Source: Candidatus Gastranaerophilales bacterium
GTDB lineage: Bacteria; Cyanobacteriota; Vampirovibrionia; Gastranaerophilales; Gastranaerophilaceae
Length of the DNA stretch: 42,495 nucleotides
Assembly: GCA_944324845.1 (NCBI GenBank)
Contig: CALUXX010000002.1
Location: 1 to 42,495 of the forward strand
Reading direction: 5' to 3'
The notes beneath the pieces are model-generated. The model did no database searches. It saw nothing but the letters and a program-made list of their open reading frames with translations, and was not told the DNA's origin. Positions within the stretch are counted from its first letter, which is position 1; each line of letters opens with the position of its first letter. Made by a program: the position numbers and the translations under genes. Shown piece after piece: positions 1 to 42,495 of this stretch.

Positions 1-779
1 CTATCGGAATAAGAACCTGTACTATTGGCCTCAACGCTGTTGTTTATAAATAATCCTGTTACAGAGGTTAACTCACCGGCATTATAAACCGCACCGCCTA
101 AGACCTGTGCGTATTTATAAGAACTTGTAGTAGATTCAAGCGTACCGGTTACTTTATTGCCTATGTAAAGTACATTGTCTATGCTATCTGTACGACCTTC
201 GGGGTTATTCAAACCTGCTCCGCTGTTGAATATATACGTATTTCTATCCGTATTGGATGGGTTAGTTACCGTAGGGTTATTAATTGTTTGACCTTCTATT
301 TTTTGGGTAAAAGAATCTTCACTATATGAATACGTAATTGTCTGGCCGACTGGTGTTGTCGGGTCTTGTTTGAATTCTAAATTTCCTGTATCTGTATTCT
401 TTTCCCAACCGTAGTATTTGGAACTGTCGCCTTCACCGAAAGTAGTTTGTTTCAAATCTAATTGGTAGTAAACAGGCGAAAGAGAATGAGTTTCATCGTT
501 GTAAATAAATTTAGTAATAATATTATCGCCAGCAGGTTTATCACCGCCTTCTTGTACTTTTGTAAGAGTATAAGCGCTACCATCTGCCGGATAATATTGA
601 ACGGGATCAGTATCAGGAATTTGTTGACCTGCGAGTTTGTCTAGTGTTCCTTGAGGGTGTTCTTCTGCAACTTTTGGAACGGGTGCCAAGTCATTAGCGT
701 ATGCAGTATTTATACCAAGTGCTAAGATAGAAGCTAGCATTAAACTTTTAACAGTTCTGTTTTCGGTAAAATTATTCAT
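1..779 (-). CDS. Exported surface protein, beta-helix/adhesin-like, 5' part only
   Basis: The ATG at 779 opens a frame that stays open to the left edge (259 codons visible), so the gene is cut by the window. A GAGGA Shine-Dalgarno lies about 8 nt before the ATG. Residues 1-28 form a signal peptide (charged start, LMLASILALG core, AYA|ND cleavage). Residues 30-200 are polar and rich in T, N, D and P. At about 222-255 a GGAVYN turn is followed by a hydrophobic stretch and NNSVEANSTG, like a repeat of the beta-helix adhesins and autotransporter passenger domains in which GGA.YN.G units precede NN..... segments. The export signal is clear. The adhesin label is an inference from one repeat-like unit, and the C-terminal anchor cannot be seen. 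A good promoter lies upstream with a leader of about 98 nt. Confidence 0.7.
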   Translation of the reverse strand, partial: MNNFTENRTVKSLMLASILALGINTAYANDLAPVPKVAEEHPQGTLDKLAGQQIPDTDPVQYYPADGSAYTLTKVQEGGDKPAGDNIITKFIYNDETHSLSPVYYQLDLKQTTFGEGDSSKYYGWEKNTDTGNLEFKQDPTTPVGQTITYSYSEDSFTQKIEGQTINNPTVTNPSNTDRNTYIFNSGAGLNNPEGRTDSIDNVLYIGNKVTGTLESTTSSYKYAQVLGGAVYNAGELTSVTGLFINNSVEANSTGSYSD

Positions 780-803
780 AATCATCATCCTCATTCACTA
801 TTA

Positions 804-822
804 TCGATATTTCCCTTATCGA
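804..822 (-). promoter_or_regulatory. Small hairpin in the surface-protein leader
   Basis: TCGATA (804-809) and TATCGA (817-822) form an inverted repeat with a 7-nt loop in the 5' leader, about 15 nt upstream of the Shine-Dalgarno. It could affect translation or mRNA stability. It is a 6-bp stem and may be chance. Confidence 0.3.
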
Positions 823-883
823 CAAATTGCTTTTAAAACTTTAGATAATTGGGTATAATATAGTATATCTATTGTATATTTAT

Positions 884-912
884 ATTATACGAATGTTTTT
901 ATAAAAATTCAA
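884..912 (-). promoter_or_regulatory. Sigma-70 type promoter of the surface-protein gene
   Basis: On the minus strand a TTGAAT -35 box (912-907) and a perfect TATAAT -10 box (889-884) are separated by 17 nt. The predicted start is near 877, giving a 5' leader of about 98 nt before the ATG at 779. Confidence 0.7.
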
Positions 913-1042
913 GTGTTATATAGTACATTAGGATTAATTCTTTGCGTGTTCAAAATGTTACTGTCTGTTTTTCAAGTAGGACGGTAGTTTTAGATACTTT
1001 TCTGTGTTATAAACAGGTATTATTATTGAAATTTTTGGATTT

Positions 1043-1639
1043 TTATCCATTGCATAACCTCGGATTATTTTTACAAAAAGTTTTATAATCAGTTTTTTGC
1101 ATCTCTTCAAATTTTCTGACGGATATTTTCTCTATTTCAGAAAAATTATTTTGCTCGTAATTTATTTCGTTTAAATTTATTGGAAGTGATTTGATAATAT
1201 TATAAAATTCTTCTTTGTATTTCGGATCTAAAAGCCAAAGTTTTTGGGTATAATCCATTATCATCAGCAGATTTATAGCACAATGATATTTTTCCCAATG
1301 TCCTGCTTTTTTCATTGAGTTTTCAACTCTATCGTATGCTTTTAAAACATCAAAGACTTCTTTGCCTTTTAATGTCGTAAGTGCTCCGGTTCTATTTTTC
1401 CTGTAGAAATATAGTGGTGTTTTTATATATGTAATTCTTTTGGCATTAGAGTAAACACTTGCCCAAAATGGAACATCTTCATATATCATATCTTCATAAA
1501 ATCGAAGATTGTTTTGTGTTAAAAATTCTCTGTTGTAAAATTTTGACCAAACGTTAACTGGTATATATTTATATGATAGTGCATCCATTGAATTTATATT
1601 AAAAGGTGAATTTTTACAATTAAATTCAAAGTGTGCCAA
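1043..1639 (-). pseudogene. Family 2 glycosyltransferase, N-terminal GT-A half missing
   Basis: The 198-residue frame starts at TTG (1639), and an in-frame TAA lies four codons upstream, so it cannot be extended. Its content matches only the C-terminal part of WcaA-type family 2 glycosyltransferases: VWSKFYNREFL, then YEDVPFWASV (the conserved ED), then the YFYRKNRTGALTT segment. Full members have about 110-130 residues before this, carrying the nucleotide-sugar site and the DxD metal motif, and these are absent. No Shine-Dalgarno precedes the TTG. The stop codon of lysR lies only 17 nt upstream. I read it as a 5'-deleted remnant, possibly cut when the lysR cluster arrived. A functional stand-alone short protein is possible but less likely. 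Confidence 0.6.
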
Positions 1640-1656
1640 TTTTATATATTATTGCA

Positions 1657-2550
1657 CTAAGTAAGGGTGCTCATTTCTTGTTGAAGCTTTTGTAAGAAAA
1701 GTTTTGCACATTTTGAAAGTGGTTGATTTTTCTTCCACGCAATTAAAATTCCAACTTCTAATGTTGGTTTAAATGGTTTGAAACATAAATTGCTTTCGCC
1801 GGTAAAGTTTATCAATTTGTCAATACAAATTGCCTGCCCAAAACCTTCATCGACCATAATTGATGCGTTGTATAAAAGATTGTAAGAACCAACAATGTTA
1901 AGATTTTCAAAATCGTATCCAAGCCAGCCTGATATAAGATTTCTTACCAAAAATTGGCGGGAAGATAGTATTGGAATTTCTCTTAAATCATTAGGTTCGA
2001 TATATTCCTTTGCGGCTAGTGGAGAGTCTTTCCTCATTAAAATTCCCCATTTATCATTTTGTGGAAGTTGGATAAATCCGTATTCTTTTTTATCTACAGG
2101 TTCTATAAAAATTCCAAAATCTAATAAGCCTTTATTTAGTTTTTCTGTTACATCTTCTCCGTTTCCGCTATAGAGATGATATTTTATTCCAGGTTGGGCT
2201 TTAGATAAATTTTTTATTACTTTTGCAACAATTCTCATTGCATCTGTTTCGCCCCCGCCTATATAAATATCTCCGGTTATATTTTTATCATCAAATATAA
2301 ATTCTGCTTCTGTTTTATTGGCTAATTCTACGATTTCTTGGGCTCGAGCTTTTAGTAATTTACCTTCATCTGTTAGAGTTACGTTTTTATTTCGTTTTCC
2401 TCTAATGAATAATTTTGTTTTAAGTTCATTTTCCAAATCCATCAACTGTCTTGATAGTGTTGGTTGTGTAATATGCAGGCTTTCTGCGGCTTTTGAAATG
2501 CTTTCTTCTTGTGCTACTGCTAAAAAATATTTTAATACTCTGATTTCCAT
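1657..2550 (-). CDS. LysR-family transcriptional regulator
   Basis: This is a 297-residue protein of normal LysR length. Residues 1-60 form the winged helix-turn-helix (LKYFLAVAQEESISKAAESL, then ITQPTLSRQL as recognition helix). About 90-295 is the periplasmic-binding-protein-like effector domain (IYIGGGETDAMRIV onward). It is transcribed divergently from the four-gene cluster at 2672-6476, the classical layout for a LysR activator and its target operon. The gene has no Shine-Dalgarno; its -10 box ends 7 nt before the ATG, so the mRNA is probably leaderless. Its -35 box lies inside a perfect palindrome with a T-N11-A core, which suggests autorepression. The effector is unknown and might be a substrate of the CMD or hydrolase enzymes. 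Confidence 0.93.
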   Translation of the reverse strand: MEIRVLKYFLAVAQEESISKAAESLHITQPTLSRQLMDLENELKTKLFIRGKRNKNVTLTDEGKLLKARAQEIVELANKTEAEFIFDDKNITGDIYIGGGETDAMRIVAKVIKNLSKAQPGIKYHLYSGNGEDVTEKLNKGLLDFGIFIEPVDKKEYGFIQLPQNDKWGILMRKDSPLAAKEYIEPNDLREIPILSSRQFLVRNLISGWLGYDFENLNIVGSYNLLYNASIMVDEGFGQAICIDKLINFTGESNLCFKPFKPTLEVGILIAWKKNQPLSKCAKLFLQKLQQEMSTLT

Positions 2551-2556
2551 ATTAGT

Positions 2557-2585
2557 ATTTTAAGCGTTTTTTATATGCTCGTCAA
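2557..2585 (-). promoter_or_regulatory. lysR promoter, apparently leaderless
   Basis: On the minus strand there is TTGACG (-35, 2585-2580), a 17-nt spacer, TAAAAT (-10, 2562-2557), six bases, then the ATG at 2550. The predicted +1 is the A of the start codon, and no Shine-Dalgarno is present. Confidence 0.7.
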
Positions 2586-2595
2586 GCATATAAAA
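2569..2595. promoter_or_regulatory. LysR operator: perfect 11-bp inverted repeat with T-N11-A core
   Basis: TTTTATATGCT (2569-2579) and AGCATATAAAA (2585-2595) are exact reverse complements around a 5-nt centre. T2576 and A2588 satisfy the LysR T-N11-A rule. The repeat covers the lysR -35 box and sits just upstream of the -10 for the divergent operon, so a single bound regulator could repress lysR and activate the cluster. Confidence 0.75.
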
Positions 2596-2596
2596 T

Positions 2597-2602
2597 TATA
2601 CT
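2597..2602 (+). promoter_or_regulatory. -10 box of the divergent CMD-cupin operon
   Basis: TATACT lies next to the LysR palindrome. No good -35 hexamer occurs 16-18 nt upstream, where the operator sits instead. This is what an activator-dependent promoter would look like. An alternative -10 is TATAAG at 2604-2609. Confidence 0.45.
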
Positions 2603-2671
2603 ATATAAGTATTTGCTATTTATTTGAACATGCTAAATAATAAATTTATAAACAAAGTTTGGAGTAATAGT

Positions 2672-3916
2672 ATGCTAAAAAGAATAGTTTTAATATCGTT
2701 AGTAATGCTTGCAATATGTAATAATACACCTTGTAATGCAGAAAGGAGCAAAGCAAATATGGAAAATTTAAGCAGAGAAGAAATTTGTAAAAAGAATTAT
2801 GAAGAACTTTTCCAATCTGAATGGAACCCTAATATAGGAACTGATCCTGAGATGATGAATATTTTGCAAAAATATATTTTTGGTGAAGTTTTTGCCGTTG
2901 GGAATTTAGATAACAAAACAAGAGAGATGTTAACGGTAACTTCATTAACAGTACAGCAGACTCTTCCACAGTTAAAAGCACATATAAAAGCATTATTAAA
3001 TACCGGAGCAACACCTGTAGAAGTTAGAGAAATTATATATCAATGTGCTCCTTTTATAGGTTTTCCAAAAACTTTGAATGCCATAAATGTTATGAATGAA
3101 GTTTTTAAGGAAGAAAATATAACATTACCATTAGAAAATTTATCAACAACAAATGAAAAGAACAGATATGAAAAAGGTTATGCAATACAAAACCCTATTT
3201 ATGGCGATGAGATTGAGCAATCTTTAATGGGCTTACCTGAGGATATGGGAAAAAATACAAGCAAATTTTTAACAGAAGTTTGTTTTGGTGATTTTTATAC
3301 AAGAAAAGGTCTTGATATTAAGACTCGTGAATTACTTGTACTTGCAATTTTGCAAACAACAGGCAATACCGAAACTTTAAAAAGTCATATAAAAGGTAAT
3401 TTAAAAGTCGGAAATTCCAAAGAAACTATAGCATCTGCAATAATTCAATGTTTACCATATGTAGGTTTTCCTGACACAATAAAATCTTTGAAACTTCTAA
3501 AAAATGTTATAGATGAATCTGATAGTGAATTATCTCAACCATTTAAAAAGGGTGAAATAAATCCTTATAACCAATATTTTACAGGTACAACATATTTAAC
3601 AATGCTGGTGACAAAAGATGATCGATGGAATTCATCTATTGGAAACGTAACTTTTGAAAAGGGTGCAAGAACGAATTGGCACAAACATTCAGGCGGTCAA
3701 ATTTTGCTTGTAACAGCAGGTGAAGGTCGCTATCAAGAGAAAGGAAAACCTATACAAATTCTAAAACCGGGTGATGTTGTAAAAATTCCATCTGATGTAA
3801 TCCACTGGCATGGAGCATCCCCGAATAGTGAATTTGCACATATTTCTATAGAAACAAATATTCCAAACAATACAACAACATGGTTAGAACCTGTAACAGA
3901 TGCTGAATATAAATAA
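2672..3916 (+). CDS. Secreted carboxymuconolactone decarboxylase (CMD) duplicate fused to a cupin
   Basis: I place the start at ATG 2672 because GGAG lies 7 nt before it and the protein then begins with a typical signal peptide (MLKRIVLISLVMLAI, ending near CNA|E). The TTG at 2624 has neither feature. The 414-residue protein has two CMD/AhpD-like helical domains at about 60-145 and 180-275, each with a matching IIYQC/AIIQC-PF/PYVGFP segment, then a cupin at about 325-400 with metal-ligand histidines in NWHKH (337, 339) and VIHWH (378, 380). CMD-cupin fusions are common next to LysR genes and are often annotated as decarboxylase or peroxidase-like; the substrate is unknown. The single Cys per domain lacks the CxxC of AhpD, so peroxidase activity is doubtful. 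It is first in a four-gene operon. Confidence 0.85.
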   Translation: MLKRIVLISLVMLAICNNTPCNAERSKANMENLSREEICKKNYEELFQSEWNPNIGTDPEMMNILQKYIFGEVFAVGNLDNKTREMLTVTSLTVQQTLPQLKAHIKALLNTGATPVEVREIIYQCAPFIGFPKTLNAINVMNEVFKEENITLPLENLSTTNEKNRYEKGYAIQNPIYGDEIEQSLMGLPEDMGKNTSKFLTEVCFGDFYTRKGLDIKTRELLVLAILQTTGNTETLKSHIKGNLKVGNSKETIASAIIQCLPYVGFPDTIKSLKLLKNVIDESDSELSQPFKKGEINPYNQYFTGTTYLTMLVTKDDRWNSSIGNVTFEKGARTNWHKHSGGQILLVTAGEGRYQEKGKPIQILKPGDVVKIPSDVIHWHGASPNSEFAHISIETNIPNNTTTWLEPVTDAEYK

Positions 3917-3928
3917 AAGGATATAAAA

Positions 3929-4498
3929 ATGGAATTACAAGATTTTTTAGATTATTTAAACAGCGGAAACGAAGTTGTTGCAAACTCTGAAATTCATGAA
4001 TATATGTCAAAATTGGCAGATGATGCAATGAAATTATCTGATGAATTAAACAACAAATACAATCCGCCTGAGAAAGTTCAAGAATTATTTTTTCGTTTGC
4101 TTGGAAAACCTATAGATAAAACATTTCGTCTATTTCCACCGTTTTATACAGATTGCGGAAAAAATATTCAATTAGGTAAGAATGTATTTATAAATTCTTG
4201 TTGTCATTTTCAGGATCAAGGTGGAATAACAATAGGAGATAATGTTTTAATTGGTCATAATGTCGTAATTGCAACATTAAACCATAATCAAAATCCAACA
4301 AAACGAGCATCAATTTTACCAAAACCTGTAAAAATCGGATCAAATGTATGGATAGGAGCCAATGCTACAATACTGCCGGGTGTAACGATTTCAGATGGTG
4401 CAATAATAGCTGCAGGTTCTGTTGTAACTAAAGATGTTAGCGAAAATACTATTGTTGGTGGAAATCCGGCAAAAATAATAAAAGAAATTGAGGTGTAA
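3929..4498 (+). CDS. Sugar O-acetyltransferase, LacA/Maa/NodL type (hexapeptide repeat)
   Basis: The protein has 189 residues, a normal length for maltose/galactoside/nodulation acetyltransferases. The N-terminal helical Mac region (1-60) is followed by the [13 protein letters not shown] entry and left-handed beta-helix hexapeptide repeats ([39 protein letters not shown]). His119 in ATLNHN is in the place of the catalytic His of this family. It would transfer acetyl from acetyl-CoA to a sugar hydroxyl. AAAAGGA lies upstream at 3915-3921. The gene begins 12 nt after the CMD-cupin stop and ends 3 nt before the next gene, so it belongs to the LysR-controlled operon. Confidence 0.88.
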
Positions 4499-4501
4499 AT
4501 T

Positions 4502-5449
4502 ATGTTATATGATACTCATTACCAAGAAGGCAAAAAAGTTTGGTTTAAAAAGTTTGATTTAAAAATTGCAGGATTGTTATTTTTACCTAAAGATTTTGAT
4601 GAAACTTTAAAATATCCTGCAGTTGTTGTTACACATCCTGGAGGTGGGGTAAAAGAACAATGTTCTTCATTATACGCTTGGAATTTATCACAAAACGGAT
4701 ATGTTGCACTTGCTTTTGATGCTTCACATCAAGGCGAAAGTGAGGGGCTTCCGAGATACTTAGAAGACCCAACGTCAAGAGTTGAAGATATAAGAAGTGC
4801 AGTTGATTATCTTGTTACACTTTCTTATGTTGATGAGAATAAAATAGGTGCAATGGGAATTTGTGCAGGTGGCGGATATACAATGAACGCAATACAAACG
4901 GAAGCAAGAATAAAAGCAACCGCCGGTATAAGTACTTGGGATGTTGGCGATAGCGCAAAAAATGGTTTTCCTGGTGTGAATATAGAAAACTTTATGCAAA
5001 AACTTTTAGCAGAAGTTGCAGACGCCAGAACGAAAGAAGCACGTGGTGAAGAACCATTGTATTGGAATTATGTTCCAAAATCAGAAGAAGATATTGATGA
5101 AAATACATCTGTAATACAAAAAGAAGCTTATGAGTATTATAGAACTGAACGTTGTTCTTATCCGACTTCTGTCAATAAATATTTAGTTTCAAGTAATGAC
5201 AAATTAGCTGCTTGGGATGCTTTCAGTCATATTGATACCGTTGCGCCAAGACCATTATTATTTGTTGTCGGAAGCAAGGCTGATACTTTGTATTTTACAG
5301 AAGATGCCTATTCAAAAGCAAATGAGCCTAAAGAAATTTTTGTGGTTGAAGGTGCGACACATGTTGATTTGTATGACAAGCCAGAATTTGTTTCTCAAGT
5401 AGTCAGAAAATTAGTTGAATTTTTTGATAAAGGAGTGAAAAATGTTTAA
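4502..5449 (+). CDS. Alpha/beta hydrolase, dienelactone-hydrolase-like, cytoplasmic paralogue
   Basis: The 315-residue protein has an alpha/beta hydrolase fold without a signal peptide. The nucleophile elbow is GICAGG with Cys121, as in dienelactone hydrolases, where Cys replaces Ser. The oxyanion segment is THPGGG near 45, and the catalytic His is in GATHVDLYD (about 287). The acid is probably the Asp of GSKAD before YFTEDAY. It hydrolyses esters or lactones in this family; the substrate cannot be named. GAGGTG precedes the ATG. Its stop overlaps the next gene by 8 nt, so the two hydrolases are translationally coupled. The region 160-235 is a long helical insertion typical of YcjY-like members. 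Confidence 0.82.
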   Translation: MLYDTHYQEGKKVWFKKFDLKIAGLLFLPKDFDETLKYPAVVVTHPGGGVKEQCSSLYAWNLSQNGYVALAFDASHQGESEGLPRYLEDPTSRVEDIRSAVDYLVTLSYVDENKIGAMGICAGGGYTMNAIQTEARIKATAGISTWDVGDSAKNGFPGVNIENFMQKLLAEVADARTKEARGEEPLYWNYVPKSEEDIDENTSVIQKEAYEYYRTERCSYPTSVNKYLVSSNDKLAAWDAFSHIDTVAPRPLLFVVGSKADTLYFTEDAYSKANEPKEIFVVEGATHVDLYDKPEFVSQVVRKLVEFFDKGVKNV

Positions 5450-6476
5450 AAATTTATTATTAAGTTTATTGTTATTATTTTCATTAATTATAGGAGCAAA
5501 TAATATGAGTATTGCAAAAGATAATTCTTGGGACAAAGTTTTCCAAAAAAGTGATAAAGTGGATGTAAAAAAAGTTGAATTTACAAATCGTTTTGGAATA
5601 AAGTTAGTTGGAGATTTATATATCCCAAAGGGTGTAGCAAAAGATGAAAAATTAGCAGCAATAGCAATTTCAGGACCATTTGGTGCTGTGAAAGAACAAG
5701 CCTCAGGTTTATACGCTCAAACTTTAGCACAAAAAGGTTTTATAACTCTTGCTTTTGATCCGTCATATACGGGCGAAAGCTCAGGCTCTCCAAGAAATGT
5801 AGCATCTCCTGATATAAATACCGAAGATTTTAGTGCTGCTGTTGATTTTTTGAGTAATCAGCCTGATGTAGATGCTGATAAAATAGGAATTTTAGGGATT
5901 TGTGGTTTTGGTGGTTTTGCACTAAACGCTGCACAAATTGATACCAGAATTAAAGCTGTTGTAACTTCAACAATGTATGATATGACAAGAGTAAGTGCAA
6001 AAGGTTATAATGATTCTATTGATGAAAATGCTCGTTATGAGTTAAAACAAACTCTAAATAAACAAAGAACACAAGATTTTAAAAATAAAACTTATGCAAA
6101 AGCAATCGGTTTACCTGAAAAATTGACAGGTGAAGAACCTCAGTTTGTGAAAGATTACTTAGATTATTATAAAACCAAAAGAGGTTTTCATAAAAATTCT
6201 ATCAATTCCAACGGAAATTGGAATTTAACTTCAACATTGTCTTTAATTAATTTGCCAATACTTTGTTATAGTGAAGAAATTAGAACCCCTGTTTTAATGA
6301 TTCATGGAGAAAAGGCTCACAGTAGATATTTTAGCGAAGATGCTTATAAAAAATTAAAAGGTGATAATAAAGAATTATTGATAATAAAAGATGCAAATCA
6401 TGTTGATTTGTATGATAACATGGATAAAATTCCATTCGCTAAGATTGAAGAATTTTTTAAATCTAATTTAAAATAA
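5442..6476 (+). CDS. Alpha/beta hydrolase, exported paralogue of the preceding gene
   Basis: The 344-residue protein shares the plan of its neighbour: VKEQASGLYA, LAFDPSYTGES, GICGFGG with Cys154, and KDANHVDLYDN with the catalytic His. Unlike the neighbour it starts with a signal peptide (MFKNLLLSLLLLFSLIIGA, cleavage near SIA|KD), so it acts outside the cytoplasmic membrane. The first start overlaps the upstream gene by 8 nt and is preceded by AAAGGAG. The region near the catalytic acid (NSINSNGNWNLTSTLSLINL) differs from the paralogue. The pair looks like a tandem duplication in which one copy gained or kept export. It closes the LysR-linked operon; a terminator follows at 6504. Confidence 0.82.
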   Translation: MFKNLLLSLLLLFSLIIGANNMSIAKDNSWDKVFQKSDKVDVKKVEFTNRFGIKLVGDLYIPKGVAKDEKLAAIAISGPFGAVKEQASGLYAQTLAQKGFITLAFDPSYTGESSGSPRNVASPDINTEDFSAAVDFLSNQPDVDADKIGILGICGFGGFALNAAQIDTRIKAVVTSTMYDMTRVSAKGYNDSIDENARYELKQTLNKQRTQDFKNKTYAKAIGLPEKLTGEEPQFVKDYLDYYKTKRGFHKNSINSNGNWNLTSTLSLINLPILCYSEEIRTPVLMIHGEKAHSRYFSEDAYKKLKGDNKELLIIKDANHVDLYDNMDKIPFAKIEEFFKSNLK

Positions 6477-6503
6477 AAAGAGTAAATTTTATTTGTAAAA
6501 ATG

Positions 6504-6530
6504 ACAGTGTATTTTTATACACTGTTATTT
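6504..6530 (+). terminator. Intrinsic terminator of the LysR-linked operon
   Basis: ACAGTGTAT (6504-6512) and ATACACTGT (6517-6525) form a 9-bp stem with a TTTT loop, followed by a T-rich tract. Confidence 0.7.
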
Positions 6531-6629
6531 TTATGTGTTAAATTTTATGAAGAACGTCTTAAAACAATAGCAAAAAGAGTTCTTGAGAGGTTTTATTGCT
6601 GAGTGTGTAGAATTCAGAAAGGAACTCTT

Positions 6630-7718
6630 ATGAACCCGATTTCAGCAATTACCCCAATCTCTGTACAAAATGCAAATATTAAATCATCAAAACCACAAAA
6701 TAATATCAATTTTACAGGTAATTTAGGAGATAAATTTGTTCGCCAAATTATTCAAGGTGAAAATGTAGATTCTAAAAAAATTCTTTCAGAGGTTAAAGGA
6801 ACCTTTTCTTTGAGTTCTAGTAAAGTAGAAGATGTAATGGAATCTTTTATTTCAAAATTGAGAGAATTGTCCGGTGAAAACAGTAATCTATCAGACGCTC
6901 TAAGCAAGGCACAAGAAAAGATTAGTATAACCAGAATAGAAAAAGATCATGCAGTAAGTACTGTGGAGTCTAGACTTAAATTTCAATATCAAAAAGAGTT
7001 GGCCGAAAAAGATGCTTTAATAGAGCGAATGAGAACAACAATATCTAAATTTGAGCCAGCATTTAAAGTTAAATCAGTTGATGAAATTAATACAATAATG
7101 CCTGATAAAGCTCTGAGTATTATGGAAGAAATGAAAGAAAGTAAAACAAAAGCAGTATCAAGTATGTTTGAGTTCTTAATGACCGGAAAAGGTCAACAGG
7201 AAGCAATTAAACAAATTGAAAGAAATAGTATGCTGTTAAAAGCATCTGATGATGGAATGTTTAAAATTCATGAACTAAATGAAGGTCGGGATAATTTGCA
7301 TAAAGCAGGCATATATCCTACATTGAACCCTACATTTGCTATTGCTCTTATTGAACAAGCTCTTATGGGTTCTGAAAAGGGACAATATATTGTAAGTCCT
7401 GTGATTGCCAAGCAGGTTAAAGATAATGCTATGGCAATTTTGACGCCATTAGAAGATAGACGTTATTGGAATACTAATTTGGAAGGGATTAATAAATCAT
7501 TGAATGACACTATTGAAAATGTTATTAATTTCCATAATAATTTTTTGGCAGGGATAAAAAATTTAAAATCAAGATCTGTTGATTCTGAGTTGGAAATAGT
7601 TAGAAAAGATTTTGATATTAATAATTCATACGTTATTTTTAATGAAAAAGGTGCTTCAGAACCCCGCAAATTATCCTTTAGACAGGTTGAATCGATCGGG
7701 GCGGTAAGTTCTCGTTAA
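6630..7718 (+). CDS. Protein of unknown function with N-terminal NNINFTG motif and coiled coil
   Basis: The start is the ATG at 6630, with AGAAAGGA 6 nt upstream; a GTG at 6603 is in frame but lacks a ribosome site. The 362-residue protein has no signal peptide or membrane helix. Residues 1-25 are low in charge and flexible (MNPISAITPISVQ), followed by NNINFTG at about 24-30. A heptad-like coiled coil runs about 80-140 (ENSNLSDALSKAQEKI to EKDALIERMRTTI). The rest is helical and soluble, with no recognised domain. Hairpins isolate it on both sides, so it is probably monocistronic. The N-terminal motif recurs in the NADAR protein at 21060. Such a motif might be a sorting or partner-binding tag; this is inference. 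Confidence 0.75.
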   Translation: MNPISAITPISVQNANIKSSKPQNNINFTGNLGDKFVRQIIQGENVDSKKILSEVKGTFSLSSSKVEDVMESFISKLRELSGENSNLSDALSKAQEKISITRIEKDHAVSTVESRLKFQYQKELAEKDALIERMRTTISKFEPAFKVKSVDEINTIMPDKALSIMEEMKESKTKAVSSMFEFLMTGKGQQEAIKQIERNSMLLKASDDGMFKIHELNEGRDNLHKAGIYPTLNPTFAIALIEQALMGSEKGQYIVSPVIAKQVKDNAMAILTPLEDRRYWNTNLEGINKSLNDTIENVINFHNNFLAGIKNLKSRSVDSELEIVRKDFDINNSYVIFNEKGASEPRKLSFRQVESIGAVSSR

Positions 7719-7748
7719 CGACAAAGTATAAATGTATAAATATTAAAT

Positions 7749-7775
7749 AAGCAGGGTATATACCCTGCTTTTATT
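7749..7775. terminator. Bidirectional terminator between the coiled-coil gene and the M48 protease gene
   Basis: AAGCAGGGTAT (7749-7759) pairs perfectly with ATACCCTGCTT (7760-7770). A TTATTTGT tract follows on the plus strand and TTATTTAA on the minus strand, so it can end both convergent genes. The protease stop codon begins at the base next to the hairpin. Confidence 0.75.
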
Positions 7776-8643
7776 TGTTTATATATTGTAAAGCTCTTTG
7801 ATAAGAAGTTGAGTTATAACCCTTTTCCAAGTATTCAGGATAATTTTTGGCGATATATTTATATGCTTTTTTAATTCTTTTACCTCCTGATGGGTGGTCA
7901 GAAAATATATCAAAGTAATTACCAGAAATTTTGTTAAGAATAGAAATTGAAGCCAATGGATTGTAACCTGCTTTAACCATATAATCAATACTTGTGCTGT
8001 CTGATTTTGTTTCTTGACCTCTGGATAGGGATTTGTTTGCAACCCCTCCGACAATGGCGCTGCCTGTTACGATAGCTCCTGATTTTGCTATTTTAGCAGA
8101 ATCACTGAATATTCCGGCGACTGTTAATGCACTTCCTGCAATTCCTGCTGTTTTTATTGCAATATTTCTTGCAAGACTTTTTTTGACGTGATTTTTGGAA
8201 ATATGTCCCATTTCATGTCCGATTACATAAGCAAGTTCATCTTCTGTTTCGACATATTTTAAAAGTCCTAAATTAACAGTTATAACATTTTTAAGATTTG
8301 CAGAGGCATTGGCATCTTTATCGTCAGACACTACAAAAGTTATATCTTTTTCTATATTGTTAGCTTGAATAAGTTTTGAACCTATTCTGTTAATTTGTTT
8401 GTTCGCATATTCTGATGACCAATTTTCACAGTATGGAATAATATCAACGGAAACAGAACCTTTTAAAACATCAGTTGCAGTTTTATTTGTAGTTGTTTCT
8501 GTTGCGATAATATTATCATTGAAAATTTGCTCAGACGAAAACGCACATAATGGAATATTTAAAGCCAATATTGCTAACAAAACTATTAAATATTTTTTTA
8601 ATTTAATAGTTAATTGTCTATAATTTCGCCATTCAAATACCAT
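7771..8643 (-). CDS. M48-family zinc metalloprotease, membrane- or periplasm-targeted
   Basis: The 290-residue protein has an N-terminal hydrophobic segment (about 15-36, KKYLIVLLAILALNIPLCAF) that serves as signal peptide or anchor. HEMGH at 143-147 is the HExxH zinc site, and E211 in GQETKSD is in the position of the third ligand with D215 of the ExxxD motif. A Gly/Ala-rich segment at 166-202 could be a membrane-associated hairpin. This fits the BepA/LoiP-like M48 proteases that degrade misfolded envelope proteins. The ATG at 8643 lies inside the end of miaB (34-nt overlap) and has its own AAAGG site 7-8 nt upstream, so it is probably translated by coupling from the miaB message. Confidence 0.87.
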   Translation of the reverse strand: MVFEWRNYRQLTIKLKKYLIVLLAILALNIPLCAFSSEQIFNDNIIATETTTNKTATDVLKGSVSVDIIPYCENWSSEYANKQINRIGSKLIQANNIEKDITFVVSDDKDANASANLKNVITVNLGLLKYVETEDELAYVIGHEMGHISKNHVKKSLARNIAIKTAGIAGSALTVAGIFSDSAKIAKSGAIVTGSAIVGGVANKSLSRGQETKSDSTSIDYMVKAGYNPLASISILNKISGNYFDIFSDHPSGGKRIKKAYKYIAKNYPEYLEKGYNSTSYQRALQYINK

Positions 8644-9941
8644 GTTTTTACCTTTGTAATTTTTACATTAACAAATTCGCCTGTTAAATCTTTATCACAA
8701 GGGATATGTACGATTTTGTTATTTCTTGTTCTACCTGTTATGACATTTTGACCTTTATGATTTTCAAAGTTTTCGATTAGAACTTCCATTTCACGTCCAA
8801 GAAATTTTTTATTTGAAGCAAGGCAGCATTTTCTGTTTTGTTCATTCAATCTTGCAAGGCGTTCAAATTTTGTATCTTCATCAATGAATTTATCAACCCA
8901 TTTTGCAGCAACTGTTTTTTCTCTAGGAGAATATGCTGCGGTATTAGAATAATCTAATCCGACTTCTTCCATTGCGGTTAAGGTTTCTTGGAATTGTTCT
9001 TCTGTTTCTCCGGGAAATCCTGCAATAAAGTCACTTGTTATGGTAACATCAGGTACCATTTTTCTAATTTTTTCAGCAATTTGAATATAAGTTTGTCTAT
9101 CATATCTGCGATTCATTTTCTTTAGAACTTCGCTGCTTCCTGATTGCATTGGTATATGGAAATATTCACAAACTTTATCCAATTCAACGGCTGTTTCTAT
9201 TAGTTCATCTGTAATATCTGTAGGATAAGAAGTTACAAATCTAATACGGAATTTGCCTTCTATTGCGTTAACTTCTCGAAGCAAATCTGCAAGACGGTAT
9301 TTTTTATCTTTAAAATCTTTACCGTAGCTGTCAACATTTTGTCCAAGAAGTGTAATCTCTTTAAAACCTGAATTTAGCGCATCTTTAACTTCTTTTAGTA
9401 TTGTTTCAGGAAGTCTTGAGCGTTCACGTCCTCTTGTATATGGAACGATACAGTATGTGCAGAAATTGTTGCATCCTTCTGTTATTGGAATCCAAGCATT
9501 AACTGATTTTACACGATTAATTTCATATTGAACGGCTTTATCATCTTCTGTTGCGTTTGTTTCTTCGCATTCGCATATTTTCTCGCCGTTGTTTACTGCT
9601 TTTATAATTTCAGGCAGTGTATAGATTTTATGAGTTCCTAAAACGAAATCTACATAATGTGCACGCTTAAATATTTGTTGTGCTTTTTGTTGTGCAACAC
9701 AACCGCAAAATCCTATTTTTAATTCAGGGTTTGATTTTTTCCATTTTCCCCAAGTTCCGATAAGGCTGTATGCTTTATCTTCACTAAGTTGTCTGATTGA
9801 ACAGGTGTTTACCATTAATAAATCTGCTTGTTTTGGTTCTGTGGTTTCTTCATAGCCACAGTTTGAAAGCATTCCAAGCATTCTTTCTGTATCTGATTTA
9901 TTCATTTGGCAACCCATTGTTTCTATATATACTTTTTTCAT
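8610..9941 (-). CDS. miaB: tRNA-2-methylthio-N6-dimethylallyladenosine synthase MiaB
   Basis: MiaB adds the methylthio group to i6A37 of tRNAs using two 4Fe-4S clusters and SAM. At 443 residues it has family length. The three UPF0004 cysteines are C11 (GCQMN), C47 (NTCSIR) and C81 (GCVAQ). The radical-SAM CxxxCxxC is C157, C161, C164 (EGCNNFCTYC), followed by the family-typical VPYTRGRERSR. A TRAM RNA-binding domain is at about 375-440. AGAAAGGA precedes the ATG. The M48 protease gene overlaps its 3' end. The closest alternatives, MtaB and RimO, are less likely given the GRERSR region. Confidence 0.96.
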   Translation of the reverse strand: MKKVYIETMGCQMNKSDTERMLGMLSNCGYEETTEPKQADLLMVNTCSIRQLSEDKAYSLIGTWGKWKKSNPELKIGFCGCVAQQKAQQIFKRAHYVDFVLGTHKIYTLPEIIKAVNNGEKICECEETNATEDDKAVQYEINRVKSVNAWIPITEGCNNFCTYCIVPYTRGRERSRLPETILKEVKDALNSGFKEITLLGQNVDSYGKDFKDKKYRLADLLREVNAIEGKFRIRFVTSYPTDITDELIETAVELDKVCEYFHIPMQSGSSEVLKKMNRRYDRQTYIQIAEKIRKMVPDVTITSDFIAGFPGETEEQFQETLTAMEEVGLDYSNTAAYSPREKTVAAKWVDKFIDEDTKFERLARLNEQNRKCCLASNKKFLGREMEVLIENFENHKGQNVITGRTRNNKIVHIPCDKDLTGEFVNVKITKVKTWYLNGEIIDN

Positions 9942-10003
9942 TATTTCCTTTCTATTCTAATCTGTTATATTTATTATTATATACAAAACATAATTTGTAT
10001 AAC

Positions 10004-10036
10004 AAAAGAACAGAATATTTACTATTCTGTTCTTTT
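10004..10036 (-). terminator. Terminator of the helicase-nuclease gene
   Basis: A perfect 14-bp stem (AAAAGAACAGAATA at 10004-10017 with its complement at 10023-10036) and a 5-nt loop lie 29 nt after the helicase stop. On the minus strand the second arm ends in CTTTT. Confidence 0.8.
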
Positions 10037-10064
10037 CAAGTTAATTTTATTTTTAATTTTTAAA

Positions 10065-13000
10065 CTATAAATCAAGTGTTAGAACTCTATCAAGGCAGGC
10101 TTTTGGTGAATATTGCCATTCTCTGTATGTAATACGCTTAACTTTGTAACCGCAGCGTTCTAAGATTGCTTGTTTTTTCATATTTGTCATATGGTGAAGT
10201 TTTTTAGAATCTTCCATACCATCAATTTCGATAACAAATTTTTCATCTACAACCAAATCTGCACTTAAACCTGCAATTTCTACACCTGCATTAACTTTGT
10301 GGTCTAATTTTCTTATTTCTTGAGCAACTTCTTTTTCCAGTGCATTTTTGTAAGTGTTTTCATCTATACCTGCATCTTGAATTAGTTTTTTGCGCTCTTT
10401 GTAGTTGTCAAGGTAAGAAACATAATGTCTGAAATGTCCGTCAGGCATTGTATCTAAGTCGTGAGAAACAAAGTTGATACATTTGTTTTTTGCTCTTGTA
10501 ATTGCAACGTTAAACAGATTTGGTTTTTGCAAGAAGGTTATACTTTGTGGGTATGAGTTGTTTGCAAAAGCCCAAGACATTAAAATAATATCTCTTTCAT
10601 CACCTTGGAAGGTGTGAGCTGTACCGATTTCTATTTGGTGTTTCTTTATCATATAGTCTGATAGAACTTTTGGTACTGAAATTTTTAACTGTTCAACTTG
10701 TGCTCGGAATGGTGAAATTATACCGATAGTAACAGGTTTTTCAGGATTATTTTTTTCATCATTTAAGACAATTTCGTGTAATGTTTTTACTAAAGCTTCA
10801 ATTTCAGGAAGGTTTCTTGTCGCATCGGAATCTACTTTACCTTCAGGAACTTTAATGATATCAATGGCATTTTCACTTGAAGTTTCTTTGCGCATAACTC
10901 TAATTCTGTCATTATAAAATTCTTTATTAGAGAAATTAATAATCGGCGGTAAACTCCTGAAATGTTCATCAAGCATAACTGAATTCATAGAATAGTAATC
11001 AGCCAAATCAAACATTGAATTTGTTCTAAATCGCCACATCAACTGATATTTGTCAGGTATTCCATATTGGCTCAAGAAGGATTGTTCTTTTGCTTTTTCA
11101 AGGAATGATAAGTGAGGTAATTGTTTGTCATCACCTACAACAACAGTTCTTTTGGCACGGTACATTATAGGGAAACAACTTGCAATATCACATTGAGAAG
11201 CTTCATCAATAATTGCAACATCAAACATTCCCGGTTTTAGCGGAAGTGAATCTGATACTGCGTAAGTTGTTACACACCAGCAAGGAAACGCGTCAAGTAA
11301 TGGTTTGAAATCTTCTTCTTCCATTATGTTATCTGTTTTTTTCTTGCGTTTTTCAACAAGTGCCAATGCGTGAACTTTTATTCGTCTAACTTTTTTAGCG
11401 TCACGAAGAAGTGATTTTAATGCTTCTCGTCTTGTAGATTTTAAAATATTAATCGCAAGATTATTTTGTTTTTTCTTTAATTGTCTTATTTGTTCCATCA
11501 TAACGTGAAGATTACCGATTTTTTGAATATCGGTTTCTATTTTTCTTAATCTCCACTTTTGGGTTACAAAATCAAGTTCAATTTTTAATCTGTCAAGTGT
11601 TTCAGGTTCTACCTCAAAGCTGTGAATGTTCAATATTTTCTTTAATTGTCTAATATTTGACATGTTCGCAAGTGAGGCAAAAAATCCTGATTTTTCCATA
11701 TTATCTGAAAGCGATTTTATCACGTCATTAATATTATCAATTTCTGATTTTTTCAACGGTCTTGTAATATATTCCAAATCCCCGATTGATGCGGTTGTTT
11801 TGGAAATTTCATCTTTTAGTTTATGCCATTCATTTTCCAAATTTATAATTTTTTCGCATTTATCTTCGGTTTCTCTTATGCAATCAAGGTGTTGAATCAT
11901 ATCTTTTGTGTCTGCAAAAATATAATCATCTAAATCCTCGTCAAGTGCGAATTTTCCTGAAACTAATTCTTGAAGTTGTGCACTTAATTGTCTTTGGTAA
12001 TTCATTCTACCTGCTCGCAGTGCTAAATATGGCGCGCCTAAATTGTTCAATCTGTCTGCAACAACATCAACTGCTTTATCCATTCTTGAGGCAACAAGAA
12101 CAGTTTTTCCGTTTGCAATTAAGTGAGCAACTAAGTTTACTATAGTTTGAGATTTTCCTGTTCCGGGAGGTCCTTGTACTGCAATTAGTTTACTGTTTTC
12201 AACATTTTTAATAACTCTTTCTTGAGAGTCACTTAATGCAAGCGGGGTTATAGGATAAAATGGTGCATCTGCATCTTTTAACGGGAATACCTTTTCTACA
12301 GATTGTGTGTATTCATCATTTATTACTCCTAATGTTGTTTCTCTGAATACTCCGCTTGGCTTTTCTGAAATTTGTATAAGTTCGTGCAGAACACCTGCAG
12401 TTACTGCAGGACGTTTTGTTAATATTATTGCACTTGAATCAACGACACTTAATTTTTTAATGTTATTTGTGGTTGATTTTTGTTTGGTTTCACGAATTTC
12501 ATCTTCTATTATTTCATCAAAATTTTCACCATTAATTTCGGTGTCTGAATAATCTTTTTCTTGATTTTCTTCTTTCGAAATATTATCTTCAATGTCGTTA
12601 TCTGAAGTGTCAAATGTAATTTCTATATCAGGAATAAGTGATTTTAAGGTTACAAGAAAAATGTCCATTTTTTCTTTTGTAATCGGCAAATCAGGCACTA
12701 CATCAAGTATTCCTTCCAAAAATAAATCAACTTCATCATCGTCATCACTTTTTTTCAACAAAGCAGCTATCGCTCCTGTGTTTAGTGATAAAACATCATC
12801 CTGAAGAATACAATTTATATTTACTCCGTTACGTTCCAGTTTGCAAGGAACATATAATAACGGGGTTAAAAATTCGTTTTGTCTGCGAGATTTTCCGTTT
12901 TTACCCACAATAAACATATACCCGTAGATTAAATATTTATCTCTGGCTCCGGAGCTACTTTGAAGCATTAATTCATTTAAGTTTGGATTTGAACCGTCAA

Positions 13001-13202
13001 GTTTTAAGTATTCCAAGCCTTCTGTTAATAAGGTTTCTTTCTCTTTTAAGAATATCCATTTGTTATCCTTATCACCTTTTAGATTTCTGAAGGTTGAACT
13101 TTTAACTTCTTCTCTTACGCAATCGTGTAGATACAAACTTAATTTTTTTATAAAACTGTTATTAAATGCCGAATTAAGGGCTCTGGTTGCTTCTTGTAAC
13201 AT
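10065..13202 (-). CDS. Superfamily 1 (UPF1/Dna2-like) helicase with C-terminal Vsr/PD-(D/E)XK-like nuclease domain
   Basis: The 1045-residue protein has an N-terminal domain of about 320 residues that I cannot name, with an acidic linker at about 200-235. An SF1 helicase follows: Q-motif-like SDSQERVI, Walker A GPPGTGK (344-350), DEAS (666-669), GDDKQLPH (690-697), LDEHFRS (744-750), THTFQGDERD-like motif near 860-871 and NVAITRAKN (898-906). Residues about 450-620 are helical insertion. The last 90 residues (EKEVAQEI, GLSADLVVDEKFVIEIDG, ILERCGYKVKRITYREW) look like the Vsr/MTES_1575-type endonuclease fold attached to such helicases. This order resembles DUF4011-helicase-Vsr proteins linked to phage defence, but a housekeeping repair role is also possible. 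It stands alone, divergent from cca. Confidence 0.85.
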   Translation of the reverse strand: MLQEATRALNSAFNNSFIKKLSLYLHDCVREEVKSSTFRNLKGDKDNKWIFLKEKETLLTEGLEYLKLDGSNPNLNELMLQSSSGARDKYLIYGYMFIVGKNGKSRRQNEFLTPLLYVPCKLERNGVNINCILQDDVLSLNTGAIAALLKKSDDDDEVDLFLEGILDVVPDLPITKEKMDIFLVTLKSLIPDIEITFDTSDNDIEDNISKEENQEKDYSDTEINGENFDEIIEDEIRETKQKSTTNNIKKLSVVDSSAIILTKRPAVTAGVLHELIQISEKPSGVFRETTLGVINDEYTQSVEKVFPLKDADAPFYPITPLALSDSQERVIKNVENSKLIAVQGPPGTGKSQTIVNLVAHLIANGKTVLVASRMDKAVDVVADRLNNLGAPYLALRAGRMNYQRQLSAQLQELVSGKFALDEDLDDYIFADTKDMIQHLDCIRETEDKCEKIINLENEWHKLKDEISKTTASIGDLEYITRPLKKSEIDNINDVIKSLSDNMEKSGFFASLANMSNIRQLKKILNIHSFEVEPETLDRLKIELDFVTQKWRLRKIETDIQKIGNLHVMMEQIRQLKKKQNNLAINILKSTRREALKSLLRDAKKVRRIKVHALALVEKRKKKTDNIMEEEDFKPLLDAFPCWCVTTYAVSDSLPLKPGMFDVAIIDEASQCDIASCFPIMYRAKRTVVVGDDKQLPHLSFLEKAKEQSFLSQYGIPDKYQLMWRFRTNSMFDLADYYSMNSVMLDEHFRSLPPIINFSNKEFYNDRIRVMRKETSSENAIDIIKVPEGKVDSDATRNLPEIEALVKTLHEIVLNDEKNNPEKPVTIGIISPFRAQVEQLKISVPKVLSDYMIKKHQIEIGTAHTFQGDERDIILMSWAFANNSYPQSITFLQKPNLFNVAITRAKNKCINFVSHDLDTMPDGHFRHYVSYLDNYKERKKLIQDAGIDENTYKNALEKEVAQEIRKLDHKVNAGVEIAGLSADLVVDEKFVIEIDGMEDSKKLHHMTNMKKQAILERCGYKVKRITYREWQYSPKACLDRVLTLDL

Positions 13203-13256
13203 AAATTATAAACTACCTTCTTTTTTGTACATATTCCATTTTACACCATTTTACGC

Positions 13257-13262
13257 TAAAAT
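13257..13262 (+). promoter_or_regulatory. Candidate -10 of cca at leaderless spacing
   Basis: TAAAAT ends 7 nt before the A of the cca ATG (13269), matching the spacing seen at lysR, der and anmK. The sequence 17 nt upstream (TTCCAT) is a poor -35. There is no Shine-Dalgarno. Confidence 0.4.
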
Positions 13263-13268
13263 CAACGT

Positions 13269-14369
13269 ATGAAAATCATAAATTTACAGGATAAAAACTT
13301 ATTTTTTATAGGCGGAGTAGTTAGAGATGAACTTCTTGGCAAAGAAAGTTTTGATGTAGATTTAACGTATGTCGGAAATGCGATAGAATATGCCAAAACT
13401 ATTCCTGATGTTCAAATTGTACAAATTAACGAGCCTTTTGGAACTGTAAGAATTAAACTTAACGACGAAGAAATTGACATTGCCTCAACTCGTGTTGAAA
13501 CTTATCCGCAAAAAGGTCACTTGCCTTGTGTGTGTGGAATTGGATGTCCTTTAAAAGACGATATAATGCGTAGAGATTTTACGGTTAATGCTTTAGCAAA
13601 ATCAACTTTAACCGGTGAAATTGTTGATTATACAGGCGGGCTAGATGATATTAAAAATAAAATTTTAAGAGTTTTACACGATAAAAGTTTTGTTGATGAT
13701 CCGACAAGAATTGTAAGAGCTTTGAAATTTTCAATTAGGTTTGGTTTTGAGCTTGATGAAAATACTAAAAAACTTCAAGATGAATACTTGAAAAATATCA
13801 ATTACGATATGTCTTATAAAAGACTAAAAAAAGAATTGGTTGAAACTTTTAACTTAAATTCACAAGCTGCATTTGAAAAGTTTATAAATGAAGGAATTTA
13901 TAAACTTGTTTCTGCTAAGAGTTTTGAATTGCCAAAGGTTAATTTTGAGCATCTTATAAGAGAATTTAATCCTGAAAATATTTGGATAATTTATGTTGGT
14001 TTATTACCTGATATTTCAGCTTTGCCATTAACAAAAGTTGAAAAAAAGATTGTTGATGATTTCAACAAATTAAAAAATAACAAATCTTTTGATAGCGATT
14101 TTGAAATATGTAAGGCTTTTGAAGGTTTAAATTTAGAAACAATAATAATGTATTGTTCAATAAATAAAGATATAGTTGAAAAATATTTGCATAAATTACG
14201 TTATATTAAAATTGAAACAACAGGAAAAGATTTAGTCGAAATGGGGATAAATCCATCCTCAAAATATCAGCAATGTTTTGATTTTATATTGGAGCACAAA
14301 TTAAAAAATCCTGAACTTAATAAAGTTCAGGAAGTGGAACTTGCCAAGCGATTTTTTGGAATTATTTAA
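13269..14369 (+). CDS. cca: CCA-adding enzyme / poly(A) polymerase family nucleotidyltransferase
   Basis: This is a class II tRNA nucleotidyltransferase that builds or repairs the CCA end. The head domain shows FFIGGVVRDELLG with catalytic Asp pair D29/D31 (FDVDLT), then RRDFTVNALA (101-110), DYTGGLDDI and DDPTRIVRALKFSIRFGF, the standard order of motifs. The neck/body continues to 366. Between strand 5 and RRDFT the usual loop is replaced by a Cys-rich segment, CVCGIGC (C87, C89, C93), which may bind a metal or form a disulphide. Whether it adds the complete CCA or only part of it cannot be told. There is no Shine-Dalgarno before the ATG. Its 3' end overlaps the convergent binding-protein gene by 8 nt. 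Confidence 0.92.
   Translation: MKIINLQDKNLFFIGGVVRDELLGKESFDVDLTYVGNAIEYAKTIPDVQIVQINEPFGTVRIKLNDEEIDIASTRVETYPQKGHLPCVCGIGCPLKDDIMRRDFTVNALAKSTLTGEIVDYTGGLDDIKNKILRVLHDKSFVDDPTRIVRALKFSIRFGFELDENTKKLQDEYLKNINYDMSYKRLKKELVETFNLNSQAAFEKFINEGIYKLVSAKSFELPKVNFEHLIREFNPENIWIIYVGLLPDISALPLTKVEKKIVDDFNKLKNNKSFDSDFEICKAFEGLNLETIIMYCSINKDIVEKYLHKLRYIKIETTGKDLVEMGINPSSKYQQCFDFILEHKLKNPELNKVQEVELAKRFFGII
14302..14332 (-). terminator. Terminator for the solute-binding-protein gene, lying inside the cca coding sequence
   Basis: On the minus strand TCCTGAACTT, a TATT loop and AAGTTCAGGA form a perfect 10-bp stem followed by TTTTTT. It is about 30 nt past the binding-protein stop and entirely within the last codons of the opposing cca gene. 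Confidence 0.75.
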
Positions 14370-15144
14370 TTCCAAAACTTGCTTTGATTTTTTTCAAATG
14401 TCCGTTATGAGTTTCAATATCAATAACATTGTTAACTGCGGTTAGCAAATCTTCTGATTCGGGACCTTTTCTAAGAGCAACTCCATATGGTTCTTTGGAG
14501 TATCTTTTAGGTAACAAGTCAACTGATTTATCTCTAAGCGCCATTCCGATTAAGATTGTATCGTCTGATACAATAGCATCAACTTTTCCTGATTTTAATT
14601 GTTGCAAAGCAGCAGGATATGTTTTGCAGCCGATAATTTTTACTCCCGGAACTGCAAGTCTTATACTTTGTTCACTTGTTGAACCGAAAACTATTGCAAC
14701 TTTTTTTTCTTTTAAATCTTGAATATTTTTAATTAAACTTCCTTTTTTTACAAGTATTGCTTGTCCTGCAACATGATAAGGTTTAGAAAACATAATTAAA
14801 TCTTTTCTTTTTGGTGTAATTGTCATTGTTGCAATGAGCATATCAACATCTCCTGAATATAATTTCATAATTCTGTCAGATGTTGTAACAGGAACAAATT
14901 CAATTTTCTTTTCATCCCCAAGCAAACCTTTAGCAATAAGCCTTCCCAGTGCAGGATCGTAACCCATATATCTGCCTTGTTTATCTTTATATCCAAATGG
15001 GTATGTATCTGTTTTTACGCCAACGATTAATTTGTCACGTTTTATTATGGTGTGCAAATCATTTGAATATATTTCGTCATTTTTTTTGCCGCATCCGCAG
15101 CAAATAAAAACAATTAACATTAAAAGTAAAAATATCTTTTTCAT
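14362..15144 (-). CDS. Family 3 solute-binding lipoprotein (amino-acid ABC transporter)
   Basis: I choose the ATG at 15144 because AAAGGAT lies about 10 nt before it and the product then starts with a lipoprotein signal (MKKIFLLLMLIVFICCGC). An in-frame ATG at 15195 has no such support. The lipobox is imperfect; Cys18 after CCG is the likely lipid site. The mature 260-residue protein is a type II periplasmic binding fold with the SBP_bac_3 signature: VGVKTDTYPFGY, GYDPALGRLIA, DRIMKLYSGDVDMLIATMTITPKR and MFSKPYHV. It would capture a polar amino acid or similar ligand. No permease or ATPase gene is adjacent, so its transporter lies elsewhere. Confidence 0.88.
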   Translation of the reverse strand: MKKIFLLLMLIVFICCGCGKKNDEIYSNDLHTIIKRDKLIVGVKTDTYPFGYKDKQGRYMGYDPALGRLIAKGLLGDEKKIEFVPVTTSDRIMKLYSGDVDMLIATMTITPKRKDLIMFSKPYHVAGQAILVKKGSLIKNIQDLKEKKVAIVFGSTSEQSIRLAVPGVKIIGCKTYPAALQQLKSGKVDAIVSDDTILIGMALRDKSVDLLPKRYSKEPYGVALRKGPESEDLLTAVNNVIDIETHNGHLKKIKASFGIK

Positions 15145-15236
15145 AATTTTATTATCCTTTTTTACTAATGATACCTTGTACAAAAAGGAAGTCAAAAAAG
15201 TTAAATATATTTATTTTACAAAAATTTTAATGTAAT

Positions 15237-15746
15237 ATGAATGTTATGAAAACGATAACTTTAATAGGAATGATGGGTGCCGGAAAAACTTCTTGTGCTA
15301 AGATTTTAGCTCAAAAACTTCATTGTGAATTTATTGATATTGATAAACTAATTGAGCTGCACAACGATTGTTCTGTTTCAGAAATTTTTGAAAAATATGG
15401 GGAAAATCATTTTAGGACACTTGAGAAAAACGCGATAAAAGATAATGTAAAACCTGAAAATATGATTGTTTCAATAGGTGGCGGTGCGTTTGAAAGTCCC
15501 GATACCCAAGCGTTTTTAATAGAAAATTCAAAGGTTATTTATCTTCAAACTTCAGCAGAAGTTATTTATGAACGGATTAAAACAGATTTGACAAGACCGT
15601 TGCTAAAAAATAATATGAGTATTGAGCGGATTAAAAATATTATAAATAAACGAGAAAAGAATTACGAAAAAGCAAATTATTTAATAAATACTGATGGTAA
15701 AACACTAGAGCAAGTTGTTGAAGAAATTTTGGGAGTTTTAAAATGA
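15237..15746 (+). CDS. aroK: Shikimate kinase
   Basis: Phosphorylates shikimate in the common aromatic pathway. The 169-residue protein has P-loop GMMGAGKT (about 11-18), the shikimate-binding DIDKLIE with the adjacent FRTLEKNAI (R in place of the canonical shikimate-binding Arg), SIGGGAFE, and the lid Arg in TRPLL. The start could be ATG 15237 or ATG 15246; neither has a Shine-Dalgarno, and the second gives the more usual N-terminus (MKTITLIGMMG). The stop overlaps the aroB start by 4 nt (ATGA), so the two are one operon. Confidence 0.93.
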   Translation: MNVMKTITLIGMMGAGKTSCAKILAQKLHCEFIDIDKLIELHNDCSVSEIFEKYGENHFRTLEKNAIKDNVKPENMIVSIGGGAFESPDTQAFLIENSKVIYLQTSAEVIYERIKTDLTRPLLKNNMSIERIKNIINKREKNYEKANYLINTDGKTLEQVVEEILGVLK

Positions 15747-16828
15747 ATACGTTGGAAGTAAACATAAAATCACGCGCTAAACAATATCCTATTTATATTG
15801 ATAATGCTGACTTTTCAGTATTGAGAAGAAAAATTATACAAGAATGCGGTGATAAAAATTATATAGTTGTGTTCAATCAAAAAGTTTATAAATTATATTC
15901 AAAAGAGTTTGATTTTCCAAAGGATAGGATTTTTATTTTAAAAGACGGAGAAAAAGAGAAAAATTATAAAAATTATCTGAAAATTTTAGATTTTGCTTTG
16001 TCCAAAAAATTAAAAAGAGAAGATTATATTATTGCAATAGGCGGTGGTGTAGTTGGTGATATTGCAGGTTTTGCTGCATCAACTTATATGAGGGGTATAA
16101 ATTTTATACAAGTGCCAACAACACTTCTTGCAATGACAGACAGTTCTGTAGGCGGTAAGGTTGCAATAAATACAAATTATGGCAAAAATCTGGTTGGAGC
16201 ATTTTATCAGCCAAAAGTCGTTTTTATCAATACCAATTTCTTAAAAACTCTTGATGTAAACCAATATAAAAGTGGTTTGGGAGAAGTTATTAAATATGGA
16301 TTTATCGAAAAGAGTTGCGATGAAGATAGTGAATTTGATTTGTTGAATTTCTTAAATGAAAATTGCGAAAAAATTCTCAATAAAGATTCTTATACGATGG
16401 AAAGATTAATTTCAGCCTGTGTTCAACTAAAGATAAAAGTTGTTGAAAATGATGAAAAAGAAAGCGGATTAAGAAAAATATTGAATTATGGTCATACGTA
16501 CGCTCACGCTGTTGAGAAATTGACAAATTATAGAAAATATACTCATGGTGAATGTGTTATTGAAGGTATAAAATTTGCACTTAATCTTGCAGTGAAAAAG
16601 AATTTGATAGACAAAGAATATCAGTTTTTATGTTCTGATATAATCCAAAAATATGAATATAAACCTCTAAAAGCTTTTGTTTCATCAAAATATATTCCTA
16701 TAATGACCACTGATAAAAAGGCAACAGGTGATTGTATAAACTTTATTTTGCCTGTTCAATATGCACAAGTTGGAGAATATAAATTCACAGTTCCTGAATT
16801 GTTTGAATTGGTTAGTGATAACAAGTAG
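15743..16828 (+). CDS. aroB: 3-dehydroquinate synthase
   Basis: Converts DAHP to 3-dehydroquinate, with NAD and a divalent metal. The 361-residue protein shows IAIGGGVVGDIAGFAASTYMRG, VPTTLLAMTDSSVGGK, NLVGAFYQPK, SGLGEVIKYG (metal-ligand Glu), LNYGHTYAHAVE (His ligand) and THGECVIEG (His ligand), all in the family order. GGGAGT lies upstream inside aroK. The overlap with aroK indicates coupled translation of two steps of the shikimate pathway. Confidence 0.95.
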   Translation: MNTLEVNIKSRAKQYPIYIDNADFSVLRRKIIQECGDKNYIVVFNQKVYKLYSKEFDFPKDRIFILKDGEKEKNYKNYLKILDFALSKKLKREDYIIAIGGGVVGDIAGFAASTYMRGINFIQVPTTLLAMTDSSVGGKVAINTNYGKNLVGAFYQPKVVFINTNFLKTLDVNQYKSGLGEVIKYGFIEKSCDEDSEFDLLNFLNENCEKILNKDSYTMERLISACVQLKIKVVENDEKESGLRKILNYGHTYAHAVEKLTNYRKYTHGECVIEGIKFALNLAVKKNLIDKEYQFLCSDIIQKYEYKPLKAFVSSKYIPIMTTDKKATGDCINFILPVQYAQVGEYKFTVPELFELVSDNK

Positions 16829-16927
16829 CTAATCCTAAGTTTATAAATTTGTTACATTTCATTTTATAGAAGGCAATTTTTTCGTCTTGAAATTTTTTAT
16901 ATTAATACATAGGGGAAAAAGTTTGTT

Positions 16928-17707
16928 ATGGGAAAAGAAATCATAGAAAAACAGTCTTTTGACTCATTGGTTGAATTTGACGAATTAAAGGCAATATCAG
17001 GCTTGGAGTCTGAGAAGTTTTTAGGAAAGCCTCACTTCAAAACAAAAGTTGCTTCTCTTGTTTCGAGTATTAACTACATAGAAAAAATTAATCCATATTC
17101 AGGTTATAATTTTGGTATTTTGCAAATAGAAGAAAATTTGCGCAATGAAACTCTGCGCAATATTATATACGAACTAGCAAAAGCAATAGATGCAAACTCT
17201 GATATAGAAATTAAACGTCTTAAGGTTAAGTATGGCGATACAAAAGAATTTGCAGCAGCCAAAAAATTTCTTGATAAAAAATGCAAAGAAGTTTGGAATA
17301 TTTTTGATAACAGAAAAACAAAACTTGAACTACCTAAAAAAGCTATGAAAACTCTTGGTATTTCTAATCAGCCATCGTTAGATTTTCTGTTTGAAGATTG
17401 CTTGAATTATTTTGAAAAAGAAAATTCTACAACAACAGTTGATGTTATCAAATCAATTTTGAATAATGTTAATTCGGATTATACTCTTGATGATATTTTG
17501 AAATATTTAAAAGCGAAGCATGAAAAAAGAGTTTTTGAATATAATATTCATACAGTAGCTTATATTGCGAAGGTTTTAGATTTTGATAAACAAAAACTTA
17601 ATGATATGGGTATAACTAAAAATCAAATATGTGCTGTTTTTAAGGCTCTTTCAGTTTCTGAAAAAATAAAATGTATAGTAAGATATTATCTTTGTTTTAA
17701 AAAGTAA
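16928..17707 (+). CDS. Protein of unknown function, 259 residues
   Basis: I do not recognise this protein. It is soluble with no signal peptide or membrane helix, mostly helical by composition, and rich in K, E and N. A charged central helix runs about 95-125 (IEIKRLKVKYGDTKEFAAAK). A purine-rich AGGGGAAAAA lies 8-18 nt before the ATG and may serve as ribosome site. The downstream gene follows after about 60 nt on the same strand. Codon use is like the neighbours, so there is no sign of recent transfer. Continuous open frame and a plausible start support a real gene. Confidence 0.65.
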   Translation: MGKEIIEKQSFDSLVEFDELKAISGLESEKFLGKPHFKTKVASLVSSINYIEKINPYSGYNFGILQIEENLRNETLRNIIYELAKAIDANSDIEIKRLKVKYGDTKEFAAAKKFLDKKCKEVWNIFDNRKTKLELPKKAMKTLGISNQPSLDFLFEDCLNYFEKENSTTTVDVIKSILNNVNSDYTLDDILKYLKAKHEKRVFEYNIHTVAYIAKVLDFDKQKLNDMGITKNQICAVFKALSVSEKIKCIVRYYLCFKK

Positions 17708-17770
17708 ATAAGTATTAAGATTTTCACATTTTAGTAGCAAAAAATTTTATGTTTGAATTTAAATAAGAAT

Positions 17771-18481
17771 ATGAAATTCGATTATTCAAAGCGAGTGATA
17801 TCTTTCTACGATCATAATGGTATTAGGGTGTTTAAGAAGTTTAATGCGCTTAATACTCGTATGAAGTCTGTTGATTTATATTATACAGACAAAGGTAAAT
17901 ATCCTGCGATAATGATTGATGATTATGATGGTGAAAACCTTGGAACTTTCGAGCTTGTATTTAATAAAGCTAAATCAACAATCGAAGGAAAACAGTTAAT
18001 TTCATATACCGAAAGAGAAGGTAATGGACAATTATTAACATTAGCTGCGATAATTGAGCTTGCACAAAATCGAATGAACAACTTAACCTATTTTGCAGGT
18101 GATACAAGTAATATTCCATTTTTGGCAAAGTTTGGTTTTGTTTTAGAAACCGATGATTCTCGATATATTATGAACGGTTTAAAACAAATTATAAAAAGTA
18201 AATTGCCAAATATCGAAGAATTTAAGTATAAATCAAGAAATTTGCATTCAAGACTTGATATGTTGGGAGATGTAATTCCTGATGACAAATCAATATTTAA
18301 ACTAGGGTGTAAAATTTTGAGTGATTATTTTAAGTTTATTGCTCGTCATCGTTATCCGAAAAAATATTATCCATACCTTGAAGTCGGTTCGGATATGAGA
18401 TTTACGGATTGGGATTTAGTCACAAATAAGAGGTATCTTGATAAACTTATGGATGTTCATTATCTTGATTATAAATTTTAG
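17771..18481 (+). CDS. Unknown protein with a GNAT-acetyltransferase-like core
   Basis: ATG 17771 is the more natural start; the frame also allows TTG 17753. From the ATG the protein has 236 residues. About 55-130 resembles a GNAT fold: a strand (LGTFELVF), a turn, then GNGQLLTLAAIIELAQ in the place of the acetyl-CoA loop and helix, followed by NLTYFAGDTSNIPFLAKFGFVL, like the terminal GNAT segment in which a residue facing CoA precedes the kFGF signature. The canonical R/Q-x-x-G-x-G/A is only partly kept, so this is a tentative fold call. The remaining C-terminal 100 residues are unassigned. It ends 16 nt before an aminotransferase gene and is probably co-transcribed with it. Confidence 0.55.
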   Translation: MKFDYSKRVISFYDHNGIRVFKKFNALNTRMKSVDLYYTDKGKYPAIMIDDYDGENLGTFELVFNKAKSTIEGKQLISYTEREGNGQLLTLAAIIELAQNRMNNLTYFAGDTSNIPFLAKFGFVLETDDSRYIMNGLKQIIKSKLPNIEEFKYKSRNLHSRLDMLGDVIPDDKSIFKLGCKILSDYFKFIARHRYPKKYYPYLEVGSDMRFTDWDLVTNKRYLDKLMDVHYLDYKF

Positions 18482-18497
18482 ATTGTGAAGGTTTAAT

Positions 18498-19625
18498 GTG
18501 TATATAGAAAAGTTTAAAGTAGAAGAGTGGTTTAATAAGTATGAAAAAGATGCGGTATATGATTTGGCAGATACTTGCGTTGAATCATTATCATTAGACG
18601 AACTTTTTGAAATAACCGGTAATAAAGATGTTTACCTTTCGGAATTATTTCAAAAGAAATTAAATTATGGTGATATTTATGGAAGTTCAAGATTAAAAAG
18701 TGCAATTTCATCATTATATGAAAGTCAAACTTCTGAAAATATTACAATAACGCACGGCGCAATTGGTGCAAATCAACTTGTAATAATGTCATTAATAAAT
18801 AAAGGTGATAAGGTAGTTTCTATTGTTCCGACATATCAACAGCATTATTCAATCCCAAAATCATTTGGAGCGGACGTTAAATTGTATTTTTTGAAACAAG
18901 AAAATAATTGGCTTCCTGATTTGACGGAATTAGAAAACTTGGTAGGGAATGATACAAAAATGATTTGCATGAACAATCCTAATAATCCTACAGGGGCAGT
19001 TATTCCTGATGAGATGTTAAGTGAAATTGTGGAAATTGCAAGAAAATCTAATGCTTATATATTATGTGATGAGGTTTATAGAGGATTAAATCACACAGGA
19101 AATCCTTTTTCATGTTCTATTGCTGATATTTATGAAAAAGGAATTTCAACAGGCAGTATGTCAAAGGTGTTTTCTCTTGCCGGTTTGCGACTTGGCTGGA
19201 TAGTAGCAAAAAATGATATCATATCGCAAATAAATCATCACAGAGAATACAATACAATAAGCGTTGGTATAATAGATGACTATTTTGCAAGTTTGGCGAT
19301 AGAAAATCGCGATAAGATAATAAAAAGAAATCTTGAAAAAATAAAAACAGGGAAAGATATTTTATTAACTTGGGCAAAAAATGAACCGCATATTGAATTA
19401 ATAGAACCAAATGGTGGAACTACAGCATTTGTAAAATATAATCTTCCAATATCATCAACAGAATTATGTAAAACTTTGCAAGAAGAAACAGGAGTTATGA
19501 TTTTGCCAGGAGAAACTCTTGAACTTGATGGATATTTAAGGATTGGTTATGCTAATAATTTTGAAAAATTGAAAAAATCCTTGGAGATATTTTCAAATTG
19601 GATGGCTGAAAAGAAGTTCGAATAA
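18498..19625 (+). CDS. PLP-dependent class I/II aminotransferase
   Basis: The 375-residue fold-type I enzyme has GAIGANQLVIMSLI (cofactor phosphate loop), NNPNNPTGA (163-167 NPTGA), CDEVYRG (D191, Y194) and SMSKVFSLAGLRLGW with PLP Lys223 and R231. The start is GTG 18498, fixed by AAGG 6 nt upstream; an overlapping ATG at 18496 is out of frame and stops at once. The N-terminal stretch EEWFNKYEKDAVYDLADTCVESLSLDEL resembles capreomycidine-synthase-like aminotransferases rather than AspC or HisC, but the substrate cannot be stated. Its neighbour upstream, possibly an acetyltransferase, may act in the same pathway. Confidence 0.88.
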   Translation: MYIEKFKVEEWFNKYEKDAVYDLADTCVESLSLDELFEITGNKDVYLSELFQKKLNYGDIYGSSRLKSAISSLYESQTSENITITHGAIGANQLVIMSLINKGDKVVSIVPTYQQHYSIPKSFGADVKLYFLKQENNWLPDLTELENLVGNDTKMICMNNPNNPTGAVIPDEMLSEIVEIARKSNAYILCDEVYRGLNHTGNPFSCSIADIYEKGISTGSMSKVFSLAGLRLGWIVAKNDIISQINHHREYNTISVGIIDDYFASLAIENRDKIIKRNLEKIKTGKDILLTWAKNEPHIELIEPNGGTTAFVKYNLPISSTELCKTLQEETGVMILPGETLELDGYLRIGYANNFEKLKKSLEIFSNWMAEKKFE

Positions 19626-19626
19626 T

Positions 19627-19663
19627 AAAAAATCCTGTTCTTATTAAAAGAACAGGATTTTTT
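19627..19663. terminator. Strong bidirectional terminator
   Basis: A perfect 16-bp stem (arms 19627-19642 and 19648-19663, loop ATTAA) is flanked by A and T runs, so it serves both the aminotransferase gene and the convergent flavodiiron gene. Confidence 0.9.
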
Positions 19664-19680
19664 CTATTTTATAAATTTAA

Positions 19681-20883
19681 CTACATAGAACTTACGATAG
19701 CTTGAGCAAGATTATCGAGTTCTTCAGCTTTATCTTGTTTAACCGCAGATTTTATCATTACATTAGAACTTATAAATTCTGTATTTTTCAATTTAGAAAG
19801 AAGTTCAGTCATTAATTTTCCGCAAGTTGGAGCCCAACTTCCATTTTCAATAATTGCGATTTTGCGGTTTTGCAAGTTATGAGCAACAACATCGTGTAAT
19901 AGATTTTCCATATTAACAAAAATTCCGTTGTTGTATGTAGTTGATGCAAAAACAATGTGAGAATATTTAAACGCATCAGACAAGATATAAGAAAGATGAG
20001 TTGTAGAAACATCATACATTTTAATATCTTTTACTCCGCGTTGAGCAAGTTTGGTTGCTAAAATTTCAGCAGCATTTTGAGTTCCGCCATAAACCGAAGC
20101 ATAAGCAATCAAAACAGAATTTGTTTCAGGAGTATAAGATGACCATTTTAAATATTTATCAATAAATACTTCAAGATTTTTTCTCCAAATATATCCGTGA
20201 AGCGGGCAAATCATTTTGATATCAAGATTTGAAGCTTTTTTCAATAGTGCTTGAACTTGAGGTCCATATTTTCCAACGATATTTGTATAATATCTTCTTG
20301 CTTCATCCATATATCTATGGTCATAATCAACTTCATCAGCGAAAATATTACCGTCTATTGCACCAAATGCACCAAAGGCATCTGCTGAGAATAAGATTTT
20401 GTCTGTAGTATCGTAAGTTACCATAACTTCAGGCCAGTGAACCATAGGGGCAAAAACAAATGTCAGATTATGTTTGCCTGTATTCAATGTGTCGCCTTCT
20501 TTTACGAGCATATATTGATTTTCATCTAAATCGAAATCAAAGAATTGTTTAATCATAGTTTGAGTTTTTGCGTTACAAACTATTTTGATATCAGGATATT
20601 TAGCAACGATAGTTGGAATTTCAGCACAATGATCAGGTTCCATATGGTTAATTATTAAATAATCAAGGTGTCTGCCATTCAAAACGTGTTCAACATTTTC
20701 CATAAATTGATGGGTAACGGCTCTATCTACTGTGTCTAAAAGAACAGTTTTTTCATCCATTAATAAATATGAATTATAAGAAACACCTGTTGGAACTGGA
20801 TAAACGCTTTCAAAAAGGGCTATTCTTCTATCATTAGCTCCGACCCAAAATAAGTCAGTTGTAATTTGTTTAGTATTATACAT
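19681..20883 (-). CDS. FprA-family A-type flavodiiron protein
   Basis: Reduces O2 to water and/or NO to N2O in anaerobes. ATG 20883 is favoured because GAGGAG lies 10 nt upstream; the in-frame ATG at 20892 sits directly against that site. The 400-residue protein has the metallo-beta-lactamase diiron domain (about 1-245) with H80-x-E82-x-D84-H85 (NHMEPDHC), the HWPEVM and SADAFGAFG segments and a later LHGYIW His, then a flavodoxin domain (about 250-400) with the FMN loop ASVYGGTQNAAE. It lacks the extra flavin-reductase domain of oxygenic cyanobacterial Flv proteins, so it is the simple class A form. No rubredoxin gene is adjacent. Confidence 0.94.
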   Translation of the reverse strand: MYNTKQITTDLFWVGANDRRIALFESVYPVPTGVSYNSYLLMDEKTVLLDTVDRAVTHQFMENVEHVLNGRHLDYLIINHMEPDHCAEIPTIVAKYPDIKIVCNAKTQTMIKQFFDFDLDENQYMLVKEGDTLNTGKHNLTFVFAPMVHWPEVMVTYDTTDKILFSADAFGAFGAIDGNIFADEVDYDHRYMDEARRYYTNIVGKYGPQVQALLKKASNLDIKMICPLHGYIWRKNLEVFIDKYLKWSSYTPETNSVLIAYASVYGGTQNAAEILATKLAQRGVKDIKMYDVSTTHLSYILSDAFKYSHIVFASTTYNNGIFVNMENLLHDVVAHNLQNRKIAIIENGSWAPTCGKLMTELLSKLKNTEFISSNVMIKSAVKQDKAEELDNLAQAIVSSM

Positions 20884-20915
20884 CTTTTTCATTCTCCTCA
20901 ATATTATTTTCTTAA

Positions 20916-20924
20916 ATGATAGCA
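20916..20924 (-). promoter_or_regulatory. Extended -10 promoter element of the flavodiiron gene
   Basis: On the minus strand TGC-TATCAT is an extended -10 (TGn plus hexamer), placing the start near 20909 with a leader of about 26 nt that contains GAGGAG. No clear -35 is present. Confidence 0.4.
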
Positions 20925-21059
20925 CAAAAAATTGTCTGTTTGATGTATAATGAGTATTTATTAGGATTGTAAATATTTGTTTACAAAAGTATTAATTAGA
21001 TAAATTTTTGGAATTTACAGATATTAATAAGTTATGTACTTGTTAAGTGGTGTGAAAAT

Positions 21060-21662
21060 ATGTTAGTATCTTTTTATCAAAACAATATATATCCATATAA
21101 TACAGCGAGAAATAATATTACATATACAGGAATATCACCAAAAATGAAGTATGATTTTTTTGCAAAAAGTAGAAACGGACATCTTTTAAAAGATACGTTT
21201 AATAAAGAGCAAAATTCGCTTGATATATATTCAACAGGGCTTTATCCTGCGAATGTATTAAGTAATCTTGCGCCAAAAGAATTTGTTTTTGATGGTGTAA
21301 AATGTGCATCAATGGAAGGCTTTTTGCAAAGTTTAAAGATAAAAGATGTAGAAAAACAAAAAGAAGTATGTGGATTATATGGCGGGAATGCCAAAGAACG
21401 ATCTAAAAAATTTACCCAATGGCTTCAAACGCATAAGCTTTATTGGTGCGAAAAAGAATATGACAGATTTTCAAAACAATATAATGATTTATTAAAAAGA
21501 GCATATAAAGCTTGTTATGATCAAAATGAAATCTTTAGAAAAGCATTGGCAGATACAAAAGGAATGAAACTTACTCATTCAACCGGATCTATAAATGCTG
21601 GTACTACTATTATTACAAAAGACGAATTTACAAAGATATTAACGGATTTGAGAGATAAATAA
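21060..21662 (+). CDS. NADAR-domain protein (YbiA/DUF1768 type) with an N-terminal extension
   Basis: NADAR proteins are N-glycosidases acting on riboflavin intermediates or, in some branches, on ADP-ribosylated guanine in DNA. Here residues about 55-198 show YPANVLSNLAPKEFVFDG, then SMEGFLQSLKI with the conserved Glu, then CGLYGGNAKERSKKF and the C-terminal STGSINAGTTIITKDEF, matching the family order. The conserved Glu is followed by Gly rather than His, as in the MEGFLQSLK branch. The first 50 residues are an extension containing NNITYTG (about 18-24), nearly the same motif as in the protein at 6630. It converges on the PRTase-like/kinase-like pair. Whether it reverses an ADP-ribosylating toxin is open; no DarT-like gene is in the window. 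Confidence 0.75.
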   Translation: MLVSFYQNNIYPYNTARNNITYTGISPKMKYDFFAKSRNGHLLKDTFNKEQNSLDIYSTGLYPANVLSNLAPKEFVFDGVKCASMEGFLQSLKIKDVEKQKEVCGLYGGNAKERSKKFTQWLQTHKLYWCEKEYDRFSKQYNDLLKRAYKACYDQNEIFRKALADTKGMKLTHSTGSINAGTTIITKDEFTKILTDLRDK

Positions 21663-21678
21663 AATATATATATTTTTT

Positions 21679-22305
21679 TTAATATAAAACCAGATTAAAT
21701 AATTTTCTAAGTTGGTTAAAATATTGAGATTGTTCTACGTTGTTGGTAAATTTATCCATAAAATTCCAATCAGTAATGAATATTTGTCCATCGGAAGTAA
21801 CTTTTAGAACGTTTAAATCTTCAGGAATTAATGTATTATAGTAATTTTCTTTTTTAGCGATAGTTTCCAAATCACTAATAAATTTACATTTTGCAAGGGT
21901 ATCTATTTTCTTTTGATTTTTAACAAAACTTTTCATTTTTGCTTCATTTTCAGGTAATTTTAGAACAAGCATAGTGTATTGTTTATTTTTATTTATTGCT
22001 GTTTTTTCAATTTTTGGACAGCTTGTTATGTCTAGTTTATTTAACATAGTAAGTGTTTTTTTATAATCTTGGATATTTTCTTTAGTTCCGATTATAAATT
22101 TATAATTATCCATTACATATGTAGATGGACTTTGAATTTTTAAAGATTTATCTTTGTTGAATATTTTAATAATATCAATCAAATTATTTTCATTTTTAAA
22201 TTTTTCACTTAATTCTGTAATCTTTGCAGTTGCAGGATTATTTTCAGAATTCTTTTTAAATATTGAAGAAAGTTGAAAGTTTCCGATGTAATTGTTAATT
22301 TTCAT
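21679..22305 (-). CDS. Unknown protein with a degenerate kinase-like C-lobe motif
   Basis: The 208-residue protein is not recognised with confidence. At about 158-182 it reads LIPEDLNVLKVTSDGQIFITDWN, which parallels the catalytic-loop and DFG region of aminoglycoside/eukaryotic-like kinases (D-L-x-x-x-N-I-L then I-x-D-W). The HxD histidine is missing, and no glycine-rich loop is visible near the N-terminus. If related, it is a divergent or inactive kinase fold. Its ATG follows the stop of the upstream PRTase-like gene with no gap, so the two are translationally coupled. There is no signal peptide or membrane helix. Confidence 0.6.
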   Translation of the reverse strand: MKINNYIGNFQLSSIFKKNSENNPATAKITELSEKFKNENNLIDIIKIFNKDKSLKIQSPSTYVMDNYKFIIGTKENIQDYKKTLTMLNKLDITSCPKIEKTAINKNKQYTMLVLKLPENEAKMKSFVKNQKKIDTLAKCKFISDLETIAKKENYYNTLIPEDLNVLKVTSDGQIFITDWNFMDKFTNNVEQSQYFNQLRKLFNLVLY

Positions 22306-23466
22306 TTATATTACTCCAAGTTCTTGTGCTATTTTTTTAATGTGAGCTTCCCATTTTTTACCGGACCATTTATGGTTTGGGTTTTTAATATGTTTAATAG
22401 ATGCCCCTTCTAACAAAACGAACGGAAGTGCTCCATAACAGTTATTATTAGGTGCTTTTAATATTCCATTTTCTCCGGGCATAAGAACGATAGTTCCTGA
22501 AGATCCTGTGCGCCCATAGCCTTTTCCGCTTCCTGTCATCAGAATATCTATCGCTTGAGCTGCATCAGGGTTAACTTCTTTTAAATGTAAGTATGCACCT
22601 GTTTCATTGTATGGTTTTGCATCTATAATATGTTTTGAATATCTGATTTTTATTCTATCTTTGAATTTATTGATGAAATCTTTTATTATTTCCGAATCAT
22701 TTGTATAATTATCTGCATTTTTACCCGGAAATTTATCCTTATTCAGAACCCCTAGATTCATAAGTCCATCGCCATCGTATTTTGAAAATGTTTCAAGAGC
22801 TTTTTTAGCGTATGGAGTTGCACTCATTGGGGATAACATCAATTCTATTTCTACACCTTCAGGTATATTTGCTTTTCTAAGTGCTTCTGCGGTATTTACA
22901 ATCATGCTTCTTCCGCTTCCCGCAAAGTCATCAGGTACAACGATTGTAATTTTCTTTTCCCCATTTTTTAAAACCTGTTCGGCTAATTTAGAGATATTTG
23001 CAGTATCAACTATTGTTCCTGTTGAATTTGCTTGCCTATACATTTCAGACATATAAGCATTACTTGTTCCAATATTTCGTTCAAGGTTTTTTATAGGTGT
23101 AGGGCTTAAAATATATACCGCACTATCTGCTGCTATTTCATCTCCTTGTCGTTTAAATATTTTCAAAATATCGTCATTTGTTTTTATTCCTACAAAGCAT
23201 TCTTCAATAATAGGTTTTAGGGCTTTTGTATCTTCAACTGATGAGCCGGTTAAGTGTTGAACTCCTCTTGTTAGCGCCGTTTCGGACACTTTTATAGCTT
23301 TTCTTCCGGCATGTCTTATTACTAAAGTGTCACAAGGATAATCAAAGATTAATCGTTGTGCATTAGGGATAGTCGCATTTTTAGACGAAGAAATATACTT
23401 CAAACCTTTAAGGTTTGTCGGATGAAGTTTTTGAGCATATTTGAATAACGATAAAATACTAACCAT
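22306..23466 (-). CDS. Phosphoribosyltransferase-like protein
   Basis: The 386-residue protein carries IVVPDDFAGSGRS (about 176-187), the shape of the PRPP-binding loop of type I phosphoribosyltransferases (hydrophobic strand, two acidic residues, then a small-residue TGxT-like turn), followed by a helix AEALRKANI and a strand as in that fold. The DDFxGSG variant is known from PRTase domains of biological-conflict loci (PRTase-CE-like). Residues 1-70 and 240-386 have no recognised domain; the C-terminal part includes Gly-rich MTGSGKGYGRTGSSGT. It forms a zero-gap pair with the kinase-like gene. The reaction and substrate are unknown; the enzyme fold assignment is by motif only. Confidence 0.6.
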   Translation of the reverse strand: MVSILSLFKYAQKLHPTNLKGLKYISSSKNATIPNAQRLIFDYPCDTLVIRHAGRKAIKVSETALTRGVQHLTGSSVEDTKALKPIIEECFVGIKTNDDILKIFKRQGDEIAADSAVYILSPTPIKNLERNIGTSNAYMSEMYRQANSTGTIVDTANISKLAEQVLKNGEKKITIVVPDDFAGSGRSMIVNTAEALRKANIPEGVEIELMLSPMSATPYAKKALETFSKYDGDGLMNLGVLNKDKFPGKNADNYTNDSEIIKDFINKFKDRIKIRYSKHIIDAKPYNETGAYLHLKEVNPDAAQAIDILMTGSGKGYGRTGSSGTIVLMPGENGILKAPNNNCYGALPFVLLEGASIKHIKNPNHKWSGKKWEAHIKKIAQELGVI

Positions 23467-23549
23467 ACACTTATACCTATTATTTATAAATAAAACTTTT
23501 GAGAAATTTTGCTAATTTTTATGATGTTTTATAGAAGATTTAACAAATA

Positions 23550-24125
23550 TTAATAATTTTCACCGGTAAGAAAGGCAATGATTTCTTCGTTATATCTTTT
23601 ATCTACTGCGCTAAATGGGAAAATTTCTCCTCCAAATTCTTTTCGCACATGTGATAGGGTACTTTGTATTTTATTTTTCGAGATACAATCTATTTTGGTA
23701 ACTACTGTTATAATGGGTAAATTATATGCCAAAACCCATTCTCTCATTTGGTAATCGTTTTTTTGAATTTCGTGTCTGCCATCTACAAATTGTATTAGGG
23801 TTTTGATTTGTTCTCTTTTCAGAAGATATTCTTCTAAATATTTTTGCCATTTGTTTCTTGCTTCCATCGAAACCTTTGCATAACCATAGCCTGGAAGATC
23901 TGCAATCATAAACTTATCAGAAAAATTGAAAAAATTTATAAGTCTGGTTTTACCTGGAACATTTGATGTTTTTGCAAGCTTTTTATTATTTGTTAAACCG
24001 TTTATAAATGAAGATTTTCCGACATTAGAGCGCCCAAGCAGAGGAAATTCTGGCAATGTATAATCAGGACATTGACTTAATTTTTCTGCACTTATTAAAA
24101 ATTTTGCATTTATAAATGGTTTCAT
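23550..24125 (-). CDS. engB: Ribosome-biogenesis GTPase EngB (YihA/YsxC)
   Basis: This GTPase assists assembly of the large ribosomal subunit. The 191-residue protein has family length, with G1 GRSNVGKS (31-38), G2/G3 PGKTRLINFF and DLPGYGYA, G4 TKID and G5 FSA near the C-terminus. Its ATG overlaps the stop of the small upstream gene by 4 nt, so it is at the end of an operon with the TPR gene and that small gene. Confidence 0.95.
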   Translation of the reverse strand: MKPFINAKFLISAEKLSQCPDYTLPEFPLLGRSNVGKSSFINGLTNNKKLAKTSNVPGKTRLINFFNFSDKFMIADLPGYGYAKVSMEARNKWQKYLEEYLLKREQIKTLIQFVDGRHEIQKNDYQMREWVLAYNLPIITVVTKIDCISKNKIQSTLSHVRKEFGGEIFPFSAVDKRYNEEIIAFLTGENY

Positions 24126-24382
24126 TTTGATACTGAATTTTTTTCTCTAATTTCTTTTACTTTACTTTTATATAACACAGTTTGAAATAAATTACACATT
24201 TTTTCGTTATTTACAACGGTAAGTTGAGTTTTATTATTCAAAAAATCAACGCTGAAAGATGATTGCTGGTTAAAGATATTTGCTTGAACATTAACGATTT
24301 GAAACAGCCCCTCAGTTAAAATACTAAGAGGCTCTCTCAAAAAAGTTTCAAATGTTTTTCTTATATCGAATTTTTTTTTCAT
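24122..24382 (-). CDS. Small protein of unknown function between the TPR gene and engB
   Basis: The 86-residue frame begins at ATG 24382, 13 nt after the TPR stop; an in-frame ATG at 24454 would need a 59-nt overlap. It has no signal peptide. The sequence KKKFDIRKTFETFLREPLS then LTEGLFQIVNVQANIF is amphipathic, and the end is basic. No ribosome site is clear, which fits coupling to the TPR gene. Its 3' end overlaps engB by ATGA. I do not recognise a family. Confidence 0.65.
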   Translation of the reverse strand: MKKKFDIRKTFETFLREPLSILTEGLFQIVNVQANIFNQQSSFSVDFLNNKTQLTVVNNEKMCNLFQTVLYKSKVKEIREKNSVSK

Positions 24383-24395
24383 AATGATTATATTT

Positions 24396-26204
24396 TTATA
24401 ATCTTTGTCTGAATACGTTAATTCTTTGTTCAACCGCTGCTTTATCAGAAGCATTTGGTGCTAAAGCCAAATATTGAGTATAATATTTAACAGCACCTTG
24501 ATAGTTTCCTTCTGCTTCGTATGATTGAGCCTTTAACTTAGCAATAGAAGGTGCGTTGTGATAAAAGTCGATTGCTCTGTTACAGTATTCAATAGCTGAA
24601 GCGTAATTGCCTTCTTTATATTGACGTAGGGCGATTTCGAAAAATTCGTTAGATTTCATTTCGCATAAATCAATATAGTGAATACCATTTAGTGCAATTC
24701 TGTTTGTAGAATCAGCCATCAAGACTTTTTGTAATGCTTTTCTTGCGGTTCTGAACTGTTTATGTTGAACAAGAATTTCAGATAAATACAATTCATCATC
24801 AATAGTATTTGCAAAATTGATAGCATTTTCAAAAGTATAAACAGCATCTCTTTCTCTGCCTAAAGATAAATATGCTTCACCCTTGATAACAGTATCCATC
24901 AAACTGTTGCTTGCTGATTGAATGATATAATTCAAGTTTTCTGTAGTCAACTCCATCTGGTGGGTAATCTTACCTAATTTAATTTTAGCAAGGTGTAATT
25001 TCAGGTCATTTGGAGTTCTTTGAATTGCTTCGTTGACATAGTCATAAGCAAGATAAACGTCTTTGTTAGTAGTGAAATCTCTACTGTCTGCTGTATCTTT
25101 AGACATTTCGTAATACGTATTAGCAAGTCCGATAATAGCAGTGTTGTTGTAAGTAGTATCACCAAGAAGTCTTGAATAATATTCAAGTGCTTGTTGATAT
25201 TTCTTAGTTTCCAAAGACATATTAGCAACTCTTAAAATTCCTTCTTTGTAGTTAGGATTTAAGATAATAGCTGTTTTTAATTCTTCCATAGCAAATTCGT
25301 GATCGGAACGTCTTTCATATACACCTGCAAGGTTAATATAAGGACGAGAATTTTCCGGTTTTACTCGGATTGCTTTTTTGAATGAATTAATTGCAGCCGC
25401 TTGGTTGCCTTGTTTTAGATATAATTCACCTTGCAAGTTCCAGCCAGGAGATGAATTAGGGTTAATGTGTAGTGAGTGGTTTAGCCAAGTTAAGGCTTTT
25501 GTATAATCACCTCTGCGAGCTTCAACTTGTCCCATATGATACATTGATGTAGGGTTGTGTGAGTTACATTTGATAGACTGAAGATAATATTTTTCAGCCT
25601 GATCCAAATCACCGTCTAACATAGCGACGTTACCTAAGTTATCATATGCCGGTGCATAGTTTGAATTATATTTTAATGCCATTTTGAACAAATCTTGAGC
25701 ATCTTTTTTGTTGCCTAATTTTAAAGTTGCAACACCCATTGCATTATATGCTTGGAAATATGTCGGATCTAAAGTTACTGCAGTCATAAATTCTTTAATT
25801 GCAGCATTAGATAAGTTTCTGATATTTTTGATATATTCAATATCAGAAGATGTTTGACGCATCAAATAAATCATACCTTGAGCGTAATGCAACTCAGGTT
25901 TGTTCGGGTATTTTTTTAATAGTTTATCCAACTCAGATTGAGCCGGAGCCAATTTGTACTGCTTTGCTTGAGAGATTAGTTGTAATGATTTAGCATCAAT
26001 ATCGTTAGGATTTTTTGATAAAATCTCTTTTATGCGTTTATCTGCATCTTCATAATTGTTGTATTCAATCATTCGGCTAATATCTACATAATTTTTAGAT
26101 ACAGAAACACCTACTTTAAGGGTTTGAGCCGTAGAATTTTCAGGGGCACATAAAATACAAGATGTCGCAAGCAATGACATTATTAATACTTTTTTACAAT
26201 TCAT
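24396..26204 (-). CDS. Exported tetratricopeptide-repeat protein
   Basis: The start is ATG 26204, 5 nt after GGTGG; a GTG at 26213 overlaps that site. The 602-residue product opens with a signal peptide (MNCKKVLIMSLLATSCILCA, cleavage near STA|Q). About 14 TPR units follow, clearest at 125-330 where each 34-residue unit ends with a Pro at its boundary (for example DPTYFQAYNAMGVATLKLGN, NSNYAPAYDNLGNVAMLDGD, NPNSSPGWNLQGELYLKQGN). TPR arrays are protein-binding scaffolds. The role here is probably envelope or secretion scaffolding, but the partner is unknown. It is transcribed divergently from xerC. Confidence 0.85.
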   Translation of the reverse strand: MNCKKVLIMSLLATSCILCAPENSTAQTLKVGVSVSKNYVDISRMIEYNNYEDADKRIKEILSKNPNDIDAKSLQLISQAKQYKLAPAQSELDKLLKKYPNKPELHYAQGMIYLMRQTSSDIEYIKNIRNLSNAAIKEFMTAVTLDPTYFQAYNAMGVATLKLGNKKDAQDLFKMALKYNSNYAPAYDNLGNVAMLDGDLDQAEKYYLQSIKCNSHNPTSMYHMGQVEARRGDYTKALTWLNHSLHINPNSSPGWNLQGELYLKQGNQAAAINSFKKAIRVKPENSRPYINLAGVYERRSDHEFAMEELKTAIILNPNYKEGILRVANMSLETKKYQQALEYYSRLLGDTTYNNTAIIGLANTYYEMSKDTADSRDFTTNKDVYLAYDYVNEAIQRTPNDLKLHLAKIKLGKITHQMELTTENLNYIIQSASNSLMDTVIKGEAYLSLGRERDAVYTFENAINFANTIDDELYLSEILVQHKQFRTARKALQKVLMADSTNRIALNGIHYIDLCEMKSNEFFEIALRQYKEGNYASAIEYCNRAIDFYHNAPSIAKLKAQSYEAEGNYQGAVKYYTQYLALAPNASDKAAVEQRINVFRQRL

Positions 26205-26254
26205 GTTTTCCACCCACTTTTACTTTCACTATTCTATTTATTATAAGAATATTG

Positions 26255-26260
26255 TATAAT
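26255..26260 (+). promoter_or_regulatory. -10 box of the xerC gene
   Basis: A perfect TATAAT is placed for a start near 26267 with a 25-nt leader holding AAGG. The -35 (TTCTAT, 26232-26237) is weak with a 17-nt spacer. Confidence 0.5.
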
Positions 26261-26291
26261 ATATATTATAAAAAAGCAATAAGGTATTTAT

Positions 26292-27206
26292 ATGGGATTA
26301 AATTCAAAATCAAAGCAGGATTTAGAGGATTTCAAGTCATACATAGTAGTAGAGAAAAATTTTTCAGCGCACACGGCAAAAGCTTATTATTCGGATATTT
26401 TGGCGTTTTTGCTCTGGCTTGGCGATGATGAATGTGAAGGGATAACATTTCCTAAGATAAGGGAATATTTGCATTTCATGCAGATTTATAACTATAAAAA
26501 AACGACAGTAGCAAGAAAGATTGCATCGTTGCGAACATTCTACAAATACTTGCACAGAGAGCAAAAAATAGACAATAATCCAGCGGAGAATTTAATTTCC
26601 CCTAAACGACCGAGAGAATTGCCAAAATTCCTAACAAAGGATGAGGTTGAACAGATATTGAACAATGTTAATATTGACACTCCTGCAGGGTATAGAAATC
26701 GTGCGATTTTAGAACTTTTGTGGGCTAGCGGAATGCGAATTTCCGAATTAAGCGGATTAAATTTTGGGAATTTAAACCTTGAAAATAATGAAATTACTGT
26801 TTTTGGAAAAGGTGCAAAAGAAAGAATTATTTTGATAACAGACAGGGCAAAGAAATATTTGCAAGGTTATATAGATTATGCAAGACCGCTTGTTGCAAAG
26901 GGTTATACTTTGCCAGCCATAAATGATGAAACTCCGTTATTCATAAATAAAACGGGTTATCGCTTGCAATCAAAAATGGTAAGAAACGTTATAAATAATA
27001 TTGTTGAAAAGATTGAATTGCCTAAAAAAGTAACGCCCCACATGTTTCGTCACAGTTTTGCAACTCATTTGATTGAAAACGGAGCGGATTTGAGAGTAGT
27101 TCAAGAACTTTTGGGGCATGCAAGTATTTCAAATACTCAAATATACACACATATTTCTATGCAGCATATGAAAGAAGTTTATAACGAAACACACCCGAGA
27201 GCTTAG
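26292..27206 (+). CDS. xerC: Tyrosine recombinase XerC/XerD
   Basis: Resolves chromosome dimers at dif with its partner recombinase. The 304-residue protein has the SAM-like core-binding N-domain (1-90) and the catalytic domain with R149 (SGMRI), a Lys near 173-176 (FGKGAKER), H250-x-x-R253 (VTPHMFRH), H276 (LLGHASI) and nucleophile Y285 (QIYTHI). The length and the last motif fit XerC/D rather than a phage integrase. XerC and XerD cannot be separated by eye. AAGG lies 8 nt before the ATG. The neighbour ruvB also acts in recombination. Confidence 0.93.
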   Translation: MGLNSKSKQDLEDFKSYIVVEKNFSAHTAKAYYSDILAFLLWLGDDECEGITFPKIREYLHFMQIYNYKKTTVARKIASLRTFYKYLHREQKIDNNPAENLISPKRPRELPKFLTKDEVEQILNNVNIDTPAGYRNRAILELLWASGMRISELSGLNFGNLNLENNEITVFGKGAKERIILITDRAKKYLQGYIDYARPLVAKGYTLPAINDETPLFINKTGYRLQSKMVRNVINNIVEKIELPKKVTPHMFRHSFATHLIENGADLRVVQELLGHASISNTQIYTHISMQHMKEVYNETHPRA

Positions 27207-27266
27207 TTTCTGGAATAACAATATTTTTATGGTACGATACTTGTAAAGTGTAGGACTTGGAAGGTT

Positions 27267-28349
27267 ATGAGTATAATATCTGACGATAACGAATTTCAAA
27301 CAAATATTCAAGAGGTAGAAATTAAGAAAAATCCTGTGACAAAACCTGAAAAAATCGAATGTGACAGGAATTTTGAAAATTGTATTCGTCCAAAAAGTTT
27401 TGATTCTTATATAGGTCAATCAGCCCTAAAAGATACGTTAAAAATTACTATTGAGGCTGCTAAAAAACGTGAACAACCATTGGATCATTTACTTTTTTAC
27501 GGACCTCCCGGACTTGGAAAAACAACTTTAGCGGGTGTAATTGCGCAAGAGATGGGTGTTGATTTAAAAATAACATCAGCACCTGCATTAGAAAGACCTC
27601 GTGATATTATTGGTATTTTAATGTCATTAAAGGGAAATGAAATTCTCTTTATTGATGAAATTCACAGGTTGAATAAAGTCGCAGAAGAAATTTTGTATTC
27701 AGCAATGGAAGATTTTTATTTAGATATGACAACGGGAAAAAGTCAGACAGTTAAAACATTGAGAGTACCACTTCCAAAATTTACTTTAATTGGTGCAACA
27801 ACAAAGGCAGGTGAATTGTCAGGTCCTTTGAGAGATAGGTTTGGGATTATTCATAGGCTGGAATTTTACACAGAAAAAGAACTTGCTCAAGTAATAACAA
27901 GAACTGCAGGAATTTTAAATATTGAAATTGATGAAAAAGGTGCTTATGCAATAGCAAGACGTTCAAGGGGAACTCCTCGTATTGCAAACAGACTTGTGAA
28001 AAGAGTTAGTGATTATGCAATAGTTAAGAATAACGGAAAAATTGATGAAGATATTGCAAATAATGCACTTGATATTTTGAAAATTGACGAATTCGGACTT
28101 GATACAACAGATAGAAGTCTTTTAAGATTGATAATTGAAAAATATGATGGCGGGCCAGTTGGAATAGAAACGATTGCGGCTGCAATCGGTGAAGATGTCA
28201 GAACATTGGAAGATGTTTGTGAACCTTATCTTTTACAATCTGGTTTGTTACAAAGAACTCCAAGAGGAAGAAAAGTTTCTCCTGCTGCGTATAGACATTT
28301 GAATTATCATACCTTAAAACAAAATTCAAATCAGCAAACATTATTTTAG
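27267..28349 (+). CDS. ruvB: Holliday-junction branch-migration ATPase RuvB
   Basis: The 360-residue motor of RuvAB branch migration has Walker A GPPGLGKT (79-86), Walker [11 protein letters not shown] (about 128-137), sensor [18 protein letters not shown] with the Arg finger region, and the winged-helix C-domain ending in TPRGR. About 35 residues precede the usual [12 protein letters not shown] start, which is a little longer than E. coli RuvB. GGAAGG precedes the ATG. No ruvA or ruvC is adjacent. Confidence 0.97.
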
Positions 28350-28374
28350 GTTGTTATTATTTTTTCATAACAAC
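28350..28374. terminator. Possible bidirectional terminator at the convergent ruvB/transpeptidase ends
   Basis: GTTGTTAT (28350-28357) and ATAACAAC (28367-28374) form an 8-bp stem with a 9-nt T-rich loop overlapping both gene ends. The stem is AT-rich and lacks a clean T tract, so support is modest. Confidence 0.35.
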
Positions 28375-28977
28375 AATATCATCGTGTTTAACTTGGTGTG
28401 ATAGTTTTATAATTGCGTCATTATCCATTCTTATACATCCGTGAGAAGAGTGTTTGCCGATGCTTGCGGGCTTATCTGTTCCGTGAATATATTCACTGTT
28501 GTTCCATTTTACACCTGAATATGAATCTACCATTGTTAAAATTATTACATTAGGACCAAAAGCAGAGGGCTTTTTTCTCCTGTTTGTTTGTGGCGGTGCT
28601 GTTTTATAGGGGTAATATTCCACATGAGAAACAAGTCTTATTCCAACGGATGTCGGGGTTGATTGTTTCCCGCTTGCAACACTATAGGCAATTTCAGGAT
28701 TTCCTTTTTTATCGTATTTGTACAAAATATTATTTGTTATATCAACAACGATTGTTGCAGTTTTTCTTTTCCCTTGCATAAGAACAACAGGGCAAGGTGC
28801 TTGAGAAAGAACTTCTTTTGATGTTGTTCCTTTAGGTGAAATCGAATTATTGCCGGAATTTGTTGTAAGAGTTGAATAAGTTTGTGCAAAGATTTTCTCA
28901 GGAGTAAAAAAGATAATTCCTGTTATTATAGTGATAATTATTAGTGAAAATTTAAAATAATTTTTATACCTATTCAT
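28357..28977 (-). CDS. L,D-transpeptidase (YkuD domain), exported
   Basis: Forms 3-3 peptidoglycan cross-links or attaches proteins to the wall. The 206-residue protein has an N-terminal hydrophobic helix (about 8-25, FSLIIITIITGIIFF) ahead of a likely cleavage near FAQ|T. The YkuD domain spans about 72-205 with the catalytic HGT (H165) and SHGCIRM (H179, C181). KQSTPTSVG is the usual substrate-cleft segment. There is no LysM or peptidoglycan-binding domain, so it is the minimal form. Confidence 0.92.
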   Translation of the reverse strand: MNRYKNYFKFSLIIITIITGIIFFTPEKIFAQTYSTLTTNSGNNSISPKGTTSKEVLSQAPCPVVLMQGKRKTATIVVDITNNILYKYDKKGNPEIAYSVASGKQSTPTSVGIRLVSHVEYYPYKTAPPQTNRRKKPSAFGPNVIILTMVDSYSGVKWNNSEYIHGTDKPASIGKHSSHGCIRMDNDAIIKLSHQVKHDDIVVMKK

Positions 28978-29088
28978 TATGCTTTTATTAAACTCTTAAA
29001 GTTATTATTTTTCTATTACCCTGGTTAATTATTTGCAATAAATTGTTACTTTATGTAAGATTTATTCAGTGGGGAAGTTTAATATCTT

Positions 29089-31482
29089 ATGATAGAAAAT
29101 CTTGATAAAATCAAAATAGCGATTGATATAGAAGCAAAATATCAATATATTGATCTTCACGGAAAACGTCAAAAGTTTTCGGATTTTATCAAGCAGGAAG
29201 CAAAAAAGAATTACAAAAAATCCAAGAAAAATCCAAGGTGGGCAGTTGTAATCGAGGCATTTGAACAGTATCCTTATTCTTCTATGCCGGATAGAAAACG
29301 AGCAATCGATCAGCTTGTAAGAGTTATTCGTGCAGAATTACAGCAAGAAAAAGAAGCACAACAAGAAGAAGAAAAAATGCAATTACAGCGTAATAAATTA
29401 CCGTCTGAAGTTGACGTTATGTATATTAAAGGCGTTGGTCCAAAAGTTGCTTATAAACTTAACAAGTTGAATATTTTTACTGCTCAGGATTTGATGATGT
29501 ATTTCCCTAAAAAGCATATAGATTATTCATCAAGAACGCTTATTAAAAATCTTAAAGAAGGTCAGACAACTACAGTTTTTGGATATATTAAATCGGTTTC
29601 TGCTTTTAATACAAAAAATAATTTATCGGTAATAAAAGTTTTAATCAAAGATGAAAGTGGAAGTTTTGAATTAAACTTTTTCCAAGCTAAAGGAAACAGA
29701 TATTTATTAGAACGTACAAAGGCACAATTCCCTGTAAATGCAGCAATTATGGTGTCCGGTGTTGTAAAAATGAATAACTACAATTACCAATTAACAATGG
29801 ATAAGCCTACATATTCAATTATGAACGGTGAATTTTTAGAAAATTCAGAATCTAATTTAAATCTTGCAAGGATTGTTCCAATATATACGGTTTGCGAAGG
29901 TTTGAATATTAAAACTTTGCGCAAAGCGATTTTTAACGCTGTTGAACTTTATAAAAAAGATATAAAAAATATTATTCCTGATTTTATAAGAACACGTTTA
30001 GGAATTTTAGATAAAAGTATTGCAGTTGAACAAATTCATTTTCCAAAGTCTATGGAGATGTTAGAGCAGGCAAGATTTTCATTGATATTTGAAGAGCTTT
30101 TCTTAATTCAACTAAAACTTTTAAGAATAAGAGAAGCAACAGCTCAAAATACTTCTTGTTATGCGCTGAAAGTTCATACAGACGGGCTTGTTCAACAGTT
30201 TATTAAAAATCTTCCGTTTGAATTAACTTCAGGTCAAAAGCAAGCTGTTAATGAAATTCTAAATGATATGAATTCAGATACTCCAATGCAAAGACTTTTG
30301 CAAGGTGATGTAGGTAGCGGAAAAACAGTTGTTGCAACGATAATGTTATTGGCGGCAATAGAAAACGGTTATCAAGGAGCATTGATGGCTCCGACAGAAA
30401 TTCTTGCCCAACAGCATTATAACAATTTGGTTCAATGGTTAACCCCAATGGGCTTGAGTGTCGGGTTGTTTTTAGGAAGTCACGGGAAAAAACTTCGTCA
30501 AAAATTTGAAACTGATTTGAAAAACGGTCAAACGCATATTGCCGTTGGAACACACGCTCTAATTCAAGAAAATGTAGAATTTAATAACCTTGGTGCGATT
30601 GTTGTAGATGAACAGCATAGATTTGGCGTAAAACAAAGAAATGTTCTAAAACGAAAATCACATAATCCGCAAATTTTAACAATGACCGCAACACCAATTC
30701 CAAGAACACTTGCATTAACTGTTCACGGAGATTTGGATTTGACCGTTATAAATGAACTTCCCAAGGGTAGAAAACCTATAATCACGACATTAACCGGTTC
30801 TCACAGACAGGTTTGGAAACTTATAAAAGATGAAGTTGATGCAGGCAGACAAGCATATATTGTTTATCCTCTGATTGAAGAAAGTGAAACACTTTCAGCA
30901 AAAGCTGCGACTATTGAAGCAGAAAAATTAAGACAGGAAGTTTTTCCTGAATATAATATCGGATTACTTCACGGGAAATTAAAAAATGATGAAAAAGATG
31001 CCGTAATGAAAGATTTTAAAGATGGTAAATATAATATTCTGGTATCAACAACAGTTGTAGAAGTTGGAGTAGATGTTCCGAATGCAACGGTTATGGTAAT
31101 TGAAAATGCGGAAAGATTTGGTTTATCTCAACTTCATCAGTTGAGAGGTCGTGTAGGAAGAAATTCTTTACAATCTTACTGCGTATTGATAACATCTTCT
31201 CGCTCACAAGAAACAAGAGATCGTCTGAGTATTATGACAGAAACTAATGACGGATTTGTTATTGCAGAAAAAGATTTGCAGCTGAGAGGACCTGGAGAAT
31301 TTTTGGGAACAAGACAGTCAGGTTTGCCTGATTTAATTATTTCAGATATTGTGAGAGATGCAAAAATTCTTGAAATGGCAAGGGCTGAAGCTTTAGATTT
31401 TATAAAAAATTACAATATAGAAGATTTTCCACTGCTAAAAAATGTTACAACACTGGAAATGTTTACCGGACTTGATATATAA
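29089..31482 (+). CDS. recG: ATP-dependent DNA helicase RecG with a cyanobacterial-type N-terminal extension
   Basis: Regresses stalled replication forks. The 797-residue protein is about 100 longer than E. coli RecG; the extra residues (1-105) are charged and helical (KKNYKKSKKNPRWAVVIEAF, then QQEKEAQQEEEK). The wedge/OB domain (about 106-260) starts at VMYIKGVGPKVAYKLNKL. The helicase follows: Walker A LQGDVGSGKT (about 402-411), DEQH (508-511), TATPIPRT (about 532), LPKGRKP, VEVGVDVPNATVMVIENAERFGLSQLHQLRGRVGR and the RecG wedge end LRGPGEFLGTRQSG. A similar N-extension is known in cyanobacterial and plant plastid RecG, which supports the lineage call. Confidence 0.95.
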   Translation: MIENLDKIKIAIDIEAKYQYIDLHGKRQKFSDFIKQEAKKNYKKSKKNPRWAVVIEAFEQYPYSSMPDRKRAIDQLVRVIRAELQQEKEAQQEEEKMQLQRNKLPSEVDVMYIKGVGPKVAYKLNKLNIFTAQDLMMYFPKKHIDYSSRTLIKNLKEGQTTTVFGYIKSVSAFNTKNNLSVIKVLIKDESGSFELNFFQAKGNRYLLERTKAQFPVNAAIMVSGVVKMNNYNYQLTMDKPTYSIMNGEFLENSESNLNLARIVPIYTVCEGLNIKTLRKAIFNAVELYKKDIKNIIPDFIRTRLGILDKSIAVEQIHFPKSMEMLEQARFSLIFEELFLIQLKLLRIREATAQNTSCYALKVHTDGLVQQFIKNLPFELTSGQKQAVNEILNDMNSDTPMQRLLQGDVGSGKTVVATIMLLAAIENGYQGALMAPTEILAQQHYNNLVQWLTPMGLSVGLFLGSHGKKLRQKFETDLKNGQTHIAVGTHALIQENVEFNNLGAIVVDEQHRFGVKQRNVLKRKSHNPQILTMTATPIPRTLALTVHGDLDLTVINELPKGRKPIITTLTGSHRQVWKLIKDEVDAGRQAYIVYPLIEESETLSAKAATIEAEKLRQEVFPEYNIGLLHGKLKNDEKDAVMKDFKDGKYNILVSTTVVEVGVDVPNATVMVIENAERFGLSQLHQLRGRVGRNSLQSYCVLITSSRSQETRDRLSIMTETNDGFVIAEKDLQLRGPGEFLGTRQSGLPDLIISDIVRDAKILEMARAEALDFIKNYNIEDFPLLKNVTTLEMFTGLDI

Positions 31483-31537
31483 TTGAATTTTGGATTTAGA
31501 TTAAAGTATTGACTTTGTAAAAAAATCCATTAAAAGA

Positions 31538-31566
31538 TTGATGTAAAAAACAAAAATCTATATTAT
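31538..31566 (+). promoter_or_regulatory. Promoter of the flagellar/export operon
   Basis: TTGATG (31538-31543), a 17-nt spacer and TATTAT (31561-31566) give a sigma-70-like promoter with a start near 31573 and a 49-nt leader ending in AAGGGAT. No sigma-28 or sigma-54 pattern was seen. Confidence 0.55.
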
Positions 31567-31621
31567 TGTAGATGTGGGGAATTTTATCTACAGACTCTAA
31601 ATAAATTAAGGGATAGTTGCA

Positions 31622-32815
31622 ATGAGTGAAGAGTTACAAAATTCAATATCAACCGATCAGTTATGTAAGGAATATAACTGGTATCAAAACACATTCCCGC
31701 CGATTGTGCAGAGTTCTTGTAATGAATTTTTCGATCCTAATTTTAGAATGGAGTTAATTGGGATAAGCAAAAACATAAATTGTTTGTTAGGTGATGAATC
31801 TTGTTTTGTAACAAAGATAAAGATAGGCAAAGATTATGAAATGTTTTTCAGGTTAACTGCAAAAACTGTAGATTTAATTTTAACCAAGATATTAGGTCAA
31901 TCAAAAGCCAAGTTTAATATCAATAAAATTTCAGAGTTAGAGGCAAAAGTAATTACATCATTTAATGATTATTTATTTGAACATTTAAAAGGTTTGTTAA
32001 GTCCATTACCACAAAATGAATTAAAACGTAATAATTTTGACGTAATTCATCTAACGTTTATAATAAAGGAAGCGGAAGAATATAATAACAAAACAGGAAA
32101 AGTTTTTATAACAATTCCAGCCGTGTTATTAAAACCAGAAGCAATAGTTTCAAATGCAGACAAATTCTCAGAAGAGGATTTCCCGAATACAGAAACAATC
32201 GCAAAAGTATTTGTTGGAAAAACAAGATTCTCACTATTTGATATTAAAAATTTGGAATGTGAAGATGTAGTTGTATTTGAAAATAGTGATATTGAAAATT
32301 TACAACTGTCAATAAATGATAAAACTTTTACGGTAAAACTAAATCCGAATATGGATATATTTATACCGGAAGAAGAAGACGGAGGAGAACAGATGAGTAG
32401 TAATGCTCCAAATATATGGGATAGTCTTGAAGTAGAAATGGTTGCAGAATTTGATGCAGTCAAAATATCTCTTGGAGAATTAAAAAGTATAGAAAACGGT
32501 CTTGTTGTTGATTTAACTTCACTTTATGACAACAATGTAACATTAAAGGTTGAAGGAAATGCGATAGCAAGCGGAAATCTTGTAATTGTAAATGATAAAT
32601 ATGGAGTTAAAATAAATCAAATATTAACTCCTGGAGATAAAAAATCAGCACAGCCTGTATCTTCAAATCCGGCTGGAGATACAGAGTTAGAAACAAACGA
32701 ACCGCAGTATGAAAATTCTGAAGAACAAGGTTATGAAAATAATGAAGAAGAACGCGAAAATGAAGATGAAGAATTTGATTACAGCGATTTTGAACTGGAA
32801 GATGAGAACATATAA
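31622..32815 (+). CDS. fliN: FliN/FliY-type switch or C-ring protein with SpoA domains and acidic tail
   Basis: The 397-residue protein has an N-terminal domain (1-190) distantly like the FliM/FliY middle domain (FNDYLFEHLKGLL, AKVFVGKTRFSLFDIK). A weak first SpoA-like unit lies about 195-255 (CEDVVVFENSDIENLQLSINDKTF), and a clear SpoA/FliN unit about 262-334 ending GNLVIVNDKYGVKINQI, the FliN consensus end. Residues 335-397 are a strongly acidic, probably disordered tail that FliN proteins do not usually have. It heads the operon with fliO, P, Q and R. In flagella FliN binds the export ATPase complex. A type III secretion SctQ protein would look similar, but the FliO neighbour favours a flagellum. 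I use the symbol for the family, not for strict orthology. Confidence 0.75.
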   Translation: MSEELQNSISTDQLCKEYNWYQNTFPPIVQSSCNEFFDPNFRMELIGISKNINCLLGDESCFVTKIKIGKDYEMFFRLTAKTVDLILTKILGQSKAKFNINKISELEAKVITSFNDYLFEHLKGLLSPLPQNELKRNNFDVIHLTFIIKEAEEYNNKTGKVFITIPAVLLKPEAIVSNADKFSEEDFPNTETIAKVFVGKTRFSLFDIKNLECEDVVVFENSDIENLQLSINDKTFTVKLNPNMDIFIPEEEDGGEQMSSNAPNIWDSLEVEMVAEFDAVKISLGELKSIENGLVVDLTSLYDNNVTLKVEGNAIASGNLVIVNDKYGVKINQILTPGDKKSAQPVSSNPAGDTELETNEPQYENSEEQGYENNEEERENEDEEFDYSDFELEDENI

Positions 32816-32846
32816 CAGCAATTTATAAATAAGAGAGGTTGTTTTT

Positions 32847-33500
32847 ATGGGCGGATATGTGGCAAATTTTATGGTATATACAATGGCAATGATAGGTTTA
32901 ATCTGTTTTGCCGTATTTGTGTATAAAAAGATTATGGACGGAAGCCTTGGAAAAAGACGCACAAATTACATAGAAATTGAAGATACCTTAAATCTTAACC
33001 CAAGAAAAACACTTCATGTTGTTCGTGCAGGAAATGAAAAATTTTTAATTGCATCAGATATTGATAGAACAACTTTAATATCAAGATTAAACGGAAATAA
33101 AACATATTTGCCTGAAATGGACGAATATCAAGATTCTCGTCAGTCTTTTAGAAATGCAATGGATTATGTTGCACAAAAACAGATGGAAGTTAATAACGGT
33201 ATAAAACCTCAAGTTCAATCAGAAGTGCCGAAAAGAGTTCATCTGGAGCCAATAACAAGAAAAAGTGAACACGGAATTGGAATTTCTAATATAAGAAAAT
33301 CAATGGATATGAGAGCATCAGCGCCAACAGCTGCAGCTTCGGCATATCAGGCAAAACAACAAAAACAAGTTCCGTTACAACAACCACAAAGACCAGTTCA
33401 ATCACAACAAGCAAGACCGGCTGTTGCACAGAAAAGTCCTAAAGTTGTTGCAACAGGTAATACAATGAAAGATATGGCAAAAAAAATAAATCAATTGTAA
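32847..33500 (+). CDS. fliO: FliO-like flagellar export-gate assembly protein
   Basis: FliO assists stable assembly of FliP in the export gate. The 217-residue protein has one N-terminal membrane helix (about 4-27, VANFMVYTMAMIGLICFAVFV), then the short FliO soluble domain (IEIEDTLNLNPRKTLHVVRAGNEKFLIA, about 45-75), the usual VRLGxRKxLxVVxxGxxxLLLG pattern in a divergent form. The last 100 residues are a low-complexity Q/P/A-rich tail (about 150-205) ending in a short helix. AGAGAGG precedes the ATG. The gene position between fliN and fliP is the standard one. Confidence 0.8.
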   Translation: MGGYVANFMVYTMAMIGLICFAVFVYKKIMDGSLGKRRTNYIEIEDTLNLNPRKTLHVVRAGNEKFLIASDIDRTTLISRLNGNKTYLPEMDEYQDSRQSFRNAMDYVAQKQMEVNNGIKPQVQSEVPKRVHLEPITRKSEHGIGISNIRKSMDMRASAPTAAASAYQAKQQKQVPLQQPQRPVQSQQARPAVAQKSPKVVATGNTMKDMAKKINQL

Positions 33501-33512
33501 GGATATAATATT

Positions 33513-34151
33513 ATGGATCAATTACAAACTCTAAATCCCGTATTACAAATGCTGATAGTAATGTCAATGTTTTCATTACTCCCATTTTTATTTTGTTGTA
33601 TGACAAGTTTTTTGAGATTTGTTGTAGTCTTTGCAATGTTAAAAACAGCAATGGGTACTCAATCAGTGCCGCCTGCGATTGTAATAATAGGGTTATCTAT
33701 AATTTTAACATTTTATACAATGGGTTCAACATTCCAAAAAATGTATGATATGGGTTCCGTTCCATATAAGCAAAATCACGATATGATAGCAGCGATTCAA
33801 GAGGGTTCAAAGCCATTAAAAGAATTTATGCTAAAGCAGACGAGAGAAAGTGATTTGGCATTTTTTGTTGAGATGTCGCAGCAGCCAAAACCAAAATCTC
33901 CTGATGATTTAACAATATGGCAAGTTGCGCCTGCATATATTGTGAGTGAATTAAAAACATCATTTGAAATCAGTTTTATAATATTTGTACCTTTCATAAT
34001 ATTAGACCTTGTGGTTGCAAATATTCTGTTAGCACTTGGTATGATGATGTTGTCACCGACTATTATATCGATGCCGTTTAAGTTGTTGATATTTATTGCG
34101 GTGGATGGTTGGACATTGATTGTTCAGGGACTTGTTTCCAGTTACAACTAA
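33513..34151 (+). CDS. fliP: Flagellar export-gate protein FliP
   Basis: FliP is part of the FliPQR helical export gate. The 212-residue protein has the family core: LLPFLFCCMTSFLRFVVVFAMLKTAMGTQSVPPA, PLKEFMLKQTRESDLAFF, APAYIVSELKTSFEISFIIFVPFIILDLVVANILLALGMMMLSP and GWTLIVQGLV. It is shorter than enterobacterial FliP (about 245) because it begins directly at the first membrane segment and lacks the cleavable signal region. Four membrane helices are visible. GTAAGGA lies upstream. The fliQ start follows 24 nt after its stop. Confidence 0.93.
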   Translation: MDQLQTLNPVLQMLIVMSMFSLLPFLFCCMTSFLRFVVVFAMLKTAMGTQSVPPAIVIIGLSIILTFYTMGSTFQKMYDMGSVPYKQNHDMIAAIQEGSKPLKEFMLKQTRESDLAFFVEMSQQPKPKSPDDLTIWQVAPAYIVSELKTSFEISFIIFVPFIILDLVVANILLALGMMMLSPTIISMPFKLLIFIAVDGWTLIVQGLVSSYN

Positions 34152-34174
34152 AAGTATTAGAGGAAAAGAAACTT

Positions 34175-34663
34175 ATGGAAATGCTGTTAGAATACTTAGC
34201 AAAAGGATTTTTAATAATGTTAGCAATATCAATGCCTTGTGTACTTGTTGCCGCAGGTATTGGTCTTGTTGTTGGTATTTTGCAAGCTGTTACACAGGTT
34301 CAAGAACAAACAATCGCAGCAGCGCCTAAAATTTTAGGTGTGTTTTTAGTAATCATAATTGGCGGAGTTGGTTTTATTAAGCTTCTTACAGGCTTATTCC
34401 AAGAAGGAATGGTTCTTGCGTTTAATACAGTTCCAAAAAGTGAGAATTTCGTATTGGAATCTGATTATCATAAATATACAAAACCGTTTTCTTCAGAGAT
34501 GAAGGATAGATTTAAGAATGTTGATAATATTGACCAAATAATGAAAAATCCTGGTAAATTGCCATATCTTGACGAAGCACAAAGAGCAAAATATTATCCT
34601 GCTTCAAAAGATGCAATGCCAAAACCTGATTTAGTTGAAACAAAAAAAATATTAGGCAGATAA
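34175..34663 (+). CDS. fliQ: Flagellar export-gate protein FliQ with a long C-terminal extension
   Basis: ATG 34175 is preceded by AGAGGAAAAG; an in-frame ATG at 34109 lies inside fliP and has no ribosome site. Residues 1-85 are a normal FliQ with two membrane helices and the family motif GILQAVTQVQEQTIAAAPK. FliQ usually ends at about 89 residues. Here a further 75 polar residues follow (ESDYHKYTKPFSSEMKDRF to PKPDLVETKKILGR), probably cytoplasmic. The extension has no stop or frameshift before it and is in the same frame, so it appears to be part of the protein. Confidence 0.9.
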   Translation: MEMLLEYLAKGFLIMLAISMPCVLVAAGIGLVVGILQAVTQVQEQTIAAAPKILGVFLVIIIGGVGFIKLLTGLFQEGMVLAFNTVPKSENFVLESDYHKYTKPFSSEMKDRFKNVDNIDQIMKNPGKLPYLDEAQRAKYYPASKDAMPKPDLVETKKILGR

Positions 34664-34666
34664 TAG

Positions 34667-35449
34667 ATGGATAATTTTTACTCAGCATTAATGCAAATGT
34701 TTCCAACCGCAAACACCTACATAATGGCAGGTGCTTTGGTTTTTGCAAGATTGTTGGGCTTTTTCAGATTTTCTCCTATATTTAACAGAAAAGATATTCC
34801 TGCACTTGTGAAAATTCCTTTGGCATTATTGGTTACAATTTCTATTGTTCCGTTTTTATCGCCGGAAAAGGTTATGACACAATGTGATTCGTTTATGCTT
34901 TCAATAGTTTTAAATATCGTAACAGGAGCTGTTATAGGTTATATGGCACAACTTATTACACTTGCGGTTGATTCAGGTGCTGAAATGATTAATATGCAGA
35001 TGGGTCTGCAATCAGCAACAGCTCTTGATCCGACAACTTCTGCTCAAGTGTCTATTCTAACTAAATTGATTTCTTTGATGGGAATTTTAATTTTTATTCA
35101 AGTTGGCGGGGTTTTTTGGCTGTTTAAGGCTTTATTGAGGAGTTTTGAAATATTCCCAATGTATTCTTCTGCTTTGCCTATAGCTAAACTTGCCAATATG
35201 GAATTACTTATAAAATTATCTTCTAATACTCTTTATATGGGATTGCAAATTGCAGCACCAATATTGTTAGCAACTTTGGCTCAAGATATTATTTTAGGTG
35301 TAATCTCAAGAACAGCACCGCAGGTTAACGTATTTACTTTAAGTTTCTTGTTTAAACCTGTAATTGGAGCGGCAATTTTAGTTTGGATTTTGCCAATGTT
35401 GATGAATGTTATAGAAGATTATTTCTTGAGTTTTGCAAATATTATTTAA
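34667..35449 (+). CDS. fliR: Flagellar export-gate protein FliR
   Basis: The 260-residue, six-helix protein shows the FliR features: LVFARLLGFFRFSPIFNRKDIPALVKIPLALLVTI at the start, GAVIGYMAQLITLAVDSGAEMINMQMGLQSATALDP, and a C-terminal FLFKPVIGAAILVWILPMLM. It begins 3 nt after fliQ, so it is translated by coupling. In many genomes flhB and flhA follow, but here a strong terminator ends the operon and gdhA converges from the other side. Confidence 0.93.
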   Translation: MDNFYSALMQMFPTANTYIMAGALVFARLLGFFRFSPIFNRKDIPALVKIPLALLVTISIVPFLSPEKVMTQCDSFMLSIVLNIVTGAVIGYMAQLITLAVDSGAEMINMQMGLQSATALDPTTSAQVSILTKLISLMGILIFIQVGGVFWLFKALLRSFEIFPMYSSALPIAKLANMELLIKLSSNTLYMGLQIAAPILLATLAQDIILGVISRTAPQVNVFTLSFLFKPVIGAAILVWILPMLMNVIEDYFLSFANII

Positions 35450-35451
35450 TA

Positions 35452-35489
35452 AAAAGGGGCTCATAACTTTTAAGTTATGAGCCCCTTTT
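35452..35489. terminator. Strong bidirectional terminator after fliR and gdhA
   Basis: Arms 35452-35469 and 35472-35489 are perfect 18-bp complements (AAAAGGGGCTCATAACTT and its reverse), with A and T runs at the ends, so both convergent genes are covered. Confidence 0.93.
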
Positions 35490-35503
35490 GTAATTGTTTT
35501 TTC

Positions 35504-36856
35504 TTATACAATACCTTGACATTTCATTGCTTGAGCAAGTTTTGTAAATGCAGCAATATTAGCACCTGCTACATAATTGTTTCCCAGATTATAATGTTCA
35601 GCAGCATTTTGGCAAGATTTGAATATATTTGTCATAATGTTTTTAAGTTTTTGATCAACTTCTTCAAATGTCATATAATATCTCATACTGTTTTGACTCA
35701 TTTCAACTGCTGAAATTGCAACTCCGCCTGCATTTGCAGCTTTTGCAGGAGCAACAAGAACTTTCTTTTCTAAAAGATAAACAGTAGCATCTTCTTTGCA
35801 AGGCATATTTGCACCTTCACCAACAGCTATAACTCCGTTTTCAACAAGTTTTTTAGCAGAAGCTAGTGAAATTTCATTTTGAGTCGCACAAGGTAATGCG
35901 ATATCTGTTTTTATACTCCAAATTGGAGAATCTTCACCAGGTTTTGTTGGAATATACTCAACTCCTTCTTTGCGTTTTGCATATTCGGAAATTCTTGCTC
36001 GCTCAACTTCTTTAATTTGTTTCATTAAGTCTAAATCAATTCCGTTTTGGTCATAAACACAACCGTTAGAATCGCTCATTGCAACAACTTTAGCTCCAAA
36101 TTCCTGCGCTTTTTGGCAAGCATAGATTGCAACGTTTCCTGAGCCTGAAATTGTAACGGTTTTTCCTTTTAGGCATTGACCGTTTGCATTGAGCATTTCT
36201 GTCATAAAGTATATTAAACCATATCCTGTAGCTTCAGTTCTAACTAAGGAACCGCCATAAGATAATCCTTTTCCTGTTAAAACTCCGCCTTCATATACAT
36301 CTTTAATTCTTTTATATTGTCCAAATAAATAACCGATTTCTCTTGCACCAACCCCAATATCACCTGCCGGAACGTCAACATCTGCTCCGATGTGTCTTTG
36401 AAGTTCTGTCATAAAACTTTGACAAAATCTCATTATTTCATTGTCAGATTTTCCTTTAGGATCGAAATCACTTCCGCCTTTTCCTCCGCCTATCGGAAGT
36501 CCTGTTAGGGCGTTTTTAAATATTTGTTCAAACCCTAAAAATTTTATAATACTTTGGTTTACGCTTGGATGAAATCTTAATCCGCCTTTATATGGTCCGA
36601 TAAGACTGCTGTATTGTACTCTATATCCTCTGTGAACAACTGTTTTCCCTTCATCATTTACATATGGAACTCTGAAGGTTATTAATCTTTCAGGTTCAAT
36701 CATTCTTTCTAAAAGTGCAATGTTTTCAAATTCAGGATGCTCATCAACCACCGGTTCGATTGTTCTTAAAAGTTCATCAACCGCTTGTATAAAATCCGGT
36801 TCGTGTTGATTTTTTGATTTTGTTTCATTCAAAACTTTTTCAAGATATCTGTTCAT
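35504..36856 (-). CDS. gdhA: NADP-type glutamate dehydrogenase
   Basis: Interconverts 2-oxoglutarate plus ammonium and glutamate. The 450-residue protein has the hexameric-GDH length, with PIGGGKGGSDFDPKG (substrate-binding and catalytic Lys), DVDVPAGDIGVGAREIGYLFGQYKR, TGKGLSYGGSLVRTEATGYG and the Rossmann TISGSGNVAIYACQKAQEFGAKVVAMSDSNG. The Asp/Ser at the strand end fits NADP use. TATAAT lies about 34 nt before the start and AGGA precedes the ATG. It is probably the main route of ammonium assimilation here. Confidence 0.96.
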   Translation of the reverse strand: MNRYLEKVLNETKSKNQHEPDFIQAVDELLRTIEPVVDEHPEFENIALLERMIEPERLITFRVPYVNDEGKTVVHRGYRVQYSSLIGPYKGGLRFHPSVNQSIIKFLGFEQIFKNALTGLPIGGGKGGSDFDPKGKSDNEIMRFCQSFMTELQRHIGADVDVPAGDIGVGAREIGYLFGQYKRIKDVYEGGVLTGKGLSYGGSLVRTEATGYGLIYFMTEMLNANGQCLKGKTVTISGSGNVAIYACQKAQEFGAKVVAMSDSNGCVYDQNGIDLDLMKQIKEVERARISEYAKRKEGVEYIPTKPGEDSPIWSIKTDIALPCATQNEISLASAKKLVENGVIAVGEGANMPCKEDATVYLLEKKVLVAPAKAANAGGVAISAVEMSQNSMRYYMTFEEVDQKLKNIMTNIFKSCQNAAEHYNLGNNYVAGANIAAFTKLAQAMKCQGIV

Positions 36857-36946
36857 ACTATTCCAATCCTATTTTTTTTACCTGACTATTATAATTTACC
36901 GCTTTTAGCCCAAAATAGCAATATTAAATTTAATATTTTTTGTTTT

Positions 36947-36974
36947 TTGCAAAAAATATTATCCATGATATTAT
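36947..36974 (+). promoter_or_regulatory. der promoter, apparently leaderless
   Basis: TTGCAA (36947-36952), a 16-nt spacer and TATTAT (36969-36974) with an upstream TGA (TGn extended -10). The -10 ends 7 nt before the ATG at 36981, and there is no Shine-Dalgarno. Confidence 0.7.
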
Positions 36975-36980
36975 AAAGCT

Positions 36981-38312
36981 ATGAAAAGAAAGCCAATAGT
37001 TGCAATAGTAGGAAGACCAAATGTCGGAAAATCAACTTTTGTTAATCGTCTTGTCGGTGCAAGACATTCAATAGTTGACGATTTGCCCGGAGTTACTCGT
37101 GATAGAATTTATTTTGATGTTGAATGGCAAAATAAAATGTTCACGGTAATTGATACCGGTGGTATTATTCCGGGTGATGAAGATGATATTATGGTTTCAA
37201 TTTTTGATCAGGCAAAGTTGGCTTGTGAAGAAGCTGATAAGATTATTTTTCTTGTTGACGGAAAAGATGGTATAAATCCGATAGATTATGATATCGCAAA
37301 TATTCTAAGACAAACGGATAAGCCAGTATTTTTGGCGGTTAACAAATGCGATAACCCTGAATCATTACTTATGGTTAGTGATTTTTATGAGTTGGCATTA
37401 GGTGAACCTATCGGAATTTCGGCCCTACATGGCAGCGGTGGTGTTGGTGATTTATTGGAAGTTGTTACTAAGGATTTTGAAATTTTAGAAGATGAACAAG
37501 ATGATAATAGAATTAAAATCGCTATTGTTGGTCGTCCTAATGCAGGTAAATCTTCTATTGTTAATGCAATATTAAATACCGATAGAGTAATAGTTTCTGA
37601 TGTTTCAGGTACAACAAGAGATAGTATTGACAGTTATGTAACTTATAAGGATAACGAGTTTATAATAGTCGATACCGCAGGAATTAGAAAAAAATCAAAA
37701 GTCGATTATGGTGTTGAAAAGTTTGCAGTTGACAGAGCTATTCGTTCCATAAGAGATTGCGATGTTGCTGTTTTAGTAATTGATGCAAAAGAAGGAATTT
37801 CCGATCAAGATAAAAAGATTTCATCAATTATTACAGAAGCAGGAAAAGGTTTGATTGTTGCAATAAATAAATGGGATTTGATTGAAGATAAAAAGGCTAA
37901 TACAATCAACAAATTCGAAAAAGAATTGGAAGTTGATATTCCATTTTTAAGTTTTGCTCCAAAGATATTTATAAGTGCAGTTACAAAACAGAGATTGGAT
38001 CAAATTTTTGTTGAAAGTTTGAAAGTTTATGAGCAATGTGTAAAACGAGTTTCAACAGGTCTTCTAAATAAGGTTATTAATGAGGCTTATGCTCTTAATC
38101 CTCCGACAAGTTTCAAAGGAAAAAGACTTAAGATTTATTATACAACTCAGGCAAAAACTCAGCCACCAACGTTCATATTGTTCGTAAATAACGAAGAATT
38201 ATTGAAAGATAGTTATAAAAGATATATTGAAAACAAATTGCGTGAGGCTTTTGGATTTTTCGGAACACCTATTAGAATATCTGTTCGTAATCGTGGTGAA
38301 AAGAAAAATTAG
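36981..38312 (+). CDS. der: Ribosome-biogenesis double GTPase Der (EngA)
   Basis: The essential 50S-assembly GTPase with two tandem G domains. G1 motifs are GRPNVGKS (11-18) and GRPNAGKS (184-191). G3 is DTGGI and DTAGIR, and G4 is NKCD and NKWD. The KH-like C-domain is about 345-443 (NPPTSFKGKRLKIYYTTQAKTQPPTFILFVN). At 443 residues it has family length. The start is the only ATG in place and sits 7 nt after a TATTAT -10 box, implying translation from a leaderless mRNA. Confidence 0.97.
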   Translation: MKRKPIVAIVGRPNVGKSTFVNRLVGARHSIVDDLPGVTRDRIYFDVEWQNKMFTVIDTGGIIPGDEDDIMVSIFDQAKLACEEADKIIFLVDGKDGINPIDYDIANILRQTDKPVFLAVNKCDNPESLLMVSDFYELALGEPIGISALHGSGGVGDLLEVVTKDFEILEDEQDDNRIKIAIVGRPNAGKSSIVNAILNTDRVIVSDVSGTTRDSIDSYVTYKDNEFIIVDTAGIRKKSKVDYGVEKFAVDRAIRSIRDCDVAVLVIDAKEGISDQDKKISSIITEAGKGLIVAINKWDLIEDKKANTINKFEKELEVDIPFLSFAPKIFISAVTKQRLDQIFVESLKVYEQCVKRVSTGLLNKVINEAYALNPPTSFKGKRLKIYYTTQAKTQPPTFILFVNNEELLKDSYKRYIENKLREAFGFFGTPIRISVRNRGEKKN

Positions 38313-38351
38313 TTTTTATAAATTGAAAAATGTTACCGATATTGGAAGTTT

Positions 38352-38564
38352 TTATTTCTTTTCAAATATAATGTTGTAACCTAAAATATCAGCAATAAGA
38401 AGTGTTTCGTTATAGGTTAAAGTTCCTCTTCTCAATTTTTGAGTTAAAGCATTTGGAGAACATTTTTTGTTTGTTTTCTCTTCTAAAATTTGAGCTAAGT
38501 CTTTAAGTTTGATATTTTCCTGTGCGAGCAGTGTTTTTATTTGTTCTTTTGCTTGTAGTTTCAT
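38352..38564 (-). CDS. Small helix-turn-helix DNA-binding protein
   Basis: The 70-residue protein looks like a Cro/XRE-like or DUF6471-like HTH: IKTLLAQENIKLKDLAQILEEKTNKKCSPNALTQKLRRGTLTYNETLLIADILGYNI. The pattern is helix, turn, recognition helix (SPNALTQKLRRG), then a helix ending LGY. It starts 14 nt after the stop of the second WYL gene, which suggests one operon. It may be a co-regulator of the WYL pair. The role is otherwise unknown. Confidence 0.65.
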   Translation of the reverse strand: MKLQAKEQIKTLLAQENIKLKDLAQILEEKTNKKCSPNALTQKLRRGTLTYNETLLIADILGYNIIFEKK

Positions 38565-38578
38565 TCTTTTTTACCATT

Positions 38579-39517
38579 TTATTTATTTTCATCTAAATCG
38601 TAATTGCTGATTGTGTCGTTCAGAATTTGAATCATTTCATCACGAAGGTTTTTAGGTGATATTATTTCGCAACTGTCTGTATAACGCATTAGTCTTTGGA
38701 TTAATTTGTCAAAACTTTCGTTTTTATTTATTACTATAAGTTCACCGTTTTCATTATAACCGTCAGAGTATTCATTTTCTTTTAATTTATAAGTTTTAGC
38801 AAGTCTGTTTTTAAGTTTATAAACAACTGTTGTTGACATTTCGATATCGCTTGCAATTTGAGGTAATCTTACGATAGATAGAACATTATTTATTGGAATT
38901 TCGAGATTTATGTGATTAACAGTATCATAAATTCTTAAAGAAACATTTTTGCAACCGTAAAGAACTTCTTTTAGTACGCCTTTGCATTGTAATTGTTTAT
39001 TATTTTTCAGATAAATAATATTTATCATAAATCTTTCTGCGCAAATTTTTTCGCACTGAATGATTTGTTCTCTAATATTGGCATAATAAAATCCAAAATC
39101 ATAATTCGAATTATTAAGCAAAGAATTTAAGGTATTTTTGTCTTCGCTTTTCATTCTTAATTCGACTTTATTCAGCATATTTTGAACTTGGTTTGATTGT
39201 TTATTTTCAGGAAAATTTTGGATGTAATTTATTAAAATACTAATTGCTCTTAAGTCTGCATCATTAAGGTTTATTGAATATAGACTATTTTGAATTTTAT
39301 ATTTAGTATTTTCTTTTTCAATTTTCAGTCCAAAAACTTTTAATGTATTAATGTATCTGTTCAGAATTACTTGAACATTTTCTTTTGGAGTTTCTTTAGA
39401 GCCATCTTTAAATATTTCAAGCACTTTGTCGTATTCTGCTTGATCTTCGTAAAGTAGTTTTAGAAATTTGAATATTTTAAGGCAACCGTCATTTAATTTT
39501 TTATTATTTTTCATCAT
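38579..39517 (-). CDS. WYL-domain transcriptional regulator, second of a tandem pair
   Basis: The 312-residue protein has an N-terminal winged-helix-like region (about 5-75, INTLKVFGLKIEKENTKYKI) and a WYL-like domain (about 155-215) with a degenerate ligand patch (INIIYLKNNKQLQCKGVLKEVLYGCKNVSLRIYD), then a WCX C-domain ending YTDSCEIISPKNLRDEMIQIL. It overlaps the upstream WYL gene by 14 nt. AGAGGG precedes the double ATG (39517/39514). The two proteins share domain order and are probably a heterodimer or ancient duplicates. Confidence 0.72.
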   Translation of the reverse strand: MMKNNKKLNDGCLKIFKFLKLLYEDQAEYDKVLEIFKDGSKETPKENVQVILNRYINTLKVFGLKIEKENTKYKIQNSLYSINLNDADLRAISILINYIQNFPENKQSNQVQNMLNKVELRMKSEDKNTLNSLLNNSNYDFGFYYANIREQIIQCEKICAERFMINIIYLKNNKQLQCKGVLKEVLYGCKNVSLRIYDTVNHINLEIPINNVLSIVRLPQIASDIEMSTTVVYKLKNRLAKTYKLKENEYSDGYNENGELIVINKNESFDKLIQRLMRYTDSCEIISPKNLRDEMIQILNDTISNYDLDENK

Positions 39518-40445
39518 AGCCCTCTTTCATTTTCTTTAGGGTTGTGATTATAAAATCTTTAAAATCTTGCGGGTATAATACTTTACATTTTTTAGAAAGG
39601 AACATTATTCTTTGCATTAAATCAAATTTACTTTTTGAAGTTATTTCGATTAATAATTTATTTTCAGAACTTGAGATAATTTTTTCATTTTGAAGAGGTT
39701 CAAATATTTCGTTAACATCTTTTGTATATTCATATCCTACGGTAATTTCAGGCGTAGAGAGTGTTTTGTGTCCAAGGTTTACGCTAACTATTTTTATAAT
39801 TTTAGATACAAGAAATTTTGAATAATTATTATGTTCGGCATTAAATCCATAAATATATAATTTACCATTTTCGATACCGATTTTATCGGTTAGAACAGTA
39901 ATATTTTTTCGCCCGGAAATGGGTGAATTGTAATATATAGTAATTTCATTTTTGTTATTTGCATATGTTCTAAGTTGTTGAATTAAGTTTGTATCAATAT
40001 TACTAATTGGAGAAATATTTGTTAATTTTTTCTTCAAATCATCATTAGAAACGTAGTCGGCAATTTTATTAAAAAATGATTGTAAAGCCATTAAATCCAT
40101 GACATCAATAGATTTAGAAATGGTTTTATAAACTTTGATAATACTTTTAACTTGTTCATCGTCAAAAGTTAATTGAAACGGGTGAGAATCAATAGTATAT
40201 TTATACACTCCGTTTTCGCTAATTCTTTTGATATTACAGCCAAAACTTTTGAGAGTATTAAAGTAAATTCTCAAGGCATCTACTGACAAATTTTCATGAA
40301 GATATTCATGATTTTTTATATAATCTTGAATTTCTTTATACGATTTAGGAGAATCCGTTAATAATGAAAAAATTATCATGGATTTAAAACCGGTTAAAGA
40401 TAATAGGTTATGTGTAATCGTGTTAGTTTTATAAAATTGTTTCAT
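39504..40445 (-). CDS. WYL-domain transcriptional regulator, first of a tandem pair
   Basis: The start is taken at ATG 40445 (MKQFYK); a GTG at 40487 lies over the promoter region. The 313-residue protein has the N-terminal winged-helix region with FNTLKSFGCNIKR, matching FLKVFG-type helices in the partner, and a clear WYL domain (NKNEITIYYNSPISGRKNITVLTDKIGIENGKLYIYGF, with KLYIY where WYL normally stands), then the FLVSKI..IVSV strand and a WCX-like end. WYL domains often sense nucleic acids or nucleotides, as in PafBC and BrxR/CapW. Adjacent genes do not disclose a defence island. Confidence 0.78.
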   Translation of the reverse strand: MKQFYKTNTITHNLLSLTGFKSMIIFSLLTDSPKSYKEIQDYIKNHEYLHENLSVDALRIYFNTLKSFGCNIKRISENGVYKYTIDSHPFQLTFDDEQVKSIIKVYKTISKSIDVMDLMALQSFFNKIADYVSNDDLKKKLTNISPISNIDTNLIQQLRTYANNKNEITIYYNSPISGRKNITVLTDKIGIENGKLYIYGFNAEHNNYSKFLVSKIIKIVSVNLGHKTLSTPEITVGYEYTKDVNEIFEPLQNEKIISSSENKLLIEITSKSKFDLMQRIMFLSKKCKVLYPQDFKDFIITTLKKMKEGYDEK

Positions 40446-40467
40446 AAAATTTTCTTTAACTCTTATT

Positions 40468-40497
40468 GCTATAATGCAGTCTAGCACAAACTTTCAA
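40468..40497 (-). promoter_or_regulatory. Promoter of the WYL-WYL-HTH operon, with a small palindrome
   Basis: TTGAAA (40497-40492), 18-nt spacer and TATAGC (40473-40468) on the minus strand. TGCTA (40467-40471) and TAGCA (40482-40486) form a 5-bp inverted repeat spanning the -10, a possible operator for autoregulation. Confidence 0.4.
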
Positions 40498-40699
40498 GAT
40501 TTTCCAGTCATAAAAAAACATGCTAAATTTATTATTAAAAAATTATCATTTGTCAAATAAAATTTAATAAAATTTTTACAAGATTTCATTAAATTATCTT
40601 CATTAAGAATAGTTAACTTGAATTTTTACTAATAGTATCAGGGGGCATGGTCAAATGTAAAAAAATAATAAAATTTTTTTACTTGTAATTCTCAATCAA

Positions 40700-41035
40700 A
40701 AGGACTAGAGTAGATTACATAAGGAAAGCCGAATTAGAAAAAAGGCTACCAGACAACGGAAGGGAAAAACGTTACTCTGTAGTAAGTAACAAATATGACA
40801 TAAGATGGTTGGACGAAAGAAATAGAGGTGATGGTGAAGAAGTCCAAAAAGGAAAGAGATTACTGGGGGCAGTCGTTGCCTGTATGGTTAGGGATATTGT
40901 ATTTATTATAAACTTAATTTATTTATTTAATTTTTTATCTAGTATATTTTGGGGGAAGCAAAGACTTTTAGAAGAGAGTTGTAAGGATAGTTGTAAACTT
41001 TTTAGCCTGGACTTGAAAGAGTACGGGCTTTTTTA
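40700..41035 (+). ncRNA. Candidate structured noncoding RNA of about 320 nt, class unknown
   Basis: A promoter-like pair (TTGTAA 40683-40688, 17-nt spacer, TAGAGT 40706-40711) is followed by a GC-richer stretch and ends in an intrinsic terminator at 41004-41035. Pairings seen by eye: AGAGTA 40707-40712 with TACTCT 40773-40778, AGCC 40727-40730 with GGCT 40744-40747, TTGGAC 40809-40814 with GTCCAA 40842-40847, GGCA 40868-40871 with TGCC 40877-40880. I could not match it to RNase P RNA, tmRNA, 6S or SRP RNA. It could also be a decayed gene; the frame from 40689 to 41051 has no ATG and uses codons unlike the neighbours. Confidence 0.35.
41004..41035 (+). terminator. Intrinsic terminator before anmK, overlapping the anmK promoter
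   Basis: AGCCTGGACT and AGTACGGGCT (41004-41013, 41020-41029) pair over 10 positions with one mismatch and one G-T pair, loop TGAAAG, followed by TTTTTT. The anmK -35 box lies in the loop. Confidence 0.7.
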
Positions 41036-41041
41036 TATTAT
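41013..41041 (+). promoter_or_regulatory. anmK promoter, apparently leaderless
   Basis: TTGAAA (41013-41018), 17-nt spacer, TATTAT (41036-41041), six bases, then ATG at 41048. The predicted +1 is the A of the ATG, and there is no Shine-Dalgarno. Confidence 0.72.
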
Positions 41042-41047
41042 AAAAAT

Positions 41048-42178
41048 ATGATAGAAGATTTGGAGCCTAAAAAAGTTATAGCATTAATGTCAGGGACTTC
41101 TTGTGATAGTATTGATGCAGGTTATTGTGAAGTTTATCCTGACAAATCCGTTAAATTAATTCACGGAATAAATTACAGCTACCCGGAACATATTCAAGCG
41201 AAGATATTTCAATTATTTAGGGGTGAGGCTACAATTAAAGATATTTGTCAGATGAATTTTGTAATTGGAAAATGTTTTGCTGATGCTGCAAATGTTTTGA
41301 TATCTGAATTTGGCAAACCTGATTTTATCTCCAGTCACGGACAAACTATTTATCATTATCCATATGATGAAAAAATAGATAATATAAATATGAAAAGTAC
41401 ATTTCAAATAGGTGAAAGTTCAGTAATTGCAAAAGAAACAGGATGTATGACGATATCAAATTTCAGAGAAGTAGATATTGCGCATAATGGTCAAGGTGCA
41501 CCGCTTGTTTGTTTTGCCGATGAAATGTGGTTTAAACATAAGGGAAAGAATTTTGCTATTCAAAATATCGGTGGAATATCGAATGTAACTGTTGTTTCTA
41601 AAGATTATGAAACTTTCGGATTTGACACAGGTTTAGGTAATATAATGATAGATTACTGTGTTAGAAAATATTTTGGAAAATCTTATGATAAAGATGGTGA
41701 AATAGCTTCAATCGGAACAATATCAGATAATTGGTTAGACTGTTTACTTCAAGATGAGTACTATTACTTAGATCCCCCAAAAACAACAGGAAGAGAATAT
41801 TTTTCATCTGAATATATCGAAAACACATTAAAATACGCTCCACAAAACCCTGAAGATATAATAGCAACAGCAACTGCATTGACTGCCAAAACGATATCTC
41901 AAGCTTATGAGCGTTTTGTCTATCCGAATACATCAATAGATGAAGTTGTTATATGTGGTGGTGGTGCTTATAATAAAACACTTATGAAAATGTTAAGAAC
42001 ATATCTTCCAAAACATATAGCTTTGAAAACCTGTGAAGATTATAATATTTCAAATAATTACAAGGAAGTAATGGCATTTGCACTTTTGGGTTATTGCACA
42101 TACTATGGAATTCCTAATAATCTGCCTTGCTGTACAGGTGCAGATAAAAGAGTAGTTTTAGGTAAAGTTTCATACTAA
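41048..42178 (+). CDS. anmK: Anhydro-N-acetylmuramic acid kinase
   Basis: Phosphorylates and opens 1,6-anhydroMurNAc during peptidoglycan recycling. The 376-residue protein has family length, with MSGTSCDSIDAG (ATP phosphate 1 loop), SSHGQTIYH, the substrate region FREVDIAHNGQGAPLV, NIGGISNVT, FDTGLGNIMID (phosphate 2 with catalytic Asp) and VVICGGGAYNKTLM. It starts 12 nt after a terminator T-run and directly after a promoter. An upstream frame ends at 41051 but I consider it non-coding. Confidence 0.95.
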   Translation: MIEDLEPKKVIALMSGTSCDSIDAGYCEVYPDKSVKLIHGINYSYPEHIQAKIFQLFRGEATIKDICQMNFVIGKCFADAANVLISEFGKPDFISSHGQTIYHYPYDEKIDNINMKSTFQIGESSVIAKETGCMTISNFREVDIAHNGQGAPLVCFADEMWFKHKGKNFAIQNIGGISNVTVVSKDYETFGFDTGLGNIMIDYCVRKYFGKSYDKDGEIASIGTISDNWLDCLLQDEYYYLDPPKTTGREYFSSEYIENTLKYAPQNPEDIIATATALTAKTISQAYERFVYPNTSIDEVVICGGGAYNKTLMKMLRTYLPKHIALKTCEDYNISNNYKEVMAFALLGYCTYYGIPNNLPCCTGADKRVVLGKVSY

Positions 42179-42185
42179 CTTTAAA

Positions 42186-42495
42186 TTACTCTTGAGTTTG
42201 TTGTCCTGCAATGATTGCATCTTTTTCAGCTAAACGGCGAGCATTTCTTTCATTTCTACGTTCAATAGCATTAGAACGCATTTTTTCTATTAAGTTCATT
42301 CCGTTAGAAGCATCAATTTTAGAATTTGCTCTTTCGTTTCTCGCAACAGATTTATCGATTTTTTTGCTTAATTTATCTAATTTTTTATCTTCTTTTTCTT
42401 TCATTTTTTCAAGACGTTCTTTTTGATCCGTAATTTCGCCTTCTAATTCTTTGATATCATGTTGATAATCTTGGAATTTTTGAACAGCTTCTTGA
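42186..42495 (-). CDS. C-terminal part of a charged coiled-coil protein, cut by the right edge
   Basis: The frame is open to the right edge (QEAVQKFQDYQHDIKELEGE and onward), so the true start lies outside the window; the internal ATG at 42404 is probably not the start. At least 103 residues are visible, almost all charged: coiled-coil heptads up to about 65, then an R/N-rich segment (ERRNERNARR) and an end GQQTQE. It converges on anmK with 7 nt between the stops. I cannot name a family. Confidence 0.6.
   Translation of the reverse strand, partial: QEAVQKFQDYQHDIKELEGEITDQKERLEKMKEKEDKKLDKLSKKIDKSVARNERANSKIDASNGMNLIEKMRSNAIERRNERNARRLAEKDAIIAGQQTQE

Follow-up and report, generated by a model that had tools for sequence, protein, structure and literature searches.

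A class of genes in this Candidatus Gastranaerophilales genome carries a TATAAT-like hexamer at exactly -12 to -7 from the start codon, an arrangement that is very probably best explained by the -10 element of a housekeeping-sigma promoter from which a leaderless mRNA would begin at the ATG. As the hexamer spans -12 to -7, the standard transcription start is the A of the ATG. The window, that is the whole stretch of 42,495 nucleotides analysed, contains four genes of this class, lysR, der, anmK and cca. From the box, its register, its genome-wide excess at -12, its conservation in register in the footprints of these four genes, and the promoter elements that occur with it, including T(-1)/A(+1) and TGn, whose enrichment is confined to this class, we infer where the mRNAs begin, which sigma factor is used and that translation is leaderless.

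The excess was measured over 82% of the genome (1.61 of 1.96 Mb), assembled from stretches, in which a home-made codon-usage gene caller blind to upstream sequence called 1387 to 1388 genes. A TATAAT-like box, defined by at most one mismatch with TA...T kept, starts exactly at -12 in 50 of the 857 ATG transcription-unit heads, compared with 1 at -11 and 15 at -13; neighbouring offsets average 10.3, dinucleotide shuffles gave a mean of 12.1 (sd 3.2, maximum 24 in 200 shuffles), and the Poisson p is about 5e-19. The genome-wide surplus of -10 hexamers at this spacing, whose absence would have spoken against the preliminary description, is strongly present, with 50 seen against about 10-12 expected. 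Only 0.8% of internal ATGs have a box at -12. A count independent of the gene caller, for TGnTATAAT-like sites followed by a 6-nt gap and an ATG that begins an ORF of 100 aa or more, gave 37 sites, while other gaps in the same codon phase gave 0-5 each. The surplus over chance is about 38-40 genes in this genome, or some 4-5% of its transcription-unit heads, and the arrangement occurs at about 4-6% of transcription-unit heads in Gastranaerophilaceae. Regarding start codons, GTG and TTG starts had 1 box at -12 among 63, a small sample for judging a preference for AUG.

The genome is about 32% GC, and about 10-12 of the 50 class members, roughly 20-25%, are expected by chance, which would favour the reading that TATAAT-like hexamers arise at random in an A/T-rich genome and that well-placed ones were picked. 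The probability of that reading is close to nil, as the positional excess, the footprints in dozens of genomes and the sharing of the class state between orthologues already contradict it, both for the class and for the four genes of the window. With der left out, nine class members of this genome have orthologues among 80 related loci, and for 8 of these 9 at least one orthologue also belongs to the class; among other genes this is so for 6 of 102 (Fisher p = 6e-8). In these 80 loci, der again removed, the box stands at -12 in 49 of 641 heads, at -11 in 5 and at -13 in 14.

Besides lysR, der, anmK and cca, the class in this genome includes radA, prfA, a YifB-type ATPase gene, dnaA, rex, era, dnaG, hisS, holA, a rarA/mgsA-type gene, and genes for a mini-RNase III domain protein, an rsmD-like protein, a TRAM-domain RNA methyltransferase, two U32 peptidases, guanylate kinase and a 3-methyladenine glycosylase, as well as queF, folK, aroQ and others. 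As a descriptive list, it includes many genes of replication, repair, RNA modification and translation; categories of information storage and processing have been described as richer in such genes (Zheng et al., 2011; PMC3160421).

Promoter context of the class

Features that had played no part in the selection of the class, T at -1, TGn and the -35, were compared between its members and other genes. Of the class members, 90% have T at -1, compared with 44% of the remaining heads that lack a Shine-Dalgarno (SD) sequence (p = 6.5e-10) and 54% of heads with one; no comparable bias is seen at -2 and -3. A T at -1 followed by A at +1 is the usual pyrimidine-purine context of a transcription start. 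TGn precedes the box in 40% of the class, compared with about 4-5% elsewhere (p = 5e-10) and 16% at boxes in other positions. A TTG-type -35 at 16-17 bp was detected in 12 of 30 class members without TGn, the members in which the -35 bias is concentrated. The sequences with TGn abutting the hexamer have the form of an extended -10 sigma-70 promoter, in which the -35 is dispensable, and are predicted to have promoter activity.

Start regions that are AT-rich and lack SD sequences are found in other phyla (PMC6847099, PMC5397173), and the box might likewise be an A/T-rich non-SD translation signal within a leadered mRNA, of the Bacteroidetes or S1-dependent cyanobacterial type, and no promoter at all. 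This is very unlikely, as TGn, a -35 at 16-17 bp and T(-1)A(+1) are promoter features for which an RNA-level signal has no need, and positions -13 and -6 to -2 are near background. Moreover, the box precedes just 6 of 305 operon-internal genes at -12, about three-fold more rarely (p = 0.005), a scarcity that is expected if the box is a promoter. Taken together, T(-1), TGn, the -35 and the scarcity within operons make a promoter that starts at the ATG more likely than a translation signal carried by a leader.

In the leaderless reading, a housekeeping-sigma promoter would place its -10 element at -12 to -7 of the start codon, so that RNA polymerase would begin at the A of the ATG, with T at -1 and A at +1, and produce an mRNA with no 5' leader. 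Two promoter designs are predicted: der exemplifies an extended -10 (TGnTATAAT) with no -35, whereas lysR and anmK have a -35 at 16-17 bp. Ribosomes would then initiate at the 5'-terminal AUG in the leaderless manner described for other bacteria, with no Shine-Dalgarno contact. Upstream promoters may give leadered mRNAs for the same genes as alternatives.

Footprints of der, lysR, anmK and cca

In lysR, der, anmK and cca the last base of the -10 box lies at -7, and direct reading of the sequence agrees in all four cases with the placement first proposed. The accompanying claim that these genes have no Shine-Dalgarno holds as an observation in all four, in a genome in which a strict SD core is present in 41% of transcription-unit heads, but has no value as independent evidence, since the box occupies the SD site and the absence is thus partly forced. 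The features of der are as follows.

36981..38312, plus strand: der (EngA) GTPase coding sequence, predicted leaderless, with predicted transcription start at 36981 (Pfam MMR_HSR1 twice and KH_dom-like of EngA)
36969..36974, plus strand: der -10 box TATTAT, -12 to -7 from the ATG (sequence and relatives' upstreams)
36966..36967, plus strand: TG of the der extended -10 (TGaTATTAT), TG being present in 59/59 distinct upstreams with TAnnnT at -12
36947..36952, plus strand: TTGCAA, a -35-like hexamer claimed for der, unconserved and probably not a determinant

The essential gene der has the layout TTGCAA, 16 nt, TATTAT, 6 nt, ATG 36981, and its nearest related loci are from Candidatus Gastranaerophilales/Melainabacteria, which confirms the lineage. 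Among 75 distinct der upstreams from related genomes, TGnTAnnnT stands exactly at -12 in 59, all of which have T at -1 (59/59), and some homologues do not have the box. The TTGCAA that had been paired with this box as its -35 does not survive the comparison: columns -36 to -30 reach a relative entropy of at most 0.16 bit, columns beyond about -21 are near background, and TGn is conserved instead. As the TTGCAA columns are near background while TGnTAnnnT is kept, the conserved determinant of der, as read from the alignment, is the extended -10 and not a TTGCAA -35.

The box lies at -13 in 7 of the 75 der upstreams and at -15 in 5, and 71 of the 75 fall between -16 and -11. In these relatives a box at -13 would be compatible with a start at the A, and one at -15 would leave the mRNA with about 3 nt ahead of the ATG. 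RNA polymerase varies in its choice of start site by a base or two, which lends support to the alternative that at least part of the genes have very short leaders of 1-5 nt and are not strictly leaderless. This alternative is unlikely, though it deserves some weight; against it, -12 is by far the commonest register, and T(-1) before A(+1) appears to be selected while -2 and -3 show no like bias.

Start prediction is generally fallible (PMC9581028), and the promoters could be real with the true start codons further downstream, in which case the mRNAs would have ordinary leaders and the annotated ATGs would be unused. The chance of this is very slight. The N-termini of homologues align from the first codons; in der, whose N-terminus is MKRKPIVAIVGRPNVGKS, the alignment begins at residue 1 in most homologues, and the P-loop begins at about residue 10 with no further Met ahead of it. 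In addition, the register of the box to the annotated ATG is conserved, and in cca, as set out below, the box follows an ATG that has moved. Regarding lysR, the following features were found, all on the minus strand.

1657..2550, minus strand: LysR-family regulator coding sequence, predicted leaderless (Pfam HTH_1 and LysR_substrate)
2557..2562, minus strand: lysR -10 box TAAAAT, -12 to -7, with TAnnnT at -12 in 9/12 close homologues
2580..2585, minus strand: lysR -35 TTGACG (TTGACA in relatives), with atgcTTGACAggcat kept in most same-genus homologues
2575..2589, minus strand: inverted repeat ATGC-N7-GCAT around the lysR -35, conserved as ATGCTTGACAGGCAT in relatives

The lysR layout is TTGACG, 17 nt, TAAAAT, 6 nt, ATG 2550. 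The inverted repeat at the -35 is a candidate LysR-type operator, which would be consistent with negative autoregulation. The features of anmK are listed next.

41048..42178, plus strand: anmK coding sequence, predicted leaderless (Pfam AnmK, E = 5.7e-94)
41036..41041, plus strand: anmK -10 box TATTAT, -12 to -7, with TAnnnT at -12 in 19/29 loci
41013..41018, plus strand: anmK -35 TTGAAA, within a terminator hairpin, most relatives having TTGcat or TTGaaa at 17 bp as well

The anmK layout is TTGAAA, 17 nt, TATTAT, 6 nt, ATG 41048, and der and anmK do share TATTATAAAnnTATG, as the preliminary description stated. Some homologues of anmK do not have the box. The remaining gene, cca, has two features.

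13269..14369, plus strand: cca-like tRNA nucleotidyltransferase coding sequence, predicted leaderless (Pfam PolyA_pol head domain)
13257..13262, plus strand: cca -10 box TAAAAT, -12 to -7, right arm of a palindrome, the -12 register being kept in two clades

A TAAAAT at the same spacing with a poor -35 had been described for cca and is confirmed by the sequence; cca is better placed with the members that have no -35. The TAAAAT stands at -12 within a conserved block in 13 genomes. In ten other genomes the protein starts three codons (9 nt) later behind a different promoter, and the box is again at -12; the box thus tracks the moved start, which is hard to explain unless box and start are functionally coupled.

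The palindrome ATTTTA-CGC-TAAAAT (13248-13262, plus strand) is conserved before cca, has a TAAAAT -10 on each strand and adjoins a divergent helicase-like gene (10065-13202, minus strand). It is possibly a shared divergent promoter or an operator; ATTTTACGCTAAAAT occurs once in the sequence analysed, in which no regulon was found for it.

Distribution in the lineage and relation to known systems

Positional scans of samples from other families had no clear peak at -12, namely G045 (400 kb, another family of the order), G057 (200 kb, another class-level family) and G085 (200 kb, another family of the same phylum). As these samples are small, whole-genome counts of the pattern TGNTATAATN5TATG were used instead, with a control containing two more bases (N7). 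In 12 genomes of Gastranaerophilaceae the pattern occurs 243 times and the control 27 times, in three genomes of family f5 of the order 19 and 3 times, and in one genome of another family of the class (G058) 8 and 2 times; in families f2, f3, f4 and f6 pattern and control are about equal at low counts, and seven genomes elsewhere in the phylum have 0-1 pattern matches each. The -12 signal is strong in Gastranaerophilaceae; one further family of the order has it at moderate strength, and most of the remaining families lack it. It appears to be a derived trait of Gastranaerophilaceae, perhaps held in common with f5. The count for one genome of the family, G070, is inflated by about 12 copies of the repeat TGYTATAATAGTGATATG, and the excess of the family stands with these removed.

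In G070 the repeat TG[CT]TATAATAGTGATATG is present at about 12 places, and a similar TATAAT-containing repeat was found in G061. By its sequence this repeat is a dispersed element with a promoter-like box directly before an ATG.

Outside this lineage, leaderless initiation has been described chiefly in Actinobacteria, Deinococcus-Thermus and archaea, and de Groot reportedly described in 2014 a -10 motif adjacent to ORFs in Deinococcus-Thermus. A -10 box at about -12 is an accepted leaderless signature in Actinobacteria, Deinococcus-Thermus and other groups (PMC3160421, PMC12340547, PMC9581028). The TA-led leaderless genes of Zheng et al. (2011; PMC3160421) have, like the genes described here, TAnnnT/TATAAT about 12 bp before the start codon, and low-GC genomes may have TG ahead of the box; the groups of that study leave out Cyanobacteria, which were called atypical, whereas the present lineage is a non-photosynthetic sister lineage of Cyanobacteria. 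In Deinococcus-Thermus, as here, the -10 hexamer lies about 6-7 bp ahead of the ORF, and the ORF-adjacent -10 is reported to drive transcription of leaderless mRNA (PMC12340547). That group, however, has the arrangement in nearly one third of genes, mostly as TACACT, whereas here it is found in a minority, is TATAAT-like, often has TGn and stands beside a working SD system. In the account of GeneMarkS-2 given in PMC9581028 (Lomsadze, 2018), the leaderless class likewise has promoter signals upstream of its genes, and leaderless transcription is predicted in 21.6% of bacterial species.

A literature search for leaderless genes in Melainabacteria found no report of them, and among the matches listed for Gastranaerophilales and promoter, none was about bacterial promoters by title. 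The organisation is thus a known one, here in a lineage for which no such report was found. Gastranaerophilales live in the gut and have been seen almost exclusively in metagenomes, which leaves sequence as the source from which the rules of their gene expression must be drawn. A promoter fused in exact register to the start codon predicts transcript ends and corrects start annotation.

The arrangement is conserved in front of der throughout Gastranaerophilaceae, where this essential gene is predicted to be leaderless, while der upstreams in other families mostly have an SD-like sequence or lack the box. How leaderless initiation is gained and maintained can thus be studied comparatively on the cyanobacterial side of the tree.

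A further proposal, that in a gut family of Vampirovibrionia a defined, ortholog-conserved information-processing set (der, era, dnaG, hisS, cca and others) has gone over to leaderless initiation, is improbable. If true, the synthesis of the products of this set would be set apart from that of the SD-led proteome, and could be increased, or protected from loss, whenever leadered initiation is restricted, as under stress or in the presence of initiation inhibitors such as kasugamycin.

Terminator and conserved stretch upstream of anmK

The anmK promoter lies within the end of an upstream transcript, as indicated by the following feature.

41004..41034, plus strand: Rho-independent terminator hairpin and T-tract of the upstream transcript, overlapping the anmK -35 and spacer (folding, compensatory pairs)

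The -35 is located in the hairpin and the T-tract forms part of the 17-bp spacer (41004-41041, plus strand), so that the end of one transcript and the start of the next would share about 30 bp. The hairpin shows compensatory pairs, and the hairpins of relatives fold at -13.3 and -17 kcal/mol.

Between a regulator-like gene (39504-40487) and anmK, a stretch of about 490 nt (40550-41040, plus strand) is conserved, with 71-93% nucleotide identity to its counterparts in about 20 or more relatives of the same genus, while other genera give short fragment matches only. It is single copy in the sequence analysed and ends in the terminator hairpin. A search of the window against Rfam gave no match, and the stretch has no evident single conserved reading frame. 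RNase P RNA was considered as its identity and rejected, as the RNase P RNA lies elsewhere (C5). The stretch has the appearance of a conserved non-coding RNA of the genus, as yet undescribed.

Follow-up and report, generated by a model that had tools for sequence, protein, structure and literature searches.

Within the 42,495 nt stretch of DNA analysed here (the window), only the gap at 40487-41048, ahead of anmK, exceeds 300 nt, as had been noticed when the sequence was originally read. What occupies this gap? The original prediction placed an uncharacterised structured RNA in it, on a GC-richer island in AT-rich surroundings, and the island is measurable: GC content is 0.14-0.26 in 40500-40749 versus 0.37-0.43 in 40700-40899. 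Comparison with related genomes leads us to conclude that 40683-41034 is very probably a stand-alone noncoding RNA gene, independent of anmK. The gene itself is well supported and previously undescribed; its mechanism we infer. The source genome (G000) is 1.96 Mb in size and 99% complete. We take its genus to be Zag111 and its family to be Gastranaerophilaceae, and the g and f labels used below are those of the classification tool. The principal features of the locus are:

40683-41034, + strand: whole RNA gene, promoter to terminator
40717-41034, + strand: predicted RNA of about 320 nt, its start placed from promoter spacing and its end from the terminator
41048-42178, + strand: anmK, the downstream neighbour, outside the RNA gene (Pfam AnmK, 315.6 bits)

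The locus is noncoding and matches no known RNA family

An open frame of 120 codons at 40689-41051 raised the possibility of a protein-coding gene, and a protein-like substitution pattern in it would have spoken against an RNA. The frame is broken in all 20 aligned homologues, and a homologue that is 92% identical also breaks it. Every forward frame contains at least five stops in 20/20 of the aligned homologues, and the long open frame of the window is therefore luck. With no conserved open frame, the protein reading was rejected.

Searching the locus with the Rfam 15 covariance models gave no match at gathering score and only weak sub-threshold hits, in keeping with the earlier impression that it does not resemble the common RNAs, and ARAGORN returned nothing at the locus. 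A diverged RNase P RNA, 6S RNA, tmRNA or SRP RNA was rejected because the genes or candidates for these sit elsewhere in the genome: RNase P RNA, tmRNA and SRP RNA are all present at other positions in G000, and the 6S model (RF00013), which found no match at the RNA locus, has its best candidate at C1:140236 (41.5 bits, below the cut-off of 46.4). A literature search on the RNA, extending to result listings and the opening lines of abstracts, found no relevant paper.

A conserved promoter module and terminator delimit the gene

The signals that bound the gene are listed below.

40584-40607, + strand: distal module, TTTCATTAA and CTTCATTAAG, 14 nt apart, with the same spacing in most related loci in the alignment
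40641-40661, + strand: module block GGGGGCATGGTCAAATGTAAA, usually single-copy per genome
40657-40682, + strand: AT-rich inverted repeat GTAAAAAAATAATAAAATTTTTTTAC, immediately 5' of the -35 hexamer, read directly from the sequence
40683-40688, + strand: -35 hexamer TTGTAA
40706-40711, + strand: -10 hexamer TAGAGT (consensus TANANT in related loci)
41004-41034, + strand: intrinsic terminator, hairpin AGCCTGGACT/AGTACGGGCT (41004-41029) plus T run, supported by covariation

The promoter-like start had been placed at 40683, which is exactly the position of the -35 hexamer, with TAGAGT following 17 nt later. The promoter is of the sigma-70 type (TTGTAA-17-TAGAGT), with a predicted transcription start near 40717. 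The pair TTG-N20-TANANT occurs in 64/64 loci from 11 related genera, always at exactly 17 nt, a spacing that the search pattern itself fixed. In most other genera the -35 hexamer is TTGTCA. Further upstream, CATGGTC lies 37 nt 5' of the -35 hexamer, CTTCATTAAG 47-48 nt beyond it and TTTCATTAA another 14 nt away. These module blocks are nearly free of indels across the 11 genera, the outer ones being weaker in other genera, and the arms of the inverted repeat GTAAAAAAATAATAAAATTTTTTTAC co-vary between species, as judged by eye only.

The terminator that had been proposed was confirmed by comparison of 36 sequences: 98.1% of 376 cells pair and 8/11 pairs change on both sides, a result matched by 0/500 shuffles. 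A simple terminator scanner missed this hairpin.

The RNA gene is near-universal in one family

BLASTN detected homologues in 22/25 genomes of the genus, its own included; the three genomes without a match are 84-88% complete. Two matches outside the genus (G035, G039) were judged, after reading them, to be due to chance. For comparison within the genus we used a 21-sequence alignment, which omits L018 (contig end), L023 (the second copy of genome G002) and L024-L026 (duplicates). A scan of named public genomes, for which the 3' block GGATAGTTGTAAACTT served as the search pattern, yielded 37 loci, mostly in entries titled Gastranaerophilales, Melainabacteria, Cyanobacteria or (uncultured) bacterium. 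One of the 37, on a contig titled Muribaculaceae (JAMPCZ010000039.1, L059), probably comes from a mislabelled MAG or contig.

A sequence-only model of the promoter module matched 174/188 sampled genomes of the family, with E 1.3e-8 or better in 164; these counts were read from the match listing and include, by construction, the 45 sequences from which the model was built. Most family genomes without a match belong to genus g30, which largely lacks the module. Among 101 other genomes of the class, 7 matched, the best at E 1.6e-4; these were taken as chance, leaving convincing matches in 0/101. Two module-pattern matches (L201, L202), in which neither core nor promoter was seen, were likewise dropped as chance. 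The copy number is usually one, a few genomes show a second module match, and G002 has two copies. The length of the RNA differs widely between species.

A conserved promoter and terminator of its own, together with partner genes that vary, are what a trans-acting RNA gene would be expected to show, and sequence comparison points to an independent, noncoding gene that is family-wide and specific to one Gastranaerophilales family. Its near-universal presence, mostly single copy and rigid promoter probably reflect a basic cellular job. That almost all sampled genomes of this large family, whose members live in the gut and are relatives of cyanobacteria that do not photosynthesise, retain the gene is of interest, as such a pattern usually signifies a basic role.

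The neighbouring genes vary

The original prediction described the RNA by its position upstream of anmK, and as a functional tie this did not survive comparison: the downstream genes vary and the RNA is an independent gene. The reading in which the RNA is a cis-acting leader or attenuator, its folding or the translation of a micro-ORF setting read-through into anmK, draws on the 27/38 genus loci where anmK comes next. It draws also on g16 and g28, where anmK follows the RNA with no terminator seen by eye. In a locus of g19 (L084, genome G090), what is left of the RNA is a short leader immediately 5' of anmK, with promoter and core kept. Against it, many relatives have anmK elsewhere in the genome, and the RNA is followed by unrelated genes or by none. 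The genes that follow include anmK, rbfA-truB, adk, a metalloenzyme-superfamily gene, secD and a cheR-type gene, or there is none nearby; even within the genus, rbfA-truB or adk may replace anmK. We therefore regard the leader reading as very unlikely and contradicted as a general account, although it could hold for g16, g28 and L084.

In 7/7 genomes of g26, the RNA has the SRP RNA as its 5' neighbour, with both encoded on one strand. A structured-looking element, CGGGACACTCTGCCGAAC...GAGAGAGGAAGCAG, was observed 3' of the RNA in two g26 loci, L186 (at about 1900-2500) and L185. L186 has tandem copies of it, a tRNA lies close by, and the repeat has no Rfam match.

On its other side the RNA gene faces two genes on the opposite strand, a divergent arrangement shared by most genera:

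39504-40487, - strand: WYL1, divergent PafBC/DriD-like WYL-domain protein, likely start 40445
38579-39517, - strand: WYL2, second WYL-domain protein, overlapping WYL1 on the same strand

Pfam and NCBIfam hits to the WYL genes are absent or under cut-off. The predicted WYL1 model (pLDDT 84.8) has the HTH-WYL-WCX fold in Foldseek comparison, matching 9fnd (E 2.9e-11) and 8tp8 (E 8.4e-11), which represent PafBC and DriD, with a low whole-chain TM of 0.2-0.3. The pair (38579-40487) is faster-evolving, at ~42-65% identity across most of the genus versus ~80% for AnmK and 80-92% for Der.

WYL1 is divergent to the RNA in 34/38 genus loci; three of the other four have <450 nt of flank and one (L046) has no WYL genes beside the RNA. 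Put differently, WYL1 lies within ~500 nt in 34/35 genus loci with enough flank. This proximity raises the question of whether the RNA is coupled to the WYL pair, as an effector switched on by WYL1/WYL2 or as their nucleic-acid ligand. The resemblance of the WYL1 model to PafBC and DriD, which are described as binding ssDNA, would suit such a role, as would the presence of the core in 64/64 of the RNA-bearing WYL1 upstream regions from 11 genera. Other observations speak against coupling. WYL1 was found in 111/117 genomes of the order, and among the 108 upstream regions read (G028, G046 and G052 were omitted, and two of the 108 are incomplete) the RNA is present in 64, every one of them in the 11 genera, and the 44 without it belong to other genera and families. 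Conversely, seven genera (g16, g26-g28, g31, g33 and g35) keep module and core with no WYL1 match in the fetched flanks, and in g16 and g28 of these the RNA stands before anmK. Other loci of the family in which the flanks gave no WYL1 match have a metalloenzyme-superfamily gene, secD or a cheR-type gene after the RNA, or the SRP RNA ahead of it. A WYL gene as a required partner was thus rejected, because the RNA persists without WYL1, and coupling of any kind appears improbable.

The RNA is lightly structured

The elements recognised within the RNA are as follows.

40727-40747, + strand: P1, AGCC (40727-40730) with GGCT (40744-40747); weak, with few both-side changes
40771-40790, + strand: P2, variable hairpin GTTACT/AGTAAC
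40809-40847, + strand: P3, hairpin TTGGAC (40809-40814)/GTCCAA (40842-40847) around the core
40825-40834, + strand: core GAGGTGATGG, SD-like stretch and ATG at 2-nt spacing, from sequence comparison
40888-40898, + strand: conserved block TTAGGGATATT, TAGGGAT in 61/64 RNAs
40985-41000, + strand: 3' block GGATAGTTGTAAACTT, invariant in the genus alignment of 21 sequences

Evidence for overall folding is weak: the folding energy of the whole RNA is not better than that of shuffled sequences (z = -0.06), and RNAalifold, run on the 21 aligned sequences, returned a consensus with few reliable pairs. The terminator, P2 and P3 are nevertheless supported by comparison. P2 beats the shuffled mean in 32/36 relatives and is deleted in one. 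For P3, native arms scored -6.43 versus -5.34 +/- 0.18 for arms swapped between sequences, a value reached by 0/300 swaps (n=105); with swaps confined to the genus, the swapped arms scored -5.89 +/- 0.15 against the native -6.43, again with 0/300 (n=105). An earlier comparison of 87 sequences pointed in the same direction. P3 positions were paired in 55.4% of cells versus 46.9 +/- 1.8% (0/500), in a register picked after slid controls, the count one column off showing no excess. Nearly half of the P3 cells are unpaired, partly through shifts of the arms between genera, and some species are without P3.

Covariation, the absence of which had been put forward as an argument against the RNA, is accordingly present in the terminator and P3. 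Of the several helices originally envisaged, P2, P3 and the terminator hold; P6 does so in part (better than the shuffled mean in 33/37) and P4 weakly (28/37; native 11.95 vs shuffled 11.15). The description of the RNA as structured was correct for the terminator, P2 and P3, but it is only lightly structured, and the parts conserved best are short blocks lying outside the helices. A GGCTRCC(G)G block at P1 recurs in other genera.

An invariant core resembles a mis-spaced ribosome-binding site

The core takes the form GAGGUGAUGGC or GGAGUGAUGGC, each SD-like with a start codon 2 nt off. GAGGTGATGG is present in 64/64 WYL-linked loci from 11 genera, and 19/19 further loci, five of them found through the core pattern itself and fourteen through the promoter module alone, carry GAGGTGATGG or GGAGTG[A/G]TGG. 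Among 20 out-of-sample loci, hand-picked from module matches outside the model, the core was found in 18, one having GGGGTGGTGGC and one none, with 0/20 on the opposite strand. The SD-like part alternates between GAGGTG and GGAGTG, even within one genus.

Use of SD sequences is modest in the genus, with SD-like motifs at 59/183 long ORFs. A 2-nt spacing occurs in 0/59 of these ordinary starts, most of which have 6-9 nt, and therefore counts against efficient initiation at the core; such a spacing points to a site that binds but does not initiate efficiently. The rest of the RNA contains fewer SD-like hexamers than expected (31 vs 53.2 +/- 8.4) and no AGGAGG (0 vs 13.6 expected), on which grounds a multi-site anti-SD sponge was rejected.

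We favour engagement of the 30S subunit because the core site is invariant, alternates between two SD-like forms and has similar sites avoided elsewhere in the RNA. The core, displayed in the P3 loop, would pair with the 3' end of 16S rRNA; the anti-SD sequence is assumed from general knowledge, the 16S 3' end being absent from this assembly. Such pairing would give the RNA one point of contact with the 30S subunit, would yield no conserved product, and might serve to adjust translation or the availability of 30S subunits in response to the condition sensed by the promoter module. Taken whole, mechanism included, the proposal of a trans-acting RNA gene that engages 30S through its core is tentative, and we place it somewhat short of an even chance. 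Further observations weigh against it. Pairing to the anti-SD leaves the invariance of UGGC, beyond the SD complement, unexplained, where a protein site or an antisense seed would explain it; and the single-core reading is weakened by the 2/20 out-of-sample loci that lack the exact core and by g30, largely without the module.

The extended proposal, a housekeeping-like, family-defining RNA that binds 30S through a mis-spaced SD/start site as a regulated ribosome brake or reservoir, is doubtful. We know of no described counterpart to an RNA brake or reservoir controlling translation initiation in this way. If the core truly contacts the ribosome, translation initiation would be under RNA control of an unusual kind.

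The start codon itself invites another explanation, in which the core starts a tiny ORF (MA*, MAK*, MVK*) of a dual-function RNA or micro-ORF leader, where the act of translating matters and the peptide does not. The start is ATG in 64/64 loci and GTG in the exceptions (L193, L218 and the variant L220), codon two is GCN or GTN, and 16/64 ORFs have only two codons. Yet the ORF ranges from 2 to 36 codons, its peptide is not conserved, and the 2-nt spacing is atypical. Coupling of its translation to that of an upstream ORF with its stop at TGATG was rejected, applying to only 15/59. We consider a micro-ORF role to have a low probability.

A role in protein titration or as an antisense RNA comes close to 30S engagement in likelihood, while unlikely in absolute terms. 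Here the unpaired GGA/GGGATA/GGATAGTTG blocks and GUGAUGGC would contact an RNA-binding protein or mRNAs, the likeness to a ribosome site being incidental. The composition of the RNA is consistent with this: C accounts for only 7.9%, the RNAs as a group being C-poor, GGA is enriched outside the core (488 vs 420 +/- 11.5), GATAGTTG occurs 37 times vs 0.5 expected, and the invariance that includes UGGC runs past the SD part. On the other hand, GGATAGTT-type blocks differ in number and place between genera, and CsrA, the classic GGA-binding partner, is missing from the genome (best 14.1 bits, cut-off 27), so that a CsrA sponge was rejected. Should the RNA titrate a protein, this would imply that a genome lacking CsrA encodes an as yet undescribed RNA-binding protein.

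Comparison with known systems

Like riboswitches and 5' leader attenuators, the locus has a promoter, hairpins and a terminator and sometimes lies ahead of anmK; it differs in having no constant downstream gene. The neighbouring WYL pair shares tandem WYL genes and a fold match with the WYL activators PafBC and DriD, but has low sequence similarity to them. The RNA resembles 6S RNA (RF00013) as a single-copy, family-wide noncoding RNA, the best 6S candidate being elsewhere in the genome. Its housekeeping-like distribution recalls SRP RNA (RF00169/RF01854), which it adjoins in g26, RNase P RNA (RF00010) and tmRNA (RF00023), but the genome's own copies of these are not at the RNA locus. CsrB/RsmZ-type titrating RNAs are stand-alone, with a regulated promoter, an intrinsic terminator and repeated GGA. 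The RNA described here would similarly be a stand-alone regulatory RNA with promoter, terminator and repeated GGA; in contrast to that type, it stands in a genome without CsrA, has no Rfam match and combines few repeats with one invariant core.
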